From: Oscillospiraceae bacterium
GTDB taxonomy: Bacteria; Bacillota; Clostridia; Oscillospirales; Oscillospiraceae
Assembly: GCA_902787755.1 (NCBI GenBank)
Contig: CADAHL010000004.1
Location: forward strand, 33,348 to 97,347
Direction of reading: 5' to 3'
DNA length: 64,000 bases
Part shown: in pieces, positions 1 through 64,000 of the stretch
How the letters are laid out: each line of letters begins with the position of its first letter
Numbering within the stretch: the stretch's first letter is position 1
Translations under genes and position numbers: made by a program
Notes under the pieces: generated by a model
The model's database searches: none
The model's input: the letters and a program-made list of their open reading frames with translations, nothing else
Told to the model about the DNA's origin: nothing

Positions 1-2
1 AG

Positions 3-860
3 ATCCGCACCTCCAAATCCGCCCCCGGCCCCAGCCGGGACTGGCTGAACATCGTCAAGAGCGGCTCAGCCAGGACCAAGATCAAGCAGTGGTTCAAGAA
101 AGAAAAGCGCGAGGAAAACGTGATCCGCGGCCGGGAGATGCTGGAGGACGAGCTCAAGCACAACGAGCTTGCGCTGGAGGACGTGCTCATCGACGAGATC
201 ACCGCGCCCATTCTGAAGCGTCTGTCCTTTGCCCACGTGGACGACCTGTACGCCGCCATCGGCTACGGGGGCGTCACCGCCTCCCGGGTGGCCAACCGGA
301 TGCGGGATGAGCTGAAGGCTCTGAACGCGGAGAAAAAGTCGGTGCTGGACAAGGTCTCCGCCGCGGCGGAACGCCGGGAGGAGAAGGCCAAGAAGGAGGG
401 CAAGGCCGTCCACGGGATCCTGGTGGAGGGTCTGGACAACTGTCTGGTCAAGTTTTCCCGCTGCTGCACCCCGGTGCCCGGGGACAGCATCATCGGCTTC
501 ATTACCCGGGGACAGGGCGTATCCATTCACCGGACCGACTGTCCCAACTACCTGCAGCGCAGCCACGATCCGGAGAGCGAGGGGCGCTGGATCCACGTGG
601 GCTGGGCCCGGGAGATCACCGACGTCTATGTGACCAGCATCACCATCGCCTCCAAGGATCGGACCGGTCTGGTCATGGATATCGCCTCGGCTCTCAATTC
701 CCTCAACGCCAAGGTCCGCTCCCTCTCCGCCCGGGAGATCAGCGGTCTTGCGCTGACGGTGGTGAGTCTGGAGGTCCATGACCTGAGCGAGCTGCGGGTG
801 ATCATGAACAAGCTCTCCTCCATCCCCAGCGTCACCTCGGTCACCCGAAACGGAAACTGA
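3..860 (+). CDS. relA: (p)ppGpp synthetase/hydrolase RelA/SpoT family, C-terminal part
   Basis: The reading frame is open from the left edge, so only the last 285 codons are present. The visible part begins at the end of the TGS region (GPSRDWLNIVK, then the helical stretch around WFKKEKREEN). It continues through a helical domain and the conserved Cys/zinc-finger motif (KFSRCCTPVPGD and HRTDCPN, about nt 450-545), and ends in an ACT/RRM domain (nt ~630-850). These regulatory domains sense stalled ribosomes and control the catalytic half, which lies outside the window. RelA makes and degrades the alarmone (p)ppGpp in the cytoplasm. dtd follows 58 bases later on the same strand, the usual relA-dtd order in Firmicutes. 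Identity is secure; synthetase versus hydrolase balance cannot be judged here. Confidence 0.95.
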   Translation: MRTSKSAPGPSRDWLNIVKSGSARTKIKQWFKKEKREENVIRGREMLEDELKHNELALEDVLIDEITAPILKRLSFAHVDDLYAAIGYGGVTASRVANRMRDELKALNAEKKSVLDKVSAAAERREEKAKKEGKAVHGILVEGLDNCLVKFSRCCTPVPGDSIIGFITRGQGVSIHRTDCPNYLQRSHDPESEGRWIHVGWAREITDVYVTSITIASKDRTGLVMDIASALNSLNAKVRSLSAREISGLALTVVSLEVHDLSELRVIMNKLSSIPSVTSVTRNGN

Positions 861-918
861 CCGGCCCGCCGCGCCATCTCTTTTACTTTTATTTCTTCAC
901 TTTTCATATGGAGGAACT

Positions 919-1362
919 ATGCGCGCTGTAGTTACAAGAGTTCAATCCGCCTCTGTCACCATCGACGGCCAGGTCCACGGCGCCATCGGCAAGGGCTTTC
1001 TGGTCCTGCTGGGGGTCCACGAGGAGGATACCGAGGCCCAGGCCAGGAAGATCGCCGACAAGATCTGCGGGCTGCGGGTCTTTGTGGATGAAAACGACAA
1101 AATGAACGTGGGGCCCAAGGACGCCGGGGCGGAGCTGCTGATCATCAGCCAGTTTACCCTCTTCGCCGACTGTCGGTCCCGCCGCCCGGGCTTTTCTCAC
1201 GCCGCCCGGCCGGATACCGCCATTCCCCTCTATGAGATGGTGATTGAGGAATGCCGGGCCCGGGGCTTCCATGTGGAGGCCGGTGAATTCGGCGCCAAGA
1301 TGGCCGTGGCCTCCGTCAACGACGGGCCCGTGACCATCCTGCTGGACACCCGGGAGCTGTAA
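919..1362 (+). CDS. dtd: D-aminoacyl-tRNA deacylase
   Basis: A 147-residue protein of exactly the family length. It removes D-amino acids (and glycine from tRNA-Ala) mischarged on tRNA, a cytoplasmic proofreading step. The diagnostic motifs are present: SQFTLFAD near residue 78 and the Gly-cisPro motif NDGPVTI near residue 134, which forms the substrate-chirality filter. The ATG follows a clear GGAGGAA ribosome binding site ending three bases earlier. It sits directly downstream of relA and upstream of a metallo-beta-lactamase-fold gene, a common Firmicutes arrangement. A small hairpin (1376-1390) lies after the stop codon but has no long U-tract, so read-through into the next gene is likely. 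Confidence 0.95.
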   Translation: MRAVVTRVQSASVTIDGQVHGAIGKGFLVLLGVHEEDTEAQARKIADKICGLRVFVDENDKMNVGPKDAGAELLIISQFTLFADCRSRRPGFSHAARPDTAIPLYEMVIEECRARGFHVEAGEFGAKMAVASVNDGPVTILLDTREL

Positions 1363-1413
1363 TGATGTACAATCCGCGGCTCTGAGCCGCTTTCACGAAC
1401 AGGAGAACACACT

Positions 1414-2025
1414 ATGCTCATTAAAACCATCCCCGTGGGGCAGATGGAGACCAACTGCTATGTGGTCACCGACGAAGCCAGCCTGGACTGCGCCGTCATC
1501 GATCCGGGTGACGAGAGCAACACCATACTGGACTATCTGGAGGACAATCACCTGCACTGCCGGGCCATTTTTCTGACCCACGGCCACTATGACCACGTGG
1601 GCGCGGTGGAGGCCGTGTCGGAGGAGACCGGAGCCCCGGTGTACATGAACCAGCGGGACGACGTGAAAAACGGCGGAAACCCCCGCTATTTCTTCGCCCT
1701 GCCCGAAAACGGGCACTATTACGACGAGGGGGACGTGATCGAGGTCGGCGCCCTTCGCTTCGAAGTCTTCGCCACCCCCGGGCACACCCCGGGCAGTGTG
1801 ACGCTGCGCTGTGAAAACGCCCTCTTCACCGGGGACACTCTGTTCCGGGGCAGCTGCGGGCGGGTAGATCTGCCCGGCGGCGACATGGAGCAGGAGCTGG
1901 ACTCTCTGAAGAAGCTCTGCACCCTGCTGGGCGATTACGAGGTCTATCCCGGCCACATGGATTCCAGCACTCTGACCCGGGAGAGGATGTTCAACTACTA
2001 TTGCCGTCAGGCTATGGCAAGATAA
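1414..2025 (+). CDS. MBL-fold metallohydrolase (glyoxalase II-like, YcbL type)
   Basis: A 203-residue metallo-beta-lactamase-fold hydrolase. The signature THGHYDHVGA (near residue 52) supplies the first metal ligands, and later ligands are visible in the segments around TPGHTPGS, FTGDTLF and YPGHM. The overall plan and length match the short hydroxyacylglutathione hydrolase-like proteins (YcbL/GloB group), which act on thioesters in the cytoplasm; the true substrate is unknown. A ribosome binding site CAGGAG precedes the ATG. It lies in a probable relA-dtd-MBL cotranscribed group, as in many Clostridia, where it usually follows dtd. Confidence 0.85.
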   Translation: MLIKTIPVGQMETNCYVVTDEASLDCAVIDPGDESNTILDYLEDNHLHCRAIFLTHGHYDHVGAVEAVSEETGAPVYMNQRDDVKNGGNPRYFFALPENGHYYDEGDVIEVGALRFEVFATPGHTPGSVTLRCENALFTGDTLFRGSCGRVDLPGGDMEQELDSLKKLCTLLGDYEVYPGHMDSSTLTRERMFNYYCRQAMAR

Positions 2026-2044
2026 ATAAAGGAGATCCCTGAGA

Positions 2045-2953
2045 ATGAAAGAACCAACGCTTGTGATCCTGGCTGCCGGCATGGGCAGCCGCTTCGGCGG
2101 ACTCAAGCAGATCACCGCCGTGGACCCCTTCGGTCACGCCATCATCGACTTTTCCCTGTACGACGCCTACCGGGCCGGCTTCCGCAAGGTGGCCTTCATC
2201 ATCAAGCATGAGATCGAAGAGGACTTCAAGGCCGCCGTGGGCCGCCGGATGGAGAAGTACTTCGACGTCCGCTACGTCTATCAGCAGATCGACATGCTGC
2301 CCGAGGGCTATTCCGTTCCCGACTGCCGCAAAAAGCCCTGGGGCACCGCCCACGCGGTGCTGTGCGCCAAGGGGATCGTGGACGGTCCCTTCGCCGTCAT
2401 CAACGCCGACGACTTCTACGGCCGGGGCGCCTACGAGACCATCTACCGCTTTCTGAGCCAGGACCGCCCGGAGAATGAGAACGCCATGGTGGCCTACCTG
2501 CTTCGGAACACCGTCACCGAGAACGGGACCGTGGCCCGGGGCATCTGCACCGTGGAGGACGGCCTGCTCACCGACGTGGTGGAGCGTACCAAGATCGCCA
2601 AGCGGGGCGAGGACGGCGCCTATACCGAGGATGGCGAGACCTGGTTCCCCCTGTCCGGGGACTGCCAGGTGTCCATGAACTTCTGGGGCTTCGGCCCGGC
2701 CTTCATGGAGGAGCTCAGCGCCCGGTTCCCCGCCTGGCTGGATGAGAACCTGCCGAAGAACCCGGAGAAGGCGGAGTACTTCCTGCCCTTCGTGGTCAAC
2801 GCTCTCATCCAGGAGGGCCGGGGCAGCGTGCGGGTCCTCCCTTGCCGGGAGAGCTGGCACGGGATCACCTATCGGGAGGATATGCCCGGTCTGGTCAGCG
2901 CCATCGAGGCGCTGCGGGCTCAGGGCCTGTATCCGGACACTTTGTTGGATTAA
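2045..2953 (+). CDS. NTP-transferase-family sugar nucleotidyltransferase
   Basis: A 302-residue protein of the nucleotidyltransferase (GT-A fold) family. The N-terminus carries the nucleotide-binding motif LAAGMGSRFGGLKQ and a later INADDFYG supplies the metal-binding acidic pair, so an NTP plus sugar-phosphate to NDP-sugar reaction is expected. It is not close enough to GalU or GlmU by eye to name the sugar. The start ATG is preceded by AAGGAGATCCCTGAGA. galE begins 21 bases after the stop codon, so the pair probably works in UDP-hexose metabolism or cell-surface glycan precursor supply. The mid-region (residues ~95-110, KKPWGTAHAVL) resembles clostridial proteins found next to sugar phosphotransferases. 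Confidence 0.8.
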   Translation: MKEPTLVILAAGMGSRFGGLKQITAVDPFGHAIIDFSLYDAYRAGFRKVAFIIKHEIEEDFKAAVGRRMEKYFDVRYVYQQIDMLPEGYSVPDCRKKPWGTAHAVLCAKGIVDGPFAVINADDFYGRGAYETIYRFLSQDRPENENAMVAYLLRNTVTENGTVARGICTVEDGLLTDVVERTKIAKRGEDGAYTEDGETWFPLSGDCQVSMNFWGFGPAFMEELSARFPAWLDENLPKNPEKAEYFLPFVVNALIQEGRGSVRVLPCRESWHGITYREDMPGLVSAIEALRAQGLYPDTLLD

Positions 2954-2974
2954 TTTTATTTGGAGGATAAATGC

Positions 2975-3994
2975 ATGAATGTACTTGTCACCGGCGGCGC
3001 CGGCTATATCGGCAGCCACACCTGCGTGGAGCTTCTGGACCAGGGCTTCGGCGTAGTAGTCATTGACAACCTGGTCAACTCCAGCGCCAAGGCCATTGAG
3101 CGCATCGAGCAGATCACCGGCAAGCACGTGGACTTCTATCAGGAAGACGTGCGCAACCGGGCCGCGCTGGACCGCATCTTCGAAAAGCACGACATCGGCT
3201 GTGTGATCCACTTCGCCGGTCTGAAGGCCGTGGGCGAATCGGTGCACATGCCCCTGGAGTACTACGACAACAACCTGTTCTCCACCGTGCGTCTGTGCGA
3301 GGCCATGCGGGACCACGGGGTGCGGGACATCGTGTTCTCCTCTTCCGCCACCGTCTATTCCAGCGAGAACCCCATCCCCTGGAAGGAGACCTACATCACC
3401 GGCAACTGCACCAGCCCCTACGGTTGGACCAAGTACATGTCCGAGCAGATCCTGCGGGACACCACCAAGGCCGTGGACGACTTCTCCGTCAGCCTGCTGC
3501 GCTACTTTAACCCCATCGGGGCCCACAGCAGCGGTCTGATCGGCGAGGATCCCCGGGGCATCCCCAACAACCTGATGCCCTTCATCTCCCAGGTGGCCAT
3601 CGGCCGCCGGGATCATCTGAACATCTTCGGCAACGACTACGACACCCCCGACGGCACCTGCGTCCGGGACTACATCCACGTGGTGGACCTGGCCCGGGGC
3701 CATGTGGCCGCCATCGACTACATGAAGAAGCACCGGGGCGAGAGTGTATTCAACCTGGGCACCGGCATGGGCTACAGTGTTCTGGATATGGTCAAGGCCT
3801 TCGAACGGGTCACCGGCGTGAAGATCCCCTACGAGATCGCGCCCCGGCGCCCCGGCGACCTGCCCGCCTTTTATGCCAACCCCGACAAGAGCGCCAAGCT
3901 TCTGAATTGGCACGCCCAGTACAACCTGGACGACATGTGCCGCGACACCTGGGCCTGGCAGTCCAAGAACCCCATGGGCTACGGCGAGGAGTAA
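2975..3994 (+). CDS. galE: UDP-glucose 4-epimerase
   Basis: A 339-residue extended short-chain dehydrogenase that interconverts UDP-glucose and UDP-galactose (or the N-acetyl forms). It shows the Rossmann motif GGAGYIGSH (residues 7-15), the catalytic Ser region SSSATVY (122-128) and the catalytic Tyr149/Lys153 pair in SPYGWTKYM. I place the start at the ATG at 2975 because GGAGG lies eight bases upstream; an in-frame TTG at 2960 would overlap that ribosome binding site. It is cotranscribed with the nucleotidyltransferase before it and ends at a terminator shared with the convergent ogt gene. Confidence 0.95.
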   Translation: MNVLVTGGAGYIGSHTCVELLDQGFGVVVIDNLVNSSAKAIERIEQITGKHVDFYQEDVRNRAALDRIFEKHDIGCVIHFAGLKAVGESVHMPLEYYDNNLFSTVRLCEAMRDHGVRDIVFSSSATVYSSENPIPWKETYITGNCTSPYGWTKYMSEQILRDTTKAVDDFSVSLLRYFNPIGAHSSGLIGEDPRGIPNNLMPFISQVAIGRRDHLNIFGNDYDTPDGTCVRDYIHVVDLARGHVAAIDYMKKHRGESVFNLGTGMGYSVLDMVKAFERVTGVKIPYEIAPRRPGDLPAFYANPDKSAKLLNWHAQYNLDDMCRDTWAWQSKNPMGYGEE

Positions 3995-4020
3995 GCGCAG
4001 TTCTCAGTTTTCAGGAAAAG

Positions 4021-4067
4021 AAACCCCACCCGGGCGGATCCGTCGGACCCGCTCAGGTGGGGTTTTT
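4021..4067. terminator. Bidirectional terminator between galE and ogt
   Basis: AAACCCCACC (4021-4030) pairs with GGTGGGGTTT (4056-4065), followed by TTTTT on the plus strand and preceded by an A-rich run that serves the minus strand. The last codons and the stop of ogt (4053-4055) lie inside the right arm, so the hairpin is partly coding. It can end transcripts from both convergent genes. Confidence 0.8.
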
Positions 4068-4550
4068 CTCGATATTCAGCAATACTCTCTTGGCCTCCGG
4101 ACCGGCGGCAAAGCCGGTGAGGGAGCCGTCGGAGCCCAGGACCCGGTGGCAGGGGATCAGGATCAGGATGGGATTCTTCCCCACCGCCCCGCCTACGGCC
4201 CGGGCGGAGGTGCCGAGGGCTCGGGCCAGCTGCCCGTAGCTCGTCGTCTCTCCGTAGGGGATCTGACGGAGGGCGGCCCAGACCCGTTTCTGGTATGCCG
4301 TCCCCTCCGGCTTCAGAGGCAGCCCCGGCGTTCCGGGATCCTCTCCCGCGAAATACCTTGCGAGCCAGTCCGCAGCGCGCCGCAGCGTCCGGGTCTCCCC
4401 CTCCGGTACCGCGCTCAGCAGCCTTGTCGGAAAGCCCTTCTGTCCCTCCAGCCACAGACCCCGCAGGCTCTCTTCGTCGCCCAGGAGCCACAGCGTCCCG
4501 ATCGGGGAGGCATACCGCAGCTTTCTCAGCTTCCCGGGCTCAGTATCCAT
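4053..4550 (-). CDS. ogt: Methylated-DNA--[protein]-cysteine S-methyltransferase
   Basis: A 165-residue suicide DNA repair protein that transfers the methyl group from O6-methylguanine to its own cysteine. The active-site motif IPCHRV is intact with Cys134, and the upstream helix-turn-helix region (YQKRVWAALRQIPYGETTSY, residues ~86-105) is canonical. The C-terminus is encoded by the arm of the terminator shared with galE. Its ATG overlaps the last codons of the small membrane-protein gene upstream, so the two are translationally coupled. Ogt and Ada C-terminal type enzymes cannot be told apart by eye, but there is no fused Ada regulatory domain. Confidence 0.93.
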   Translation of the reverse strand: MDTEPGKLRKLRYASPIGTLWLLGDEESLRGLWLEGQKGFPTRLLSAVPEGETRTLRRAADWLARYFAGEDPGTPGLPLKPEGTAYQKRVWAALRQIPYGETTSYGQLARALGTSARAVGGAVGKNPILILIPCHRVLGSDGSLTGFAAGPEAKRVLLNIEKNPT

Positions 4551-4731
4551 TTTTCTCGATTTTCTTTTTGCCCAGGAACATGCTCACCGCCGCATAGCCC
4601 ATCAGGGCCAGCGCACCGATGCCGGCCATGGTGGCGGTAGAGCGGTCGGACGGTCCGTTCAGCTTGTCGTAAGCCGAATCCACCAGCATGCCCGCCAGCC
4701 CTTTGACGATCTTCTTTCCCTGTTTTTTCAT
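4540..4731 (-). CDS. Small single-pass membrane protein, unknown function
   Basis: A 63-residue protein with a basic N-terminus (MKKQGKK), a polar stretch, and one predicted membrane helix of about 20 residues (around TMAGIGALALMGYAAVSMFLG), ending in a lysine-rich tail. I do not recognise a family. It has a well-placed promoter (4758-4786), a purine-rich AGGGGG ribosome binding site, and its end overlaps the start of ogt by 11 bases, all of which support that it is a real gene. No function can be inferred beyond likely membrane location; it may serve mainly as the leading cistron for ogt. Confidence 0.6.
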   Translation of the reverse strand: MKKQGKKIVKGLAGMLVDSAYDKLNGPSDRSTATMAGIGALALMGYAAVSMFLGKKKIEKNGY

Positions 4732-4757
4732 GTGCTCGGCCCCCTTTATCTGATTGC

Positions 4758-4786
4758 AGTATACCCCAGTTTCTCTCCGGTTTCAA
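4758..4786 (-). promoter_or_regulatory. Sigma-A promoter for the small membrane protein-ogt pair
   Basis: On the minus strand TTGAAA (4781-4786), a 17-base spacer and TATACT (4758-4763). The predicted start lies near 4751, about 20 bases before the ATG. It is divergent to, and only nine bases away from, the promoter at 4795-4823. Confidence 0.75.
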
Positions 4787-4794
4787 TGCCGTCG

Positions 4795-4823
4795 TTTACA
4801 AATTTGGAGTTTTGCCGTATACT
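4795..4823 (+). promoter_or_regulatory. Sigma-A promoter for the pseudo-NTPase/sfsA operon
   Basis: TTTACA (4795-4800), a 17-base spacer and TATACT (4818-4823). Transcription should begin around 4829-4832, which is at or just before the first possible start codon (GTG 4832), implying a leaderless or nearly leaderless mRNA. Confidence 0.75.
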
Positions 4824-4831
4824 GTTCCCGG

Positions 4832-5422
4832 GTGATCGACTTGAAAAAACATCTGTTTCTCACCGGCCCCGACCGCTGGGTGCTTTCCGAACTGATCCGC
4901 AGCGAGCTGGGCGACCGGCTCAGCGAGGCCGGAGGCTACATGAGTCTCCGACAGCGGGACGAGCGGGGCGAGGTATCCGCCCTGGCGCTTCTGCCCGCCG
5001 CTGCCTTTGGCGGCGTTGAGGGCTTCGAGGCGGAGCGCTATTTGTTCCTCTCCTCCCCCGCCAGATCCGATAACGAGGTCATCCGTCAGACCGGGACCCG
5101 GCTGCTGCAGGAGGCGCTCTGGTATCCCTACGCCGTGCTGGACTCCGTCGGCGGCTTCGAGTTGGTGATCCCCCAGTTCCGGGAGGCCCTGACGGAGCTT
5201 CTCAACGGCGGCAAGCCCCTTCTGGGCGTTCTCCTCTCCCCGGGAGAGGCGGAGGCCCAGCGCCGTCTGCTGCGCCTGGGGTCCCGGGAATCCCTGAACA
5301 CCCAGCAGCTTCACCGGGCCCTCCGGGCCGATCCGGATACGGAGATCCTGGACTTCGGCGGTTTGGGCGCGCTCACCTCCAAAGGGAAGCTGCGCCGCTG
5401 GATCGGAGAATACCTGCCATGA
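4832..5422 (+). CDS. THEP1-family (NTPase_1-like) protein with degenerate P-loop
   Basis: About 196 residues. The layout follows the small nucleoside-triphosphatases of the THEP1/NTPase_1 family: an N-terminal beta strand KKHLFLTG, a central strand LDSVGGFEL where the family has the Walker B DE-x-GP-x-EL, then FREALTELLNGGKPLLGVLL. The Walker A motif (G-x4-GK-S/T) is missing: the loop after FLTG reads PDRWVLS, with no lysine, and the Walker B acid pair is also lost. It is therefore probably a pseudoenzyme. Start choice is uncertain: GTG at 4832 or TTG at 4841, both within about 12 bases of the predicted transcript start. The stop overlaps the sfsA ATG (ATGA), so the two are coupled. Family assignment is by pattern only. 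Confidence 0.55.
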   Translation: MIDLKKHLFLTGPDRWVLSELIRSELGDRLSEAGGYMSLRQRDERGEVSALALLPAAAFGGVEGFEAERYLFLSSPARSDNEVIRQTGTRLLQEALWYPYAVLDSVGGFELVIPQFREALTELLNGGKPLLGVLLSPGEAEAQRRLLRLGSRESLNTQQLHRALRADPDTEILDFGGLGALTSKGKLRRWIGEYLP

Positions 5423-6102
5423 TCTACGAACGGATCTCCCCCGCCGTCTTTCTCTCCCGGCCCAATCGCTTCATCGCCAGGGTGCTGCTGGAAGGACAGG
5501 AGACGGTGGTCCACGTCAAAAACACCGGACGCTGCCGGGAGCTGCTGCTGCCCGGGACCACAGTCTATGTGCAGGACAACCGCCGCCCGGATCGGAAGAC
5601 CGCCTACGATCTGATCGCCGTACAGAAGGGAGAGCGCCTGATCAACATGGACGCCAACGCTCCCAACGCCGTCTTCGGCGAATGGCTGCGCGCCGGCGGG
5701 CCGGGCTTCGTCCCGGATCTGGTCCGTCCGGAAACCGTCCACGGCGACTCCCGCTTCGATTTCTACTACGAGTACCGCCTCCGCCGCTGCTTTGTCGAGG
5801 TCAAGGGCGTGACCCTGGAGGAGAACGGCGTGGTCCGCTTTCCCGACGCGCCTACCGAACGGGGTGTCAAGCACCTGCGCGGCCTGATCCGCTGCGTTCG
5901 GGAGGGATATGACGCCGCCGCTGTTTTTGTGATCCAGACGAAGGACGTGTCCTGCTTTGAGCCCAACCGCCGGACCCATCCGGCCTTTGCCGACGCGCTG
6001 GCCGAGGCATCTGAGGCCGGCGTCCGTCTGCTGGCCCTGGACTGTCAGGTGACGCCGGACTCGCTGTGCATTGCCGATCCGGTGCCGATCCATCTGGTCT
6101 GA
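5419..6102 (+). CDS. sfsA: SfsA family DNA-binding / nuclease-like protein
   Basis: A 227-residue SfsA homologue. The conserved features are visible: the N-terminal OB-like part with FLSRPNRFIARV and HVKNTGRCREL, and the C-terminal PD-(D/E)xK-like core with RFDFYYEY and the CFVEVKGVTLEENG stretch (near residue 130), followed by RFPDAPTERGVKHL. SfsA was described as a DNA-binding regulator of sugar fermentation genes in E. coli; its role in Firmicutes is not established. The ATG overlaps the stop of the preceding THEP1-like gene. Confidence 0.93.
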   Translation: MIYERISPAVFLSRPNRFIARVLLEGQETVVHVKNTGRCRELLLPGTTVYVQDNRRPDRKTAYDLIAVQKGERLINMDANAPNAVFGEWLRAGGPGFVPDLVRPETVHGDSRFDFYYEYRLRRCFVEVKGVTLEENGVVRFPDAPTERGVKHLRGLIRCVREGYDAAAVFVIQTKDVSCFEPNRRTHPAFADALAEASEAGVRLLALDCQVTPDSLCIADPVPIHLV

Positions 6103-6151
6103 GTTTCCGTCAGCCGATTCTCATTCTGATCAAGGAAAGAAGGAACTGTTC

Positions 6152-6586
6152 ATGCGCACATTACAGGATACTTTGCAGTCCATCATCAACCTCCCCCAGG
6201 AGAAGAAGGTCCGTCTGGCCGCCGACTCCTATCTGAAGATTCTGCCCCTGCTCAGGCGCATTGACGCAGACTCCCACGGCATCTGGCTGCTCTGCGCCAT
6301 TCTGGGCTCCGCCGCCGGTGCGGACAGCGCCATCAGTCCCGCGGAAACCGCCCTGGTGCGGGCCATTCTGCAGGCCGAGGGCCTGGCGGCCGACGATGAG
6401 GCCGTGGAGGATATCGTCAGCCGCTCCTCCGGCATGAAGGCCCATGAGATGATCCGGAAGCTGGCGGGGATCATGAACCCGGAAGAACGCGCCGCTCTGG
6501 TCACGCTGATCGGGGCCGTCTGTGCCATCGACGACAGCATCTCCCTGGAGGAGTTCGAATACATCGACAGCGTTCTGAAGGCCTGA
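6152..6586 (+). CDS. TerB-like (tellurite resistance fold) protein
   Basis: A 144-residue all-helical protein. Two similar acidic motifs, ADSAISPAE (near residue 52) and IDDSISLEE (near residue 130), match the paired D-x-x-I-S-x-x-E helices of the TerB/DjlA-N fold that can bind metal. There is no signal peptide or membrane segment. The ATG at 6152 follows AAGGAAAGAAGGAAC, and a strong terminator follows, so it ends the operon that begins at 4829. TerB-like proteins are linked to stress and metal responses, but no specific role can be assigned here. Confidence 0.6.
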   Translation: MRTLQDTLQSIINLPQEKKVRLAADSYLKILPLLRRIDADSHGIWLLCAILGSAAGADSAISPAETALVRAILQAEGLAADDEAVEDIVSRSSGMKAHEMIRKLAGIMNPEERAALVTLIGAVCAIDDSISLEEFEYIDSVLKA

Positions 6587-6610
6587 CCGGCTTCTGACCG
6601 CGCTTGACCG

Positions 6611-6642
6611 GGAGCCCCGGAGAACCGGGGCTCTCCTTTTTT
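6611..6642 (+). terminator. Terminator after the TerB-like gene
   Basis: GAGCCCCGG (6612-6620) and CCGGGGCTC (6625-6633) form a 9-bp stem with an AGAA loop, followed by TCCTTTTTT. Confidence 0.9.
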
Positions 6643-6646
6643 GCGC

Positions 6647-6675
6647 TTGTCATCCCGGGTGGACTGTGTTAAAAT
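6647..6675 (+). promoter_or_regulatory. Sigma-A promoter for uppP-spoIIIE
   Basis: TTGTCA (6647-6652), a 17-base spacer and TAAAAT (6670-6675). A second TATAAT at 6675-6680 overlaps but has no matching -35. The predicted start is near 6682, about 25 bases before the uppP ATG. Confidence 0.65.
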
Positions 6676-6706
6676 ATAATGAAGTATTATTGAGGAGGGA
6701 CCGCCC

Positions 6707-7534
6707 ATGTCCATAGGCAACGCCATCATCCTCGGTCTGATCGATGGTCTGACCGAGTTTCTGCCTGTGTCCCGGACCGGGCATATGTCTATCTTGCAGC
6801 ATCTGTTCTCCATGACCATGCCGGAGGACGGGCACATGCTGTTCGACGCGCTGCTGCGTCTGGCGGCGCTGATCGCGGTATGTCTGATCTGCTGGGGCGA
6901 CCTGGGTAAAATGCTCCGGGAGACCGGTTCCCTTTTCCGCCCCGATCCCGAAGGACAGCGCAGCCGCCGTCCCTGGGCGCGGCTCCTCATCATGGTTCTG
7001 GTGGCCACTCTTCCCCTGCTGCTGAAGATCCCCTTCCTGTCCGGCATGCGCGCCCTGTCCTCCAACAGCTACTACATCGGCGCGGCCATGGTGCTGTCCG
7101 GTTGTCTGCTGTATGTGACGGATAAGATGCTTCCGGGAAAGAAGGGCCTGACCGGCATCACCCTGAGCGATTCTCTGCTCATCGGCCTGTGCCATCTGGT
7201 GGGCTCCTTCCCCGGCTTCTCCCGCAGCGGCGCCGCCATCTCCGGCGGCGTGGCCCTGGGTCTGGACCGTGATTTCGCGGTGCGCTTCTCCCTGCTCATC
7301 GCCATCCCCAGTCTGTTTATCTCCTTTATCTCCAGTCTGATCGAAGCCTTCAGCTACCGGATCGACTGGACCTCCCTGCCGGCCTACCTGGTCGGCATGG
7401 TGGCGGCCCTTCTGGCTGCGCTTCTGGCCGTCGGGCTTCTCCGGCTGGCCGCCCGGAAGGGCAAGTTCGGCGGTTACGCCTATTACTGCTGGGTTGCGGG
7501 CGTGTTGTCCGTGATCCTGACATTGATCTTCTAA
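6707..7534 (+). CDS. uppP: Undecaprenyl-diphosphatase (UppP/BacA family)
   Basis: A 275-residue polytopic membrane protein with about eight hydrophobic segments. The two family motifs are present in recognisable form: DGLTEFLPVSRTGH (residues ~8-21; the classical form is QGxTEFLPVSSSGH) and GSFPGFSRSGAAISGG (near residue 165; classical PGxSRSG). UppP dephosphorylates undecaprenyl pyrophosphate at the outer face of the membrane so the carrier can be reused in peptidoglycan synthesis. The Arg-Thr in place of Ser-Ser in motif 1 is a divergence, so this may be a paralogue with altered activity. It has its own promoter and a GAGGAGGG ribosome binding site and leads into spoIIIE 16 bases later. Confidence 0.85.
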   Translation: MSIGNAIILGLIDGLTEFLPVSRTGHMSILQHLFSMTMPEDGHMLFDALLRLAALIAVCLICWGDLGKMLRETGSLFRPDPEGQRSRRPWARLLIMVLVATLPLLLKIPFLSGMRALSSNSYYIGAAMVLSGCLLYVTDKMLPGKKGLTGITLSDSLLIGLCHLVGSFPGFSRSGAAISGGVALGLDRDFAVRFSLLIAIPSLFISFISSLIEAFSYRIDWTSLPAYLVGMVAALLAALLAVGLLRLAARKGKFGGYAYYCWVAGVLSVILTLIF

Positions 7535-7550
7535 TCGGAAAGGATCGACC

Positions 7551-10241
7551 ATGGCACAAAAGAAATCTACCACAGCAAAAAGCACTCCCTCCAAATCCAA
7601 GACCGCTTCCAAGCCCAAGAATCCCAAGGAGGCCACCGCCGTACCCCAGGATGCTCCCCAGCCCATTCGCCGGGAGGTGGGCGGCGTCCTCTTTCTTCTG
7701 CTGGCTCTGTTCGTCGCGGTGGGCTATTTCAATACCGAAGGCAGCGTCATTGCCTTCTGTTCCCGGCTGCTGAAGGGGCTTCTGGGCTGGGGCTACTGGC
7801 TCACCGCCCCGGCCTTCATTCTGGCCGCCTTTATTCTGTTCTTTCATCACAACCGTCCGGTGGAATACCGGGTCGTCTCGGCGGTGCTGCTGCCCATCCT
7901 CTTCTCCGCGCTGGTCGATCTGCTTCTGGCTCCGCTTCCGGAGGCCGGGACCGATCTGCGGGTGCTGGTGAACGATCTGTTCGTCTCCGGTCAGGAGCTC
8001 GGCTGCGGCGGCGTACTGGGCGGTCTGATCTCCGTGGGCCTGCGCCGAACGCTGAGCGTGTACGGCGCCCTGCCCCTGCTGCTGATCGCGCTTGCCGTCT
8101 TCGGCATCCTTGCCGTACGGGGCGGCTTCAAGGGGCTGTTCCAAGGCTTCCACCTTCCCGAGCATCGGGAATACCCCGCTCCTGCGCCCGCACCGGTAAA
8201 GGAGCCCGCGGCCGCCGAGGCCTTTCATCCTCTGGAGGAGCTGACCCGCTCCGTCAACGAGCCTGAACCCCGGCACGTCCAGCAGACCCGCCCGGCCCAG
8301 GACGCCGCCTCCCAGCTTCTGGATATCCCCTTCCAGCGCAAGACGAAACCCGCTCCGGCCCCGGTGGAGTTTTCCCCCGAGGAGGAGCTGCAGCCCAAGC
8401 GCGCAAAGGTCCGGCGGCGGAAGGATCCCGAAGCCCAGCCCGAGCTGCCGGAGCTTGTCACCGAATCCGCTCCGGACCCCGCTCCCGTCCTCGCCGACAA
8501 GGAAGAGGAGATCGTGGACGGCTTCCGGACCCTGAACCCTCTGAGCCGCGGCAAGACCGCCGGCGCTCCGGCCCGTCCAGTGGCCGTCAGCGCCGAGATC
8601 TCCGATCCCCCCAAAGGCAAGAAGGCCCGGAAGGAGGAGGTGGCGGCGGAGGCCAAAGCCGTGGCCGAGGCCATCACCCTGTCCCCCGCCCAATCGGATT
8701 ACCAGTTCCCTCCCACCAGTCTTCTGCGCACCGGCACCGGCGCCGCGATCGACGCCCGGGAGGAGATCGCCGTCAACCGGGAGCGGCTGGAAGCCGCCAT
8801 CCGCAGCTTCGGCATCAACACCTCTGTGGTGAACGTCACCCGGGGCCCCACGGTCACCCGCTATGACATTGAGCTGGAGCAGGGCGTAAAGCTCTCCCGG
8901 GTCACCAACCTGGCGGAGGATCTGGCTCTGGCTCTGGGCGTGATCAACGTGCGCATCGCCCCGATCCCCGATAAGATCTCCACCGTGGGCATCGAAGTGC
9001 CCAACAAGATCGTCAGCACCGTCTACCTGCGGGACATCATCGAATCCCCCCGCTTCACCGGCGCCAAGAGCAAGCTCAGCTTCGCCCTGGGCCGGGACAT
9101 CGGCGGCGAGTGCATCGTGGGCAACATCTCCAAGCTGCCTCACCTTCTCATTGCCGGTACCACCGGCTCCGGCAAGTCGGTCTGCATGAACTCTCTGATC
9201 CTGTCTCTGCTCTTCAAGGCCCGTCCCGATGAGGTTCGCCTCATTATGATCGACCCCAAGATGGTGGAACTGGGCATCTACAACGGCATTCCCCACCTGT
9301 ACGTACCCGTGGTCACCGACCCGAAGAAGGCCGCCGGCGCCCTGCAGTGGTCCGTGGTGGAGATGCTCAAGCGCTACCGGGCCTTCTCCGAGGTGGGCGT
9401 CCGGGATCTGGAGAACTACAACAAGCACTGCATCGCCAACGGGGAAGAACCGATGCCCCAGGTGGTGATCGTCATCGACGAGCTGGCCGACCTGATGCTG
9501 GTGGCCTCCAAGGAGGTCGAGGAGAGCATCTGCCGGGTGGCTCAGATGGGCCGCGCGGCGGGTATGCACCTGGTCATTGCTACCCAGCGTCCCTCCGCGG
9601 ACGTGATCACCGGCCTGATGAAGGCCAATATCCCCAGCCGCATCGCCTTTGCGGTCTCCTCCGCCATGGAAAGCCGGATCATTCTGGACCAGGGCGGCGC
9701 GGAGAAGCTGGTGGGTATGGGCGACATGCTCTTCTCCCCTGTGGGCAGCGGCAAGCCCACCCGTATCCAGGGCGCCTTCGTTTCCGACGAAGAGCGGGAA
9801 GACGTGATCCAGTTCATCAAGGAGAGCGCCGGCGCCAGCCAGCAGCCCCAGGCCAACAGCGAGATCCTGGAGTTCATGGACAGGGCCATCGAAGAAAAGG
9901 CCGGCTCCGACAGCGCCAAGGGCGGCGCCAAGGAGGACTCCGGCGAGGTGGGCGGCTATGACGAGATGCTGCCCCAGGCGGTCGAAGTGGTCCTGGAGAC
10001 CGGCTCCTGCTCCGTATCCATGCTGCAGCGCCGGGTAAAGCTGGGCTATTCCCGGGCCGCCCGGATCGTGGACCAGATGGAGGAGCTGGGCGTGGTGGGT
10101 CCCTACGAGGGGGCCAAGCCCAGGGCCGTGGTCATCGACCGTCAGGGCTGGCACGATCTGCAGGTCCAGCTGGGCCTGATTCAGGACGATATGGCCCTGG
10201 CCGCGGAGATGAGCAAGGCCGCGGATCAGCAAAACGGATAA
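7551..10241 (+). CDS. spoIIIE: FtsK/SpoIIIE DNA translocase
   Basis: An 896-residue translocase that pumps chromosomal DNA through the division or sporulation septum. The N-terminus is a lysine/serine-rich tail followed by about four membrane segments (residues ~44-190). A long acidic/proline-rich linker follows (~200-370), then the beta domain and the RecA-like motor with Walker A GTTGSGKS at residues 536-543 and Walker B VVIVIDELADLM near 640. The C-terminal gamma winged helix that reads polar DNA sequences is present (VETGSCSVSMLQRRVKLGY-like region, ~815-870). In an endosporulating host it would be SpoIIIE; an FtsK or SftA role cannot be excluded. It follows uppP closely. Confidence 0.95.
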   Translation: MAQKKSTTAKSTPSKSKTASKPKNPKEATAVPQDAPQPIRREVGGVLFLLLALFVAVGYFNTEGSVIAFCSRLLKGLLGWGYWLTAPAFILAAFILFFHHNRPVEYRVVSAVLLPILFSALVDLLLAPLPEAGTDLRVLVNDLFVSGQELGCGGVLGGLISVGLRRTLSVYGALPLLLIALAVFGILAVRGGFKGLFQGFHLPEHREYPAPAPAPVKEPAAAEAFHPLEELTRSVNEPEPRHVQQTRPAQDAASQLLDIPFQRKTKPAPAPVEFSPEEELQPKRAKVRRRKDPEAQPELPELVTESAPDPAPVLADKEEEIVDGFRTLNPLSRGKTAGAPARPVAVSAEISDPPKGKKARKEEVAAEAKAVAEAITLSPAQSDYQFPPTSLLRTGTGAAIDAREEIAVNRERLEAAIRSFGINTSVVNVTRGPTVTRYDIELEQGVKLSRVTNLAEDLALALGVINVRIAPIPDKISTVGIEVPNKIVSTVYLRDIIESPRFTGAKSKLSFALGRDIGGECIVGNISKLPHLLIAGTTGSGKSVCMNSLILSLLFKARPDEVRLIMIDPKMVELGIYNGIPHLYVPVVTDPKKAAGALQWSVVEMLKRYRAFSEVGVRDLENYNKHCIANGEEPMPQVVIVIDELADLMLVASKEVEESICRVAQMGRAAGMHLVIATQRPSADVITGLMKANIPSRIAFAVSSAMESRIILDQGGAEKLVGMGDMLFSPVGSGKPTRIQGAFVSDEEREDVIQFIKESAGASQQPQANSEILEFMDRAIEEKAGSDSAKGGAKEDSGEVGGYDEMLPQAVEVVLETGSCSVSMLQRRVKLGYSRAARIVDQMEELGVVGPYEGAKPRAVVIDRQGWHDLQVQLGLIQDDMALAAEMSKAADQQNG

Positions 10242-10244
10242 AGG

Positions 10245-10275
10245 AAGAGAGGGCGCGGTTTCCACGCCCTCTCTT
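10245..10275 (+). other. Intercistronic hairpin between spoIIIE and mrnC
   Basis: AAGAGAGGGCG (10245-10255) and CGCCCTCTCTT (10265-10275) form a perfect 11-bp stem with a 9-base loop. No U-tract follows, so it is unlikely to be a full terminator. It ends 11 bases before the mrnC ATG and may set mRNA processing or stability. Confidence 0.55.
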
Positions 10276-10286
10276 GGTGTTGAAAT

Positions 10287-10685
10287 ATGAAGTATCTGGA
10301 ACCGAACATGAATCTGCAGGAGGTCAACCGGCTGAGTATGCTGGGTCTGGCCCACGTGGGCGACGGCGTTTTCGAGCTGATGACCCGGTCCATGCTCTGT
10401 CAGCAGGGCCATACCGCCGTAGGTCAGCTGCACCGCATGACGGTGGAGCGGGTCAAGGCCCAGGCCCAGGCCCGGGCGGCGGAAAAGCTGCTGCCGCTGC
10501 TCACGGAGGAGGAGCTGGCCCTCTATAAGCGGGGCCGGAACACCCACGTCCACGGGGTGCCCCACAACGCCGATGTGGGCGATTACCACGCCGCCACCGG
10601 GCTGGAGGCGCTCTTCGGCTGGCTGTTTCTCCAGGGGAAGCTCGCCCGGATCGAGGAGCTGTTCGCCGCCATCGAGGCGGGCTGA
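10287..10685 (+). CDS. mrnC: Mini-ribonuclease III
   Basis: A 132-residue RNase III catalytic domain without a double-stranded RNA binding domain, the form that matures 23S rRNA ends in Bacillus. The first catalytic motif reads LAHVGDGVFEL (residues ~22-32, with the metal-binding Asp) and the second acidic cluster appears as GLEALFGWLFL (~106-116). A full-length rnc is also present at 25.5 kb, as usual in Firmicutes. The ATG has no convincing ribosome binding site; the nearest purine-rich sequence lies in the hairpin arm upstream. Its stop codon is only one base from the stop of the convergent MBOAT gene. Confidence 0.88.
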   Translation: MKYLEPNMNLQEVNRLSMLGLAHVGDGVFELMTRSMLCQQGHTAVGQLHRMTVERVKAQAQARAAEKLLPLLTEEELALYKRGRNTHVHGVPHNADVGDYHAATGLEALFGWLFLQGKLARIEELFAAIEAG

Positions 10686-10686
10686 G

Positions 10687-12159
10687 TCAGAAGTTGAAGT
10701 AAAGGAAAATGTGCACGCCGCTGAGGGCCAGGATCGAGCAGCTGAGTAGCGCCAGAGTCGCCAGACCCCGACCGGCGCTGAGCTTCTCCGCCATCTGCCA
10801 GGTGTTCTTCCCGAACATGACGATGAGGAAGGAGCCGATCAGGAACAGGAACAGATGCAGGCCCGGGATCTGGGCAGGCAGGCGGGAGAGCGCCGGGAAC
10901 AGGTATTCCAGAAACTGCAGCTCCGCCGTGTCGAAGAAGGCCAGGATCTGCCGGTCCAGCGTAAAGGACTCCAGACGCATCATCCGCACCAGATAGCGCA
11001 CCGCTGTCATGACCGAGTCGGCCCGGAACAGCACGAACAGGCCGTTGATGGTCAGGAAGGTCAGGATCCGGCGGACCCAGTCGTTCCACCGGCTCCACCA
11101 GCGGTCCACGGCCCGGGTCAGGCAGCTGAGCAGCCCATGCAGCGCGCCCCAGAGGATGAAGGTCCAGTTGGCGCCGTGCCAGATGCCGCTGACCAGGAAG
11201 ATGGCCATGGTGTTCAGATAGGTCCGGACGGTCCCCTTCCGGCTTCCGCCCAGGGGGAAATAGATGTACGTTCTGAGGAAGCGCCCCAGGGACATGTGCC
11301 AGCGCCGCCAGTAGTCGCTGATGGACACCGCCCGGTAGGGGGAGTCGAAGTTCTGAGGCAGGCGCATGTGGAACATCCGGCAGATCCCGGTGGCCATATC
11401 GCAGTAGCCGCTGAAGTCGAAGTAGATCTGGAAGGTATAGCACAGGCTCACCAGGATCACGTCCAGAGAGCTGAGGGCGTAGAGCCGATCCAGGCCCGCA
11501 TAGCCGTAATCCACCGCCTGTCCCAGCACGTCCGCCAGCAGGACCTTCTTGCCCAGACCCACGGAGAACAGAAACAGGCCGTGAGCGAAGCTCCCCCAAT
11601 CGAAGCGCCGCAGCTCAGGGTCCCGGAACTGGGGGATCATCTCACTGTGCAGCACAATGGGTCCGGCCACCAGCTGGGGGAAGAAGCTGACGAACAGGGC
11701 GTATTCCAGGAAGCCGTAGTCCCCGGTCTCCCCGCGATAGCTGTCCACCAGGTAGGAGATCTGCTGGAAGGTAAAGAAGCTGATGCCCAGAGGCAGCACG
11801 ATGTGCCGCAGGGAGAAGTCGGCATGAAACAGGGCGTTCAGGTTGGACAGGAAGAAATCGAAGTACTTGTAATAGCCGATGGCCGCCACATTCGCCAGGA
11901 TGCCCAGCGCCAGCAGCAGCTTCCGCCATTTCTGCTCCAGGCCCTGTCGGTTCAGCAGCCGGGAGATCAGATAGTTGCCCAGGATGCTCAGGCAGATAAT
12001 GGGCAGATAGCTGAGATTGAAGTAGGCATAGAACCACAGGCTCATACCGATCAGGAAGGCCTGTGCCAGCTTGTTCCGGCCCAGCCGGTTCAGCAGAAAG
12101 TATCCCGCCAGAGCCAGGGGCAGAAACAGGAAGATGAAGATGTAGGAATTAAAAAGCAT
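10687..12159 (-). CDS. MBOAT-family O-acyltransferase (AlgI/DltB-like)
   Basis: A 490-residue polytopic membrane protein of the membrane-bound O-acyltransferase family. It has the conserved LVAGPIV segment, RRWHMSLGRFLRTYIYFPLGG, and the catalytic histidine region SGIWHGANWTFILWGALHG. Such proteins move acyl groups across the membrane to modify cell-wall or exopolysaccharide chains. The start ATG at 12159 follows GGAGGGGAACG; an upstream in-frame extension lacks a ribosome binding site. It overlaps the end of the SGNH-like partner gene by 11 bases, so the pair forms an operon like AlgI with AlgJ/X or DltB with DltD. No dltA or dltC is nearby, which favours an AlgI-type O-acetylation role. Confidence 0.88.
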   Translation of the reverse strand: MLFNSYIFIFLFLPLALAGYFLLNRLGRNKLAQAFLIGMSLWFYAYFNLSYLPIICLSILGNYLISRLLNRQGLEQKWRKLLLALGILANVAAIGYYKYFDFFLSNLNALFHADFSLRHIVLPLGISFFTFQQISYLVDSYRGETGDYGFLEYALFVSFFPQLVAGPIVLHSEMIPQFRDPELRRFDWGSFAHGLFLFSVGLGKKVLLADVLGQAVDYGYAGLDRLYALSSLDVILVSLCYTFQIYFDFSGYCDMATGICRMFHMRLPQNFDSPYRAVSISDYWRRWHMSLGRFLRTYIYFPLGGSRKGTVRTYLNTMAIFLVSGIWHGANWTFILWGALHGLLSCLTRAVDRWWSRWNDWVRRILTFLTINGLFVLFRADSVMTAVRYLVRMMRLESFTLDRQILAFFDTAELQFLEYLFPALSRLPAQIPGLHLFLFLIGSFLIVMFGKNTWQMAEKLSAGRGLATLALLSCSILALSGVHIFLYFNF

Positions 12160-13225
12160 CGTTCCCCTCCTGTCCGCCGTTGGCCTGATAGTCATAGGAG
12201 AGGTAGAAGGCCGAGATCGTCTCGAAATACGCCTCCAGGGTCTCCGGACGCAGCTCATACTCCCCCGCTTTCATGCATTGGAGCATCCTGCTGTTGATCC
12301 AGGGTCCGTAGTGCACCGCGTCGATGTAGTTGTCCAGATCGCAGATCGTCGCAAAGTCCGACAGGAAGGAAAAATAACGGATGTTGGGCTGTGTCAGCAG
12401 AAGCTGCGCCGCCTCCCTCTCCGCCTCCATATCCTTGAGCAGATTCCCCTCGACGCCGATCATGTACAGCTTGGCGATGCTGTAGGGGGTCACAAACACA
12501 TAAAACTCTGTCTCCGGGTGCTCCCGGGCCAGGCTCAGAATATTCTGGTCGATATTCTCCCGTACCGTCTGCCGTTCCTGCTCGGTCAGGCCCTTCTGCT
12601 CCGGCAGCGGCTCGGTCATGGCGTAACGATACGCCGATGCGCCGAAGCTGTCGTCGTCACTCCACACCAGGTAATCGTCCCAGTCCGGCTCTCCCCGGCC
12701 CCGTGCGGTGTCGATGAGAGTGGGCAGAGTATAGTTGAGCAGCACGTCCCGATTGAGCAGATAGTTGATATCGTTCAGCGCCCTGTCGTCCCGCAGATAG
12801 TCCGGCGCCACCGATGCGGCCAGCATCAGGTCCTTGTCGGTGAGCAGGTTGTCATAGTCCAGGCCGAAGAACACCGCCTTCAGCTCCCCATGGGTCCGAA
12901 AGCCCGCCTGCAGATCGTCGTAAATCTCCCGGTTTCTGGCGTTGGCGTGGGGCACCTTCAGCACCCGGTATCCAAACAGCGCCTCGCATTCGGAGGCCCG
13001 GAAATTCATGGTCTCCGAGGAGCCGATGAGCACCGCGTCGTACTCGGTATTGCGGAGCAGACCGTCGTTCATATACACATCGCTGTCATTGTGATAGCTC
13101 AGTCCGGGCCGGGGCGCCCGGTAATGGAAGAAGGGGTCTGTCCAGGCGTTGAGCCCGGCCACGATCGCCAGCAGCGCCAGCGTCACAGCCAGCACCCAGG
13201 CGCACCAGCGTTTTGCATTGTCCAT
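12149..13225 (-). CDS. Membrane-anchored SGNH hydrolase-like protein (AlgJ/AlgX-like partner)
   Basis: A 358-residue protein with an N-terminal membrane anchor (residues ~8-28, ALLAIVAGLNAW) followed by an extracytoplasmic domain. The block DAVLIGSSETMNF (near residue 65) is the SGNH-type nucleophile motif seen in AlgJ/AlgX and DltD proteins, which complete acyl transfer outside the cell. The start ATG at 13225 follows GGGGTGATTT; the TTG one codon upstream is less likely. A strong promoter (13242-13270) precedes it, and the downstream MBOAT gene overlaps its end. The acceptor polymer is unknown. Confidence 0.75.
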   Translation of the reverse strand: MDNAKRWCAWVLAVTLALLAIVAGLNAWTDPFFHYRAPRPGLSYHNDSDVYMNDGLLRNTEYDAVLIGSSETMNFRASECEALFGYRVLKVPHANARNREIYDDLQAGFRTHGELKAVFFGLDYDNLLTDKDLMLAASVAPDYLRDDRALNDINYLLNRDVLLNYTLPTLIDTARGRGEPDWDDYLVWSDDDSFGASAYRYAMTEPLPEQKGLTEQERQTVRENIDQNILSLAREHPETEFYVFVTPYSIAKLYMIGVEGNLLKDMEAEREAAQLLLTQPNIRYFSFLSDFATICDLDNYIDAVHYGPWINSRMLQCMKAGEYELRPETLEAYFETISAFYLSYDYQANGGQEGNDAF

Positions 13226-13241
13226 CAAATCACCCCAGGCG

Positions 13242-13270
13242 ATTATAACAGGCCCGTCCTGCTATCGCAA
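13242..13270 (-). promoter_or_regulatory. Sigma-A promoter for the SGNH-MBOAT pair
   Basis: On the minus strand TTGCGA (13265-13270), a 17-base spacer and TATAAT (13242-13247). The predicted start is near 13235, about 10 bases before the ATG, so the leader is very short. Confidence 0.75.
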
Positions 13271-13328
13271 GAACATTTTGCCTGGGGAATCCCCCATCAT
13301 CTTTGATTCAAAACGAGGAGGAAGCCCT

Positions 13329-15050
13329 ATGCCTCTTGACTCTGTCTGCATCTCCGGCCTTCAGAAGGAGCTCTCCGGCCGGATCCTGGGCGGCCGGATC
13401 GACAAAGTCCAGCAGCCCGAGCGGGACATGATCCTGCTCAGCCTCCGGGCGGAGAGAGAGAACCTGAAGCTGCTCCTGGCCGCCGGCACCGGCAACGCCA
13501 GGATCCATGTGACCGGGGCGTCCTTTGAAAATCCCCCGGAGCCGCCCATGTTCTGCATGCTGCTGCGCAAGCACCTGGTTGGCGCCCGGATTCTGGAGAT
13601 CCGGCAGCCCGACTGGGAACGGATGCTGATCCTGGAGCTGGACACCCGCAACGAGCTGGGCGTGTCCGCCCGAAAGCAGCTGGTGGTGGAGATGATCGGC
13701 CGCAGCGCCAACATCATCCTGGTGGGCGAGGACGGGCGGATCATCGACTGTCTGCGCCGCACCGACTTTGCAGGGGACGCCCTGCGGCGGATGCAGCCGG
13801 GGATGATCTATCGCCTGCCGCCCAAGCAGGAGAAGGCCCTGTTTTTCGCCACGAGCTCCGAGGAGCGCCGGGAGATGCTGGCCGGCGTCGATCGGGACAC
13901 GCCGATCGACAAGTGGCTGATGGACCGCTTCTCCGGTCTGTCTCCCCTGATCTGCCGGGAGATGGCCGCCCGCTGCGGCGGGGACTGGGACCTGCTTCCC
14001 CTGCAGCTGGACGCCCTGGCCGATACCGTAGCGGCCGGTGAGCTGAGCCCGACTCTGCTCAGCCGGAACGGAAAGCCCGCGGATTACAGCTTCCTGCCCC
14101 TGCGGCAGTACGGTCCCGAGGCGGAAAACGAGAGCTTCGCCTCCTTCTCCGCCCTGCTGGACGCCTTCTACACCCGCCGGGACAAGCAGGAGCAGCAGCG
14201 CCGCCGGGCCCACGATCTGGCGCGGAGCGTGAAAACCGCCAGAGACCGGATGGCACGAAAGCTGCAGAACCAGTACGAGGAGTACAAGCGCACCGACACC
14301 CGGGATCAGGTGCTGCGCAAAGCCGAGCTGGTCACCGCCAATCTCTACCGCATCCGGCGGGGCGACCGGGAGCTGCGCTGCCAGGACTACTACGAGCCTG
14401 ACTGCCCGGAGATCACGATCCCCCTGGACGGGCTGAAAACTCCCCAGCAGAACGCCGCCGCCATGTTTAAGGAATACCGGAAGCTGAAGGGCGCCAGGGA
14501 GCATCTGTCGGTGCTGATCGGGGAGAACGAGCAGCAGCTGGACTATCTCAACAGCGTGCTGCGGCTCCTGGAGCAGGCCGAGAGCGAGAAGGACCTGTCG
14601 GACCTGCGGCGGGAACTGATCCAGACCGGGATCCTCCGGCCGGGAAAGAGCGCCAAAGCGGACAGAAGCAAGCCCCAGGCCCCGCTGCGCTTTATCTCTG
14701 ACGAGGGCTTCGAGATCCTGGTGGGCCGCAGCAACGTGCAGAACGATGAGCTGACTACAAAGCTGGCCCTGCGCAGCGATCTCTGGCTCCACGTCCAGAA
14801 GATCCACGGCAGCCATGTGATCCTTCGCTGCGACGGAGAGCAGCCCGGAGAGCAGTCCATCCTCCAGGCCGCCGCCATCGCCGCCTATTACTCCCAGGCC
14901 CGGGAAGGCGGAAAGGTCCCGGTGGATTACACACAGATCCGTTACGTGAAAAAGCCCTCCGGGTCTCTGCCCGGGAAGGTGATCTATACCAATTACCGCA
15001 GTGTGGTGGTCCAGGCTGACGAGGCTCTGGTCCAGCGCCTGAGGAAATAA
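13329..15050 (+). CDS. rqcH: Rqc2 homologue RqcH (NFACT ribosome quality control protein)
   Basis: A 573-residue NFACT protein that binds the split 50S subunit with a stalled nascent chain and adds C-terminal alanine tails. The order is NFACT-N (MPLDSVCISGLQKELSG with the DKVQQPE motif and a fibronectin-binding-protein-like fold), helix-hairpin-helix region, a long coiled coil (~280-430), and the NFACT-R domain (FISDEGFEILVGRSNVQNDEL-like block followed by DLWLHVQKIHGSHV, near 460-500). The start at 13329 is chosen for the AGGAGGAAG ribosome binding site. Older annotation would call it fibronectin-binding protein A. It ends at a strong bidirectional terminator. Confidence 0.93.
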   Translation: MPLDSVCISGLQKELSGRILGGRIDKVQQPERDMILLSLRAERENLKLLLAAGTGNARIHVTGASFENPPEPPMFCMLLRKHLVGARILEIRQPDWERMLILELDTRNELGVSARKQLVVEMIGRSANIILVGEDGRIIDCLRRTDFAGDALRRMQPGMIYRLPPKQEKALFFATSSEERREMLAGVDRDTPIDKWLMDRFSGLSPLICREMAARCGGDWDLLPLQLDALADTVAAGELSPTLLSRNGKPADYSFLPLRQYGPEAENESFASFSALLDAFYTRRDKQEQQRRRAHDLARSVKTARDRMARKLQNQYEEYKRTDTRDQVLRKAELVTANLYRIRRGDRELRCQDYYEPDCPEITIPLDGLKTPQQNAAAMFKEYRKLKGAREHLSVLIGENEQQLDYLNSVLRLLEQAESEKDLSDLRRELIQTGILRPGKSAKADRSKPQAPLRFISDEGFEILVGRSNVQNDELTTKLALRSDLWLHVQKIHGSHVILRCDGEQPGEQSILQAAAIAAYYSQAREGGKVPVDYTQIRYVKKPSGSLPGKVIYTNYRSVVVQADEALVQRLRK

Positions 15051-15053
15051 GAA

Positions 15054-15104
15054 AAGACCGCGCCTGCGGAGTTTTGCGGCTCCACAGGCGCGGTCTTATT
15101 TTTT
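15054..15104. terminator. Bidirectional terminator after rqcH
   Basis: AAGACCGCGCCTG (15054-15066) and CAGGCGCGGTCTT (15085-15097) form a 13-bp stem, followed by ATTTTTTT on the plus strand. It also lies just beyond the stop codon of the convergent Spx/ArsC-like gene. Confidence 0.92.
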
Positions 15105-15455
15105 TCAGCCCAGTTGGGCTTCCCATTCCTTCTCCCGGAAGCCCACCAGCACCCGGTCGCCGTCCAACAGGATCGGACGCTTGACCAGCATCCCATCCGT
15201 GGCCAGCAGCTCCAGCTGCTCCTGCTCGCTCATGGCGGGGAGCCTGTCCTTCAGGCCCAGTTCCTTGTACTTCAGGCCGCTGGTATTGAAGAACTTCTTC
15301 AGCGGCAGGCCGCTGCGGCGATGCCAGTCCCCCAGCTCCTGAGCCGTGGGATTCTGCAGCTTGATGTCCCGGATCTCATAGTCGGTGCCCTTTGCCTCCA
15401 GAAAGCGCTGCGCCTTCTGGCAGGTGCTGCATTTGGGATAGCACACAAAGGTCAT
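15105..15455 (-). CDS. ArsC/Spx family thioredoxin-fold protein
   Basis: A 116-residue protein of the ArsC/Spx family. It has the CxxC redox site Cys9-x-x-Cys12 (YPKCSTCQKA), the family pattern KKFFNTSG and the conserved arginine in LVKRPILLDG. Members include arsenate reductases, YffB, and the RNA polymerase-binding regulator Spx. There are no other ars genes nearby, and this branch in anaerobes is usually annotated only as an arsenate reductase family protein. It follows the Smr gene by 12 bases and is likely cotranscribed with it. Function is unresolved between thiol-redox enzyme and regulator. Confidence 0.82.
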   Translation of the reverse strand: MTFVCYPKCSTCQKAQRFLEAKGTDYEIRDIKLQNPTAQELGDWHRRSGLPLKKFFNTSGLKYKELGLKDRLPAMSEQEQLELLATDGMLVKRPILLDGDRVLVGFREKEWEAQLG

Positions 15456-15467
15456 GTTTTCTCCTCC

Positions 15468-15710
15468 TCACAATTCCCGGAGCACCAGCTCCGTGTCTCC
15501 CTGGTTCAGGCCCAGCTCGATCCGCAGGACCTGGGGATGATTCCTGTAATGGGCCCTCACCGCGTCCCGCAGCACCGTACCGCCGTGGAAGCCGTGGATC
15601 ACCCGCAGGCGGTACACGTCTCCCTTGCAGCGCCGCAGCCGGGCGTCGATGGCGGCGATGGCCTGCTGCCGGGTCATATTGTGCACGTCGATCTGTTCAA
15701 ATGCCGCCAT
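15468..15710 (-). CDS. Small Smr-domain protein
   Basis: An 80-residue protein consisting of a single Smr (small MutS-related) domain. The diagnostic motifs are the N-terminal DVHNMTRQQAIAAI and the RVIHGFHGGTVLRDAV block (classical VIHGxGxGxLR). Free-standing Smr domains are nucleases or nucleic-acid binders; some act in ribosome collision rescue. It lies between rpsU and the ArsC/Spx-like gene and close to rqcH, which is suggestive but not proof of a ribosome-rescue link. A GGGGGG-rich ribosome binding site precedes the ATG. Confidence 0.8.
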   Translation of the reverse strand: MAAFEQIDVHNMTRQQAIAAIDARLRRCKGDVYRLRVIHGFHGGTVLRDAVRAHYRNHPQVLRIELGLNQGDTELVLREL

Positions 15711-15741
15711 GCTCCCCCCCGCTCTCTTTGTTCTGCCAATG

Positions 15742-15770
15742 AAAAAGCTCCGGTCGAACCGGAGCTTTTC
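15742..15770 (-). terminator. Terminator after rpsU
   Basis: On the minus strand AAAGCTCCGG and CCGGAGCTTT form a stem with a 5-base loop (15754-15758), followed by a T-run. It separates rpsU from the Smr gene. Confidence 0.85.
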
Positions 15771-15776
15771 ATGTCA

Positions 15777-15962
15777 TTAATAGTAACGCTTGTTCTTGTT
15801 CTTGCGTGCCGCTTCGGATTTCTTGCGACGCTTCACGCTGGGGCTCTGATAGTACTCTTTCTTTCTCAGATCCGCCAGGACGCCGGACTTGGCGCAGCTG
15901 CGCTTAAATCTCTTCAGAGCATTGTCCAGAGATTCATTCTCCTTGACGTAGATTTCAGACAC
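15777..15962 (-). CDS. rpsU: 30S ribosomal protein bS21
   Basis: A 61-residue basic protein, matching Firmicutes bS21 in length and sequence ([18 protein letters not shown], then [17 protein letters not shown] and a Lys/Arg-rich tail). It helps the 30S subunit pick mRNAs at initiation. The start is the GTG at 15962, placed six bases after GGAGGGAGGGA; an in-frame extension upstream would cover the leader hairpins and is not part of the protein. It has its own perfect-consensus promoter and a structured leader of about 66 bases. Confidence 0.95.
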
Positions 15963-15982
15963 GAATTTCCCTCCCTCCAATA

Positions 15983-16020
15983 CGCCTTGCGGCGCTTCAA
16001 GGGCCAACTCAGCAATTGGC
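15983..16020 (-). promoter_or_regulatory. Structured leader of rpsU (two hairpins)
   Basis: Two small inverted repeats lie in the rpsU 5' untranslated region: GCCAA/TTGGC (16003-16007 with 16016-16020) and CGCC/GGCG closing a GCAA tetraloop on the RNA strand (15983-15994). The second ends a few bases before the ribosome binding site. They could be a binding site for autogenous control; this is an inference from position only. Confidence 0.4.
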
Positions 16021-16034
16021 TTTGTAACAGCGGT

Positions 16035-16063
16035 ATTATACCGGGTTTCGAGTGATTTGTCAA
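16035..16063 (-). promoter_or_regulatory. Perfect-consensus sigma-A promoter for rpsU
   Basis: On the minus strand TTGACA (16058-16063), exactly 17 bases, TATAAT (16035-16040). Both hexamers match the consensus fully, as expected for a highly expressed ribosomal gene. The predicted start is near 16028. Confidence 0.9.
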
Positions 16064-16094
16064 TAAGGACTTTGCCGTTCCGGCACAGTTTCCT

Positions 16095-18602
<2,508 letters not shown>

Positions 18603-18620
18603 CGCTCAGGTTCCCTTCTG

Positions 18621-19001
18621 TCAGTCTTCTTCCTTTTTCAGCTCCGGCATGGGCAGGGTGGCGGGATCCACCAGTTCGGAATCGCTCCACAGCCGCTCCA
18701 GGTTGTAGAACTTCCGGGCCTCGTCGGTAAAAACATGGACGATCACGCTGCCGAAGTCCATCAGCACCCAGATATCCGAGCGAAGGCCCTCCCGGCGGAT
18801 GGGAGGCTCCCCGGCTTCGGACAGTTCCTTGTCCACCTCGTCCACCAGGGCCTTGATGTGGGGGGTGGAGCTGCCGTTGCAGATGACGAAATAGTCCGCC
18901 AGAACGGTCTGCTCCGCAGTCTTCAGGATCTTGACGTCCTTGGCCTTCTTCTCTTCCAGAGCCTTTGCCGCAACAGCGGCGATCTCAGCGGGCGTTAACA
19001 T
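18621..19001 (-). CDS. rsfS: Ribosomal silencing factor RsfS
   Basis: A 126-residue RsfS/Iojap protein that binds uL14 and blocks joining of ribosomal subunits during starvation. The conserved core includes LADYFVICNGSST (near residue 35) and LRSDIWVLMDFGSVIVHVF (near 73-91). It has an extra C-terminal tail of acidic and proline residues (ELVDPATLPMPELKKEED). Its start overlaps the end of nadD-yqeK by seven bases, and leuS follows, preserving the common nadD-yqeK-rsfS order of Firmicutes. Confidence 0.95.
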   Translation of the reverse strand: MLTPAEIAAVAAKALEEKKAKDVKILKTAEQTVLADYFVICNGSSTPHIKALVDEVDKELSEAGEPPIRREGLRSDIWVLMDFGSVIVHVFTDEARKFYNLERLWSDSELVDPATLPMPELKKEED

Positions 19002-20179
19002 GTTGATTCCTCCTTATTCTCATCCCCGGCGTACCAGCGGTATGCCCTGATCGTATCCGGGTGTATATACGTCTGTTTCCGTTCCAGCTCCTCCACACAG
19101 GAGCGGGCGGCCATGGCCATGGCCTTCTCAATGTTTCGCAGGCTCTCCCTGCGCAGATCCTCTACACCGGGAAAATCCCGGGTCTCCTCGGTCACGTCCG
19201 CCAGATACACGATCTGCTCCAGCAGACTCATCTCCGGCTTGCCGGTGGTGTGCCAGCGGATGGCGGAGCACACCTCGTCGGACGCGCCGAACAATCGTTT
19301 GGCCTCGGCGGCTCCCGTAATGGCGTGGAGCACCTGAGGGCTGCGCTCTTCGGCCTCGCCCAGAGGGATGCCCTGGCTTCGGCAGTATTCGATCTGCTCC
19401 TCCGGGCCCCAGCGCTTGGTCATGTCGTGCATGATGGCCGCCTCCATGGCCGTCTCCGGGTCTTCCCCCCAGACCTCGGCCAGTCTGGCCGCCGCCTTCT
19501 CACAGCCTTTTACATGGGCGATCCGGCTGCGCTTGAGCATGGTCTCCACCCGGCTGCGCAGCCAGGGCAGCGAGACCTGGGTCTCATACCAGCGGTGCTG
19601 CACGATCCGGGCGTAAACCTCCCCGTCCAGCAGCTCCCAGCCCTGGCGATGGGGCAGCAGACAGCGGAGCCGGGCGGAGCTCACCGCCACCGGGGGATTG
19701 GGCAGAAAGCGGACCCGGGTCCCATATTTCTGACGCAGGAGTCGGGCCTGGGGCTCCAGTTCCCGCTCGCCGACGCCGTCCCGGGTCAGGATGGCGAGAC
19801 TGCAGCGGTGCAGAACCTCCTCCGCCTCATGCCAGCGCTCGATTCCCGGGAGCATGTCCGCCCCAAGGATCAGGATCAGCTCCTGTCCGGGGTACTGCTC
19901 CTGCAGCAGGCGCAGGGTATCGGACATGTAGCTGGGACCCGGTCTGCGAAGACTCAGATCCGAGACCTCCACCCCTTCCAGGCCCTGGAAGGTCAGCCGA
20001 CACAGCTCCAGGCGCTCTTCCGGCGTGGGTTCTCCCTTGGCCTGGGCCTTGTGGGGCGGCTCCCGGTCCGGCAGGACCAGCAGCTTTTCCGGCTTCAGCG
20101 TCTCCCGGGCGGACCCGGCCGCGGCCCGGTGTCCCAGATGGGGCGGGTTAAAGCAGCCACCGTAAACCGCGATGCTCAT
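18995..20179 (-). CDS. nadD: NadD-YqeK fusion: nicotinate-nucleotide adenylyltransferase plus HD-domain Ap4A hydrolase
   Basis: A 394-residue fusion of two proteins that are separate neighbours in Bacillus. Residues 1-~195 are NadD, with the nucleotidyltransferase motif GGCFNPPHLGH (7-17) and a C-terminal VAVSSARLR in place of ISSTxIR; it makes NaAD from NaMN and ATP. Residues ~205-394 are YqeK, an HD phosphohydrolase with metal ligands expected at His222, the His251-Asp252 pair, His285, His310 and Asp328 (YLADVTEETRDF); YqeK proteins cleave diadenosine tetraphosphate. The frame is continuous with no stop between the halves. It overlaps yhbY upstream and rsfS downstream. Confidence 0.92.
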   Translation of the reverse strand: MSIAVYGGCFNPPHLGHRAAAGSARETLKPEKLLVLPDREPPHKAQAKGEPTPEERLELCRLTFQGLEGVEVSDLSLRRPGPSYMSDTLRLLQEQYPGQELILILGADMLPGIERWHEAEEVLHRCSLAILTRDGVGERELEPQARLLRQKYGTRVRFLPNPPVAVSSARLRCLLPHRQGWELLDGEVYARIVQHRWYETQVSLPWLRSRVETMLKRSRIAHVKGCEKAAARLAEVWGEDPETAMEAAIMHDMTKRWGPEEQIEYCRSQGIPLGEAEERSPQVLHAITGAAEAKRLFGASDEVCSAIRWHTTGKPEMSLLEQIVYLADVTEETRDFPGVEDLRRESLRNIEKAMAMAARSCVEELERKQTYIHPDTIRAYRWYAGDENKEESTC

Positions 20180-20487
20180 TTTTTCTTCTTATCCTTCACC
20201 AGCTCGATCTTCGGATCGCCGTGGTTGCGCTTGAAGATCACGAACTTGGTGCCGATGACCTGGACAGGATCGGCCTGGCAGGCCTGGCACAGCGCGTCGC
20301 AGGCCTCACGGGCAGTCAGCATGGAAGCCTCCAGCACCCGGCCCTTCACCAGCTCCCGGGCGGTCAGGGCCGCATTCACCGAGGCGATCAGGCTGTCGGT
20401 GATGCCCGCCTTGCCCACCTGGACGATGGTATCCTCATTCATGGCCAGCCCTCTGAGCTGAGCCCTCTGTTTACTCGAAATGGACAT
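20176..20487 (-). CDS. yhbY: YhbY-family RNA-binding (CRM domain) protein
   Basis: A 103-residue CRM-domain protein that associates with pre-50S ribosomal particles. It has the N-terminal SSKQRAQLRGLAM, the GxxG loop QVGKAGIT that contacts RNA, and the C-terminal IGTKFVIFKRN, ending in a short lysine tail. Its stop overlaps the start of nadD-yqeK by four bases, matching the conserved yhbY-nadD-yqeK-rsfS order. It follows ftsY by 23 bases. Confidence 0.93.
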   Translation of the reverse strand: MSISSKQRAQLRGLAMNEDTIVQVGKAGITDSLIASVNAALTARELVKGRVLEASMLTAREACDALCQACQADPVQVIGTKFVIFKRNHGDPKIELVKDKKKK

Positions 20488-20510
20488 TCTGTGTATCTCC
20501 TCTATTGGGC

Positions 20511-21416
20511 TTACTTAAACAGCGCGGTGACGAAATTGGTGGCGTCGAAGGGAATGAGATCGTCGATCCCCTCGCCCACGCCCACGTACTTCACCGGCAG
20601 CTTCAATTCGTTGGCGATGGCGAAGACGATGCCGCCCTTGGCGGTGCCGTCCAGCTTGGTCAGGACGATACCCGTAAGACCCGAGGTCTCCAGGAACTGC
20701 TTGGCCTGGATCAGGCCGTTCTGGCCGGTGGTAGCGTCCAGGACCATCAGCGTCTCCACGTCCGCCTCGGGCAGCTCCCGGTCAATGACGCGGCGGATCT
20801 TCGCCAGCTCGTTCATCAGGTTCTGCTTGTTGTGCAGGCGCCCGGCGGTATCCACGATGATCACGTCGCTGCCCCGGGCCTTGGCCGCGCAGATCCCGTC
20901 GTAAACCACGGCGGCAGGGTCGCTGCCCTCCTCATGCCGGACAAACTCGGTCCCGGCCCGCTGGGCCCAGATGCCCAGCTGCTCGGCGGCGGCGGCACGG
21001 AAGGTGTCCCCCGCTACCAGCAGGACCTTCTTGCCCTGGTCCTTCAGCTGATGGGCCAGCTTGCCGATGGTGGTGGTCTTGCCCACACCGTTGACGCCCA
21101 CCATCAGGATTACGGAGGGCCTGGTATCCAGCTTCAGCTCCGTGCTGCCCACGTCCAGCAGCTTGGTCAGGACCTTGATGAGTCCCGCCCGGGCCTCCTC
21201 GCCCTTGCGGTAGCGCTCCACCCAGGTGGCCTTGTGCATCAGGTAGTCCACCTGCTGGGCGGTAGCGGCACCCACGTCGGCCATCACCAGCAGCTCCTCC
21301 AGGTCCTCGTAGAAGCTCTCGTCGTCGGGAGCATAGTCCTGGAACAGAGCCTCCAGCTCCACCATATTCTTGCGGGTCTTGCTCAGGCCCGAAAACAGCT
21401 TATCAAACAAACCCAT
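20511..21416 (-). CDS. ftsY: Signal recognition particle receptor FtsY
   Basis: A 301-residue SRP-type GTPase that docks ribosome-SRP complexes at the membrane. A short N-terminal part with the basic start MGLFDKLFSGLSKTRKN replaces the long acidic A domain of E. coli. The NG domain shows the P-loop GVNGVGKTT (107-115), DTAGR (189-193) and TKLDG (253-257), with GVGEGIDDL near the end. It is encoded 10 bases after smc, the usual smc-ftsY pair. The frame is complete. Confidence 0.97.
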   Translation of the reverse strand: MGLFDKLFSGLSKTRKNMVELEALFQDYAPDDESFYEDLEELLVMADVGAATAQQVDYLMHKATWVERYRKGEEARAGLIKVLTKLLDVGSTELKLDTRPSVILMVGVNGVGKTTTIGKLAHQLKDQGKKVLLVAGDTFRAAAAEQLGIWAQRAGTEFVRHEEGSDPAAVVYDGICAAKARGSDVIIVDTAGRLHNKQNLMNELAKIRRVIDRELPEADVETLMVLDATTGQNGLIQAKQFLETSGLTGIVLTKLDGTAKGGIVFAIANELKLPVKYVGVGEGIDDLIPFDATNFVTALFK

Positions 21417-21426
21417 GGCCGTCTCC

Positions 21427-24400
21427 TTATTCTTCGATGGTCTTTTTGGCGGTATCCAGGTCCAGCTCGATGACCGTGGACACGCCCTTCTCCTGCATGG
21501 TCACGCCATACAGCACGTCCGCCTCTTCCATGGTGCCCCGGCGGTGGGTGATGACCAGAAACTGGGTCTTGTCCGCCATCCGGCGCATGTACTCGGCATA
21601 GCGGCTCACGTTGGCCTCGTCCAGAGCGGCCTCGATCTCGTCCATGACGCAGAAGGGCGTGGGCCGCACCTTCAGAATGGCAAAATACAGGGCGATGGCC
21701 ACGAAGGCCATCTCGCCGCCGGACAGCAGCGTGATGCTGGAGAGCGCCTTGCCCGGGGGCTGGACCTTGATCTCGATGCCGCAGTCCAGCACGTGATCCT
21801 CGTCCTCCAGCTTCAGGGCGGCTTTGCCGCCGCCGAAGAGCTCCAGGAAGGTCTCCCGGAAGCAGGCGTCGATCTGCTTGAAGCGCTCCACGAAGACCGT
21901 CTCCATCTCTCCGGTAATATCCGAGATGATGTCCAGCAGCTCCTTCTTGGCCTTCTCCACGTCGTCCCGCTGTTCCGAAAGGAACTGATAGCGGCTGTTG
22001 ACCCGCTCGAATTCCTCGATGGCGCCCAGGTTGGGCGTGCCCAGCGCATTGATCTGACGGCGCAGATCGGTGATCTCCTTGTTGGCTTTCTGCAGGTTCT
22101 CCACCGGCTGCCGCAGGTTCTGGGCTGCGCTGTGGCTCAGCTCGTAGTTCTCCCAGAGCTTGTCCAGTAGCTGCTTCTCCTCCATATCGGCGGCCAGCTT
22201 GCGCTGCTCGATCCGGGCGGTCTGCCGCTCCAGATCCAGAATATCGCTGTTGCGGGCCTGGGCGTCCTTCTCGGTCTTGGTGCGCCTGCCCTCCAGCTCC
22301 AGCTTCTCCTTGCTGATCCGGGCGATCTCCTGGCGGATCTGTTCGCTGCGGGCCCGGATCTGCTCCAGGTGCTTTTCCTTCTCCGCGAGCTGGTTCCGGA
22401 TGCTCTCCTCCTGGCGGTGGGTCGCCTCCACGGCGTCCCGGCGCTGCTGGCTATCCCCGCTCAAGGACTGGAGCAGTACCTCCAGCTGCCGCAGAGAGTT
22501 CTCGGTGGTCCGCTGCTCGGCCTGGGCGGAGGAAGCGTCGCTGCGCAGCCCGGCCTGGTCCTCCAGGGCCATGTCCAGATCATAGCGCGTGGAGGCCAGT
22601 CTGGACTGGGCGGCCGAAAGAGCGTCCCGACAGGTCTTCTCCTCCGCGGCCAGCTTCTGGCGCTGTTTTTTCAGCTTCTCCAGCTCGTTGGCCCGGGAGA
22701 TCACGCCCGTGCCCTTGGCTGCGCTGCCGCCGGTCATGGAGCCGCCGGCGTTGATGAGCTGTCCGTCCAGGGTGACGATCCTGAGGCGGTTGCCCGCCCG
22801 CTTGCTCATGCGCACCGCGTCGGCCAGCGATTCGGCCACCACGGTCCTGCCCAGCAGGTTCAGGAAAATCTCTTCATATTGTTTATCGAAGCGGACCAGA
22901 TCGGAGGCCACGCCCACGAACCCGGGGTCCGTCTCCGGCGCGTCCTGCATCCGGTGACCCCGGATGGTGTCGATGGGCAGGAAGGTGGCCCGGCCGGCGT
23001 CCTGCCGCTTCAGCATTTCAATGGCAAGGCGGCCGTCGTTCTGGTTGTCGATCACGATATTCTGGGCTGCGCCGCCCAGGGCGGTCTCGATAGCCAGGGC
23101 CAGATCCTCGTCGGTACGCACCAGATTGGCCACCGGCCCGTGTACACCGCGGATCGTGCCGCGCTCGGATTCCCGCATCACGGTCTTGACCGCCCGGGAA
23201 TAGCCCTCGTAGTCCCGCTCCATATCGCTGAGCATCCGGATCCTTCCGTCCATGCTGCGGCCGTCCACCTCCAGGGCGGTGGCCTTCCGGCTCAGCTCGC
23301 TCAGAGCGTCCTCCCGGTTTTTCAGCTTCATCCGGCAGCCTTCCACGATATTGCTGTTCTGCCGGAGCTTTTCGTCCAGCTCCTTGAGCTGCTGTTTCAG
23401 CGTGTCGATCCGGCGCTGCCCGTCCTCGATGCCGGCTCTGACCTCCTCGGACCGGGATTCCTGGTCCGAGATATCCTGCAGCATCCGTTCCCGGGTGGCC
23501 TTCATGCTCTCCAGATTGGCCCGGAGCACCGCTGCGGCGGCTTCGCATTCGGAGGCGGCGGCTTCGCTGTCCGCCAGGCGCTCCCTGGCCTGCTCACTCT
23601 CCACGTCCTTGCGGTGCATGCGATCGGTGATCGACTCGGAGGAGGCATACAGGGCCTCCAGCTCGCTCTTGGCCTTCTCCAGGCTGGCGCTGGCCTGCTC
23701 ATACTCCAGGCGGATGCTCTCGGCCTGGCTTCTCAGCTTGTCCAGCGTGGCCATCCAGGCGGAAATCTCCCGGACCTTCAGATCGTCCCGCAGTGCCAGA
23801 TACTTTTTGGCGACCTCGGACTGCTTCTTCAACGGGCCCACCTGGCCCTCCAGCTCCTCGATCTTGTCCCGGATGCGGACCAGGTTTTCCTCGGTCTTCT
23901 CCAGCTTTCGCTCGGCCTCCTCCTTCCGGTAACGGAAACGGGAGATCCCGGCGGCCTCCTCAAAGACCTCCCGGCGATCGGTGCTCTTGGTGGAGATGAT
24001 CTCGGCGATCCGGCCCTGGCCGATGATGGAGTAGCCGTCCCGACCCAGACCGGTGTCCATCAGAAGGCTGTTGATATCCTTCAGACGCACCTGCTCGCGG
24101 TTGATGTAGTATTCGCTCTCGCCGCTGCGGTAGTACCGGCGGGTCAGCATCACTTCGCTGCTGTCCGAGTCAAAGATATGGGCGGAGTTGTCGATGATCA
24201 GTGAGACCTGGGCAAAGCCCAGAGGGCTTCGCTTCTCCGTGCCGCCGAAGATCACGTCCTCCATCTTGCTGCCCCGCAGAGCCCGGCTGCGCTGTTCTCC
24301 CATGACCCAGAGGATGGCGTCGGAGATATTGGACTTGCCGGAGCCGTTGGGGCCCACGATGGCGGTGATATCTTTTTCAAATTCCAGGCGGGTCTTGTCC

Positions 24401-24444
24401 GGGAAGGACTTGAAGCCCTGGATCTCAAGCGCTTTCAGATACAT
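21427..24444 (-). CDS. smc: Chromosome segregation protein SMC (short-armed)
   Basis: A 1005-residue condensin ATPase. The N-terminal head has Walker A GPNGSGKSN (31-39) and the C-loop region; the hinge begins near residue 433 (GVHGPVANLV) and ends near 570 (GGSMTGGSA). The C-terminal head has the ABC signature LSGGE (907-911) and Walker B FCVMDEIEAALDEANV (931-946). The heads and hinge are of ordinary size, but each coiled-coil arm is roughly 90 residues shorter than in the ~1,186-residue Bacillus protein. The signature is followed by Met-Ala-Phe rather than Arg-Ala-Leu. It lies between the radical SAM gene and ftsY. Confidence 0.95.
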   Translation of the reverse strand: MYLKALEIQGFKSFPDKTRLEFEKDITAIVGPNGSGKSNISDAILWVMGEQRSRALRGSKMEDVIFGGTEKRSPLGFAQVSLIIDNSAHIFDSDSSEVMLTRRYYRSGESEYYINREQVRLKDINSLLMDTGLGRDGYSIIGQGRIAEIISTKSTDRREVFEEAAGISRFRYRKEEAERKLEKTEENLVRIRDKIEELEGQVGPLKKQSEVAKKYLALRDDLKVREISAWMATLDKLRSQAESIRLEYEQASASLEKAKSELEALYASSESITDRMHRKDVESEQARERLADSEAAASECEAAAAVLRANLESMKATRERMLQDISDQESRSEEVRAGIEDGQRRIDTLKQQLKELDEKLRQNSNIVEGCRMKLKNREDALSELSRKATALEVDGRSMDGRIRMLSDMERDYEGYSRAVKTVMRESERGTIRGVHGPVANLVRTDEDLALAIETALGGAAQNIVIDNQNDGRLAIEMLKRQDAGRATFLPIDTIRGHRMQDAPETDPGFVGVASDLVRFDKQYEEIFLNLLGRTVVAESLADAVRMSKRAGNRLRIVTLDGQLINAGGSMTGGSAAKGTGVISRANELEKLKKQRQKLAAEEKTCRDALSAAQSRLASTRYDLDMALEDQAGLRSDASSAQAEQRTTENSLRQLEVLLQSLSGDSQQRRDAVEATHRQEESIRNQLAEKEKHLEQIRARSEQIRQEIARISKEKLELEGRRTKTEKDAQARNSDILDLERQTARIEQRKLAADMEEKQLLDKLWENYELSHSAAQNLRQPVENLQKANKEITDLRRQINALGTPNLGAIEEFERVNSRYQFLSEQRDDVEKAKKELLDIISDITGEMETVFVERFKQIDACFRETFLELFGGGKAALKLEDEDHVLDCGIEIKVQPPGKALSSITLLSGGEMAFVAIALYFAILKVRPTPFCVMDEIEAALDEANVSRYAEYMRRMADKTQFLVITHRRGTMEEADVLYGVTMQEKGVSTVIELDLDTAKKTIEE

Positions 24445-24478
24445 GGATTCCCTCGAATGATTGATGAACTAAAGTATT

Positions 24479-25507
24479 TTAACTGATTTCTCCGGATTTT
24501 TCAACGGAAATCAGAGAGATCTCACTGCTAAGGTTCTTTTCCGGCCGGATCCGCAGTTTCTGGAGGGAAAACTCCTCCTCCAGGCTCCGGAGATTGCAGC
24601 GCCGCTGGCCGATGGCCTGGGACAGCTTTTTCTCCGGTACGGCCAGGACCACCCGGCTTCCGGGCGGAACGGCGGCCAGCAGTGATCGGGCTTTCTCCAG
24701 CCAGATCCGGCTCAGCACCCGCTCGCCCAGAGCGGGATCATAGGCGCCGCCCACCGCTTCTCCCCCGGACAGGTCCTCCGTGGGGTTCAGCCCCAGACGG
24801 ATCACCGGGATCCCGGCCTCTTGAAACAGGGGCAGGATCCTGGCGCAGAGCGCCACCGCGTCGTCCACGCTGTGTTCGTGGTATCGGCCCTGATGCCAAA
24901 GCTCTTCCAGCGCTGTTCCCCGGAGGATCACCGTGGGATAGATCCGCACGCCGTCGGGCTGCAGTCCGATGAGTTTCCGGGCGGTCTCCAGGCTCTCCGC
25001 TCCGGTATCCCCGGGAAGGCCGGTCATCATCTGCAGGATCAGGCGAAAGCCGGATTCCCGGACAAGCCCGGCGGCCTTGCGGGCCTGGGCGGCGGTATGG
25101 CCCCGGCCGGAGAGAGCCAGCACCCGGTCGTCCATGGACTGGACGCCCAGCTCGATGGTCTCCACTCCGTACTGCCGCAGCCGATCCAGCACCGTTTTGT
25201 CGACGGCGTCGGGCCGGGTGGACAGGCGCAGGGCCTGGATCTGCCCCCGGTCCCGTTCCTGCCGGGCGGCCTCCAGCAGTTCAAGTTGTCGGTCCTCGGG
25301 GATGGCGGTGAAGCTGCCGCCGTAGAAGGCCAGTTCCCGGCGCTGTCCCGGCCGGGGAGGACCCGCCTCCCGGACGATCCGGTGCACGTCCTCGGCGCCT
25401 GCGGGCCGAAGCTGGCCGGAGATGCGCCTCTGATCGCAGAAGACGCACTGCTGCGGGCAGCCCAGATGGGGCACGAACACTGGGATCACGCTGGCTCTGG
25501 CGCTCAT
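24479..25507 (-). CDS. Elp3-like radical SAM protein
   Basis: A 342-residue radical SAM enzyme with the iron-sulfur cluster motif in LGCPQQCVFCDQ (Cys17, Cys21, Cys24; CxxxCxxC), the AFYGGSFTAI strand, and TIELGVQSMDD and LQMMTGLPGDT further on. These match the Elp3/YhcC group of oxygen-independent radical SAM proteins. A C-terminal part of about 100 residues lacks an acetyltransferase domain. In Clostridia a gene of this type often lies between rnc and smc, possibly in RNA modification, but the reaction is unknown. Its start overlaps the end of rnc by four bases. Confidence 0.85.
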   Translation of the reverse strand: MSARASVIPVFVPHLGCPQQCVFCDQRRISGQLRPAGAEDVHRIVREAGPPRPGQRRELAFYGGSFTAIPEDRQLELLEAARQERDRGQIQALRLSTRPDAVDKTVLDRLRQYGVETIELGVQSMDDRVLALSGRGHTAAQARKAAGLVRESGFRLILQMMTGLPGDTGAESLETARKLIGLQPDGVRIYPTVILRGTALEELWHQGRYHEHSVDDAVALCARILPLFQEAGIPVIRLGLNPTEDLSGGEAVGGAYDPALGERVLSRIWLEKARSLLAAVPPGSRVVLAVPEKKLSQAIGQRRCNLRSLEEEFSLQKLRIRPEKNLSSEISLISVEKSGEIS

Positions 25508-26181
25508 GTGGACAGCTTCTCCAGAGCCTGACGGGCGGCCATCTGCTCGGCTTCCTTCTTGGTTCTGCCGCTGCCCTCCCCCACCGGGAGTCCGTTGACG
25601 GTGACCCGGAAATAGAAGGTCTTGTTGTGATCGGGACCGCTGTCGCCGGTCATCTCATAGGCGATGACCTGGTTGGGTTTCCGCTGCACCAGCTCCTGGA
25701 GCTGGGTCTTGTAATCGGCGGAGCGGTGGTCCGCCGTGATGCTCACCCGGTCCAGCAGCTGCTCATGGATGAAGCGCCGAGCCTCGGGCAGGCCGCTGTC
25801 CAGATACAGGGCGGCGATGATGGACTCCACCATGTCCGCCAGGATCGACGGCCGGGTCCGGCCGCCGCTGTGCTCCTCGCCCTTGCCCAGGCGCATATAG
25901 CTGCCCAGGTCCAGGCGCAGGGCGATCTGATGGAGGCTTCCCTCGCACACCAACTCCGCCCGGAGCCGCGTCATCTGCCCCTCGGGCAGCCGGGGCTCAT
26001 GATGGTATAAGAAGTCCGCTGTGACATAGCCCAGAATGGAGTCTCCCAGAAACTCCAGCCGTTCGTAGCAGGCCGACCCTTCTTCCATTCGCTCGTTGGC
26101 GTAGGAGGAGTGGGTCAGGGCTGTGAGCAGCAGGGTCTTGTCCTGAAAATGATATCCGATTTTCTCTTCCAGATTCTGCAT
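25504..26181 (-). CDS. rnc: Ribonuclease III
   Basis: A 225-residue double-strand-specific endoribonuclease for rRNA processing. The family signature ERLEFLGDSIL is intact at residues 40-50, and the second acidic site appears as ADMVESIIAALYLDSG (~113-128). A double-stranded RNA binding domain occupies the C-terminus (YKTQLQELVQRK ... EAEQMAARQALEKL). The start is one base after the plsX stop. The separate mrnC at 10.3 kb is catalytic-domain only. Confidence 0.97.
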   Translation of the reverse strand: MQNLEEKIGYHFQDKTLLLTALTHSSYANERMEEGSACYERLEFLGDSILGYVTADFLYHHEPRLPEGQMTRLRAELVCEGSLHQIALRLDLGSYMRLGKGEEHSGGRTRPSILADMVESIIAALYLDSGLPEARRFIHEQLLDRVSITADHRSADYKTQLQELVQRKPNQVIAYEMTGDSGPDHNKTFYFRVTVNGLPVGEGSGRTKKEAEQMAARQALEKLST

Positions 26182-26182
26182 A

Positions 26183-27187
26183 TTACTCGCTTCTCAACTT
26201 CATGTATTCGATGTTCTCCGTAATATCCCGGATGATCCCGGAATCCACGAAAGCCACCGCCTGCCGGATGGCCGCAAAAAAGCTGGAGGCGTTGGAGGAG
26301 CCATGGGCCTTGATGACCGGCTTGCTGATGCCCACCAGGGCTGTGCCGCCCACCTCGTTTACGTCCATGGACTTCTTCATGGCGGCCAGGTCTTTCTTCA
26401 GGACCAGAGCGGCCAGCTTGTTCATGGTATTGGCATAGAACACGCCCTTGAGGGCCTTCATCATGTACTTGATCACACCCTCCGTGCCCTTGAGCAGCAC
26501 GTTGCCGGTGAAGCCGTCGGTGACCACCACATCCGCCTCGCCGGAGAACACGCCGGTGCCCTCCACGTTGCCGATGAAATGGATCCGTCCCTCTTCATCC
26601 GCCTGCTTCAGCAGCGCGTAGGCCTGGTGCTGAAGCTCGCCGCCCTTGGTCTCCTCGGTGCCCACGTTCAGCAGACCGACCCGGGGATTGTCGCAGCCCA
26701 TGAGCTTTTTTGCGTAAAAGCTGCCCATATAGGCAAACTGCAGCAGATATTCCGCGGTGCACTCCACGTTGGCGCCGCAGTCGATAAGCATGACCCCATG
26801 CTCGCCCGCGGGCAGGACCGGAGCCATGGCGGCCCGGCGGATCCCCCGGATGCGCTTGACGGTAAGGGTCGCTCCCGTGAGCAGAGCGCCGGTGCTGCCG
26901 GCGGAGACCACCGCGTCGCCCCGGCCTTCCTTCAAAAGCTCCAGAGCCACAGCCATGGAAGAATCCTTCTTACGTCTGGTTGCGGTACTGGGATCGTCTT
27001 CCATTGTGATCACTTCCCTGGCGTCCACGATCTCCACCCCTTTGGGATCTTCGACCAGAGGCTCCACGTCCTCTTTCCGTCCCACCAGGATCAGTTCCAC
27101 CCCCAGCTCGTCCCGGGCGCGCAGGGCGCCTCTTACGATCTCCTGAGGGGCGTTGTCGCCGCCCATGGCGTCAATGATGATCTTCAA
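26183..27187 (-). CDS. plsX: Phosphate acyltransferase PlsX
   Basis: A 334-residue enzyme that converts acyl-ACP and phosphate to acyl-phosphate, the first step of phospholipid synthesis in most Gram-positive bacteria. It opens with the typical IIIDAMGGDNAP and contains GSTGALLTGA and VVTDGFTGNVLLKG. It acts at the membrane surface with PlsY. The gene overlaps the end of trmFO by 17 bases and is followed directly by rnc. The fab genes and acpP that often separate plsX from rnc are absent here. Confidence 0.96.
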   Translation of the reverse strand: MKIIIDAMGGDNAPQEIVRGALRARDELGVELILVGRKEDVEPLVEDPKGVEIVDAREVITMEDDPSTATRRKKDSSMAVALELLKEGRGDAVVSAGSTGALLTGATLTVKRIRGIRRAAMAPVLPAGEHGVMLIDCGANVECTAEYLLQFAYMGSFYAKKLMGCDNPRVGLLNVGTEETKGGELQHQAYALLKQADEEGRIHFIGNVEGTGVFSGEADVVVTDGFTGNVLLKGTEGVIKYMMKALKGVFYANTMNKLAALVLKKDLAAMKKSMDVNEVGGTALVGISKPVIKAHGSSNASSFFAAIRQAVAFVDSGIIRDITENIEYMKLRSE

Positions 27188-28496
27188 TGTGAAAAACCTC
27201 CTTCTCCCGCAAGGCGTCCAGGATCTCCAGCGAACGGCGGGAGATCTCGGCGTTTTTATTTCTCTTCCCCTTGACCCGATAGCCCAGGGGGCTGATGATA
27301 CCGAAGTTGATGTTCATGGGATCAAAGCGGCCCACGCTGCCGCCGGATATGTACAGGCCCAGAGCGCCGATGGCCGTCTCCTGGGGAAAGTCCACCGCCG
27401 GAAGGCCCAGAACCTCCGCCGCTGTCTCCACACCCACCAGCAGCCCGGAGGCCGCGGACTCCACATAGCCCTCCACGCCGGTCATCTGTCCGGCAAAGCG
27501 GATCCTGGGCTGGGAGCGCAGGCGGTAATAGCGGTCCAGCAGCTGGGGGCTGTTCAGATAGGTGTTGCGGTGCATGACGCCGTAGCGCACGAACTCCGCG
27601 TTCTTCAGCGCCGGGATCATGGAAAAGACCCGCCGCTGCTCGCCCCAGGTCAGGTGGGTCTGGAAGCCCACCAGATTGTACAGGGTGCCGTCGGCATTGT
27701 CCTTGCGCAGCTGCACCACCGCCCAGCTCTCTTCCCCGGTCCGGGGATCCCGCAGGCCCACCGGCTTCAGCGGGCCGTAGCGCAGGGTATCCACGCCCCG
27801 GCGGGCCATGACCTCCACAGGCATGCAGCCCTCAAAGACTCCGGCGTCGTCAAAGCCGTGGACCGGGGCCTCCTTGGCGGAGGCCAGCTCGGTCACAAAG
27901 GCCAGATACTCGTCCTTCGTCATAGGGCAGTTTACATAATCCGCCGTTCCCTTGTCGTAACGGGAGGCGAAGTAGGCCGATTCCATATCCACGCTCTCCA
28001 GGGTCACGATCGGGGCCACGGCGTCGTAAAAATGCAGGTCGCTGTCCGGGCAGAGCTCCGCGATCCTCTCGGCAATGGCGTCGCTGCTCAGAGGGCCGGT
28101 GGCCACGACCACAGTCCCCTCCGGGATCTCGGTCGCCTCTTCCCGGAGAATCTCAATGTTGGGATGCTCCTCCAGGGCCCGGGTGATGCTCCGGGCAAAG
28201 CCCTCCCGGTCCACGGCCAGGGCTCCGCCTGCTGGGACCCGATTTTCGTCGGCGGCGCGCATGATCAGCGAATCCAGCCGCCGCATCTCCTCCTTGAGAA
28301 GCCCCACGGCGTTGCTGAGCTCGTCGCTGCGCAGGGAGTTGGAGCAGACCAATTCCCCGAACCAGGGGGATTTATGGGCGGGCGTCATCTTTTCCGGCTT
28401 CATCTCCACCAGACGAACCCGGATCCCCCGCCGGGCCAGCTGCCAGGCGCATTCGCTGCCGGCCAGACCGGCGCCCAATACGGTCACAGTCTCCAT
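27171..28496 (-). CDS. trmFO: Methylenetetrahydrofolate--tRNA-(uracil-5-)-methyltransferase
   Basis: A 441-residue flavoprotein that makes ribothymidine at position 54 of tRNA using methylene-folate and FAD. The N-terminus carries the dinucleotide-binding motif VLGAGLAGSECAWQLARRG, followed by the TrmFO-specific stretch FGELVCSNSLRSD. C-terminal blocks GGSVGRFDPMNINFG and LGYRVKGKRNKN are typical. It lies three bases after topA, the common topA-trmFO order in Firmicutes. Confidence 0.96.
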   Translation of the reverse strand: METVTVLGAGLAGSECAWQLARRGIRVRLVEMKPEKMTPAHKSPWFGELVCSNSLRSDELSNAVGLLKEEMRRLDSLIMRAADENRVPAGGALAVDREGFARSITRALEEHPNIEILREEATEIPEGTVVVATGPLSSDAIAERIAELCPDSDLHFYDAVAPIVTLESVDMESAYFASRYDKGTADYVNCPMTKDEYLAFVTELASAKEAPVHGFDDAGVFEGCMPVEVMARRGVDTLRYGPLKPVGLRDPRTGEESWAVVQLRKDNADGTLYNLVGFQTHLTWGEQRRVFSMIPALKNAEFVRYGVMHRNTYLNSPQLLDRYYRLRSQPRIRFAGQMTGVEGYVESAASGLLVGVETAAEVLGLPAVDFPQETAIGALGLYISGGSVGRFDPMNINFGIISPLGYRVKGKRNKNAEISRRSLEILDALREKEVFHIEDHH

Positions 28497-28499
28497 GGC

Positions 28500-30812
28500 T
28501 TATTCCTTCGTCTCCGCCTTTTTCGTCCGGGTCCTGCCGGTCGAGGCGGACTTGGCGGTCTTCGCGCTCTTCGACGTGGTCTTTGCGGCGGTCTTCTTCG
28601 CCGTGCCGGTCTTGGCGGCCTTGGTGCTTCCCGAGCTGCGGGCGGTCTTCTTCCCGGTATCGGCAGAGGCCGCTGTGTCTTCCCCGTCAGCCTGGGCCGC
28701 GGGTTTTCTCTTGTATCCCCGTTTGTCCTCGGGAACGAAGTTTGCGCACTCCGGATTCACGCAGAAGGGCTTGGGCGCACCCCGGCCGGATTTCTTAAAC
28801 ATGGTCTTGCCGCAGGCCGGACAAAAGTCCTTGGTGGGCACGTCCCAGGTGATAAACCCGCAGTCGGTTCCCCGCTCGCAGGCATAGAACACATAGCCCT
28901 TCTTGGAGGTGCGCTTCAGGATCCGGCTGCCGCACTTGGGGCATTTACCCGGCATCTCCACCACGATGGGCTTGGTGAAGGTGCACTCCGGGAAGCCGGA
29001 GCAGGCCAGGAACTGGCCAAACTTGCCCTTCTTCACCACCAGCTGGCGTCCGCAGACCTCGCAGTATTCATCGCTGAGCACGTCGGGGACCTTGATGCGC
29101 ACCCCGTCCAGCTCGCTTTCGGCCTGCTCCAGTTCCTTGGAAAAGCCGCCGTAGAACTCGCTCAGGACCTGCTGCCAGGGGGTCTTCCCCTGCTCGATCC
29201 CGTCCAGCTCGCTCTCCATATGGTTGGTGAACTTCAGGTCCACGATATCCGCAAAATGTTCCCGCATCAGCTGGGTCACCACCTCGCCCAGAGGCGTGGG
29301 CTTCAGATAGCGCCCCTCCTTGACCACATAGTCGTGGGCCGTGATGGTGGTGATGGTGGGGGCGTAAGTGGAGGGACGGCCGATGCCCTTCTCCTCCATG
29401 GCCCGGATGAGCGTCGCCTCGGTATAGCGGGCGGGAGGCTGGGTAAACTGCTGATCCGGCTGCATCTTGGTCAGCTCGAGCCGCTCGCCCTCATGCAGGG
29501 ACGGCAGCGGGTTGGACAGCTCGCTGCTCTCCTCATCCCGGGCCTCCTCATAGACCGCGGTATAGCCGGGGAATTTCAGCTCCGAGTAGTTGGCCCGGAA
29601 ATTATAGCCCGCGGACTCCACCTCCACAGCCACGTTGTCATAGACGGCGTTGGCCATCTGGCAGGCGGTAAAGCGGCCCCAGATCAGCCGGTACAGGCGG
29701 TACTGCTCCTGGGTCAGATCCTTGCGCACCCGCTCGGGCGACAGGGTCACGTCTGTGGGACGAATGGCCTCGTGGGCGTCCTGGGCGCCAGCCTTGGTCT
29801 TGAAGCGCCGGGGCTGGCCGGGATAATACTCCGGGCCGTAGTGGCCGACGATGTAGTCCCTGGCCGCGGCCAGCGCCTCGTCGGACAGACGCAGGGAGTC
29901 GGTACGCATATAGGTGATGAGGCCGATGGTCCCCTGACCGCTGATCTCCACGCCCTCATAGAGCTGCTGGGCGATGGACATGGTGCGCCGGGGCGTCATG
30001 GAAAGGCGGCGGGAGGCCTCCTGCTGCAGGGTGGAGGTGATGAACGGAGGCGCGGGGCTGCGCTGCTTCTCTCCCCGTTTCACGGAGGAGACGGTGAAGG
30101 GCGCTTCCTTCGTGGCCTCGATGACCCGATCCACGTCCTCCCGGCTCTTGAGCTCCTGCTTTTTGTCGCCCCGGCCATAGAACCGGGCGGTAAAGCTGCC
30201 GCCGTCGTCCCGGGACAGGAAGGCGTCCAGGAGCCAATACTCCTCCTTGACGAAATTCCGGATCTCCTCCTCTCGGTCCACCACCATCCGGGTAGCTACC
30301 GACTGGACCCGGCCCGCGGACAGGCCCCGCTTCACCTTGCGCCAAAGCAGAGGCGACAGGGTATAGCCCACGATCCGGTCCAGCACCCGGCGGGCCTGCT
30401 GGGCGTCCACCAGGTCCTGATCAATGTCCCGGGGCTTCCGAATGCTCTCGGTGACCACACGCTTGGTGATCTCATTGAAGGTCACCCGGCGGGCCTTTTC
30501 GTCCGGCAGCTCCAGCAGCTCCTTCAGGTGCCAGGAGATCGCCTCGCCCTCGCGGTCAGGGTCCGTGGCCAGATAGACGGTCCCGGCGCTCTTGGCGTCC
30601 TTCTTCAGCTGGTTGATGAGCTCGGACTTGTCCCGGACAGGGATATACTCCGGCTGAAAGCCGTGCTCTATATCTACACCCAGACGGCTCTTGGGCAGAT
30701 CCCGCAGGTGGCCCATAGACGCCGTGACCTTATAATCTCCCCCCAGATAGCGCTCGATGGTCTTGGCTTTTGCCGGGGACTCCACGATCACCAGGTCTTT
30801 CCGTTTTGCCAT
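28500..30812 (-). CDS. topA: DNA topoisomerase I
   Basis: A 770-residue type IA topoisomerase that relaxes negative supercoils. The TOPRIM part begins LVIVESPAKAKTIERYLG and has the acidic DPDREGE (84-90). The catalytic tyrosine is Tyr301 in GLITYMRTDS. Three C4 zinc-ribbon-like repeats follow (CEVCGRQL, CPKCGSRIL, CPACGKTM). After them comes an extended Lys/Ala/Thr-rich tail of about 70 residues, which is expected to bind DNA without a fold. It sits between dprA and trmFO. Confidence 0.97.
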   Translation of the reverse strand: MAKRKDLVIVESPAKAKTIERYLGGDYKVTASMGHLRDLPKSRLGVDIEHGFQPEYIPVRDKSELINQLKKDAKSAGTVYLATDPDREGEAISWHLKELLELPDEKARRVTFNEITKRVVTESIRKPRDIDQDLVDAQQARRVLDRIVGYTLSPLLWRKVKRGLSAGRVQSVATRMVVDREEEIRNFVKEEYWLLDAFLSRDDGGSFTARFYGRGDKKQELKSREDVDRVIEATKEAPFTVSSVKRGEKQRSPAPPFITSTLQQEASRRLSMTPRRTMSIAQQLYEGVEISGQGTIGLITYMRTDSLRLSDEALAAARDYIVGHYGPEYYPGQPRRFKTKAGAQDAHEAIRPTDVTLSPERVRKDLTQEQYRLYRLIWGRFTACQMANAVYDNVAVEVESAGYNFRANYSELKFPGYTAVYEEARDEESSELSNPLPSLHEGERLELTKMQPDQQFTQPPARYTEATLIRAMEEKGIGRPSTYAPTITTITAHDYVVKEGRYLKPTPLGEVVTQLMREHFADIVDLKFTNHMESELDGIEQGKTPWQQVLSEFYGGFSKELEQAESELDGVRIKVPDVLSDEYCEVCGRQLVVKKGKFGQFLACSGFPECTFTKPIVVEMPGKCPKCGSRILKRTSKKGYVFYACERGTDCGFITWDVPTKDFCPACGKTMFKKSGRGAPKPFCVNPECANFVPEDKRGYKRKPAAQADGEDTAASADTGKKTARSSGSTKAAKTGTAKKTAAKTTSKSAKTAKSASTGRTRTKKAETKE

Positions 30813-30821
30813 TGTTGTTCC

Positions 30822-32033
30822 TCACTTCAATTTAATATTCAGCACGATGCGCATGCCGGGCTCCCGTCGGATATAGCCCTTGATCTGCAGTACGGTCAGT
30901 TGGGCCAGAACCGTGGCGGTAGACAGCCCGGTGGCTTCGATGATATCGTCGATATGGGTGGCGTTCTTCTCGACCGCCGTAAGGATCTTCAGCTGATCCT
31001 CGCTGAGAACGGCCAGCTGATCCCGAAGATTTTTGGCCGCCTCCGGCTTCGGATCGGGCTCCGCAGCGGGAGCCGACACAGGCTGCGCCTTCCCGGCGGC
31101 TTTTTCGAGCTCCGGGGCCTCTCCGGGCAGCTCCGGCGGCTGCAGATCCGCAGACACCCGCTTCATTCTGCCCGGATACAGGGCTTCAAATTCGCTCATC
31201 ACGTCCCAGCCGCAGGTGGCCAGGGCCGCTCCGTCCCGAATGAGCGACAGGGTCCCGGCGCTGTTTTCCGCGTCGGCGTTGCCGGGGACGGCGAAGATCT
31301 CCTTCCCCTGCTCCAGCGCCTCCTCGGCAAAGAGCAGCGCGCCGCTTTTTGCCGGCGCTTCGACCACCACCACGCCCACGCTGAGCCCTGCGGCGATTCG
31401 GTTCCGCTCCCGGAAATGATGCCTCTGGGAAGGGGTTCCCGGCGCATACTCGCTGATGAGCACGCCTCCGGTGGTCACCACATCCCGGGCCAGGGAGCTG
31501 TTTTCCCGGTCGATCTCGGTCCCCAGGACCGCCAGCACGGTGCCGTCGGCCTGGAGAGCGCCCCGGGCCGCCATGGCGTCGATGCCCTGGGTCAGGCCGG
31601 AAAGGATAAGTCCTCCGCTCCGGGCGATCTGATAGGACAGGGTCCTGGCCATCTTGAGCCCATAGGGGCTGGCCCGGCGGGTACCGATCACCGCGATCGC
31701 CGGTTCAGAATCCAGAGAGGGCAGATTTCCTCTGAGATACAGCACCGCAGGCGGGGAGCTGATCTGCCGCAGTCGGGAGGGATAGGCGCTGTCACGATAG
31801 GTGACGATACGCAGATCCTGCTCCTGACAGGACCGCAGCGCCTGATAGGCCCGGTCCAGGTCCCGTCTCTCCAGCAGGCTTCGATCTCTCTGACTGAGAT
31901 TCAGCCCGTCAAAGGCCTCTCTCGGCGCGTGAAAAATCTCCTCCGCGTCGCCGAAGCAGTCCAACAGCTGGGCCTGGGCCGATATACCGAAGCCCGCGGT
32001 AGACAGCCAAAGCCAGTATTCCAGGTCCGCCAC
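30822..32033 (-). CDS. dprA: DNA processing protein DprA
   Basis: A 403-residue DprA/Smf protein that loads RecA on incoming single-stranded DNA. It has an N-terminal SAM-like region, the Rossmann-like core with AVIGTRRASPYG, SGLTQGIDAMAARGAL and the family stretch HHFRERNRIAAGLS, a linker of about 50 Pro/Glu/Ala residues, and a C-terminal winged helix (DDIIEATGLSTATVLAQLTVL). DprA is widespread in bacteria that are not known to be transformable, so competence is not implied. It is in an operon with topA. Confidence 0.95.
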   Translation of the reverse strand: MADLEYWLWLSTAGFGISAQAQLLDCFGDAEEIFHAPREAFDGLNLSQRDRSLLERRDLDRAYQALRSCQEQDLRIVTYRDSAYPSRLRQISSPPAVLYLRGNLPSLDSEPAIAVIGTRRASPYGLKMARTLSYQIARSGGLILSGLTQGIDAMAARGALQADGTVLAVLGTEIDRENSSLARDVVTTGGVLISEYAPGTPSQRHHFRERNRIAAGLSVGVVVVEAPAKSGALLFAEEALEQGKEIFAVPGNADAENSAGTLSLIRDGAALATCGWDVMSEFEALYPGRMKRVSADLQPPELPGEAPELEKAAGKAQPVSAPAAEPDPKPEAAKNLRDQLAVLSEDQLKILTAVEKNATHIDDIIEATGLSTATVLAQLTVLQIKGYIRREPGMRIVLNIKLK

Positions 32034-32054
32034 AGCCCCTCGCCCCCTCTGTTT

Positions 32055-32801
32055 TTATCTCGCCATCTCCCACATCAGCACGGAAGCCGCCACCGCCGCG
32101 TTCAGCGATTCGCTCTCCGGCTGCATGGGAATGATCACACACTGTCTGCACAGTTCCAGCAGCTCCGGGCTCAGGCCATGGCCCTCGCTGCCCACGGCCA
32201 CAGCCGCGTGTTTCAGATCCAGCGTCCGCAGATCCGCCGCGTTCTGGTGCAGGGCCGCGCCGTACAGGGGCAGTCTCTGATCCCGCAGGAAGTCCGGCAG
32301 GGCCTCCCGCCGCAGCCCGAGAACCGTCTGGCGGAAGATTGCGCCCATGGTGGAGCGTACGGTCTTGGGATGATACAGATCCGCACAGTCCTCCAGCAGG
32401 ATCACGGCGCCGATGCCGAACGCATTGGCGGTGCGGATCACCGTCCCCACGTTCCCCGGGTCCTGAACGCCCTCCAGGATCAGGGCGTTTTTCAGCTTAC
32501 CCGGCTTGGTGCAGCCCCGGATGGCCACGGTAAACACCGGGCCGGGACTGTTTTTCATGGGGCTGACGTAGTCGAACAGCTCTGCGGGCAAAACATACTG
32601 CTCCGCGCCGGGAAGGTCCCGGTCTTCCGGCCGCTCCTTCCAGGCAACGCGCAGGATCTTTGCTCCCGAGGCCAGCGCTTCGTCCAGCATTTTCAGGCCG
32701 TCGCAAAGGTATTCCCCGGAAAGGCGCCTGGCTTCGCTGTCGGAGGACAGCTCCCGAAAGTGCCGGATCATAGGATTTTTCCTGGATGTGATCGTCTCCA
32801 A
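32055..32801 (-). CDS. TrmH/SpoU-family RNA 2'-O-methyltransferase
   Basis: About 248 residues. The SpoU signature is present as LILEGVQDPGNVGTVIRTA (near residue 105) with the knot motifs VAVGSEGHGLSP and IPMQPESESLNAAVAASVL. An N-terminal substrate-binding domain (RKNPMIRHFRELSS) is typical of the rRNA methyltransferases TsnR/RlmB. The target nucleotide cannot be named. No ATG is available; I choose the TTG at 32801 because GGAAGGAG lies 11 bases upstream; a GTG at 32813 would touch the ribosome binding site. It is the first gene of the 13-gene operon. Confidence 0.88.
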   Translation of the reverse strand: METITSRKNPMIRHFRELSSDSEARRLSGEYLCDGLKMLDEALASGAKILRVAWKERPEDRDLPGAEQYVLPAELFDYVSPMKNSPGPVFTVAIRGCTKPGKLKNALILEGVQDPGNVGTVIRTANAFGIGAVILLEDCADLYHPKTVRSTMGAIFRQTVLGLRREALPDFLRDQRLPLYGAALHQNAADLRTLDLKHAAVAVGSEGHGLSPELLELCRQCVIIPMQPESESLNAAVAASVLMWEMAR

Positions 32802-32837
32802 ACGCTCAGACACTCCTTCCCACAGTAATACAGCGTA

Positions 32838-32866
32838 ATGATACACAGTTTTTTCCGGTTTTTCAA
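32838..32866 (-). promoter_or_regulatory. Sigma-A promoter for the 13-gene housekeeping operon
   Basis: On the minus strand TTGAAA (32861-32866), a 17-base spacer and TATCAT (32838-32843). It lies about 30 bases before the first gene and is the only promoter I could see with good spacing for the run that ends at leuS. Confidence 0.7.
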
Positions 32867-32903
32867 GTCCCTACTTTATAATATTTATTTTCCGGTCCGG
32901 CAT

Positions 32904-32948
32904 AAAAAACCGGACCCGAGGCGGCGCTTCACCGCTTCGGATCCGGTT
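32904..32948 (-). terminator. Terminator after the uxaB/gltD chimera
   Basis: On the minus strand AACCGGATCCGAAGCGG and CGCCTCGGGTCCGGTT form an interrupted stem, followed by TTTTT. It ends the ten-gene glycogen-hexuronate unit and is separated from the divergent-facing promoter of the next operon by about 38 bases of featureless AT-rich sequence. Confidence 0.85.
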
Positions 32949-32969
32949 CGGATCTGTTTTGTTCTTCTG

Positions 32970-34145
32970 TTACATGACCTGCTCGGCCAGGACGGAGGGT
33001 TCCACCGCCTCCTGGATGGGAAGCTGGCTGAAGGCAGAGGGCTCCGGCATGGGCAGGGACTGCATATAGGCGTGCATGGCTTCGGCCACGCGCTTGCCGT
33101 TGGCCACCGCCTCCACCACGGTCCGTGCGCCGTGGGCCGCGTCTCCGGCGGCGAACACACCGGGCCGGGAGGTCCGGCCGTCCTCATCCGCCACCAGCAG
33201 CCCGGAGGGCTTGGTGCCGATATCGGCGGTGCCGCTGACGATGCTGCCTCCCAGCTCCTGACTGACGGCCACGATGACGCCGGTGCAGGGATAGCGCTTC
33301 TCGGAGCCGGGTACGGGGCGCAGCTTGCCTTCCTCATCGAACTCGCTGTCGGCGAAGACCACGCTGTCCTCCAGGATCTCCACCGGCACCTTCATCATCT
33401 CGAAGGTCACACCCTCCAGCTTGGCATAGCTGGACTCATACTGGCTTGCAGCGATCTTGTCCCGACGGTTGAACACCGTCACATACCGGGCCCCCTGGCG
33501 GATCGCCGTGCGGGCGCAGTCCATGGCGGAGTTGCCGGAGCCGATGACGATGACCCGCTCGCCCAGGCGGAAGGCCTCTGGACAGGCCAGGTAGTTGATG
33601 GCGAAGGCCACATGGCCCAGGCTCTCGCCCTTGATGTGCAGGCTGCGGGGCTTCCACAGGCCGGCGCCCACGAACACGCTCTGGTAGCCGTCCCGGAACA
33701 TATCGTCGATGGTAATGGAGCCGCCGATGGTGGTGTTGGAGATCACGAAGCGCAGCTCGGGATTTCTGGCGCAGTCCAGCAGCTTCTCCCAGTCCCGTTT
33801 GGGATCCAGGCAGCGGGAAGCGGCGGAGATGGCCCGGGTGTGCTCCACGGGCTGACCGTTCTCCCGGCCCAGGAGGATCAGGGTGTAGAGACCGTCCTGC
33901 TCCGAGAAGCGGTCCGCGGCCTCGGGATGACCGCCCCGGGGCTGGACCAGAACGACCTTGGCGTTGAAGCCGGCCTTCTCGTTCATCAAGTCGATGAAAT
34001 TGTCCGCAAAAGCCCGGAGGAAACTGCCCTCGCCGAACTGCACGATCTTCTCCGGCGCGTCCTTGAGCAGATAGCCCTTGTAGCCCAGCTTTTCCAGCGT
34101 CTCAAACGATAATCTTTCCTTAGTGAAAACCTCTTCAGATCTCAA
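32970..34145 (-). pseudogene. Chimera: N-terminal third of tagaturonate reductase UxaB fused to C-terminal half of a GltD-like oxidoreductase
   Basis: A continuous 391-codon frame with two unrelated halves. Residues 1-~138 match UxaB (altronate oxidoreductase): VQFGEGSFLRAFADNF, SEQDGLYTLILLG, and NPELRFVISNTT. From residue ~137 on it matches the second half of GltD/NfnA-type flavoproteins: IGGSITIDDMFRDGYQSVF, GESLGHVAFAINYL, the nucleotide site VIVIGSGNSAMDCA, and the FAD-closing GVFAAGDAAHGARTV. The UxaB catalytic and substrate domain is missing, and so are the Fe-S domain and first FAD half of GltD. Both enzymes should be dead. The switch occurs at an Asn-Thr-Thr word (AACACCACC, 33729-33737) that plausibly existed in both parents. 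The only N-terminal start is a TTG overlapping the end of uxaC, where uxaB belongs. Confidence 0.8.
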
Positions 34146-35568
34146 AATAACGCTCTGCGTTCTTGAAGCATACGCCCTCTACGATACGCCGCAGCGCTTT
34201 CTCGTCGTTGGGATACTCCCCGTTCTCCACCCAGTTGCCCACCAGGTTGCAGAAGATACGGCGGAAGTAGTCGTGCCGGGCATAGCTGAGGAAGGAGCGG
34301 GAGTCGGTGAGCATGCCCACGAAGTTGCCCAGCAGGCCCAGGTTGGCCAGGGACTTCATCTGGGCTTCCATGCCGGACTTGGTGTCGTTGAACCACCAGG
34401 CGGAGCCGTGCTGGATCTTGCCCGGCACCTCATCGGACTGGAAGCAGCCGATCAGGGTGCCCAGCTGCTCGTTGTCGGCGGGGTTCAGGGAATAGAGAAT
34501 GGTCTTGGGGCACTCGCCGGTCTCATCCAGCGCGGACAGCAGGGCCGCGATATCGCCGCCGCAGGTGTTCTGGGCGATCATGTCGAAGCCGGTGTCGGGG
34601 CCCAGAAGACGGTACATCCGGGTGTTCATGTTTCTCAGGCAGGAGTAGTGCAGCTGCATGGCGATGCCCAGACGATGGTACGCCCGGCCCAGATGCAGCA
34701 GAACGGCGGTCTGGTATTTCTCCGCCTCTTCCACGCTCACGCTCTCGCCCGCCATGGCCTTGCGGAAGGCAGCCTCCACCTCTTCCTCCGGAGCCGGACG
34801 GAAGGGGATGTAATCCAGGCCGTGATCGCTGGCCCGGCAGCCCATGGCCTTGAAGAACTCCAGGCGCTCCGTCAGGGCGTCCATGACCTCACGGGCGCTC
34901 TCCAGCTTCTCCTTGCCCACGCTCCCGGCCAGCTTGCCGACGTATTCCACAAAGCCGGGCTTGGAGATATTGATGGCCTTGTCCGGGCGGAAGGAGGGGC
35001 AGACCTTGACCTTGATGCTGGGATCCTCGGCGATCTTCTTGTGCCACTCCAGGGAGTCGATGGGGTCGTCGGTGGTGCCGATCATGGCGACTCTGGCCTT
35101 CTCGATAATGCCCCGCACGGTCAGGTTTGGATCGTTCTGCAGCTTGTCGTTGCAGAAATTCCAGGCCTCCTCGGCATTCTCCAGGGTCAGGGGCTTATCG
35201 TAGCCGAAGAACTGGCGCAGCTCCAGGTTGCACCAGTGATACATGGGGTTGCCAATGGCCATCTGCAGAGCCTCCACGAACTTCAGGAAGCGCTCATAGG
35301 CGGGCTTGTCTCCGGTGACATACTCCTCCGGCACGCCGTTGGAGCGCATCACGCGCCACTTGTAATGGTCGCCGAAGTAGCTGCCGTCCGGATTCTGGCC
35401 GCCCAGCCAGACCTCTACCAGGTTGTTGAAGCGGCGGTTTTCATAGATTTCCCGGGGAGAGATGTGGCAGTGGTAGTCCACCAGGGGCTGCTCCTCGGCG
35501 TAGTCGTGGAACAGGTGGCGGGCGGTCTCCGTCTCCAGGATAAAATCGCGGTCCATAAATGCTCTCAT
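34135..35568 (-). CDS. uxaC: Glucuronate (uronate) isomerase
   Basis: A 477-residue enzyme that isomerises D-glucuronate to D-fructuronate and D-galacturonate to D-tagaturonate in the cytoplasm. Typical blocks are PLVDYHCHISPREIYEN (metal-binding His pair), MIGTTDDPIDSLEWH, RASDHGLDY and the C-terminal GMLTDSRSFLSYARHDYFRRI. Length matches the family (~470). It lies after the two KDG kinase genes and before the uxaB-derived chimera, whose start it overlaps, so uxaB was its original partner for the next reduction step. Confidence 0.96.
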   Translation of the reverse strand: MRAFMDRDFILETETARHLFHDYAEEQPLVDYHCHISPREIYENRRFNNLVEVWLGGQNPDGSYFGDHYKWRVMRSNGVPEEYVTGDKPAYERFLKFVEALQMAIGNPMYHWCNLELRQFFGYDKPLTLENAEEAWNFCNDKLQNDPNLTVRGIIEKARVAMIGTTDDPIDSLEWHKKIAEDPSIKVKVCPSFRPDKAINISKPGFVEYVGKLAGSVGKEKLESAREVMDALTERLEFFKAMGCRASDHGLDYIPFRPAPEEEVEAAFRKAMAGESVSVEEAEKYQTAVLLHLGRAYHRLGIAMQLHYSCLRNMNTRMYRLLGPDTGFDMIAQNTCGGDIAALLSALDETGECPKTILYSLNPADNEQLGTLIGCFQSDEVPGKIQHGSAWWFNDTKSGMEAQMKSLANLGLLGNFVGMLTDSRSFLSYARHDYFRRIFCNLVGNWVENGEYPNDEKALRRIVEGVCFKNAERYFEI

Positions 35569-35591
35569 AGGAGAATCAATCCTTTCATAGC

Positions 35592-35625
35592 GATCTGTTC
35601 AGCCCCTCGGGGAGCTGAACAGATC
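35592..35625 (-). other. Long intercistronic hairpin between kdgK and uxaC
   Basis: GATCTGTTCAGC (35592-35603) and GCTGAACAGATC (35614-35625) form a perfect 12-bp stem. No T-run follows on the minus strand, so it looks like an mRNA processing or stability element inside the operon, not a terminator. Confidence 0.6.
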
Positions 35626-35630
35626 AGGTT

Positions 35631-36716
35631 TTAGCGCTTGATGTCGTAGTCCATATTCATCAGCGCGCGGATGCTCTTGGCATCGTCGGTGATGTTGGCG
35701 TCGCCGTGGATGGTGTGCTTGAGTACGCTGCTGGCCACGGCGAAATTGACCATCTCCATGGGCTTGTAGCCGTTCATCATGGCGTAGATCAGGCCGCTGG
35801 CAAAGGCGTCGCCTCCACCCACCCGGTCCAGAATATTGAAGGTGAAGAGCTTGCTTTCGAAGGTGTGTCCCTGATACCACATATAGGCCATCAGGCTGTT
35901 CTCGCTGCCGGAGTGGGCATAGCGCACGTGGCGGGCGATGCACTTGAGGTTGGGCCAGCGCTCCACGAAAGCCTGGAAGATCTCGTCCTGCTGCTCATAG
36001 CTGGGCTGCAGAGGCACGCCGTCCTTCCAATCGCCCTTGCTGTGGTCGTTCTCGTCCCGCCAGAGGTGATAGGGCTCAATGCCGAAGAGCACGTCCACGT
36101 AGGGCAGACACTGGGTGCAGAAGTCCCTGGCCTCCTCCCAGGTCCAGAGCCGGGAGCGGAAGTTGCCGTCAAAGCTCACGGTCAGGCCCAGGGCCTTGGC
36201 CTGCTTCAGGCAGGCAAGGATGAAATCGGCGCAGCTTGGGGACAGAGCCGGGGTGATGCCGCTCAGATGCAGCCAGTCAAACCCGGACAGGAGCTTTTCC
36301 AGATCCACCTTGGAGAAATCGTACTCCGTGATGGCGCTGTGCTTCCGGTCATAGGTCACCTTGCTGGGTCGGATCCCGTAGCCGGTCTCCAGGTAGTAGC
36401 TGCCCAGGCGGTGGGTGGGGGTCTCCTCCGGGGTGGAGAGGATCACCGGCGTGCAGTGCACGTCGTTGCTGCGCAGCATGCGCACAGCGCTCTTGCCCAG
36501 AGAATTGTTGGGCACCACGCTGAAGAAGGTGCTGTCCACGCCAAGGTTGGCCAGGGCCAGGGCGATGTTGGCCTCGCTGCCGCCGTAGCTGGCCTCGAAG
36601 CTGGTGGCTACCCGGATCTTCTCATAGTTGGGCGGGGTCAGCCGGAGCATGATCTCGCCGAAGGTGATGAATTTCTGAGGGCTTTCGCCGCTCAGCAGCG
36701 GATTATGGTGTTCCAT
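35631..36716 (-). CDS. kdgK: 2-keto-3-deoxygluconate kinase (PfkB family), copy 2
   Basis: A 361-residue PfkB-family sugar kinase. The N-terminal signature is seen as YGGSEANIALALANLG and the C-terminal active site as DRVGGGDAFASGLIYAM, with the catalytic Asp in GGGDAF. It is longer than E. coli KdgK (~310) because of an insert around residues 215-250. In this operon the substrate is most likely 2-keto-3-deoxygluconate, phosphorylated to KDPG for cleavage by Eda. It starts one base after the end of a second PfkB gene, with which it shares the layout; one of the two may act on another keto-sugar. Confidence 0.8.
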   Translation of the reverse strand: MEHHNPLLSGESPQKFITFGEIMLRLTPPNYEKIRVATSFEASYGGSEANIALALANLGVDSTFFSVVPNNSLGKSAVRMLRSNDVHCTPVILSTPEETPTHRLGSYYLETGYGIRPSKVTYDRKHSAITEYDFSKVDLEKLLSGFDWLHLSGITPALSPSCADFILACLKQAKALGLTVSFDGNFRSRLWTWEEARDFCTQCLPYVDVLFGIEPYHLWRDENDHSKGDWKDGVPLQPSYEQQDEIFQAFVERWPNLKCIARHVRYAHSGSENSLMAYMWYQGHTFESKLFTFNILDRVGGGDAFASGLIYAMMNGYKPMEMVNFAVASSVLKHTIHGDANITDDAKSIRALMNMDYDIKR

Positions 36717-36717
36717 A

Positions 36718-37815
36718 TCAGCGCTTCACTCTGGCGCCGGCGCCGCCCATGATGGCCTCGACCTCACCCACGGAAGCCATGGAGGTGTCGCCGGGGGTGG
36801 TCATCGCCAGGGCGCCGTGGGCCGCGCCGTAGTTGACAGCCTTCAGCGCGTCGCCGGTGGTCATCAGACCGTAAACCAGACCGGAAGCGAAGGAGTCGCC
36901 GCCGCCAACACGGTCCATGATCTCCAGGCCGGGGTACTCCTTGGACTGGAAGATCTCGCCGTCGGCCCAGCAGATGGCCTTCCAGTCGTTGACGGTAGCG
37001 GTCTTCACGGTGCGCAGGGTGGTGGCCACCACCTTGAAGTTGGGATAGGTCTGGGCGGCCTTGCCGATCATCTTCTTGTAGCCCTCGATGTTCAGCTCCT
37101 TGAGGTTGGCGTCGTTGCCCTCGATCTCAAAGCCCAGGCAGGCGGTGAAATCCTCCTCGTTGCCGATCATCACGTCCACATACTTGGCGACCTCCCGGTT
37201 GACCTCCCGAGCCTTCTCCAGACCGCCGATGGCGCTCCACATGGAGGGGCGGTAGTTCAGGTCGTAGGACACCAGGGTGCCGTACTTCTTGGCGGCCTTG
37301 CAGGCGGCGATGACAGTCTGGCAGCTCTGCTCGCTCAGGGCGGCGTAGATGCCCCCGGTGTGCAGCCAGCGCACGCCCAGAGTACCGAAGATGTAGTCAA
37401 AATCGAAGTCCTCGGGGGTAGCCTGGGAAATGGCGGTGTTGGCCCGGTCGGAGCAGCCCACAGCGCCGCGGATGCCGAAGCCCCGCTCGGTGAAGTTGAT
37501 GCCGTTGCGGCAGATCCGGCCGATGCCGTCGGTCTTCTTCCAGAAGATCAGGTCGGTGCTGACGCCGCCCTGCTCGATGAAGTCCTTCATCAGCTTGCCC
37601 ACTTCGTTGTCGGCAAAGGCGGTAATGACAGCGGTCTTCATGCCGAAGCACTTGTGCAGGCCGCGGATGACGTTATACTCGCCGCCGCCCTCCCAGGCGC
37701 GGAAGGAGCGGGCGGTGCGGATACGGCCCTCGCCGGGATCCAGGCGCAGCATGACTTCGCCCAGGGATACGGCGTCAAACATGCATTCTTCTTTCGGACG
37801 CAGGTTCAGTTCCAT
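36718..37815 (-). CDS. 2-keto-3-deoxygluconate kinase (PfkB family), copy 1
   Basis: A 365-residue PfkB-family sugar kinase and divergent paralogue of the next gene. The first signature is WEGGGEYNVIRGLHKCFG and the second DRVGGGDSFASGLVYGLM. The N-terminal ten residues before MFDAVSLGEVMLRL may not belong to the fold; an internal ATG there is an alternative start. The gene follows eda by 13 bases, which favours 2-keto-3-deoxygluconate as substrate. Substitution of Ser-Glu-Ala-Asn by Gly-Glu-Tyr-Asn in the sugar-binding motif sets it apart from copy 2. Confidence 0.75.
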   Translation of the reverse strand: MELNLRPKEECMFDAVSLGEVMLRLDPGEGRIRTARSFRAWEGGGEYNVIRGLHKCFGMKTAVITAFADNEVGKLMKDFIEQGGVSTDLIFWKKTDGIGRICRNGINFTERGFGIRGAVGCSDRANTAISQATPEDFDFDYIFGTLGVRWLHTGGIYAALSEQSCQTVIAACKAAKKYGTLVSYDLNYRPSMWSAIGGLEKAREVNREVAKYVDVMIGNEEDFTACLGFEIEGNDANLKELNIEGYKKMIGKAAQTYPNFKVVATTLRTVKTATVNDWKAICWADGEIFQSKEYPGLEIMDRVGGGDSFASGLVYGLMTTGDALKAVNYGAAHGALAMTTPGDTSMASVGEVEAIMGGAGARVKR

Positions 37816-37828
37816 TTTTCTTTCCTCC

Positions 37829-38470
37829 TCAAGCTCTGGCTTCTTCCACGATCTCGCGGGACTTCTTGCACAGCTCGGTGATCTCGTCCCACTTCTGGTT
37901 GTCGATCAGGTCGGCGGTGACCATGTAGCTGCCGCCGCAGGCCGCGATCACCGGGCAGGAGATGTAATCCTTCAGGTTCTTCAGACCCACGCCGCCGGTG
38001 GGCATGACCTTGAACATGGGGAAGGGGGCGGACAGGGCTTTGATCTTGGCCAGGCCGCCGGACTGCTCGGCGGGGAAGAACTTGATGAGCTCCAGGCCGA
38101 ACTTCAGGGCCTGATGATACTCGGAGGCGGTGGTGCAGCCGGGGAAGATGGGGATCTTCTTCTCCTGGGCATAGGCCACCAGCTCGGGATCGAAGCCCGG
38201 GGTAACGATGAACTGACCGCCGGCCTCGATGACAGCGTCGATCTGCTCGGTCCGGGTGACGGTGCCGGCGCCCACGATCATCTCGGGGCAGGCTTCCTTC
38301 ATGAGCTTGATGGCCTTATCGGCCCCGGCAGCCCGGAAGGTGATCTCCGCCACAGGCACGCCGCCGGCGCACAGGGCCTTGCCCAGGTTGGCCGCGTCCC
38401 GCTCGGGGTGGTTGAGCTTGATGACCGGTACGACGCCGATCTTGGAGATGGCAGTATTCATTTCGTTCAT
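37829..38470 (-). CDS. eda: 2-keto-3-deoxy-6-phosphogluconate aldolase
   Basis: A 213-residue class I aldolase that splits KDPG into pyruvate and glyceraldehyde-3-phosphate. Conserved pieces are GGVPVAEITFR (catalytic Glu), VGAGTVTRTEQ, FIVTPGFDPELV, the Schiff-base lysine region LIKFFPAE, and MPTGGVGLKN for phosphate binding. The start ATG at 38470 follows TAAGGAGGACAACCCC; upstream in-frame codons overlap the end of the esterase gene. Short hexuronate-type KDPG aldolases of about 210 residues fit well. Confidence 0.93.
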   Translation of the reverse strand: MNEMNTAISKIGVVPVIKLNHPERDAANLGKALCAGGVPVAEITFRAAGADKAIKLMKEACPEMIVGAGTVTRTEQIDAVIEAGGQFIVTPGFDPELVAYAQEKKIPIFPGCTTASEYHQALKFGLELIKFFPAEQSGGLAKIKALSAPFPMFKVMPTGGVGLKNLKDYISCPVIAACGGSYMVTADLIDNQKWDEITELCKKSREIVEEARA

Positions 38471-38483
38471 GGGGTTGTCCTCC

Positions 38484-39263
38484 TTATGGAATGTATTCAA
38501 ATTGTTTGTTCAGCCAGTTTTCGCACAGGGGGATCCAGGCCGCGGCCTGGGGGTTGGGCGTCTCCACCTCCTGATTGCACATGGAGATGCCGTGAGCTCC
38601 GCCGGAAAACAGGTGACACTCGTAGTATACACCCGCTTTCTGCATCGCGGAAGCCAAAAATAGAGAATTTTCGACGGGAACGCTCTCGTCCCCCACGCAG
38701 TGCCAGAGGAAGGTGGGCGGCATCTGATCGGTGACCCGGTTCTCCAGGCTCAGAAACGCCCGCATCTCGGGGTCGCCGCCGGTGACGTTGTCAGCCGATT
38801 CCTGATGGGCAAATTCGCCCATGGTGATCACCGGATAGCAGAGCACCAGCGCGTCCGGGCGGCAGTCCCGGCCCAGCTTCAGTTCCGGCAGATGCCAGAG
38901 CGTTCCCAGGCTGGCCGCCAGATGTCCGCCGGCGGAGAAGCCCAGCACCGCGATCTTCCCCGGGTCGATGTGCCACTCCTCCGCTCGCAGGCGCAGGATG
39001 CGCACGCACTCCGCCAGTTCCCGCAGGGGTCTCAGGCCGGACGCCCGGGCTTCGGTGGAGTATTCGATGAGGAAGGTCTGATAACCCAGCGCCGCCCAGT
39101 GCAGAGCCACCGGATCCTTCTCCCGGGGGGAGAGCCAGCGGTAGCAGCCGCCGGCGCAGATCACCAGGGCGGGGCGGGTCTTATGTGAGACGAGCCGGTC
39201 ATGGTCGTCGTGTAAATAACCTATGACCGGCGCGTCATGTGCCTGAAACGTACAGATATTCAT
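38484..39263 (-). CDS. Alpha/beta-hydrolase, acetyl esterase-like
   Basis: A 259-residue serine hydrolase. The nucleophile elbow is GFSAGGH, the oxyanion-hole segment is VICAGGCYRWLSP (a variant of HGGG), and the catalytic His is in FSGGAHGISM with an acidic partner near CVGDESVPV. There is no signal peptide, so it works inside the cell. Such enzymes are often encoded in plant polysaccharide loci and remove acetyl groups from imported sugars or oligosaccharides. Its ATG abuts the kduD stop codon (TAAATG), so the genes are coupled. Confidence 0.8.
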   Translation of the reverse strand: MNICTFQAHDAPVIGYLHDDHDRLVSHKTRPALVICAGGCYRWLSPREKDPVALHWAALGYQTFLIEYSTEARASGLRPLRELAECVRILRLRAEEWHIDPGKIAVLGFSAGGHLAASLGTLWHLPELKLGRDCRPDALVLCYPVITMGEFAHQESADNVTGGDPEMRAFLSLENRVTDQMPPTFLWHCVGDESVPVENSLFLASAMQKAGVYYECHLFSGGAHGISMCNQEVETPNPQAAAWIPLCENWLNKQFEYIP

Positions 39264-40064
39264 TTAGGGCTGCTTGCCGATGTAGGCAAGGATGCCGCCG
39301 TCCACATACAGGATGTGGCCGTTGACAAAGTTGGAGGCGTCGGAAGCCAGGAACACCGCGGGACCCATCAGATCCTCGGTCTCGCCCCAGCGGGCAGCGG
39401 GGGTCTTGGCGATGATGAACTGGTCGAAGGGATGGCGGCTGCCGTCGGGCTGGCGCTCGCGCAGAGGCGCGGTCTGGCTGGTGGCGATATAGCCGGGTCC
39501 GATGCCGTTGCACTGGATGTTGTACTCGCCGTACTCGGAGCAGATGTTGCGGGTCAGCATCTTCAGGCCGCCCTTGGCCGCGGCGTAGGCGGAGACCGTC
39601 TCACGGCCCAGCTCGCTCATCATGGAGCAGATGTTGATGATCTTGCCGTGGCCCTTCTCGATCATGCCGGGGATGACGGCCTTCGAGACGATGAAGGGAG
39701 CGTTCAGGTCCACGTCGATGACCTTGCGGAAATCCTCGGCGCTCATGTCAAGCATCGGGATGCGCTTGATGATGCCGGCGTTGTTCACGAGGATGTCGAT
39801 GACGCCGACTTCTTCCTTGATCTGGGCTACGAGAGCCTTGACCGCCTCCTCGTCGCAGACGTCGCAGACGTAGCCGTGGGCGTCGACGCCGTTGGCCTTG
39901 TAGGCCTCCAGCGCCCGGGCCTTGGAGCCCTCGCTGGAGCAGTTGAAGCAGATCGTCGCGCCGGCGGCGGCAAAAGCGTTGGCGATCGCCATGCCGATAC
40001 CATGGGACGCACCGGTGATGAGGGCGACCTTGCCCTCCAGGGAAAAGCTCTTCATGATGTCCAT
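39264..40064 (-). CDS. kduD: Short-chain dehydrogenase, KduD / gluconate 5-dehydrogenase-like
   Basis: A 266-residue classical SDR. The cofactor motif is TGASHGIGMAIA (near residue 18), NNAG is present (IDILVNNAGII), and the catalytic Ser and Tyr-x-x-x-Lys appear as NICSMMSELG and SAYAAAKGG. Close families are KduD (2-dehydro-3-deoxy-D-gluconate 5-dehydrogenase) and gluconate 5-dehydrogenase; the operon context of eda and KDG kinases favours KduD-type formation of KDG. It starts 18 bases after the GH13 gene, with a weak ribosome binding site; a second ATG three codons in is possible. Confidence 0.82.
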   Translation of the reverse strand: MDIMKSFSLEGKVALITGASHGIGMAIANAFAAAGATICFNCSSEGSKARALEAYKANGVDAHGYVCDVCDEEAVKALVAQIKEEVGVIDILVNNAGIIKRIPMLDMSAEDFRKVIDVDLNAPFIVSKAVIPGMIEKGHGKIINICSMMSELGRETVSAYAAAKGGLKMLTRNICSEYGEYNIQCNGIGPGYIATSQTAPLRERQPDGSRHPFDQFIIAKTPAARWGETEDLMGPAVFLASDASNFVNGHILYVDGGILAYIGKQP

Positions 40065-40082
40065 TTTGATACAGGTCTTTCT

Positions 40083-42497
40083 TTACAGCTGGATCACTTC
40101 GGCGCTCATCGGAGCGATTCGACCCCAGCGGACACCGCCCACTGGAGAGCAATTCACCGAGTATTCTTTTTCTTCTTCCGAACGATTCACCACCGTCAGG
40201 AAGGTACCATTGGCAGCAGGAAGCCCGAAAACATCCTTCTCCCCCCGGATGTAGCGCAGGATCACCAGCACGTCCTGATCGGCGGCCATAAACTCCGCTT
40301 CTCCGGTGGACAGTGCGGGATTCTCGTTTCTCCTTCTGGCCAGGGCCGCATAGGAATTGCACAGATCACGGTCGCCCTTGCGGAAGGGCAGGCGGTTAAA
40401 GGGATCCCCCACCCCGCACATGCCCTGCTCATCGCCGTAATAGATGCTGGGTACGCCGGGCAGGGAGAACTGGATGGCGGCGCAGAGCTTCTCCAGGCTG
40501 GTGGCCCGCTCCAGGGCCTCCGGAGGGAACGCCAGCTTCAACTGGTCCTCCCGGGACAGGGACTTGATATCCACCTGGGTGGCCAGAGCGCTTCTCAGGC
40601 GTTCCACGTCATGGGAACCCAGCAGGTTCATCAGAGAGTAGTACATGGGCTTGGGGTAATTCATCTGCTGGGAGATCAGGAAGTCCCGCAGGGCATAGGC
40701 GTTGATCCTGCCCAGCGCGAAATCCAGAATGGCCCGACGCAGCGGGTAGTTCATCACCGTGTCCAGGGACCAGCCCAGAGCATAGTTCCGGCGACTGCCG
40801 TAGCTCTCCTTGATGACCGCGTCCTCCCAGACCTCACCCAGTACCAGGGCGTCCGGCTTCTCCTCCTTGGCCGCCTTCCGGATCAGGCTCAGCACCTGGT
40901 CCGGCAGCTCGTCGGCCACATCCAGGCGCCAGCCGGCAGCTCCCCGGCGCAGCCAGGTCCTCACCACGCTGTTTTCCCCGGTGATCACGAAGTCCTGCCA
41001 CGAAGGCCGGGTCTCCTCCACCTCCGGCAGGCTGTCAAAGCCCCACCAACAGCGGTACTCGTCCGGAAACCGCCGAAAATCGTACCAATCGTAATAGGGC
41101 GAGCTTTCCCCCTGGCAGGCTCCGTCCCCGGGGTAATGACGATACCGGTTAAAGTACACGCTGTCATCCCCGGTGTGGGAAAACACTCCGTCCAGGATCA
41201 CCCGCATGCCCATGGTCTCCGCCTTCTCGCAGAGTTTGGTCAGATCCCGGTTGGTCCCCAGGATCGGATCCACATTCAGGTAGTCGGAAGTGTCATAGCG
41301 GTGATTGGACCGGGCCTCCACGATGGGGTTGAGATAGATCACTCCTACCCCAAGCTCCCGCAGATAGCCCAGCTTCTCTTCGATTCCCCGAAGAGTGCCG
41401 CCGTAGAAATCGTCCGGCGTGTAGTTCTCTTCAAATGGCCTGGGCTGCCACCGGGGCGGCTCAGCCACGCTCTTGTGCAGCTCCGGGTTCTGGCTCAGGG
41501 CCAGATGATAGGCGATGCCCCGCTCCGCCGTACCATCATTGGTGAAAGCAAAGCGGTCCGGGAAGATCTGATACATCACCCGGCGCTTGAACCAGGCGGG
41601 CGTTTCGAAATCTTTCCGGTAGATGGTCAGGCGGAAGCCGCCCTGCTCCTTGCCGCAGAGCTTTCCCCGATAGCCGCTGGAATCCGGGCAAAGCCAGTGG
41701 GAACTGTCCGGCGTCTCCAGCCGGAAACAATACCACAGGGCCTGGGCTGTCTCCGGGGCCTGAAAGCTCACAGAGAAGCCATTGTCTGTGCGTTCCATGG
41801 GCAGCTCCCGGCGCATCGTGTCACCGTAGAGGATCAGCACGGCATTCTGAGCCCGGCCCGCCAGGTTCCGCAGCCGCAGGGTCAGCTCCTGTCCCTCAGG
41901 GACGGCCCCCAGCGGCTGCCGATAGGCCGGATCATTGGCGATATGCTCCACGGCCGGGGTGTTCATCGCGCAGCTGCGCAGAATGCTGATCACATGGGCC
42001 GTCCGGGGCTGGATGGCATAAACGCTTTCCACGTCCACCCCATAGGCCCGCAGATCGCCGCAGCAGCGGGAGGCCATCTGGAAGGCCGCGGGCATGGCAA
42101 AGCCGCAGTCATCCATCAGAAGGCGCATGAGTTCGGGCGCGGCAAAGGGATTGTCCGCGTCGTAAAAGACCTCGCCCATCTGCTCCAGGCTCATTCCCCG
42201 GCTGACGCAGACCCGCAGGGCCGCGTAAACAGAGGCTGCCGCCTGGAAATACTGCCGCAGCAGCAGCGGGCAGGTGGGAGAACGCAGGATTTTGCAAAGC
42301 TCCTCATCTCCGCCTACAGGAAGCCAGGCATTGTCGATCCAGCGAGCCTGGACCGGGCGGCGGCCTTCATAGACCACCGCCAGGCTGTAATTGTCCGACC
42401 AGTTTTCCCGATACGAACCGCCGAACCAGACGGTGTAGGTATCGGTCCGCGCTCCACCGGCCCTGGAGTCCTGTGTTCTGGAGATCAGAGCATCCAT
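40083..42497 (-). CDS. GH13 alpha-glucan hydrolase (neopullulanase/cyclomaltodextrinase-like) with extra N-terminal domain
   Basis: An 804-residue cytoplasmic GH13 enzyme (no signal peptide). From residue ~292 the catalytic barrel shows region I/II MRVILDGVFSHTG, the nucleophile in GWRLDVADEL (about residue 524), the acid in LGEVWEDA (about 553) and LGSHDVERL (about 628). A CBM34-like strand domain lies at about 195-290 (LTLRLRNLAGRAQNAVLIL). The first ~190 residues are helical and I do not recognise them. The expected activity is hydrolysis of cyclodextrins, pullulan or maltooligosaccharides. The start overlaps the end of glgA by 13 bases. Confidence 0.85.
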   Translation of the reverse strand: MDALISRTQDSRAGGARTDTYTVWFGGSYRENWSDNYSLAVVYEGRRPVQARWIDNAWLPVGGDEELCKILRSPTCPLLLRQYFQAAASVYAALRVCVSRGMSLEQMGEVFYDADNPFAAPELMRLLMDDCGFAMPAAFQMASRCCGDLRAYGVDVESVYAIQPRTAHVISILRSCAMNTPAVEHIANDPAYRQPLGAVPEGQELTLRLRNLAGRAQNAVLILYGDTMRRELPMERTDNGFSVSFQAPETAQALWYCFRLETPDSSHWLCPDSSGYRGKLCGKEQGGFRLTIYRKDFETPAWFKRRVMYQIFPDRFAFTNDGTAERGIAYHLALSQNPELHKSVAEPPRWQPRPFEENYTPDDFYGGTLRGIEEKLGYLRELGVGVIYLNPIVEARSNHRYDTSDYLNVDPILGTNRDLTKLCEKAETMGMRVILDGVFSHTGDDSVYFNRYRHYPGDGACQGESSPYYDWYDFRRFPDEYRCWWGFDSLPEVEETRPSWQDFVITGENSVVRTWLRRGAAGWRLDVADELPDQVLSLIRKAAKEEKPDALVLGEVWEDAVIKESYGSRRNYALGWSLDTVMNYPLRRAILDFALGRINAYALRDFLISQQMNYPKPMYYSLMNLLGSHDVERLRSALATQVDIKSLSREDQLKLAFPPEALERATSLEKLCAAIQFSLPGVPSIYYGDEQGMCGVGDPFNRLPFRKGDRDLCNSYAALARRRNENPALSTGEAEFMAADQDVLVILRYIRGEKDVFGLPAANGTFLTVVNRSEEEKEYSVNCSPVGGVRWGRIAPMSAEVIQL

Positions 42498-43966
42498 ACG
42501 TAGAGCTTGGCGTATTCCTCAGCGGAACGGTCAAATCCGAAGTCCTTGGACATGGCGTTGCGGATCAGGCCCTCCATGACTTCAGGCTTGCGGTAGCAGT
42601 CCAGCGCCTTGCGCATGGCGTCGCGCAGCTCCCAGGCGTCGTAGTTGGAGAAGGAGAAACCGTCTCCCTCGCCGGTGTACTGGTTATAGGGGATCACCGT
42701 ATCCCGCAGGCCGCCGGTCTCCCGGACGATGGGCAGAGAACCGTAGCGCATGGCGATCATCTGGCTCAGGCCGCAGGGCTCGAAGCGGGAGGGCATGAGG
42801 AAGAAGTCGCTGCCGGCGTAGATCAGGTGGCTCAGAGGCTCGCTGTAGCCGATGTAGGAGCACAGCCGGCCCTTGTAACGGTACTCGGCTGCCCGCATAA
42901 AGTTCTCAAAGCGCTCGTCGCCGGTGCCCAGCAGAACAAACTGCATATCCTCCCGGCTCATCAGATCGTCCAGCACGCAGGCTACGAGATCGAAGCCCTT
43001 CTGCTCGGTCATGCGGGTGACCATGGCGAACAGAGGCACGTCGGGCCGCTGCTCCAGGCCCAGGCGCTCCTGCAGAGCGGCCTTGCACTGGGCTTTGCCC
43101 TTGCGGTGGCCCTTGTCGAAGTGGGCGGGCAGTCCGGCCTCGTGACGGGGGTCGAACACGTCCTTGTCAATGCCGTTGATGATGCCGGAGAGCTGACCGG
43201 CCCGGGCGTTCAGGATCCCCTGCAGGCCCTCGGCATAGTAAGGCATCTTGATCTCCTCGGCATAGCTGGGGCTGACGGTGTTGATGCGGTCGGTGAAGAC
43301 CAGGCCGCCCTTGAGGAAGTTGGCGCAGCCGTCCAGCTCCATGAACTCGGGGGTATAGTACTTGCTGTCCACGCCCAGCAGATCCTGGACGGTGTCGAAG
43401 CTGCACTTGCCCTGGAAGGCAATGTTGTGGATGGTCAGCAGGAACTTCAGGCCGGACTGCATGCCGCCGGGGTACTGGGTCTTGGCCAGCATGGGGATCA
43501 TAGCGGTATGCCAGTCGTTGCAGTGAACGATCTCGGGCTTGAAGTCCAGATTGGGGATGGCGTCCAGCACCGCGCGGGTGAAGAAGGCGTACTGCTCCAG
43601 CTCCTCCATGTACTCGCTGCGGTAGATCTTGTCGCCGAAGTAGCGTTCGTTATCCACCAGGTAGACAGTCATGCCGTCCAGCTCCAGCTTCTCGATGCCC
43701 ACGTACTCCCGGCGCCAGCCCAGCTGGACGTAGAAGTAGAACATGTGCTGCACCTGAGAGGCATACTTGTCCTTGATGCACCGATGGTAAGGGGTAATGA
43801 CCCGGGCGTCGATCCCCAGCTTGGCCAGGGACTTGGGCAGGGTACCCACCACGTCGGCCAGACCGCCGGTCTTGGACAGAGGGGCGCACTCGGCAGAGGC
43901 CAGCAGAACCTTGGGCAGCTCTTTGCGGCCGCGTTCCTTCAGCAGATCACGAAACTCTTTTTTCAT
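42485..43966 (-). CDS. glgA: Glycogen synthase (ADP-glucose)
   Basis: A 493-residue GT5 glucosyltransferase that elongates alpha-1,4-glucan from ADP-glucose. The N-terminal ADP-glucose loop is SKTGGLADVVGTLPKSL, and the C-terminal motif reads RFEPCGLSQMIAMRYGSLPIV followed by ETGGLRDTV. The start ATG at 43966 lies seven bases after GGAG; a GTG two codons upstream is less likely. It follows glgB and is followed by a GH13 enzyme; glgC and glgP are not in the window. Confidence 0.95.
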   Translation of the reverse strand: MKKEFRDLLKERGRKELPKVLLASAECAPLSKTGGLADVVGTLPKSLAKLGIDARVITPYHRCIKDKYASQVQHMFYFYVQLGWRREYVGIEKLELDGMTVYLVDNERYFGDKIYRSEYMEELEQYAFFTRAVLDAIPNLDFKPEIVHCNDWHTAMIPMLAKTQYPGGMQSGLKFLLTIHNIAFQGKCSFDTVQDLLGVDSKYYTPEFMELDGCANFLKGGLVFTDRINTVSPSYAEEIKMPYYAEGLQGILNARAGQLSGIINGIDKDVFDPRHEAGLPAHFDKGHRKGKAQCKAALQERLGLEQRPDVPLFAMVTRMTEQKGFDLVACVLDDLMSREDMQFVLLGTGDERFENFMRAAEYRYKGRLCSYIGYSEPLSHLIYAGSDFFLMPSRFEPCGLSQMIAMRYGSLPIVRETGGLRDTVIPYNQYTGEGDGFSFSNYDAWELRDAMRKALDCYRKPEVMEGLIRNAMSKDFGFDRSAEEYAKLYVWML

Positions 43967-44008
43967 AAACACACTCCAAACTATAATGATATTGAATTGA
44001 CTGGATTT

Positions 44009-44026
44009 CGGCGGGACCTCCCGCCG
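44009..44026 (-). other. Intercistronic hairpin between glgB and glgA
   Basis: CGGCGGGA and TCCCGCCG form an 8-bp perfect inverted repeat right after the glgB stop. No T-run follows; it may stabilise the upstream message or lower glgA expression. Confidence 0.45.
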
Positions 44027-44032
44027 GGGGAT

Positions 44033-45925
44033 TTATGTTTTCGGTATATACCGGAAAAACACACAGCTCATGGGCGGGAGCGTAAGCTCCGCGCAGTGAT
44101 GCATATCCAGGAAGTCCCGCTCCTCGGACAGGATCGGTTCCGGATTACTGACGCCGGTGCCGCCGTATTCCTCATCGTCGCTGTTGAGGACCTCCCGCAG
44201 GGTGCCGGGTCCGGGCAGGCCGATCAGGAATTTCCGGTAGCTGACCGGAGTGAAATTGCAGACGCAGACCAGATAACTGTCCTCCTCGGGCGCCGAGCGC
44301 AGGAAGGCCACGGAGCTGCGCCCCGCGTCGTCCACGTTCAGCCACTTGAAGCCGTCCCAGGACCGGTCCACCGCATAGAGGGCGGGGTTGGCGGCATAAA
44401 GCAGATTCAGCTGCCGCATCCAGCGGCGCAGCTGCTCGTGCCGGACAAAGCCCAACAGCATCCAGTCCAGCCCCTGCCGCCAGTTCCACTCAATAAACTG
44501 GCCGAACTCGTTGCCCATGAAGGTCAGCTTTTTGCCGGGGTGCCCGAACTGATAGCCGTACAGGGCCCGGAGGGACGAGAACTTCTGGTCATAGTCCCCG
44601 TACATCTTGTTGATCATGGAGCCCTTGCCGTGGACCACCTCGTCATGGGAATAGGCCAGCACGAAGCTCTCCGAGAAGGCGTACATCATGGAGAAGGTCA
44701 GCTTGTTGTGATGGAAGGAGCGGAAGAAGGGATCCTGCTGCATGTAGTCGATGGTGTCGTGCATGAAGCCCATATCCCACTTCAGGCTGAAGCCCACGCC
44801 GCCCAGCTCCGCCGGCGCCGTGACCAGCGGGAAGGCCGTGGACTCCTCGGCGATGGTGACCACGCCGGGAAAGTCAGTGTGGATCAGGCTGTTGAGCTTT
44901 CTCAGAAAGCGCAGCGCGTGGAGGTTGGTGCTGCCGCCCTCCTCGTTGGGCGTATACTCCCCCTCCCTCCGGCCGTAGTTCAGATACAGCATGGAGCTGA
45001 CCGCGTCCACCCGGATACCGTCCACATGAAAGACGTCAAGGAGCTTGAAGGCGGAAGAGATCAGGAAGCTCTGGACCTGGGTGCTGGCGTAGTCGAAGAT
45101 CAGGGTCCCCCAATCCGGATGCTCGGCCATGCGCCGCTCCTTGCATTCGAACAGCGCCGTTCCGTCAAACTCGGCCAGGCCGAACTCGTCCTTCGGAAAA
45201 TGGGCCGGGACCCAGTCCACGATCACTCCGATCCCGGCGGCGTGAAGCCGGTCCACAAAGGCTTTGAAATCGTCCGGATCCCCGTAACGGCTGGTGGGGG
45301 CGAAATAACCGGTGACCTGGTAGCCCCAGGATCCGTCGTAGGGATACTCGGTGATCGGCATCAGCTCCACGTGGGTATAGCCCATGTCCGTACAGTACTC
45401 CGCCAGGGCGTCAGCCAGGCTGCGGTAATTGGGGCCTCCCTCAAATTCCCGCCAGGAGCCCGGATGGACCTCGTAGATGCTCATGGGGCTGGTCATATAG
45501 TCCCGCTCGTCCCGCAGCTTCAGGTACTCCCCGTCGGTCCAGGGGTATTCCTCCCTGCACCATACCCGGGAGGCCGTCTCGCCCCGGGTCTGAGACCAGG
45601 CGGCAAAGGGATCGGCCTTGAGTACGCAGCCGCCCCAGGCCTTCTCCACCCGGAACTTGTAGTTCTGGCCTTCCCGAACGCCCTCGACAAAAGCGATCCA
45701 AACGCCGCCCTCCAGCCATTCCATGGGGTTGGCGGCAGGATCCCAGTCGTTAAAATCCCCCACCACGCTCACCGCACGGGCATTGGGCGCCCAGACCAGG
45801 AAGCGGTGACACTCCAACTCGGAAATGTACCGGCAGCCGAAGCCTGTCCAGGCCTTCCGGGCATTGCCGGTGTTGAACAGGTAGATCTCATCCCGGGGAA
45901 TATGCTTTTGGAACCGTTCCTCCAT
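44033..45925 (-). CDS. glgB: 1,4-alpha-glucan branching enzyme
   Basis: A 630-residue GH13 branching enzyme. An N-terminal CBM48 domain (FLVWAPNARAVSVVGDFNDWD) precedes the barrel with the nucleophile in DGIRVDAVSSML (about residue 305), the acid in TIAEESTAFP (about 360) and YSHDEVVHGKGS (about 430). It makes alpha-1,6 branches in glycogen. The start is preceded by GGAAGGAGATATGCCCG. It is the first gene of the ten-gene unit and has a clear promoter. Confidence 0.96.
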   Translation of the reverse strand: MEERFQKHIPRDEIYLFNTGNARKAWTGFGCRYISELECHRFLVWAPNARAVSVVGDFNDWDPAANPMEWLEGGVWIAFVEGVREGQNYKFRVEKAWGGCVLKADPFAAWSQTRGETASRVWCREEYPWTDGEYLKLRDERDYMTSPMSIYEVHPGSWREFEGGPNYRSLADALAEYCTDMGYTHVELMPITEYPYDGSWGYQVTGYFAPTSRYGDPDDFKAFVDRLHAAGIGVIVDWVPAHFPKDEFGLAEFDGTALFECKERRMAEHPDWGTLIFDYASTQVQSFLISSAFKLLDVFHVDGIRVDAVSSMLYLNYGRREGEYTPNEEGGSTNLHALRFLRKLNSLIHTDFPGVVTIAEESTAFPLVTAPAELGGVGFSLKWDMGFMHDTIDYMQQDPFFRSFHHNKLTFSMMYAFSESFVLAYSHDEVVHGKGSMINKMYGDYDQKFSSLRALYGYQFGHPGKKLTFMGNEFGQFIEWNWRQGLDWMLLGFVRHEQLRRWMRQLNLLYAANPALYAVDRSWDGFKWLNVDDAGRSSVAFLRSAPEEDSYLVCVCNFTPVSYRKFLIGLPGPGTLREVLNSDDEEYGGTGVSNPEPILSEERDFLDMHHCAELTLPPMSCVFFRYIPKT

Positions 45926-46016
45926 CGGGCATATCTCCTTCCGTCAGTCTCTTCCCTTTCCGGGATCGCCATGGTGCGATGCCGAGCGCCTTGCCGCACT
46001 CTGCCATCGTAGGCCT

Positions 46017-46045
46017 ATTATAACGCCATTGTCTGCGTTTTCCAA
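46017..46045 (-). promoter_or_regulatory. Sigma-A promoter for the glycogen-hexuronate unit
   Basis: On the minus strand TTGGAA (46040-46045), a 17-base spacer and TATAAT (46017-46022). The predicted start near 46010 leaves a leader of about 85 bases before glgB. Confidence 0.8.
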
Positions 46046-46090
46046 GTATTTTTTTGTCTGCCGTGCTTAGCGCTTCCATATAACAGGAAA

Positions 46091-46116
46091 CCCCCTGCGG
46101 CTTTCGCCGCAGGGGG
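46091..46116 (-). terminator. Terminator after the NPKTG surface protein gene
   Basis: CCCCCTGCGG (46091-46100) and CCGCAGGGGG (46107-46116) form a 10-bp GC-rich stem with a 6-base loop, followed on the minus strand by a short T-rich stretch. It lies 28 bases after the stop codon. Confidence 0.75.
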
Positions 46117-46143
46117 ACTATGTTTCCGATGCTTTTCAGGCGC

Positions 46144-48921
46144 TTACTGTCTCTTCTTCTTGGGGATCAGCACGACCACAGCGGCTCCGGAGAGTGCCAG
46201 GACCGTGGCCCAGAGCGCCACGCTGCTCTCGTCGCCGGTCTTGGGGTTGGCGCCGGCAGCACCGGTGGAGAGGATCTTCATCGGGGCGGTGGTGTCATAG
46301 GTCTTGCCGTCGGCCGTAACGGTGGCGGTGACGGTGTAGTCCGCCGCAGCCAGGGTGTTCAGGAAGGAGGCGGGGAAGGTGATGGTCTTGCCGTCCTCAC
46401 TCAGGGTGTAGTGGGTGCCCTTGGTCAGGGTCGTGCCGCCCACCTGCACGGAGGAGACGGGATCGGAGGCCACGTAGACCAGGTTCTTGCTGCCGCCCTT
46501 GGTGTGCTGGTTGCCGCTGGCCGCAGTGTAGCCCAGGGAGGGCAGCAGGGTGATCTTGGCAGTCACGTCGCCGTCCTTGGTGTTGACCACCAGGGTGTGA
46601 TCGCCGTACTTCAGATCCGCTACGGCGGCCGCCTTCAGGGTCAGGGTCTTATCCTTCACGCTGAAGTTGGAGGCGGAGACAGCGGTGCCGTCCAGAGTGA
46701 CGGAGTTCACATCGGGCTTCACGATGAAGTCCTTGCTTGCGCCGCGCTTCCAGGTGGTGGTATCAGGCTCGATGCTGGGAGGAGGAGCCAGGGTCAGGGT
46801 CAGAGTGACCGCCCGGGTCTGTCCCTCATAGTCGAACAGGAAGGCGAAGACCTTGGTCACCTCGCCGTCGGCGCTGCACAGGGTGTCCAGATAGCTGGAC
46901 TTCAGGTTTACCACGTTGCCGGAGGCCCGGGTGAAATCGGTGCCCTCGCCCAGAGTCACAACGTCCTTCAGAGCGCCGTTCTCAATGCCGGAGCCCATCA
47001 TCACGCCCTCGTCCAGGTCGGTCAGGGTGACCACGATATCCTTGCCGCTGTTCTTGACATAGCGGGTGCGGTCGGCAGTCAGAGCGGGGTAGACCCACAG
47101 GTCCACATAGGCCACGCCGCCGTCCTCCAGCCAGATGTCGAAGTAGCACACACCGGCGGGCATGCTGTTGAGGAAGCTGGCGTCCTTGGGGATGGTCAGC
47201 TTCTGGCCGGAGATGGCGTAATCGCCGGCGCTCAGGGTCTTGACCAGATTGTCGTCCTGATCCATGGCGTTGATGACAGCGCCAGTCCAGGTGTTGGAAT
47301 TATCCAGAACCAGCACGATGTCGGAGTTGCTGCCGTTCTTGGTGTAGTACAGGGCCTTGCCGGCAGTCAGATCGGTGGAGTCGAAGTACACGGTGCTGCC
47401 GCCGTCGGTGATCTTCACCACGGCAACCTCCAGCGTGTAGTAATCGCTGTTCTCCTTGGCCTTCAGGCCGATCGCGGCAATGGCGTTGACCGCCTTCCGG
47501 GTGGCGTCCTTGGTGGCGGAGGTGAACTTGTACTCGCCGCCGGTGGCGCCCTTGCCCAGCATGGAGCCCTCGGTAACGGTCAGGCCGCCGAAGGTGCCGG
47601 CAGAGACGTCCATATCCACGGTGTTCTTGGTCAGGTCAACGCTCATGGTCCCGGTCACGCCGCTCTCAGCGTCGGCAACCTTCAGACCGGCGTCGCCGAT
47701 GTCGGCGCTGACGCTCAGGTTACCGTCGATCTTGGCCTTGTCCAGAGTCAGGACGCCGGCGCCCAGATCCACGTTGCCCTTGACGGTGCCGTTCTTCAGG
47801 GTCACGTCAGCGGCAGCCAGATCCACAGCGGCCGGGAAGGTCAGGGTGTGACCGCCCAGATCGATGGTGACGGGGTTGGAACCGGTGACGAAGGACAGAG
47901 CCGCGTCGTCCACGTCCTTCTGTACGGTAATGGTGCTGTTCTCGGCAGTGACCGCGTCCACAGCGTCCTGCAGGGTGTCATAGCCGTTCTCGCCGATCGC
48001 GAAGGGCTTGTCGGGAGCCTTGACTTCGGCGTCCGGAGCCTTCTCGGGGACGTCGCTCTCGCCTTCCTTGGGCTCCTCGCCTTCCTTGGGCTCCTCGCCT
48101 TCCTTGGGCTCCTCACCCTCCTTGGGCTCCTCGCCATCGGTGGGTTCGCCGGCAGTATCCTCGCCTTCCTTGGGCTCCTCACCCTCAGTAGGCTCGTCCT
48201 CGGTCACAGGGGCGCTGCCCTTGCTGACCACGAACATGCCGCCCTTGCCCTCGGCGGAGCCGTAGCCCTTGGCCAGGAAGCCCTCGGGGTTCTGGGCATA
48301 CTTGCCGCTCATGACGTTGATGCTGCCCTCGCCCTCCAGGAACAGAGAGCCCTCGCCGTCATAGTCGACGTACAGGCCGCCCAGGGACAGGTTGGCGCCG
48401 TCCTTGGCCAGGAAGCCGGCGGCAAAGGTGTCGCCGATGTCCAGGGTGCCGTTGGTGATGGTGATCTGGGCGTCGGGAGCCGCGACGACGGCCGCCTTGG
48501 CGTCCTTGCCGTCTTTAAAGCGCAGGGTAAAGCCCTTCAGGTCCAGCTTCACGTCCTTCACCAGGTTCAGGCCGCCGGAAATGGTGGTATCCTTCACCAG
48601 GGTGATGGTGGCGCCTTCCTTGGCGGCGTCAATGGCCTCCTGCAGACTGGTCTTCTCTACAGGCTCGGCGCTCTTGATATTGATGACAGCAACGGTGTCT
48701 GCAGCAGGAGTAAAGCCTTTGTTCTCCTGCGCGGGCTGACCGGCATTCTCCTGGGGAGCAGGCTCCTGAGGTGCAGGTTCCTGCGGTGCGGGCTCGGCCG
48801 GAGCCTGCTCTTCGCCCACGATGATCACAACAGGCTCATCGGCAAAGGCGGTGACAGACACGAAGCCGATGCACATGGCCAGAACCAGGAGCATAGACAA
48901 CAGTTTCACACTTGCTTTCAT
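46144..48921 (-). CDS. Large secreted surface protein with NPKTG sortase signal
   Basis: A 925-residue exported protein. The signal peptide is residues 1-27 (LLSMLLVLAMCIGFVSVTAFA). Next comes a Pro/Gln/Glu linker with PAPQE repeats, and a region of short beta-rich segments with pectate-lyase-like strand repeats (LQEAIDAAKEGATITLVKD, residue ~95). A low-complexity linker of repeated GEEPKE units, encoded by 18-bp repeats (48050-48180), separates it from more beta-rich modules. The C-terminus is a wall-sorting signal: NPKTGD at residue 892, a hydrophobic helix, and a KKKRQ tail. It is likely anchored to peptidoglycan by the sortase at 56.9 kb. The ligand or substrate is unknown. Confidence 0.85.
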   Translation of the reverse strand: MKASVKLLSMLLVLAMCIGFVSVTAFADEPVVIIVGEEQAPAEPAPQEPAPQEPAPQENAGQPAQENKGFTPAADTVAVINIKSAEPVEKTSLQEAIDAAKEGATITLVKDTTISGGLNLVKDVKLDLKGFTLRFKDGKDAKAAVVAAPDAQITITNGTLDIGDTFAAGFLAKDGANLSLGGLYVDYDGEGSLFLEGEGSINVMSGKYAQNPEGFLAKGYGSAEGKGGMFVVSKGSAPVTEDEPTEGEEPKEGEDTAGEPTDGEEPKEGEEPKEGEEPKEGEEPKEGESDVPEKAPDAEVKAPDKPFAIGENGYDTLQDAVDAVTAENSTITVQKDVDDAALSFVTGSNPVTIDLGGHTLTFPAAVDLAAADVTLKNGTVKGNVDLGAGVLTLDKAKIDGNLSVSADIGDAGLKVADAESGVTGTMSVDLTKNTVDMDVSAGTFGGLTVTEGSMLGKGATGGEYKFTSATKDATRKAVNAIAAIGLKAKENSDYYTLEVAVVKITDGGSTVYFDSTDLTAGKALYYTKNGSNSDIVLVLDNSNTWTGAVINAMDQDDNLVKTLSAGDYAISGQKLTIPKDASFLNSMPAGVCYFDIWLEDGGVAYVDLWVYPALTADRTRYVKNSGKDIVVTLTDLDEGVMMGSGIENGALKDVVTLGEGTDFTRASGNVVNLKSSYLDTLCSADGEVTKVFAFLFDYEGQTRAVTLTLTLAPPPSIEPDTTTWKRGASKDFIVKPDVNSVTLDGTAVSASNFSVKDKTLTLKAAAVADLKYGDHTLVVNTKDGDVTAKITLLPSLGYTAASGNQHTKGGSKNLVYVASDPVSSVQVGGTTLTKGTHYTLSEDGKTITFPASFLNTLAAADYTVTATVTADGKTYDTTAPMKILSTGAAGANPKTGDESSVALWATVLALSGAAVVVLIPKKKRQ
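48050..48182. repeat. 18-bp tandem repeats encoding GEEPKE units
   Basis: The unit, on the plus strand, reads as CCTTGGGCTCCTCGCCTT with small variants and occurs at least five times in and near this stretch. It is in frame and gives a flexible, acidic linker. Copy number may vary by slippage. Confidence 0.75.
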
Positions 48922-48999
48922 GATCGTTCTCCTTCATTTCCTCTGCCGCGGACCGGCAGCTTTTCCCCTCCGGGCACAATCCGACCCGGATACACGGAT

Positions 49000-49028
49000 A
49001 CTGTAACACGCGCGCCCAAGATTTGCAA
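49000..49028 (-). promoter_or_regulatory. Proximal promoter of the NPKTG surface protein gene
   Basis: On the minus strand TTGCAA (49023-49028), a 17-base spacer and TACAGT (49000-49005). The predicted start is near 48993, about 70 bases before the ATG. Confidence 0.55.
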
Positions 49029-49067
49029 GGGGTTTTTGAATTATTTTGCGACAACCTTTTACCGAAT

Positions 49068-49076
49068 TGTTACCGC
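49068..49076 (-). promoter_or_regulatory. GCGGTAACA motif copy, upstream of the proximal promoter
   Basis: GCGGTAACA on the minus strand, followed by a near repeat TCGGTAAAA about 10 bases on. The same nine bases occur at 49162-49170 and at 57791-57799, each time close to a promoter of a sortase-substrate gene. Confidence 0.4.
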
Positions 49077-49138
49077 TTCGACCTGATCCTGTTCTTTTTG
49101 ACAGGTCTCCAAGGGCGTTTTTCCCCTCTTACAAAGCG

Positions 49139-49167
49139 ATTATAGCACAAAAGACGGCAAAGCGGTA
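49139..49167 (-). promoter_or_regulatory. Distal promoter of the NPKTG surface protein gene
   Basis: On the minus strand TATAAT (49139-49144) with a poor -35 TACCGC (49162-49167) at 17-base spacing. The 16-bp shared motif lies five bases upstream of this -35, which suggests activator-dependent use. It would give a leader of about 210 bases. Confidence 0.5.
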
Positions 49168-49172
49168 ACATT

Positions 49173-49188
49173 CTTAAGAATTCTTATG
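49173..49188. promoter_or_regulatory. Shared 16-bp motif, copy A
   Basis: CTTAAGAATTCTTATG, identical over all 16 bases to the motif at 57714-57729, and close to CTTAATAGTTCTTATG at 56823-56838. With its flanks it reads as two 10-bp direct repeats (TTCTTAAGAA, TTCTTATGAT), the layout bound by OmpR-family response regulators. It lies in the 405-base gap between the surface protein and the first CapA gene. The rest of that gap holds only the promoters listed. Confidence 0.6.
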
Positions 49189-49260
49189 ATTTCCTCCGAG
49201 CTTCGCCGAAGCTTCTGTTTTCCTGCGGTTCGGCTTTCCCGATCTCCTTCATTTTGCCCC

Positions 49261-49289
49261 TTGCTTTCCCAGGGGCTTTTCATTATAAT
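49261..49289 (+). promoter_or_regulatory. Sigma-A promoter for the first CapA gene
   Basis: TTGCTT (49261-49266), a 17-base spacer and TATAAT (49284-49289). The leader would be about 30 bases. Confidence 0.7.
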
Positions 49290-49326
49290 ATAGGAACTTC
49301 TGAATGAAACGATGCGAGGTCTCAAA

Positions 49327-50547
49327 ATGAAAAAATCCCGAATCATCGTATTTCTGTTCCTGCTGGTGCTGCTGGTCGGCACCTTTGCTCTGCGGCTGTA
49401 CTACCCCGCTCCCTCCCCCGCGGAACCGGCCGCCGATCCGGCCCCTGTGGAGGCCACGCCGGAGCCTGTTCCCACGGCCACGCCGGAGCCCACCCCGGAG
49501 CCGACCCCGGAACCCACGCCTACCCCGGAGCCCACTCCCACGCCTACGCCGGAGCCCACCCCGGAGACCTTCGTCATCTCCGCCATCGGCGACTGCACCC
49601 TGACCTCCCATCAGAATCTGTCCGCCGCCGATCCGGCCTCCTATGCCTCCTACATGAACGGGGACTATGCCTATCCCTTCCATAATACCGTACAGTATTT
49701 TGATCACGACGAGCTGACCATCGCCAATCTGGAGTGCACCTTCTCCGATGAGTATCTGTACCCCTACGGCGCTAAATTCTACTTCCGCGCGCCTGCGGAA
49801 TACGCCCGGATCCTGGTGGAGGGCTGCGTGGACTTCGTGAACACCGCCAACAACCACACCACCGACTTCGGCCAGGCCGGGATCGACAGCACCCTGGCGG
49901 CTCTGGACACCTACGGCATCCCCCACGGCGTGGAGGGCCAGGCCCAGGTCTTCACCACCCCAAACGGTCTGAATGTGGGTATCTACTGCGATTACAACGG
50001 CTACTATCCCGACCGGGACAAGTGCGTTGCCGCGATCCAGCAGATGGCGGCCGACGGCGCGGAGTATATCATCTGTATGTTCCACTGGGGCCAGGACGAG
50101 GTGGTCTACCACCCCAAGCAGGTGCAGATCGATCTGGCTCACGCCTGTATCGACGCCGGAGCAGACCTGATCTACGGCAGCCACAGCCACTGCCTGCAGC
50201 CTATTGAGGAGTACAACGGCGGCATCATCCTCTACAGCATCGGCAACTGGTCCTTCGGCGGCAACACCACCCCCAAGGACATGGACACCGCCATCTTCCA
50301 GGTCACGGTGAAACGGGACCTGGACGGCACCGTATCCAACGACGGCTACACCGTGATCCCCTGCTGCATCTCCTCCCGGCCGGTGCTGGAGTTCTACGAC
50401 GGCTACGGCTACAACGACTACTGCCCCACCCCCTATGACGAGAACATGGATTTCTACGCCCGGGCCATGAGCAAGCTCAACGGCACCTACGACGGTCCGG
50501 ACGCCGTTGTGGATTACAGCGACTGGGATACCAGCTTCGGAGGCTGA
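49327..50547 (+). CDS. CapA/PgsA-family metallophosphatase-like protein, copy 1
   Basis: A 406-residue protein with an N-terminal membrane anchor (residues 5-24, IIVFLFLLVLLVGTFAL), a linker of T-P-E-P repeats (residues ~45-80), and a CapA-type calcineurin-like domain. The metal-site motifs are AIGDCTL, IANLECT, NTANNHTTDFG, MFHWGQ and YGSHSHCLQP. CapA/PgsA proteins take part in poly-gamma-glutamate synthesis, but no capB or capC is nearby, so the substrate is unknown. The ATG at 49327 is six bases after GAGGT. It has its own promoter and terminator and is a close paralogue of the next gene. Confidence 0.85.
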   Translation: MKKSRIIVFLFLLVLLVGTFALRLYYPAPSPAEPAADPAPVEATPEPVPTATPEPTPEPTPEPTPTPEPTPTPTPEPTPETFVISAIGDCTLTSHQNLSAADPASYASYMNGDYAYPFHNTVQYFDHDELTIANLECTFSDEYLYPYGAKFYFRAPAEYARILVEGCVDFVNTANNHTTDFGQAGIDSTLAALDTYGIPHGVEGQAQVFTTPNGLNVGIYCDYNGYYPDRDKCVAAIQQMAADGAEYIICMFHWGQDEVVYHPKQVQIDLAHACIDAGADLIYGSHSHCLQPIEEYNGGIILYSIGNWSFGGNTTPKDMDTAIFQVTVKRDLDGTVSNDGYTVIPCCISSRPVLEFYDGYGYNDYCPTPYDENMDFYARAMSKLNGTYDGPDAVVDYSDWDTSFGG

Positions 50548-50566
50548 TTCTCACCTTATATCAATT

Positions 50567-50604
50567 CCCCCTGGAAAGCGGTGTGCTTTTCAGGGGGTCT
50601 TTCT
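50567..50604 (+). terminator. Terminator between the two CapA genes
   Basis: CCCCCTGGAAAGC and GCTTTTCAGGGGG form a long stem with a GGTGT loop, followed by a T-rich stretch (50597-50604). Confidence 0.8.
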
Positions 50605-50609
50605 TTCTC

Positions 50610-50638
50610 TTGCCTTTTTTCCGGGGCTTGAGTATAAT
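50610..50638 (+). promoter_or_regulatory. Sigma-A promoter for the second CapA gene
   Basis: TTGCCT (50610-50615), a 17-base spacer and TATAAT (50633-50638). It directly follows the terminator, so the CapA paralogues are expressed separately. Confidence 0.7.
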
Positions 50639-50672
50639 AGCCCTGTATTCTAATGAAATCAGGTCGGAAACC

Positions 50673-51869
50673 ATGAAGAATTCTCACGCCAGTCCCCGCC
50701 GGCGGGCCTCCCAGGCCCCTTCCCTGCCCATGATTCTGCTGCTTCTCGTCCTGCTGATCGCCGTTGGCGTGGCCGTGGGCAAGCGGGTCGGTCAGAAGAA
50801 CGCGGAAGGCACTCCCATTCCTCCCGCCCCCACCGAGAGCGCCGCGCCCGCCGCCGTTCTCTCTCCGGCGGAGCCCGCGGAAAAGTATGCTCAGGAGCAG
50901 GATTTTCTGATCTCCGTCATCGGCGACAACACCCTGGCCTCCCACCAGTTCGCCGGAGCCACGGTGACCTTTGCGGCCCGCATGGGCGACGATTACTCCT
51001 ATCCCTACTCCAACACGGTGCAGTATTTCGAAAATGACGACTTCACCATTACCAACCTGGAGTGCACGCTTTCCGACGACAAGAACCTGCGCTCCGCTGA
51101 GCAGTGGTACTTCAAAAGCCCCTCTGCCTATGCCCAGATCCTCACCGAGGGCGGCGTGGACTTCGTGACCACCGCCAACAACCACATGGGCGACTTCGGC
51201 GAGAAGGGCGAGCAGGACACCTACGCCGCCCTGGAGGAATACGGCATCTCCTACGGCAAGGAGGATGACTTCAAGGTCATCACCACCGACAGCGGCCTGG
51301 TCATCGGCGTCTACTGCGCCTACAACCACCTGAAGCCGCTTCTTGGCCACGCAGAACATGCAATTCAGATGCTCAAAAACGCCGGCTGTGAGTACATTAT
51401 CTGTGCCTTCCACTGGGGGCAGGAGCTGTACTACACGCCCAATCAGGATCAGATCGACCTGGCCCACGCCTGCATCGACGCCGGCGCGGATCTTATCTAC
51501 GGCAGCCACACTCATTGTCTGCAGCCCATTGAACGCTACGGCGACGGATACATCCTCTACAGTATGGGCAACTGGTCCTTTGGCGGCAGCACCGGTCCCA
51601 CCGATCCGGATACGGCCATCATCCAGGTGAACGTCCACCGGGACAAGGACGGAAAGTGCATCAACAAGGAGCTGAACATCATCCCCTGCTGCGTCTCCTC
51701 CAAGCCGGTGCTGGAGGGCTATCGCGGCGATAACTACAACGACTACTGCCCCACCCCTTACACCGAGGGCAGCGAGGCCTATGAGCGGGTGCTGAGCAAG
51801 CTGGACGGCAGCTACGAGGCCAAGGTCCAGGGCCGGGATTATTCCGACGTCTACGCCCAGTACGGCTGA
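50673..51869 (+). CDS. CapA/PgsA-family metallophosphatase-like protein, copy 2
   Basis: A 398-residue paralogue of the gene before it. The N-terminus has basic residues and one membrane segment (PMILLLLVLLIAVGVAV), then a short Pro/Ala linker without T-P-E-P repeats. The catalytic-site motifs match copy 1: VIGDNTL (Asn for Cys), ITNLECT, TTANNHMGDFG, AFHWGQ, YGSHTHCLQP. Both end in a very similar YNDYCPTPY segment. The start at 50673 drops an upstream extension that would overlap the promoter. The two differ in linker and in the residue after GD, so they may bind different surface partners. Confidence 0.85.
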   Translation: MKNSHASPRRRASQAPSLPMILLLLVLLIAVGVAVGKRVGQKNAEGTPIPPAPTESAAPAAVLSPAEPAEKYAQEQDFLISVIGDNTLASHQFAGATVTFAARMGDDYSYPYSNTVQYFENDDFTITNLECTLSDDKNLRSAEQWYFKSPSAYAQILTEGGVDFVTTANNHMGDFGEKGEQDTYAALEEYGISYGKEDDFKVITTDSGLVIGVYCAYNHLKPLLGHAEHAIQMLKNAGCEYIICAFHWGQELYYTPNQDQIDLAHACIDAGADLIYGSHTHCLQPIERYGDGYILYSMGNWSFGGSTGPTDPDTAIIQVNVHRDKDGKCINKELNIIPCCVSSKPVLEGYRGDNYNDYCPTPYTEGSEAYERVLSKLDGSYEAKVQGRDYSDVYAQYG

Positions 51870-51892
51870 GCCGGGAACCCTGTCGATCCTCC

Positions 51893-51921
51893 TTGACAAG
51901 CGGGATCGGCGCTTCTAAAAT
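51893..51921 (+). promoter_or_regulatory. Sigma-A promoter for the flavodoxin-like gene
   Basis: TTGACA (51893-51898), a 17-base spacer and TAAAAT (51916-51921). It lies 24 bases after the CapA stop, with no hairpin between them. Confidence 0.8.
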
Positions 51922-51962
51922 GGAAGCATCCGAAGCGACAAAACACTCTGGAGGGATACTGA

Positions 51963-52505
51963 ATGATTTCCGCGATCGTTTATAATTCCAAGACCGGCTC
52001 CTGTGAGCGCTATGCCAAAGAGCTGTCCCGCAAGCTGGTGATCCCCTGCTATGCCCAGGGCAGCTTCCGTCCCCGGGCGGACGCCAAGGTCATCTACGTC
52101 AGCTGGATCATGGCCGGCAAGGTCGTCGGTCTGTCCAAGGCCGTAAAGAAGATGGACGTGGGCGCCGTGGTGGCCGTGGGGATGGCCCCCGCCGGCAAGA
52201 AGGCCGCCGAAGCCATGCGCCAGGCCAGCGGACTGCCGGCCCACGTGGGCTTCTTCCTGGTCCAGGGAGGCTTCCACATCGACAAGCTCCCGCTGCCCAT
52301 GAAGCTGATCATGCGCTGGAAGGTGAAGGACATCGCCGCCAGGCTGGAGGAAAAGAAGCGGACCGCTCCTCTCTCCGCCCAGGAGCAGGCCACCTACGAG
52401 ATGGCCAAGCGGGGCGACGGAGAGCCCGCCGCCTGGGACGTGGACGAGATCGTCGCCTGGGTCATGGCCGAGTTCGACGACGAAAAGATCCTGCGTCAGC
52501 ACTGA
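51963..52505 (+). CDS. Flavodoxin-like protein
   Basis: A 180-residue protein starting with a flavodoxin-type phosphate loop, IVYNSKTGSCERYAKEL (classical TxTGxT), followed by alternating strands and helices (VIYVSWIMAGKV; GAVVAVGMAPAG). It is shorter and more basic than ordinary flavodoxins, and the second half (residues ~100-180) is a helical tail rich in Lys and Glu. A role as an FMN-dependent reductase is possible; the partner is unknown. GGAGGG lies seven bases before the ATG. Confidence 0.65.
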   Translation: MISAIVYNSKTGSCERYAKELSRKLVIPCYAQGSFRPRADAKVIYVSWIMAGKVVGLSKAVKKMDVGAVVAVGMAPAGKKAAEAMRQASGLPAHVGFFLVQGGFHIDKLPLPMKLIMRWKVKDIAARLEEKKRTAPLSAQEQATYEMAKRGDGEPAAWDVDEIVAWVMAEFDDEKILRQH

Positions 52506-52511
52506 AAACCG

Positions 52512-52540
52512 AGGGCCGCAGCTGAAGCCGCGGCCCTTTC
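52512..52540 (+). terminator. Terminator after the flavodoxin-like gene
   Basis: AGGGCCGC and GCGGCCCT form an 8-bp stem (52512-52519 with 52530-52537), followed by TTCC. The short T-run makes it moderate. Confidence 0.6.
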
Positions 52541-52551
52541 CATATCCCTGC

Positions 52552-52600
52552 GCACTGAGCACTACGCACTACGCACTGAGCACTACGCACTACGCACTAC
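52552..52600. repeat. Heptamer tandem repeat, seven copies of GCACTRM
   Basis: Seven exact-length 7-bp units in order: GCACTGA, GCACTAC, GCACTAC, GCACTGA, GCACTAC, GCACTAC, GCACTAC. The region is noncoding and lies between two terminators of convergent genes. It resembles the short heptanucleotide repeats known from some bacterial intergenic regions. Confidence 0.85.
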
Positions 52601-52606
52601 ATGCCA

Positions 52607-52636
52607 AAAGAGCCGTGACCGGGGTCACGGCTCTTT
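52607..52636. terminator. Bidirectional terminator after the SPFH gene
   Basis: AAAGAGCCGTGACC (52607-52620) and GGTCACGGCTCTTT (52623-52636) form a perfect 14-bp palindrome with a two-base centre. Confidence 0.85.
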
Positions 52637-52648
52637 GGCTTATGCAAA

Positions 52649-53539
52649 TTACTTCTTATCCGCGGCGGCTTCGATGACGCCGGTGGCAAGGCCGGCCAGA
52701 CCCTGGATCTCGCTGGGGATGATGATCTTGGTGGACTGACCGTTGGCGGCGGCGGCAAAGGCCTCCAGCGCCTTGATGCGCAGGACCGCATCGGTGGGAG
52801 CGGCCTCGTTGATGAGCTTGATGCCTTCGGCGGTAGCCTGCTGGACCTTCAGGATGGCCGCGGCTTCGCCTTCGGCCTCCAGGATCTGCTGCTGCTTCTT
52901 GGCGTCGGCCCGGAGGATGGCGGATTCCTTCTCGCCTTCGGCCTCCAGAATGGCGGCCCGCTTCTCGCCTTCGGCGCGCAGGATGGCCTCACGGCGTTCA
53001 CGCTCGGCCTTCATCTGCTTCTCCATGGCGTTCTGGATCTCCTTGGGAGGCAGGATGTTCTTCAGCTCCACGCGGTTGACCTTGATGCCCCAGGGGTCGG
53101 TGGCCTCGTCCAGGATGGCCCGCATCTTGGTATTGATGATGTCGCGGCTGGTCAGGCACTGGTCCAGCTCCAGGTCGCCGATGATGTTACGCAGGGTGGT
53201 GGCGGCCAGGTTCTCGATGGCCACCATGGGCTGCTCGATGCCGTAGGTGTAGAGCTTGGGGTCGGTGATCTGGAAGTAGACCACGGTGTCGATCTGCATG
53301 GTGACGTTATCCTTGGTGATCACGGGCTGGGGCGGGAAGTCCGCCACCTGCTCCTTCAGGGAGACGACCTTGGCCACTCTCTCGATGAAGGGGATCTTCA
53401 AGTGCATACCGACGTTCCAGGTCTCTTTGTAAGCGCCCAGGCGCTCGATGACATAGGCCTTGGCCTGCTGGACGATGCGGATGTTGCGGATCAGGATGAT
53501 CGCCAGAAGCACGATCAAAACGATGAGTACATATTCCAT
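52649..53539 (-). CDS. SPFH/Band 7 domain protein (paraslipin/QmcA-like)
   Basis: A 296-residue membrane protein with an N-terminal hydrophobic anchor (residues 3-20, YVLIVLIVLLAIILI) and an SPFH domain (QAKAYVIERLGAYKETW through the DIINTKMRAILDEATDPWG stretch). A coiled coil of repeated A-E-G-E-K units follows (~175-230). Such proteins form large membrane-bound oligomeric cages, often with an NfeD partner or a protease. The NfeD gene lies 46 bases upstream on the same strand, the usual pairing. Confidence 0.92.
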   Translation of the reverse strand: MEYVLIVLIVLLAIILIRNIRIVQQAKAYVIERLGAYKETWNVGMHLKIPFIERVAKVVSLKEQVADFPPQPVITKDNVTMQIDTVVYFQITDPKLYTYGIEQPMVAIENLAATTLRNIIGDLELDQCLTSRDIINTKMRAILDEATDPWGIKVNRVELKNILPPKEIQNAMEKQMKAERERREAILRAEGEKRAAILEAEGEKESAILRADAKKQQQILEAEGEAAAILKVQQATAEGIKLINEAAPTDAVLRIKALEAFAAAANGQSTKIIIPSEIQGLAGLATGVIEAAADKK

Positions 53540-53585
53540 TTTGTTTCCTCCTTAGTTGTCCTCAGTTTTTGCTTTTATGGTCAAA

Positions 53586-54020
53586 TTATTTGCTGACGAT
53601 AAGCTTGACGCCTTCAATGCGCAGGACCTTCACCACCTCGCCGGCCTGGGCCTGCTCATTCTCGTTTTCCATCCGGGCCGTCCAGACCTTGCCGGAGACC
53701 GAGACCGCGCCGCTGCCCTTCAGATTGTCGATCTCCTCGGTGACGACGCAATCTTTGCCGATCATCATATCGGCGTTGGTGGGTTTCACACGGCTGTTGA
53801 CGTATTTCTTCACCAACGGCCGGGTCAGGATCAGGCTCAGAATGCTCAGCAGAATGAACCAGACGATCTGCAGCCACAGCGGCGCGCCCAGCAGCGCGGC
53901 GATCAGAGCGCCCAGAGACCCCAGCGCAAACCATATGGAGACCAATCCCGGCACCGCCGCCTCCACGATCAGCAGCACCACCATGGCGATCAGCCAGAAC
54001 ACAGGCATATTCATCGTCAT
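53586..54020 (-). CDS. NfeD-family membrane protein
   Basis: About 144 residues: two or three membrane helices at the N-terminus (FWLIAMVVLLIVEAAVPG; IWFALGSLGALIAALLG; LWLQIVWFILLSILSLIL) and a C-terminal OB-fold domain (IGKDCVVTEEIDNLKGSGAV and KVLRIEGVKLIV). It is a short NfeD without the ClpP-like protease part. It works with SPFH proteins, here encoded just downstream. The start is uncertain: ATG at 54020, 54014 or 54008, or a GTG at 54038 that lies inside a GCAGCA/TGCTGC hairpin. Confidence 0.85.
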   Translation of the reverse strand: MTMNMPVFWLIAMVVLLIVEAAVPGLVSIWFALGSLGALIAALLGAPLWLQIVWFILLSILSLILTRPLVKKYVNSRVKPTNADMMIGKDCVVTEEIDNLKGSGAVSVSGKVWTARMENENEQAQAGEVVKVLRIEGVKLIVSK

Positions 54021-54112
54021 CTTCTCTTCCCGCAGCACTTTTCTGCTGCTCTCCTTTCCTTTTTTATTTTGGAAGCGATGGCCTTGCGGTCCGCCGCTTC
54101 TCTTCTGACTTC

Positions 54113-54141
54113 ATTATAGTATAGTGCGCATTTTTCCGCAA
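54113..54141 (-). promoter_or_regulatory. Sigma-A promoter for nfeD-SPFH
   Basis: On the minus strand TTGCGG (54136-54141), a 17-base spacer and TATAAT (54113-54118). The leader is about 85 bases and includes an AAAGGAGAG sequence and a small hairpin. Confidence 0.75.
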
Positions 54142-54187
54142 GCTGTTTTCGGAAAATCTTGCTTTCAAAGAAATTCCAGTTTCGTCC

Positions 54188-54216
54188 TTTACTTTTCGTC
54201 CGGCTTGGTGTAACAT
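54188..54216 (+). promoter_or_regulatory. Promoter for the YerC-methyltransferase pair
   Basis: TTTACT (54188-54193), a 17-base spacer and TAACAT (54211-54216). The -10 is weak, which would suit a regulated promoter. Confidence 0.5.
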
Positions 54217-54237
54217 AGTGTTGTACGAAAGATTACG

Positions 54238-54266
54238 CATTCGGTCTGAAATGATACAACCGAATG
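54238..54266 (+). promoter_or_regulatory. Perfect inverted repeat in the yerC leader
   Basis: CATTCGGT (54238-54245) and ACCGAATG (54259-54266) are exact inverted repeats 13 bases apart, between the likely transcript start and the ribosome binding site. It could be a DNA operator for YerC, a TrpR-like regulator, or an RNA hairpin. The choice is open. Confidence 0.45.
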
Positions 54267-54298
54267 AAAAATAAGTGAATTTTGCAGGAGGAACTTTC

Positions 54299-54595
54299 AT
54301 GAACAAGCTCCGAAACAAGCCCCGGAACGAGCGACTCTACGAAGCGATTCTCTCCCTCCGGAACGTGGAGGAATGCATGATGTTTTTTGACGATCTCTGC
54401 GCAAAATCCGAGCTGGCTGCCATTGAGCAGCGCTTCCAGGTTGCCTCTTACCTGAACGAGGGCATGATCTACACCGATATTCTCAGCAAGACCGGGGCCT
54501 CCAGCGCCACCATCAGCCGGGTGAATCGCTCCCTGCAGTATGGCCGCGGCGGGTTCCAGATGGTCTTTGAGCGCATGAAAGACGAGGAAGAATGA
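54299..54595 (+). CDS. yerC: YerC/TrpR-family transcriptional regulator
   Basis: A 98-residue DNA-binding protein of the YerC/YecD (TrpR superfamily) group. The helix-turn-helix is clear in IYTDILSKTGASSATISRVNRSL (residues ~60-82), after the helical core EAILSLRNVEECMMFFDDLC. Members are found across Firmicutes without a firm regulatory target. The ATG at 54299 follows AGGAGGAACTTTC, and the stop overlaps the next start codon (ATGA). A perfect inverted repeat in its leader could be its own site. Confidence 0.85.
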   Translation: MNKLRNKPRNERLYEAILSLRNVEECMMFFDDLCAKSELAAIEQRFQVASYLNEGMIYTDILSKTGASSATISRVNRSLQYGRGGFQMVFERMKDEEE

Positions 54596-55335
54596 GTTCT
54601 TACGAATCCCTTGCCCCCTGGTACGACCGGCTGACCCGGGACGTGCCCTACGAAGCCTTCTGTGATTTTTACGAGGAAGCCTTTCGTCAGGACGGCGGCG
54701 AATTTCACCTTCTGCTGGATCTGGGCTGCGGGACCGGCACCATGATCTCCCTGATGGGCCGCCGGGGCTACGAGATGATCGGAACCGACGCCTCGGTGGA
54801 GATGCTGATGGAAGCAAGCTCCCGCTGTTCGGACCTGCCGGTGCCCCCTGTGCTGCTTCACCAGGCCTCCCAGAGGCTGGACCTGTACGGCACGGTGGAC
54901 GCGGCCTACTGCTCGCTGGACGGAATGAACTACATTCCCGGCAAAGACCTGCCCGAGGTGTTCCGGCGTCTGCATCTGTTTGTGCGCCCCGGTGGTCTTT
55001 TCCTGTTTGACGTTCGTTTACCGGAATGGTTCCATGCTTTGGACGGACAAATCTTTGTGGACGAGGTGGACGAGCCCGGCCGGGAGCTGCTGTGCCTGTG
55101 GCGGGCGGATTTTGACGAGGAACGCAAGGCTCTGGTCTACGGCATGGACCTGTTTCAGAGCGTCGGTAAGCTCTGGAAGCGGACCGGTGAAGAGCACGTG
55201 GAGTACGCCCACGCTCCGGAATCGCTGAAAAGCATGCTGGAAGCAGCGGGATTCAAGGATGTGCGCCTGCGGCCCGACTGTCCCCAGGGGGACGACGGGC
55301 GGCTGTTTATTACGGCAAAACGGGACGGGGCCTGA
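54592..55335 (+). CDS. Class I SAM-dependent methyltransferase
   Basis: A 247-residue methyltransferase with the SAM-binding motif I LLDLGCGTGTM (near residue 41), motif II GTDASVEML, and the AAYCSLDGMNYI strand. The substrate is unknown; the sequence is like the small, loosely annotated methyltransferases that follow yerC or lie near hslO in Clostridia. Its ATG overlaps the yerC stop codon, so the two are coupled. The first residues SYESLAPWYDRL match the YDxL pattern of these proteins. Confidence 0.88.
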   Translation: MSSYESLAPWYDRLTRDVPYEAFCDFYEEAFRQDGGEFHLLLDLGCGTGTMISLMGRRGYEMIGTDASVEMLMEASSRCSDLPVPPVLLHQASQRLDLYGTVDAAYCSLDGMNYIPGKDLPEVFRRLHLFVRPGGLFLFDVRLPEWFHALDGQIFVDEVDEPGRELLCLWRADFDEERKALVYGMDLFQSVGKLWKRTGEEHVEYAHAPESLKSMLEAAGFKDVRLRPDCPQGDDGRLFITAKRDGA

Positions 55336-55372
55336 GGGCCCTGTCTATTTCTCGGCAAAAGGACGGAAAACT

Positions 55373-56266
55373 ATGGACCAGATCATTCACGCCACCGGTG
55401 CCGGCGGCTTTCTCAAAATGTCTGTGATCTCCGCCAGAGATACGGTGGAGCGGGCCAGACAGATCCACGATCTGTCCCCCACCGCCTGCGCCGCCCTCGG
55501 GCGGACGCTGTGCGGGGCCTCCCTGCTGGGCGAGAGCATGAAGGAGGAGAACGCGGCCCTGACCATCCGCATTCAGGGCGGCGGCCCCATCGGCACGGTT
55601 TTGGCCGTGTCCGACAGCCAGGGCTATGTCCGGGGCATGGTGGGCGATCCCCATGTGGATCTCCCCCTGCGCGCCGACGGCAAGCTCAATGTGGGCGGCG
55701 CCGTTGGCCGCGACGGCCTTCTCACCGTGCTGCGGGATATCGGTCTGAAGGAACCCTATGTGGGCTCCACCGAGCTTGTCAGCGGCGAGATCGCCGAGGA
55801 CCTGACCGCTTATCTGCTGGAGAGCGAGCAGGTGCCCTCCGCCTGCGCCCTGGGCGTACTGGTGGATACCGACCGGAGCATCAAGGCCGCCGGCGGCTTT
55901 CTGGTGCAGCTGATGCCCGGTGCGGAGGAGAGTCTCATCAACACGCTGGAGGAGAACATCTTCCTCATGGACCAGCTGACCACCGTTCTCAGCGAGGACG
56001 GCGCCGAGGCCCTGTTCGGGCAGGTGCTGAAGGGTCTGGAGTACCACATCGTCGGTTCCTCCCCCGTCGGCTACCGCTGTGATTGCAGCCGGGAGCGGGT
56101 GGAAGAGGCCATCTCCTGCATCGACAGAAGCGAGCTGGAGGAAATGATCGCCGAGGACAAGGAGATCTCGGTGAGCTGCCAGTTCTGTGACCGTCGCTAC
56201 GCCTTCACTCCGGTGGATCTGAAAGCTCTTCTGGAGCGGAAAATGGCCGGGTCGGAAAAAGATTAA
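55373..56266 (+). CDS. hslO: Redox-regulated chaperone Hsp33
   Basis: A 297-residue holdase chaperone activated by oxidation. The four zinc-binding cysteines are all present in the C-terminal part as RCDCSRERVEE and SCQFCDRRY (CxC and CxxC). The N-terminal domain begins DQIIHATGAGGFLKMSVISARDTVE and is well conserved. The start ATG at 55373 lies after GGACGGAAAACT; earlier in-frame codons overlap the methyltransferase. It follows that gene by 37 bases. In an anaerobe it may protect against oxidative unfolding. Confidence 0.95.
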   Translation: MDQIIHATGAGGFLKMSVISARDTVERARQIHDLSPTACAALGRTLCGASLLGESMKEENAALTIRIQGGGPIGTVLAVSDSQGYVRGMVGDPHVDLPLRADGKLNVGGAVGRDGLLTVLRDIGLKEPYVGSTELVSGEIAEDLTAYLLESEQVPSACALGVLVDTDRSIKAAGGFLVQLMPGAEESLINTLEENIFLMDQLTTVLSEDGAEALFGQVLKGLEYHIVGSSPVGYRCDCSRERVEEAISCIDRSELEEMIAEDKEISVSCQFCDRRYAFTPVDLKALLERKMAGSEKD

Positions 56267-56284
56267 AAAGTTGAAAATCGCCTC

Positions 56285-56313
56285 TTGACAAGTGGGAACA
56301 AATCGGCTATTAT
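56285..56313 (+). promoter_or_regulatory. Sigma-A promoter for the tRNA cluster
   Basis: TTGACA (56285-56290), a 17-base spacer and TATTAT (56308-56313). The start would be near 56320, about nine bases before tRNA-Val. Confidence 0.85.
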
Positions 56314-56328
56314 ATACAGGCTTCTTGC

Positions 56329-56405
56329 GGGAGCATAGCTCAGCTGGTTAGAGCACCTGCCTTACAAGCAGGGGGTCACTGGTTCGAGTCCAGTTGTTCC
56401 CACCA
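56329..56405 (+). tRNA. tRNA-Val (anticodon TAC)
   Basis: A 77-base cloverleaf: acceptor GGGAGCA/TGTTCCC (one G-U pair), D arm with AGCTCAGCTGGTTAGAGC, anticodon stem CCTGC/GCAGG with loop CTTACAA, and a T-arm with GGTTCGAGTCC. The 3' CCA is encoded. It is first in the cluster. Confidence 0.97.
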
Positions 56406-56433
56406 TTTGTTCCCCTGTCGGGAGCGTTGATAT

Positions 56434-56509
<76 letters not shown>

Positions 56510-56534
56510 CCCCGTGATTGCACGGGGTCTTTAC

Positions 56535-56610
56535 GCGGGCATAGCTCATCCGGTAGAGCGCCACCTTGCCAAGGTGGAGGTAGCGAGTTCGAGCCTCGTT
56601 GCCCGCTCCA
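56535..56610 (+). tRNA. tRNA-Gly (anticodon GCC)
   Basis: A 76-base cloverleaf: acceptor GCGGGCA/TGCCCGC, anticodon stem CCACC/GGTGG with loop TTGCCAA, T-loop AGTTCGAGCCT, encoded CCA. Confidence 0.97.
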
Positions 56611-56618
56611 TAAAAATG

Positions 56619-56648
56619 CATTTGCGGGCGCGCAAGAGCCCGCAAATG
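56619..56648 (+). other. Perfect hairpin between tRNA-Gly and tRNA-Cys
   Basis: CATTTGCGGGC (56619-56629) and GCCCGCAAATG (56638-56648) form an 11-bp perfect stem with an 8-base loop. No T-run follows on the plus strand, so it is more likely a processing element than a terminator. Confidence 0.6.
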
Positions 56649-56654
56649 TTATAT

Positions 56655-56729
56655 GGCGCCATAGCCAAGTGGTAAGGCAGCGGACTGCAAATCCGCGACT
56701 CCCCGGTCCGAATCCGGGTGGCGCCTCCA
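56655..56729 (+). tRNA. tRNA-Cys (anticodon GCA)
   Basis: A 75-base cloverleaf: acceptor GGCGCCA/TGGCGCC, short D arm AGCCAAGTGGTAAGGC, anticodon stem GCGGA/TCCGC with loop CTGCAAA, T-loop GGTCCGAATCC, encoded CCA. Last in the cluster. Confidence 0.97.
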
Positions 56730-56758
56730 AAAAAGCACTGCGTCGGCAGTGCTTTTTT
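56729..56758 (+). terminator. Terminator after the tRNA cluster
   Basis: AAAAGCACTGC and GCAGTGCTTTT form the stem around a GTCG loop (56742-56745), followed by a run of six T (56753-56758). Confidence 0.92.
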
Positions 56759-56822
56759 CGTTTTTCTCCGCTCTTCCCTGTTCCCGCACCGGCGACTGCT
56801 GTTGGGAAAAATCCCCTGCAAT

Positions 56823-56838
56823 CTTAATAGTTCTTATG
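56823..56838 (+). promoter_or_regulatory. Shared 16-bp motif, copy C (variant), at the sortase promoter
   Basis: CTTAATAGTTCTTATG, 13 of 16 bases like the motif at 49173 and 57714. It ends at the first base before the -35 region of the sortase promoter. Confidence 0.5.
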
Positions 56839-56867
56839 TTTCTTTTCCGCCGACCTTGTTGTATAAT
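56839..56867 (+). promoter_or_regulatory. Promoter for the sortase B gene
   Basis: TATAAT (56862-56867) with a poor -35 TTTCTT (56839-56844) at 17 bases. The weak -35 and the motif directly upstream suggest activator-dependent transcription. Confidence 0.6.
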
Positions 56868-56900
56868 GAGGCCGTACTCAGAAGAAGGAGGTCCTGTCCC

Positions 56901-57701
56901 TTGAAGAAGCCCGTTAAAATTCTGCTGATCATTCTGTGTGTGATCTTCCTGTGCATATTTGGCTTCAGCGGCTATAAGCTGTACAGTATCATGCACGAAT
57001 ACAAGGTCGCCGCCGATACCTACAACAATCTGAGCGGCCAGTTTGTCACCGTCGGTCCCTCCGCCGATCGTCCCGCCCAGCAAAAAACGCCCGGCAGCGA
57101 GGAGGACGAGGAGGAGATCCTGGACCCGGAGATCTCGCCGATCTCCGTGGATTTCGAGGGACTGCTTCTGACCAGCACCGATGTGATCGGCTGGATCTAC
57201 GGCCCCGACACCGTCATCAACTACCCGGTGGTCATGGCTGAGGACAATTACTACTACCTCCACCGCTACATCGACGGCGAGTACAGCGGCGGCGGAAGCA
57301 TTTTTGCCGACTGCCTGTGCGAGCGGGACTTCTCGCTGAGGAACACGATCCTCTACGGCCACCACATGAACGACGGCTCCATGTTCGCAAGCCTCCGCAG
57401 CTATCACCAGGAGGGTTACTACGAGGAGCATCCGGTCCTGTATCTGAACACCCCGAAGCGCAACTACCGCATTGAAGTTTTCGCCGGATACATCACCGAC
57501 GCCGATTCCGACTCCTACAACGTGAGCTTCCCCAGCGATGAGGCATTCCTGAAGTGGATCGAGAAGCTGCGCTCCCAGTCCGACTTTGCCACCGACGTGG
57601 AGATCGGCGCCAAGGACCGGATCATCACGCTGTCGACCTGTTCCTATGAGTACTACGACGCCCGCTACGTGGTCCAGGGCAAGCTGGTCCCCATCCACTG
57701 A
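56901..57701 (+). CDS. srtB: Class B sortase
   Basis: A 266-residue cysteine transpeptidase with one N-terminal membrane segment (residues ~7-24) and an extracellular catalytic domain. The catalytic residues are visible: His in LYGHHMNDGSMF (154/155), Cys247 in ITLSTCSYEY, and Arg255 in YYDARYVV, which is the class B layout with SMFASLRSY. An acidic linker (EEDEEEILDPEIS) separates the membrane part from the core. The start is TTG at 56901, nine bases after AAGGAGGT. The next gene, 133 bases on, encodes a protein with a C-terminal sorting signal, and a second such protein lies at 46-49 kb. Confidence 0.93.
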   Translation: MKKPVKILLIILCVIFLCIFGFSGYKLYSIMHEYKVAADTYNNLSGQFVTVGPSADRPAQQKTPGSEEDEEEILDPEISPISVDFEGLLLTSTDVIGWIYGPDTVINYPVVMAEDNYYYLHRYIDGEYSGGGSIFADCLCERDFSLRNTILYGHHMNDGSMFASLRSYHQEGYYEEHPVLYLNTPKRNYRIEVFAGYITDADSDSYNVSFPSDEAFLKWIEKLRSQSDFATDVEIGAKDRIITLSTCSYEYYDARYVVQGKLVPIH

Positions 57702-57713
57702 GGGCCGTCGGGG

Positions 57714-57729
57714 CTTAAGAATTCTTATG
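57714..57729 (+). promoter_or_regulatory. Shared 16-bp motif, copy B
   Basis: CTTAAGAATTCTTATG, identical over 16 bases to copy A at 49173-49188. It lies 11 bases upstream of the -35 of the KPRTG surface protein promoter. Confidence 0.65.
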
Positions 57730-57740
57730 AATCTGCCCTC

Positions 57741-57769
57741 TTGCGGGAAATTTTCTGAGGCCCTATAAT
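57741..57769 (+). promoter_or_regulatory. Sigma-A promoter for the KPRTG surface protein gene
   Basis: TTGCGG (57741-57746), a 17-base spacer and TATAAT (57764-57769). A GCGGTAACA copy (57791-57799) lies in the leader, shortly after the predicted start near 57776. Confidence 0.75.
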
Positions 57770-57834
57770 GGCCTCGCTGGAAGTTACAATGCGGTAACAC
57801 AAGTTTGATCGGATTTGATCAGAGGAGAACGACC

Positions 57835-60459
57835 ATGAAGAAGATAATGAAAAATTCCCTGTGTCTGCTTCTGGCCCTGGTACTGGCCCTGCAGTTGGGC
57901 GGCCTGGCCATGGCCGAAGGGGACCAGATCACCGGAGACGAAGCGCTGGTCTACGAGCTGCGCGTCCCGGCTGTCCAGCCCGAAGGGAGTGAAGCCCAGG
58001 GCCCGGAGGCAGACAGCCGGGTCGTGTCCGCCGATGAAGAAGCCACGCTGTTCGACGCCAAGCCCTACAGCATTCTGATCGGCGAGGATCAGAAAGAAGA
58101 GACTCAGGACAGCGAAACCGTTCCCGAGAAGAAGGCCAAGGCCCTGACCCGGGGGATCGGCGAGGCCAGCCTGAAGGACCTGATGGCAGAGGATCTGCAC
58201 ATCACCCCGCCCGAAGGCTTCTTCGTCTCCGCCCTGTACCTGAGAGGCGACGCGCTGGGGGCTGACGCAAAGCTCGTCTCCCTGCCCGCCTCCGCCAAAG
58301 CCGGCAGCCCCGCTCTGGATCTGAGCAAAGGCACCTTCACCGCTCTGGAAGAGAACAAGGACGACCCTGACGCCGACGCCAGGACCGTATTCAACAAGAA
58401 GCTCCTCAGCAGCCTCTCCACCGCCGAGACCAAGGTCTACACCCTGGTGGTGGTCCTGTCCCCCATCGACAAGGAGAAGGAGCTGACCGTCAGCTATCCG
58501 GATCTGACCGACGCAAACCAGACCGGCAAGGCCGGAGACAGCTTCACCGCTCCCGAGGCGCCCACCGCGCCCGAGGGCTCCCGCTTCACCGGCTGGCAGC
58601 TCAGCTACCCCAACGGCTCCACGCTGAGCCTGAAGCCCGGCGACAGCTTCAGCCCCTACACCGACTGCACGGTGAAGGCTCAGTTCATCACCGTCATCAC
58701 CGTCAGCGCCAACGACCTGAGCGCCCAGGCGGGCCAGACTCTGCAGGATCTGTACTTTGGCTTCACGCCGGAGAGCTACGGCGACTACAGCATTGAAAAC
58801 GTCCGCTTCCAGGTTCAGGACGCCGAGGGCAACTACCTCAGCGGCGAGACCGTGGTCCAGGCGGGCAGCTACAGCGTCACCGTGAATCTGGACGAGGCGC
58901 TGCTGAAGGACAGCGACGGAAACAGCCCCGCGGACGTGGAGCTGGCCGCCAGCGAGACTCCCGCCGTGCTCACCGTCTCCCCCGCTCCCGAGCCTTCCCC
59001 CGAGCCCAGTCCGGAGCCCTCTCCGGAACCCTCTCCGGAGCCCAGCCCCGAGCCTTCTCCGGAACCCTCTCCCGAGCCCAGCCCCGAGCCTTCTCCGGAG
59101 CCTTCTCCGGAACCCGCAGTCACGGAGCTGACCGTGAGGGCCAAGGCGCTCAGCGCCGAGTACGACGGCAAGGAGCATAAGGCCCAGGAGGTGGAGATCG
59201 TCTCCGGCGCTCTGGCCGAGGGCGACACCATCGAGGCCAGTTTTGACGGCGGCGCTTCCACCGCCGCAGGCGGCACCAGCCGCATCACCGCCCTGGTCAT
59301 CAAGGACAAGGACGGCAACGACGTGACCAGCACCAAGTATAAGGTCACCATTGATCCCACCCCCGCCACCGTCACCATCACCAAAAAGGTGCTGACCATC
59401 ACCGCCATCACCGGCAGCATCAGCACCGACGGCACCCGGGAGATCGTGGCCAAGGAATGCAGCACCAGCGACGGCATGTACAAGAACGGCGCCAAGAGTG
59501 AGGGTCTGCTGTCCGGTCACAGCCTCAGCGGCGATTTTGTCCTGGGCCGGGGCAAGGAGACCTTCACCACCAGCATCAACAAGGACGCGGTCAAGGTCCT
59601 GGATGAGAACAAGAACGACGTGACCGCCAACTATGATATCCGCACCGTGGACGGCAAGCTGACCATCAAGGTGGCCGCCAAGACCGGCGTTGCGCTGACC
59701 GTGAAGGCCAAGGACCAGTCCTGGACCTATGACGGCAAGGCCAACTCCCCCAGCGCCGACGCCTCGAACTACACGGTGGAGGGTCTGGTGGACGGCGATA
59801 TCGCCACCGTGACCCTGCAGATCAAGCAGGGCGACAGCCTGGTGAGCAGCGTGACCTACGCCGGCACTTACCAGATCGTCCCCTCCGTGTCCGTCAAGAA
59901 CGCCTCCGGCGGCGCGGTCAACGTGGATAAGTACGCTATCACCGCCCAGAACGGCACTCTGACGGTTAACAAGCGGGACATCACTCTCCAGGCCGTCTCC
60001 GATTCCAAGACCTATGACGGCAAGGCGCTGAAGAACGACAACGTGAAGGCCAGCGGTTCTCTCGCCTCCGGCGACAAGTTCCGGGACAAGGACGGCGTCC
60101 GCTTCTCCGTACTGGACGCCAAGGGCAACCTGGTCACCAACGGCGCGGTGAACGTAGGCGAATACAGCAAGGTCGTCACCGAGGTCCATATCGTTGACTC
60201 CAAGGGCAACGAGGTCACCGACAACTACAACATCAAGAAGGTGGACGGCACCCTGACCATCAAGCAGGGCACCACCTCCCAGAACGATTCCAACAAGCCC
60301 CGGACCGGCGACGAGAACAGTCTGGGCCTGTGGATCGGCCTGCTGGCGGTCTCCGCGGTGCTGATTCTGGCCGTGCTGGTGATCCTGATCATCCGCAGCC
60401 GGAAGCAGCGTCAGGCGCAGCAGGACCCCGAAGCCCCGTCCGAATCTCAGGATGAATAA
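57835..60459 (+). CDS. Large surface protein with MBG-like repeats and KPRTG sorting signal
   Basis: An 874-residue exported protein. A signal peptide is evident (residues 1-27, [19 protein letters not shown]). The middle has an InlB-repeat-like segment ([13 protein letters not shown]), a Ser-Pro-Glu-Pro linker (residues ~383-427), and several MBG-like beta modules ([18 protein letters not shown], and [13 protein letters not shown] / [13 protein letters not shown] repeats). The C-terminus has a sorting signal KPRTGDENS at residue 821, a hydrophobic helix, and an unusually long polar tail of about 21 residues. It is the immediate neighbour of srtB and the probable substrate. The adhesion ligand is unknown. 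Confidence 0.88.
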
Positions 60460-60477
60460 GGTCTGAGCATAATATTT

Positions 60478-60510
60478 GAGCCTCCCCAACCGGGAGGCTC
60501 ATTTTTGTTT
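60478..60510. terminator. Bidirectional terminator between the surface protein and znuB
   Basis: GAGCCTCCC (60478-60486) and GGGAGGCTC (60492-60500) form a 9-bp stem, followed by ATTTTTG. It lies between convergent genes. Confidence 0.88.
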
Positions 60511-60520
60511 TTATTTCAGT

Positions 60521-61327
60521 TTAATCCCTGCTGCCCAGCAGGCTGCAGATCCCGAAGCAGATCAGATCCGCCACTACAATGCTGGCGCCGGTGGGAGTCT
60601 CCAGGAAGAAGGAGGCCACGGTCCCCAGCACGAAGCAGCCCGCGGAGATCCCGGCGGCACACAGGACCACCGCCTTGAAGCTGCGGCAAATGCGCATGGC
60701 CGACAGGGCCGGAAAGATGATCAGGCTGGAGATGAGCAGCGCGCCCATCATCCGCATGCCCAGCACCACCGTCACCGCCGTCAGCACCGCCAGGAGCGTG
60801 TTGTACAGCTCGGTCCGGGTGCCGGTGGCTTTGCTGAAGCTCTCGTCAAAGGTCACGGCGAACAGCCGGGGGTAGAACAGCAGGAACAGGGCTAGCACCG
60901 CCAGGGACAGGATCACGCTGAGGATGGCGTCGGAGCGGCTGAGGGACAGGATGCTGCCGAACATGTAGCTGGAGACCTCGGTGTTCATCCCCGTGGTCAG
61001 GGACACGCAGATCACGCCGATGGCCAGAGCCGAGGAGGAAATAATGGCGATCATGGCGTCGCCCTTCACCCGGCTGGACTGACTCAGCCGCAGCAGAAGC
61101 ACCGCCGTCACGATCACCACCGGCACCGCCACGGCCAGCGGGGCCAGATGCAGGGCCGAGGCGATGGCCAGGGCGCCGAAGCCCACGTGGCTCAGTCCGT
61201 CGCCGATCATGGAATAGCGCTTGAGCACCAGGGACACCCCCAGCAGCGCCGCGCACAGGCTCACCAGCACGCCCACGATCAGGGCCCGCTGCATGAAATG
61301 GTAGGAAAGCATCTGAACGATCGTCAT
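60521..61327 (-). CDS. znuB: Zinc/manganese ABC transporter permease
   Basis: A 268-residue polytopic permease of the ABC-3 family with about eight membrane segments. It has the GDGLSHVGFGALAI segment, the DAMIAIISSSALAIGV region and the FDESFSKATGT cytoplasmic loop, all typical of ZnuB/MntB-type permeases. The start is ATG at 61327, overlapping the end of znuC by four bases. A long in-frame upstream extension is the antisense-free shadow of znuC and is rejected. Metal choice is likely zinc, by the binding protein in the operon. Confidence 0.9.
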   Translation of the reverse strand: MTIVQMLSYHFMQRALIVGVLVSLCAALLGVSLVLKRYSMIGDGLSHVGFGALAIASALHLAPLAVAVPVVIVTAVLLLRLSQSSRVKGDAMIAIISSSALAIGVICVSLTTGMNTEVSSYMFGSILSLSRSDAILSVILSLAVLALFLLFYPRLFAVTFDESFSKATGTRTELYNTLLAVLTAVTVVLGMRMMGALLISSLIIFPALSAMRICRSFKAVVLCAAGISAGCFVLGTVASFFLETPTGASIVVADLICFGICSLLGSRD

Positions 61328-62031
61328 ATCCGGTTCCCTCCCAAAAAGCGCCGGGCCGCGTCGCTCTCTTTGTATTCTGCCGCCGTGCCGAAGAACAGCT
61401 GCTTCTGGCCCAGGTGCAGGATATGGGTGGCGTAGCGCACCGCGGCGTGGATGTCGTGGGAGACCATGATGACGGTGATGTCGTCGCAGAGGTTCACCAG
61501 CTTGATGAGATTGTACATCTCCCCGGCGGCCACCGGGTCCAGGCCGGTCACCGGCTCGTCCAGCAGCAGGAGCTTCTTGGTGGCGCACAGAGCCCGGGCC
61601 AGCAGGACCCGCTGCTGCTGCCCGCCGGACAGGGCGTGGTAGCTGGTCTTCTCCAGATCCTCGATGCCCATGCGCTCCATATTCTTCCGGGCCCGCTCCC
61701 GGTCTTCCCTATTGTAGCGGAATCGGCCTCCCAGGCTGTTCAGGCAGCCGGAGAGCACCACCTCGCCCACGCTGGCGGGGAAATCCCGCTGGAGCTGGGT
61801 CTGCTGAGGCAGATAGCCGATCTCTGTGCTCTTCAGGCCGTCGCCGAAGCGCACAGTGCCCCTGTCCGGCTTTTTCAGGCCCAGAAGTCCCTTGATGAGG
61901 GTGGACTTGCCGGAGCCGTTCTCCCCCACCACGCACAGGTAATCCCCGGCGTTCAGGGAGAAGTTGACTCCCTCCAGCACGGTCCTACCGTCATAAGCAA
62001 AGCCCGCGTTTTCACATTGGATGATTGCCAT
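61324..62031 (-). CDS. znuC: Zinc/manganese ABC transporter ATP-binding protein
   Basis: A 235-residue ABC ATPase with Walker A GENGSGKST (residues ~36-44), a Q-loop (YLPQQTQLQRDFPASVGEVV), signature LSGGQQQRVLLARAL, and Walker B LLLLDEPVTGLDP. It drives metal import with the ZnuB permease. The start ATG at 62031 overlaps the znuA stop codon (TGATG) and follows GGAGGCG. The order is znuA-znuC-znuB, all overlapping. Confidence 0.95.
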   Translation of the reverse strand: MAIIQCENAGFAYDGRTVLEGVNFSLNAGDYLCVVGENGSGKSTLIKGLLGLKKPDRGTVRFGDGLKSTEIGYLPQQTQLQRDFPASVGEVVLSGCLNSLGGRFRYNREDRERARKNMERMGIEDLEKTSYHALSGGQQQRVLLARALCATKKLLLLDEPVTGLDPVAAGEMYNLIKLVNLCDDITVIMVSHDIHAAVRYATHILHLGQKQLFFGTAAEYKESDAARRFLGGNRI

Positions 62032-62987
62032 CAGCCCAGCGCCTCCTTTACCGTCTCCACATTCTGCCACATCAGGTCCAGATAAGTCACGCCCTGTTCC
62101 AGATCCTCTGCCGAGACGGTATGGCAGGAATGGAAGCGCAGCTTGCCGCAGCCGGTGTCCTCGCAGATCACGTCGGCCATTTTTTCATTGGAAAACTCGA
62201 TGGTCAGCACTGCCGGGATCCGCTGCTCCCGTACCCGGTCGATGAGGAAGGCCACGGTCCGGGCCGAGGGCTCGGTATCGTCGGCACAGCCGGGAAAGGC
62301 GGCGTAATAATCCAGGCCGTATTCCTCCACGAAGTAGCGCACCGGAAAGCGATCGGCAAAGACCAGAACCTCCCGCTGTCCCTGGGCCACCGCCCGGCGG
62401 AAGGCGCTGTCCAGATCAGCAAGCTTTGCTTCATAGGCTGCCAGGTTGGAACGGTATAGGGTCTCCCCTTCCGGGTCGATGCGGCAGAGGTCCTCACACA
62501 GGGCGCGGCAGATCTCCATCGCCTTCACCGGGGAGGTCCAGACATGCTCGTCATACTCCGGGCCTTCCTCGCCCTCTTCTCCCTCTGCTTCTTCCTCGAA
62601 GATCTGCTGCATGCCCTCCTTGATCTCTTCCTCCAGGGCGTCCACGCAGTCCAGCATGCAGAGGGTCTCCGGCGGGGCGTCCTGCCCCTCCAGCAGTTCC
62701 TCCACCCACTCCTCGGACTCGCCGCCGTTGTAGAAGAACAGGCCGCAGTTGCGGATGCGGATCAGATCCTGGGCGGTGGGCTCAAAGCTGTGAGTTTCCG
62801 CCCCGGGAGGCAGCAGCAGCCGGGCCCGGACCCGCTCCCCGCCGATCTGCCGGGCGAAGTCGTAGGCTGGGAACACGCTGCAGACGATCTCCAGCTTTCC
62901 GTCTTTTATTTCCGTTTCCCGGGTTCCGCAGGCGCTGAGCGAGAGCAGCAGGCCCAGGAGCGCCAGGATGGTCACAAATCGTCTCAT
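62031..62987 (-). CDS. znuA: Metal ABC transporter substrate-binding lipoprotein
   Basis: A 318-residue lipoprotein with a type II signal (LLGLLLSLSACG, lipobox cysteine ~20). It belongs to the cluster A-I metal-binding family: first histidine in GAETHSFEPTAQD, second in DEHVWTSPVKAM. The usual His-rich loop is replaced by a Glu-rich loop (EEEAEGEEGEEG). At the third ligand position the family His is replaced: the segment is VFADRFPVRYF, with an Asp. The final region has LTIEFSNEKMADVI. ATG at 62987 follows GGAGTGTGACT. Confidence 0.88.
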   Translation of the reverse strand: MRRFVTILALLGLLLSLSACGTRETEIKDGKLEIVCSVFPAYDFARQIGGERVRARLLLPPGAETHSFEPTAQDLIRIRNCGLFFYNGGESEEWVEELLEGQDAPPETLCMLDCVDALEEEIKEGMQQIFEEEAEGEEGEEGPEYDEHVWTSPVKAMEICRALCEDLCRIDPEGETLYRSNLAAYEAKLADLDSAFRRAVAQGQREVLVFADRFPVRYFVEEYGLDYYAAFPGCADDTEPSARTVAFLIDRVREQRIPAVLTIEFSNEKMADVICEDTGCGKLRFHSCHTVSAEDLEQGVTYLDLMWQNVETVKEALG

Positions 62988-63011
62988 AGTCACACTCCAG
63001 TCCAAGCGTTT

Positions 63012-63040
63012 ACTATACACAAAAAACCTTGTCGGGTCAA
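63012..63040 (-). promoter_or_regulatory. Sigma-A promoter for znuACB
   Basis: On the minus strand TTGACC (63035-63040), a 17-base spacer and TATAGT (63012-63017). The -35 abuts the -35 of the divergent promoter at 63029-63057. No perfect Zur-like palindrome was seen. Confidence 0.8.
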
Positions 63041-63057
63041 GAATTGCATGATAAAAT
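63029..63057 (+). promoter_or_regulatory. Promoter for the LOG-family gene
   Basis: TTGTCG (63029-63034), a 17-base spacer and TAAAAT (63052-63057). Its spacer contains the znuA -35, so the two promoters overlap. Confidence 0.6.
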
Positions 63058-63087
63058 CAATCAAAAACCGATTTGGGGAGGTTCTCT

Positions 63088-63669
63088 ATGCACATCACGG
63101 TTTACGGCGCATCCGGCGCTCATCTGGCAGCGGAATATTACGCGGCAGCCCAGCGTTTTGGCGGACTGCTGGCCAGGGCCGGGCATACTCTGGTCTTCGG
63201 CGGCGGTCAGGAGGGACTGATGGGCGCTTGCGCCAGGGGTGCAAGCGCGGAGGGCGGGGAGATCGTCGGCGTGGCGCCCCGGTTCTTCGACGAGCCCGGG
63301 ATCCTGTATCCCCACTGCAGCCGCTTCGTCTATACCGAGACCATGGCCCAGCGCAAGACGGAGATGGAAGCGCTGGCCGAGGCCTTTGTGGTTCTGCCCG
63401 GCGGCATCGGAACCTTCGAGGAATTTTTTGAGACGCTGACCCTGAAGCAGCTGGGGCAGCACCGTAAGCCCATCGTCCTGCTGAACACGCTGGATTACTA
63501 CGACGATCTGGTCTCCCTGCTCCGAAAAGCCGTTGAGGGGCGTTTTCTCAGCCGGGGCTGCCTGGAGCTGTTCTCCCTGTGCCGGGAGCCGGAGGAGATC
63601 CTGCCCGCCATCGAGAACGCCAGGTCTCTCTCCGGCGGGATTCACCGGTTGGAGGACTATCACCGATAA
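63088..63669 (+). CDS. LOG-family (TIGR00730) nucleotide 5'-monophosphate phosphoribohydrolase
   Basis: A 193-residue protein of the LOG (LONELY GUY) / lysine decarboxylase-like family. The two signature motifs are the GGGQEGLMGACARGA block (residue ~38) and PGGIGTFEEFFE (residue ~106). These enzymes release bases from nucleoside monophosphates (cytokinin activation in plants; general nucleotide hydrolysis in bacteria). The start ATG at 63088 follows GGGGAGGTTCTCT. It is single and is followed at once by a transposon-protein remnant. Confidence 0.88.
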   Translation: MHITVYGASGAHLAAEYYAAAQRFGGLLARAGHTLVFGGGQEGLMGACARGASAEGGEIVGVAPRFFDEPGILYPHCSRFVYTETMAQRKTEMEALAEAFVVLPGGIGTFEEFFETLTLKQLGQHRKPIVLLNTLDYYDDLVSLLRKAVEGRFLSRGCLELFSLCREPEEILPAIENARSLSGGIHRLEDYHR

Positions 63670-63762
63670 AAGGTCCAGGATCAAATGCTGTGGGTACAGC
63701 GAATGAACAACATTCGGAATCGAGCTATGGAGGTTGTGAATAACGATCTGATTTATGCATAA
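63670..63762 (+). pseudogene. Remnant of a TnpV-like transposon-encoded protein (C-terminus)
   Basis: In the same frame as the preceding gene, directly after its stop codon, 30 codons read KVQDQMLWVQ, then RMNNIRNRAMEVV and NNDLIYA before a TAA. This matches the conserved C-terminal end of TnpV-type proteins of clostridial mobile elements (xxRMNNIRxRAxEIVxxELIY). The rest of the protein is absent. An ATG (63685) exists but the fragment has no ribosome binding site of note. Confidence 0.65.
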
Positions 63763-63768
63763 TGTACC

Positions 63769-63804
63769 GGGCGGTAGGGAGAAATCTCCCACCGCCCTAT
63801 TTTT
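63769..63804 (+). terminator. Terminator after the TnpV remnant
   Basis: GGGCGGT with a one-base bulge and GGGAGA pair with TCTCCC and ACCGCCC (63769-63797), followed by TATTTTTA. Confidence 0.85.
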
Positions 63805-63892
63805 ACCATAATATGATGCATCCGTCATGTTCTGCTTTGGCAGGGGTTTCTTGCATTTCACCTGCAATTATTTACCTCTGAGCGCCAAACAG

Positions 63893-63921
63893 ATGACAAA
63901 CGATATTTACCCGATTATACT
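63893..63921 (+). promoter_or_regulatory. Promoter for the gene at the right edge
   Basis: ATGACA (63893-63898), a 17-base spacer and TATACT (63916-63921). The region 63805-63892 is AT-rich and holds nothing else that I can identify. Confidence 0.6.
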
Positions 63922-63967
63922 GTTCTCATCTAAGTTGATGTGCACTCAACAAGAAAGGGGATCTCTT

Positions 63968-64000
63968 ATGCAGGTCAAGATTGAAGTCTCGCCGGAGCAC
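63968..64000 (+). CDS. Start of a new gene, possibly LytTR-family regulator
   Basis: Only 11 codons are in the window: MQVKIEVSPEH, after AAGAAAGGGG (a good ribosome binding site) and with a promoter upstream. The opening resembles short LytTR DNA-binding proteins of Firmicutes (MKVxIEIxPE), but 11 residues cannot settle it. Confidence 0.4.
   Translation, partial: MQVKIEVSPEH

Follow-up and report, generated by a model that had tools for sequence, protein, structure and literature searches.

The question raised by this locus is how an open reading frame that is uninterrupted over its entire length can begin as one enzyme and end as another. The frame lies at 32970–34145 on the minus strand of the window (the whole 64,000-nucleotide stretch of DNA that was analysed) and contains no internal stop in 391 codons. 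A first-pass annotation had described it as a chimera of uxaB and a gltD-like gene, and this change of family within a single open frame was confirmed by both NCBIfam and Pfam. The tagaturonate reductase model NF002969 matched residues 27–142 of the chimera (2.6e-38), and the GltD-type model NF009410 matched residues 136–376 (3.7e-40). Pfam recovered positions 1–90 of 199 in Mannitol_dh, with Mannitol_dh_C absent, and positions 93–291 of 291 in Pyr_redox_2, with Fer4_20 absent.

The UxaB part (33729–34118, minus strand) is homologous to residues 7–139 of a 488-residue open frame at locus L014 (the numbering starts at the upstream stop, which lies 5 residues ahead of its Met) and comprises only the first portion of the Mannitol_dh Rossmann domain. 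The GltD-like part (32970–33737, minus strand) is homologous to residues 184–438 of a 441-residue open frame at the same locus, likewise counted from the upstream stop; it retains the normal gene end and lacks Fer4_20 and the first, FAD-binding portion of Pyr_redox_2. While the chimera resembles UxaB in matching the start of NF002969, it differs in having no Mannitol_dh_C, a partial Rossmann domain and no native start codon, and its score of 131.9 bits falls below the cut-off of 359, compared to 603 for the intact L014 uxaB. Similarly, it resembles the GltD-type NADPH flavoproteins (NF009410, TIGR01316) in their C-terminal half, but not in the Fe-S domain or the first dinucleotide fold, so that of the Fe-S domain, FAD fold and NAD(P) fold expected of such a flavoprotein only the C-terminal half is present. 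(The intact gltD-like parent in L014 also scores below the curated cut-offs of both models.) Whole domains in each part, as would be expected of an evolved fusion, were not found, since the Pfam domains of both parents are truncated. The product, if made at all, should therefore be inactive. The frame is probably a pseudogene.

The origin of the two halves is apparent from the relatives, the closest named of which are assemblies labelled Oscillospiraceae, Ruminococcaceae, Clostridiales or Clostridia, several with titles referring to red deer, sheep, goat or cattle. There, the gene order is kdgA-kdgK1-kdgK2-uxaC-uxaB-uxaA-gltD-like, with the complete run present in L015 and L016. In an operon scan of 92 stretches, the window among them, uxaB, uxaA and the gltD-like gene were whole, separate, in this order and on the same strand at nine loci (L037, L039, L040, L041, L042, L044, L047, L048 and L049), counting only once those contigs that, judged by their length, recur under other identifiers, such as L014, L015 and L016. 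The uxaC gene precedes uxaB in eight of the nine; L039 begins at the start of its contig. Two further loci (L092 and L108) have uxaB and uxaA with no full gltD-like gene behind them. By a hand count among the matches listed, 13 of 102 same-genus genomes have both halves as separate, linked hits on one contig, 3.2–3.5 kb apart. Compared to the relatives, the window lacks 3.1–3.4 kb, made up of the 3′ portion of uxaB, the entire uxaA gene and the 5′ portion of the gltD-like gene. The comparison of the locus in relatives that had been proposed thus supports a deletion, but not one between direct neighbours, as first suggested, because uxaA sits between the parent genes in the nine relatives. The UxaA protein carries the SAF, GD_AH_second and GD_AH_C domains of the UxaA/GarD type; its only NCBIfam match, to galactarate dehydratase, was below the cut-off, and the name altronate dehydratase rests on the operon context.

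The join itself falls at a word common to both parents. In blastn alignments with genome G032, the window tracks uxaB through CCAACACCACC (33729–33739, minus strand) and the gltD-like gene from this word onward, so that 11 positions are covered twice. With G017 and G027 the overlap falls on the same window positions, although in G017 the gltD-side word itself has diverged. The first-pass annotation had placed the junction at a shared Asn-Thr-Thr word; the word is indeed shared, but it is 11 bases long rather than 9. At the matching sites of the nine intact operons, 3095–3357 bases apart, the word occurs whole or in part and in the same codon phase. The shared length is 12 bases in L041, 11 in L044, L047 and L048, 10 in L049, 9 in L039, 8 in L040, and 4 in L037 and L042, so that four of the nine have at least 11 bases at both sites and five do not have the full word. 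At the protein level, SNTT is found at the uxaB site in all 11 genes inspected and NTT(I/V)GG at the gltD-like site in all 10, and it is because these are read in the same phase that a join at the word falls in frame. By a hand estimate, a random break with such an overlap would be rare (≈12 × 4^-11). However, uxaB and the gltD-like gene have from 0 to 7 words of at least 11 bases in common per operon (counting the junction word where present), and since such words are not rare, the word alone proves little. Still, the word is present once at the join, whereas in the intact operons it lies, whole or in part, at both ends of the segment that the window lacks, in agreement with the microhomology deletion originally proposed.

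A separate lesion was found near the start of the frame. In all ten relatives compared, uxaB begins with ATG shortly after a purine-rich stretch, which reads AGAGG in several. The corresponding position in the window (34119–34121, minus strand) has no start codon. AGAGG is retained within GAAGAGG (34130–34136, minus strand), occupying the same place as in several relatives, and this stretch may have served in ribosome binding. A TTG at 34145, 8 codons upstream of the ATG site of the relatives and overlapping the end of uxaC, could start the chimeric frame. The loss of the uxaB ATG favours debris over an evolved fusion.

We considered the possibility of an evolved gene fusion conserved in relatives, which the first-pass annotation had named as the finding that would overturn its reading. 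A query of 82 residues across the join, run against 102 same-genus genomes, had matches in 97 of them and spanned the join in the organism's own genome only; none of the 101 other genomes gave a spanning match. In 59 other genomes, no match covering both parts was found among the matches listed. Nor was the fusion present in any of 79 loci from named genomes, which were taken from the best 80 of 240, a set that may omit the closest neighbours of the own genome. The alignments of L106 and L109 do cross residue 138, at 51–52% identity, yet their gltD-like genes are full-length. No conserved fusion was therefore found in the genomes and loci searched.

Substitution patterns gave some indication of the age of the damage. 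Pairwise dN/dS between the window and relatives was 0.07–0.26 for the uxaB part (0.05–0.41 among the relatives themselves) and 0.09–0.25 for the gltD part (0.05–0.36), while uxaC gave 0.11–0.19. At otherwise invariant sites, the window had private residues at 3 of 84 positions in its uxaB half (relatives, 0–3), at 3 of 168 in its gltD half (0–6) and at 5 of 315 in uxaC (0–15). (The uxaB count was 5 of 86 as printed; E131I and A132G were dropped because they lie past the join.) There was thus no clear sign of relaxed selection in the pairwise dN/dS of either half. However, the uxaB part had a dN/dS of 0.11–0.13 against L039, L040, L041 and L092, compared to 0.05–0.09 among these four, which speaks against a clean absence of relaxation. 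The lack of a clear relaxation in substitution rates points to damage of probably recent date; that the chimeric frame is still under selection seems less likely.

The upstream part of the operon is present in the window. Ahead of the chimera, all on the minus strand, are an intact uxaC, encoding uronate isomerase (34135–35568; above the cut-off of the equivalog model NF002794), two kdgK-like sugar kinases of the PfkB type (kdgK2, 35631–36716, and kdgK1, 36718–37815) and kdgA/eda, encoding KDPG aldolase (37829–38500; above the TIGR01182 cut-off). The adjacent kinases (35631–37815) are ≈30% alike, and both are also found in L015, L016, L122, L123 and L128.

The first-pass annotation had held that tagaturonate reduction would be broken unless another uxaB existed, and that the genome should be searched for intact homologues of uxaB and gltD. 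The own assembly is a draft (2.54 Mb, 86 contigs, 92.33% complete, 0.74% contaminated). In it, this search found no other intact uxaB, only the piece in the chimera and a relative at 27% identity, and no second copy of the gltD-like gene, only paralogues at 42% or less. No uxaA gene was found in the assembly either, although the same query protein had a counterpart in 9 of 37 genomes. The missing DNA, as represented by L041, matched the own genome only in short pieces at 67–87% identity (40 of 180 candidates scored), while it aligned with L037 at 81–84% along almost all of its length. An intact copy might nevertheless have escaped the 86-contig assembly. The own genome does have a mannonate dehydratase gene, uxuA (PF03786, 7.7e-146; above the TIGR00695 cut-off), adjoined on contig C7 by a uxuB-like reductase gene. 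The reductase has both mannitol-dehydrogenase domains and is nearest the fructuronate reductase model, but far under its cut-off (134.7 vs. 603 bits). The steps of uronate catabolism are assigned to a galacturonate and a glucuronate branch. Judging from gene content, tagaturonate reduction looks broken, as had been suggested; the galacturonate branch would be cut after UxaC and stop at tagaturonate, and the glucuronate route looks complete, with uxaC, the two kdgK-like kinases, kdgA and the uxuA–uxuB-like pair.

We consider it most likely that the frame is a recent chimeric pseudogene produced by deletion between short repeats, an ordinary and known kind of event. The ancestor would have had the operon kdgA-kdgK-kdgK-uxaC-uxaB-uxaA-gltD-like, from which ≈3.1–3.4 kb was presumably deleted between two direct 11-base copies of the word, located in uxaB and the gltD-like gene respectively, with loss of the remaining uxaB sequence, the entire uxaA gene and approximately the first 180 codons of the gltD-like gene, and a single copy was left at the join. 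While the loss is evident from the comparison with the relatives, we infer the presence of the full word in both genes of the direct ancestor and the step of slippage or short-repeat recombination. The join keeps the frame, since Asn-Thr-Thr is encoded at this point by both genes in a common phase. The start codon of uxaB is lost in addition. The predicted product attaches a partial UxaB Rossmann domain to a remnant of the GltD-like protein that lacks the Fe-S domain and the first dinucleotide fold. Glucuronate is probably still used through the uxuA–uxuB-like pair, with the participation of UxaC, the kinases and KdgA.

In PMC2884548, illegitimate recombination is considered the likely source of most of the small-scale diversity studied there, and its reference list includes work on deletion between short direct repeats. 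The present case is similar in that a segment appears to have been lost between short copies, one of which is left at the join, but differs in that two genes happen to be fused in frame and in that the mechanism is deduced from the outcome only. In the literature searched, uxaB pseudogenes led to a single paper, on the genus Ensifer. If real, the present locus would be a clean example of a short-repeat deletion cutting one uronate branch in a gut bacterium. It would also imply that automatic annotation may call such an in-frame chimera a real oxidoreductase, and that intact uxaC and kdgK alone are no proof of galacturonate use.

The most serious alternative, though an unlikely one, is an artefact of assembly or library construction, in which a chimeric read, a scaffolding merge or a mixture of strains produced the join in an organism that has the full operon. 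The assembly is a draft in 86 contigs and the fused form was seen in no other genome searched, as an artefact would predict. However, no other part of the assembly was found to contain the missing 3.2 kb, there is not a single N in 33001–34200, and a wrong join would not account for the second lesion, the loss of the uxaB ATG. Usual assembly k-mers are far longer than 11 bases, and a word so far below that size argues against an artefact. A near relative also has a gltD-like deletion of its own, with a 3-base overlap (in an unverified assembly), and the gene seems to be prone to deletion.

The fully open frame might also point to a working fusion, started at the TTG at 34145, that yields a small protein which binds NAD(P) and has taken on a new role. 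Its GltD-like part does keep VIGSGNSAMDCAR, which we take to be the second dinucleotide-binding stretch, and GDAA near the C-terminal end, the role of which we likewise assume, and the dN/dS is not clearly relaxed. Recent damage predicts the open frame and the dN/dS equally well, however, and with the fusion confined to one genome, the domains of both parents truncated and the native start codon gone, we regard this as very improbable. Hardly credible is the formation of the chimera elsewhere, followed by import with the operon by transfer: the downstream SpoU-methylase and dprA-like neighbours adjoin a gltD-like gene in none of the 91 other stretches (among matches listed at ≥38% identity), and the operon is a mosaic in which the affinity of kdgK2 differs from that of uxaC, uxaB and the gltD-like gene, but the upstream gene order is that of the relatives, and no donor chimera was found in the 101 other same-genus genomes or the 79 loci. 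Returning to the short-repeat deletion, it is improbable that its loss of the galacturonate-only UxaB and UxaA, with the steps shared with glucuronate kept, was favoured rather than tolerated, that it forms part of a repeated, genus-wide loss of the GltD-like gene, and that the remnant is expressed.

The mosaic is seen most clearly in kdgK2. The window copy is 94% identical to that of L016/L044 (dN 0.046), compared to 84–88% for L014, L015, L037, L040, L041 and L092 (dN 0.080–0.100 for L037, L040, L041 and L092), whereas uxaC, uxaB and the gltD-like gene of the window are nearer to the 84–88% group than to L016/L044. This suggests recombination inside the operon and a mixed history, which has no bearing on the join itself.

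Several observations concern the gltD-like gene in other genomes. In the near relative RUG13034 (L092, the same contig as L123), it is 1125 bases shorter than in L122 through an internal, in-frame deletion with a 3-base overlap (L123:8503–8690), with uxaC-uxaB-uxaA intact; the DNA upstream of the gene is 97% identical to that of L122, and the remnant 3′ piece 89%. In G103 (L125), the frame is broken by a short loss close to the beginning of the gene (minus strand, upstream of 6277), and in G017 (contig C27, L026, 4680–4696) a paralogue is frame-broken near residue 335. These three breaks look like separate events and, as read from unverified assemblies, suggest that the gene is dispensable. 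In L021, L022, L043, L045 and L069, the gltD-like gene directly follows uxaC, without uxaB and uxaA, and 21 of 38 loci (L037–L074) have it in the same stretch as a uronate-operon gene; the GltD-like flavoprotein, an orphan, thus tends to accompany uronate operons.

Two gaps between uxaA and the gltD-like gene also contain recurring DNA. A stretch of ≈110 bases in L041 (≈5330–5450) recurs at several sites of the own genome with 71–87% identity (C51, C4:22604, two in C6, C9 and C31) and is apparently a dispersed repeat, and in L122 the gap has an 82% stretch in common with the DNA behind kdgA. Finally, the plus strand of the window contains a 1891-codon open frame (27153–32828) antisense to topA-, dprA- and SpoU-methylase-like genes, which is probably a by-product of codon use.
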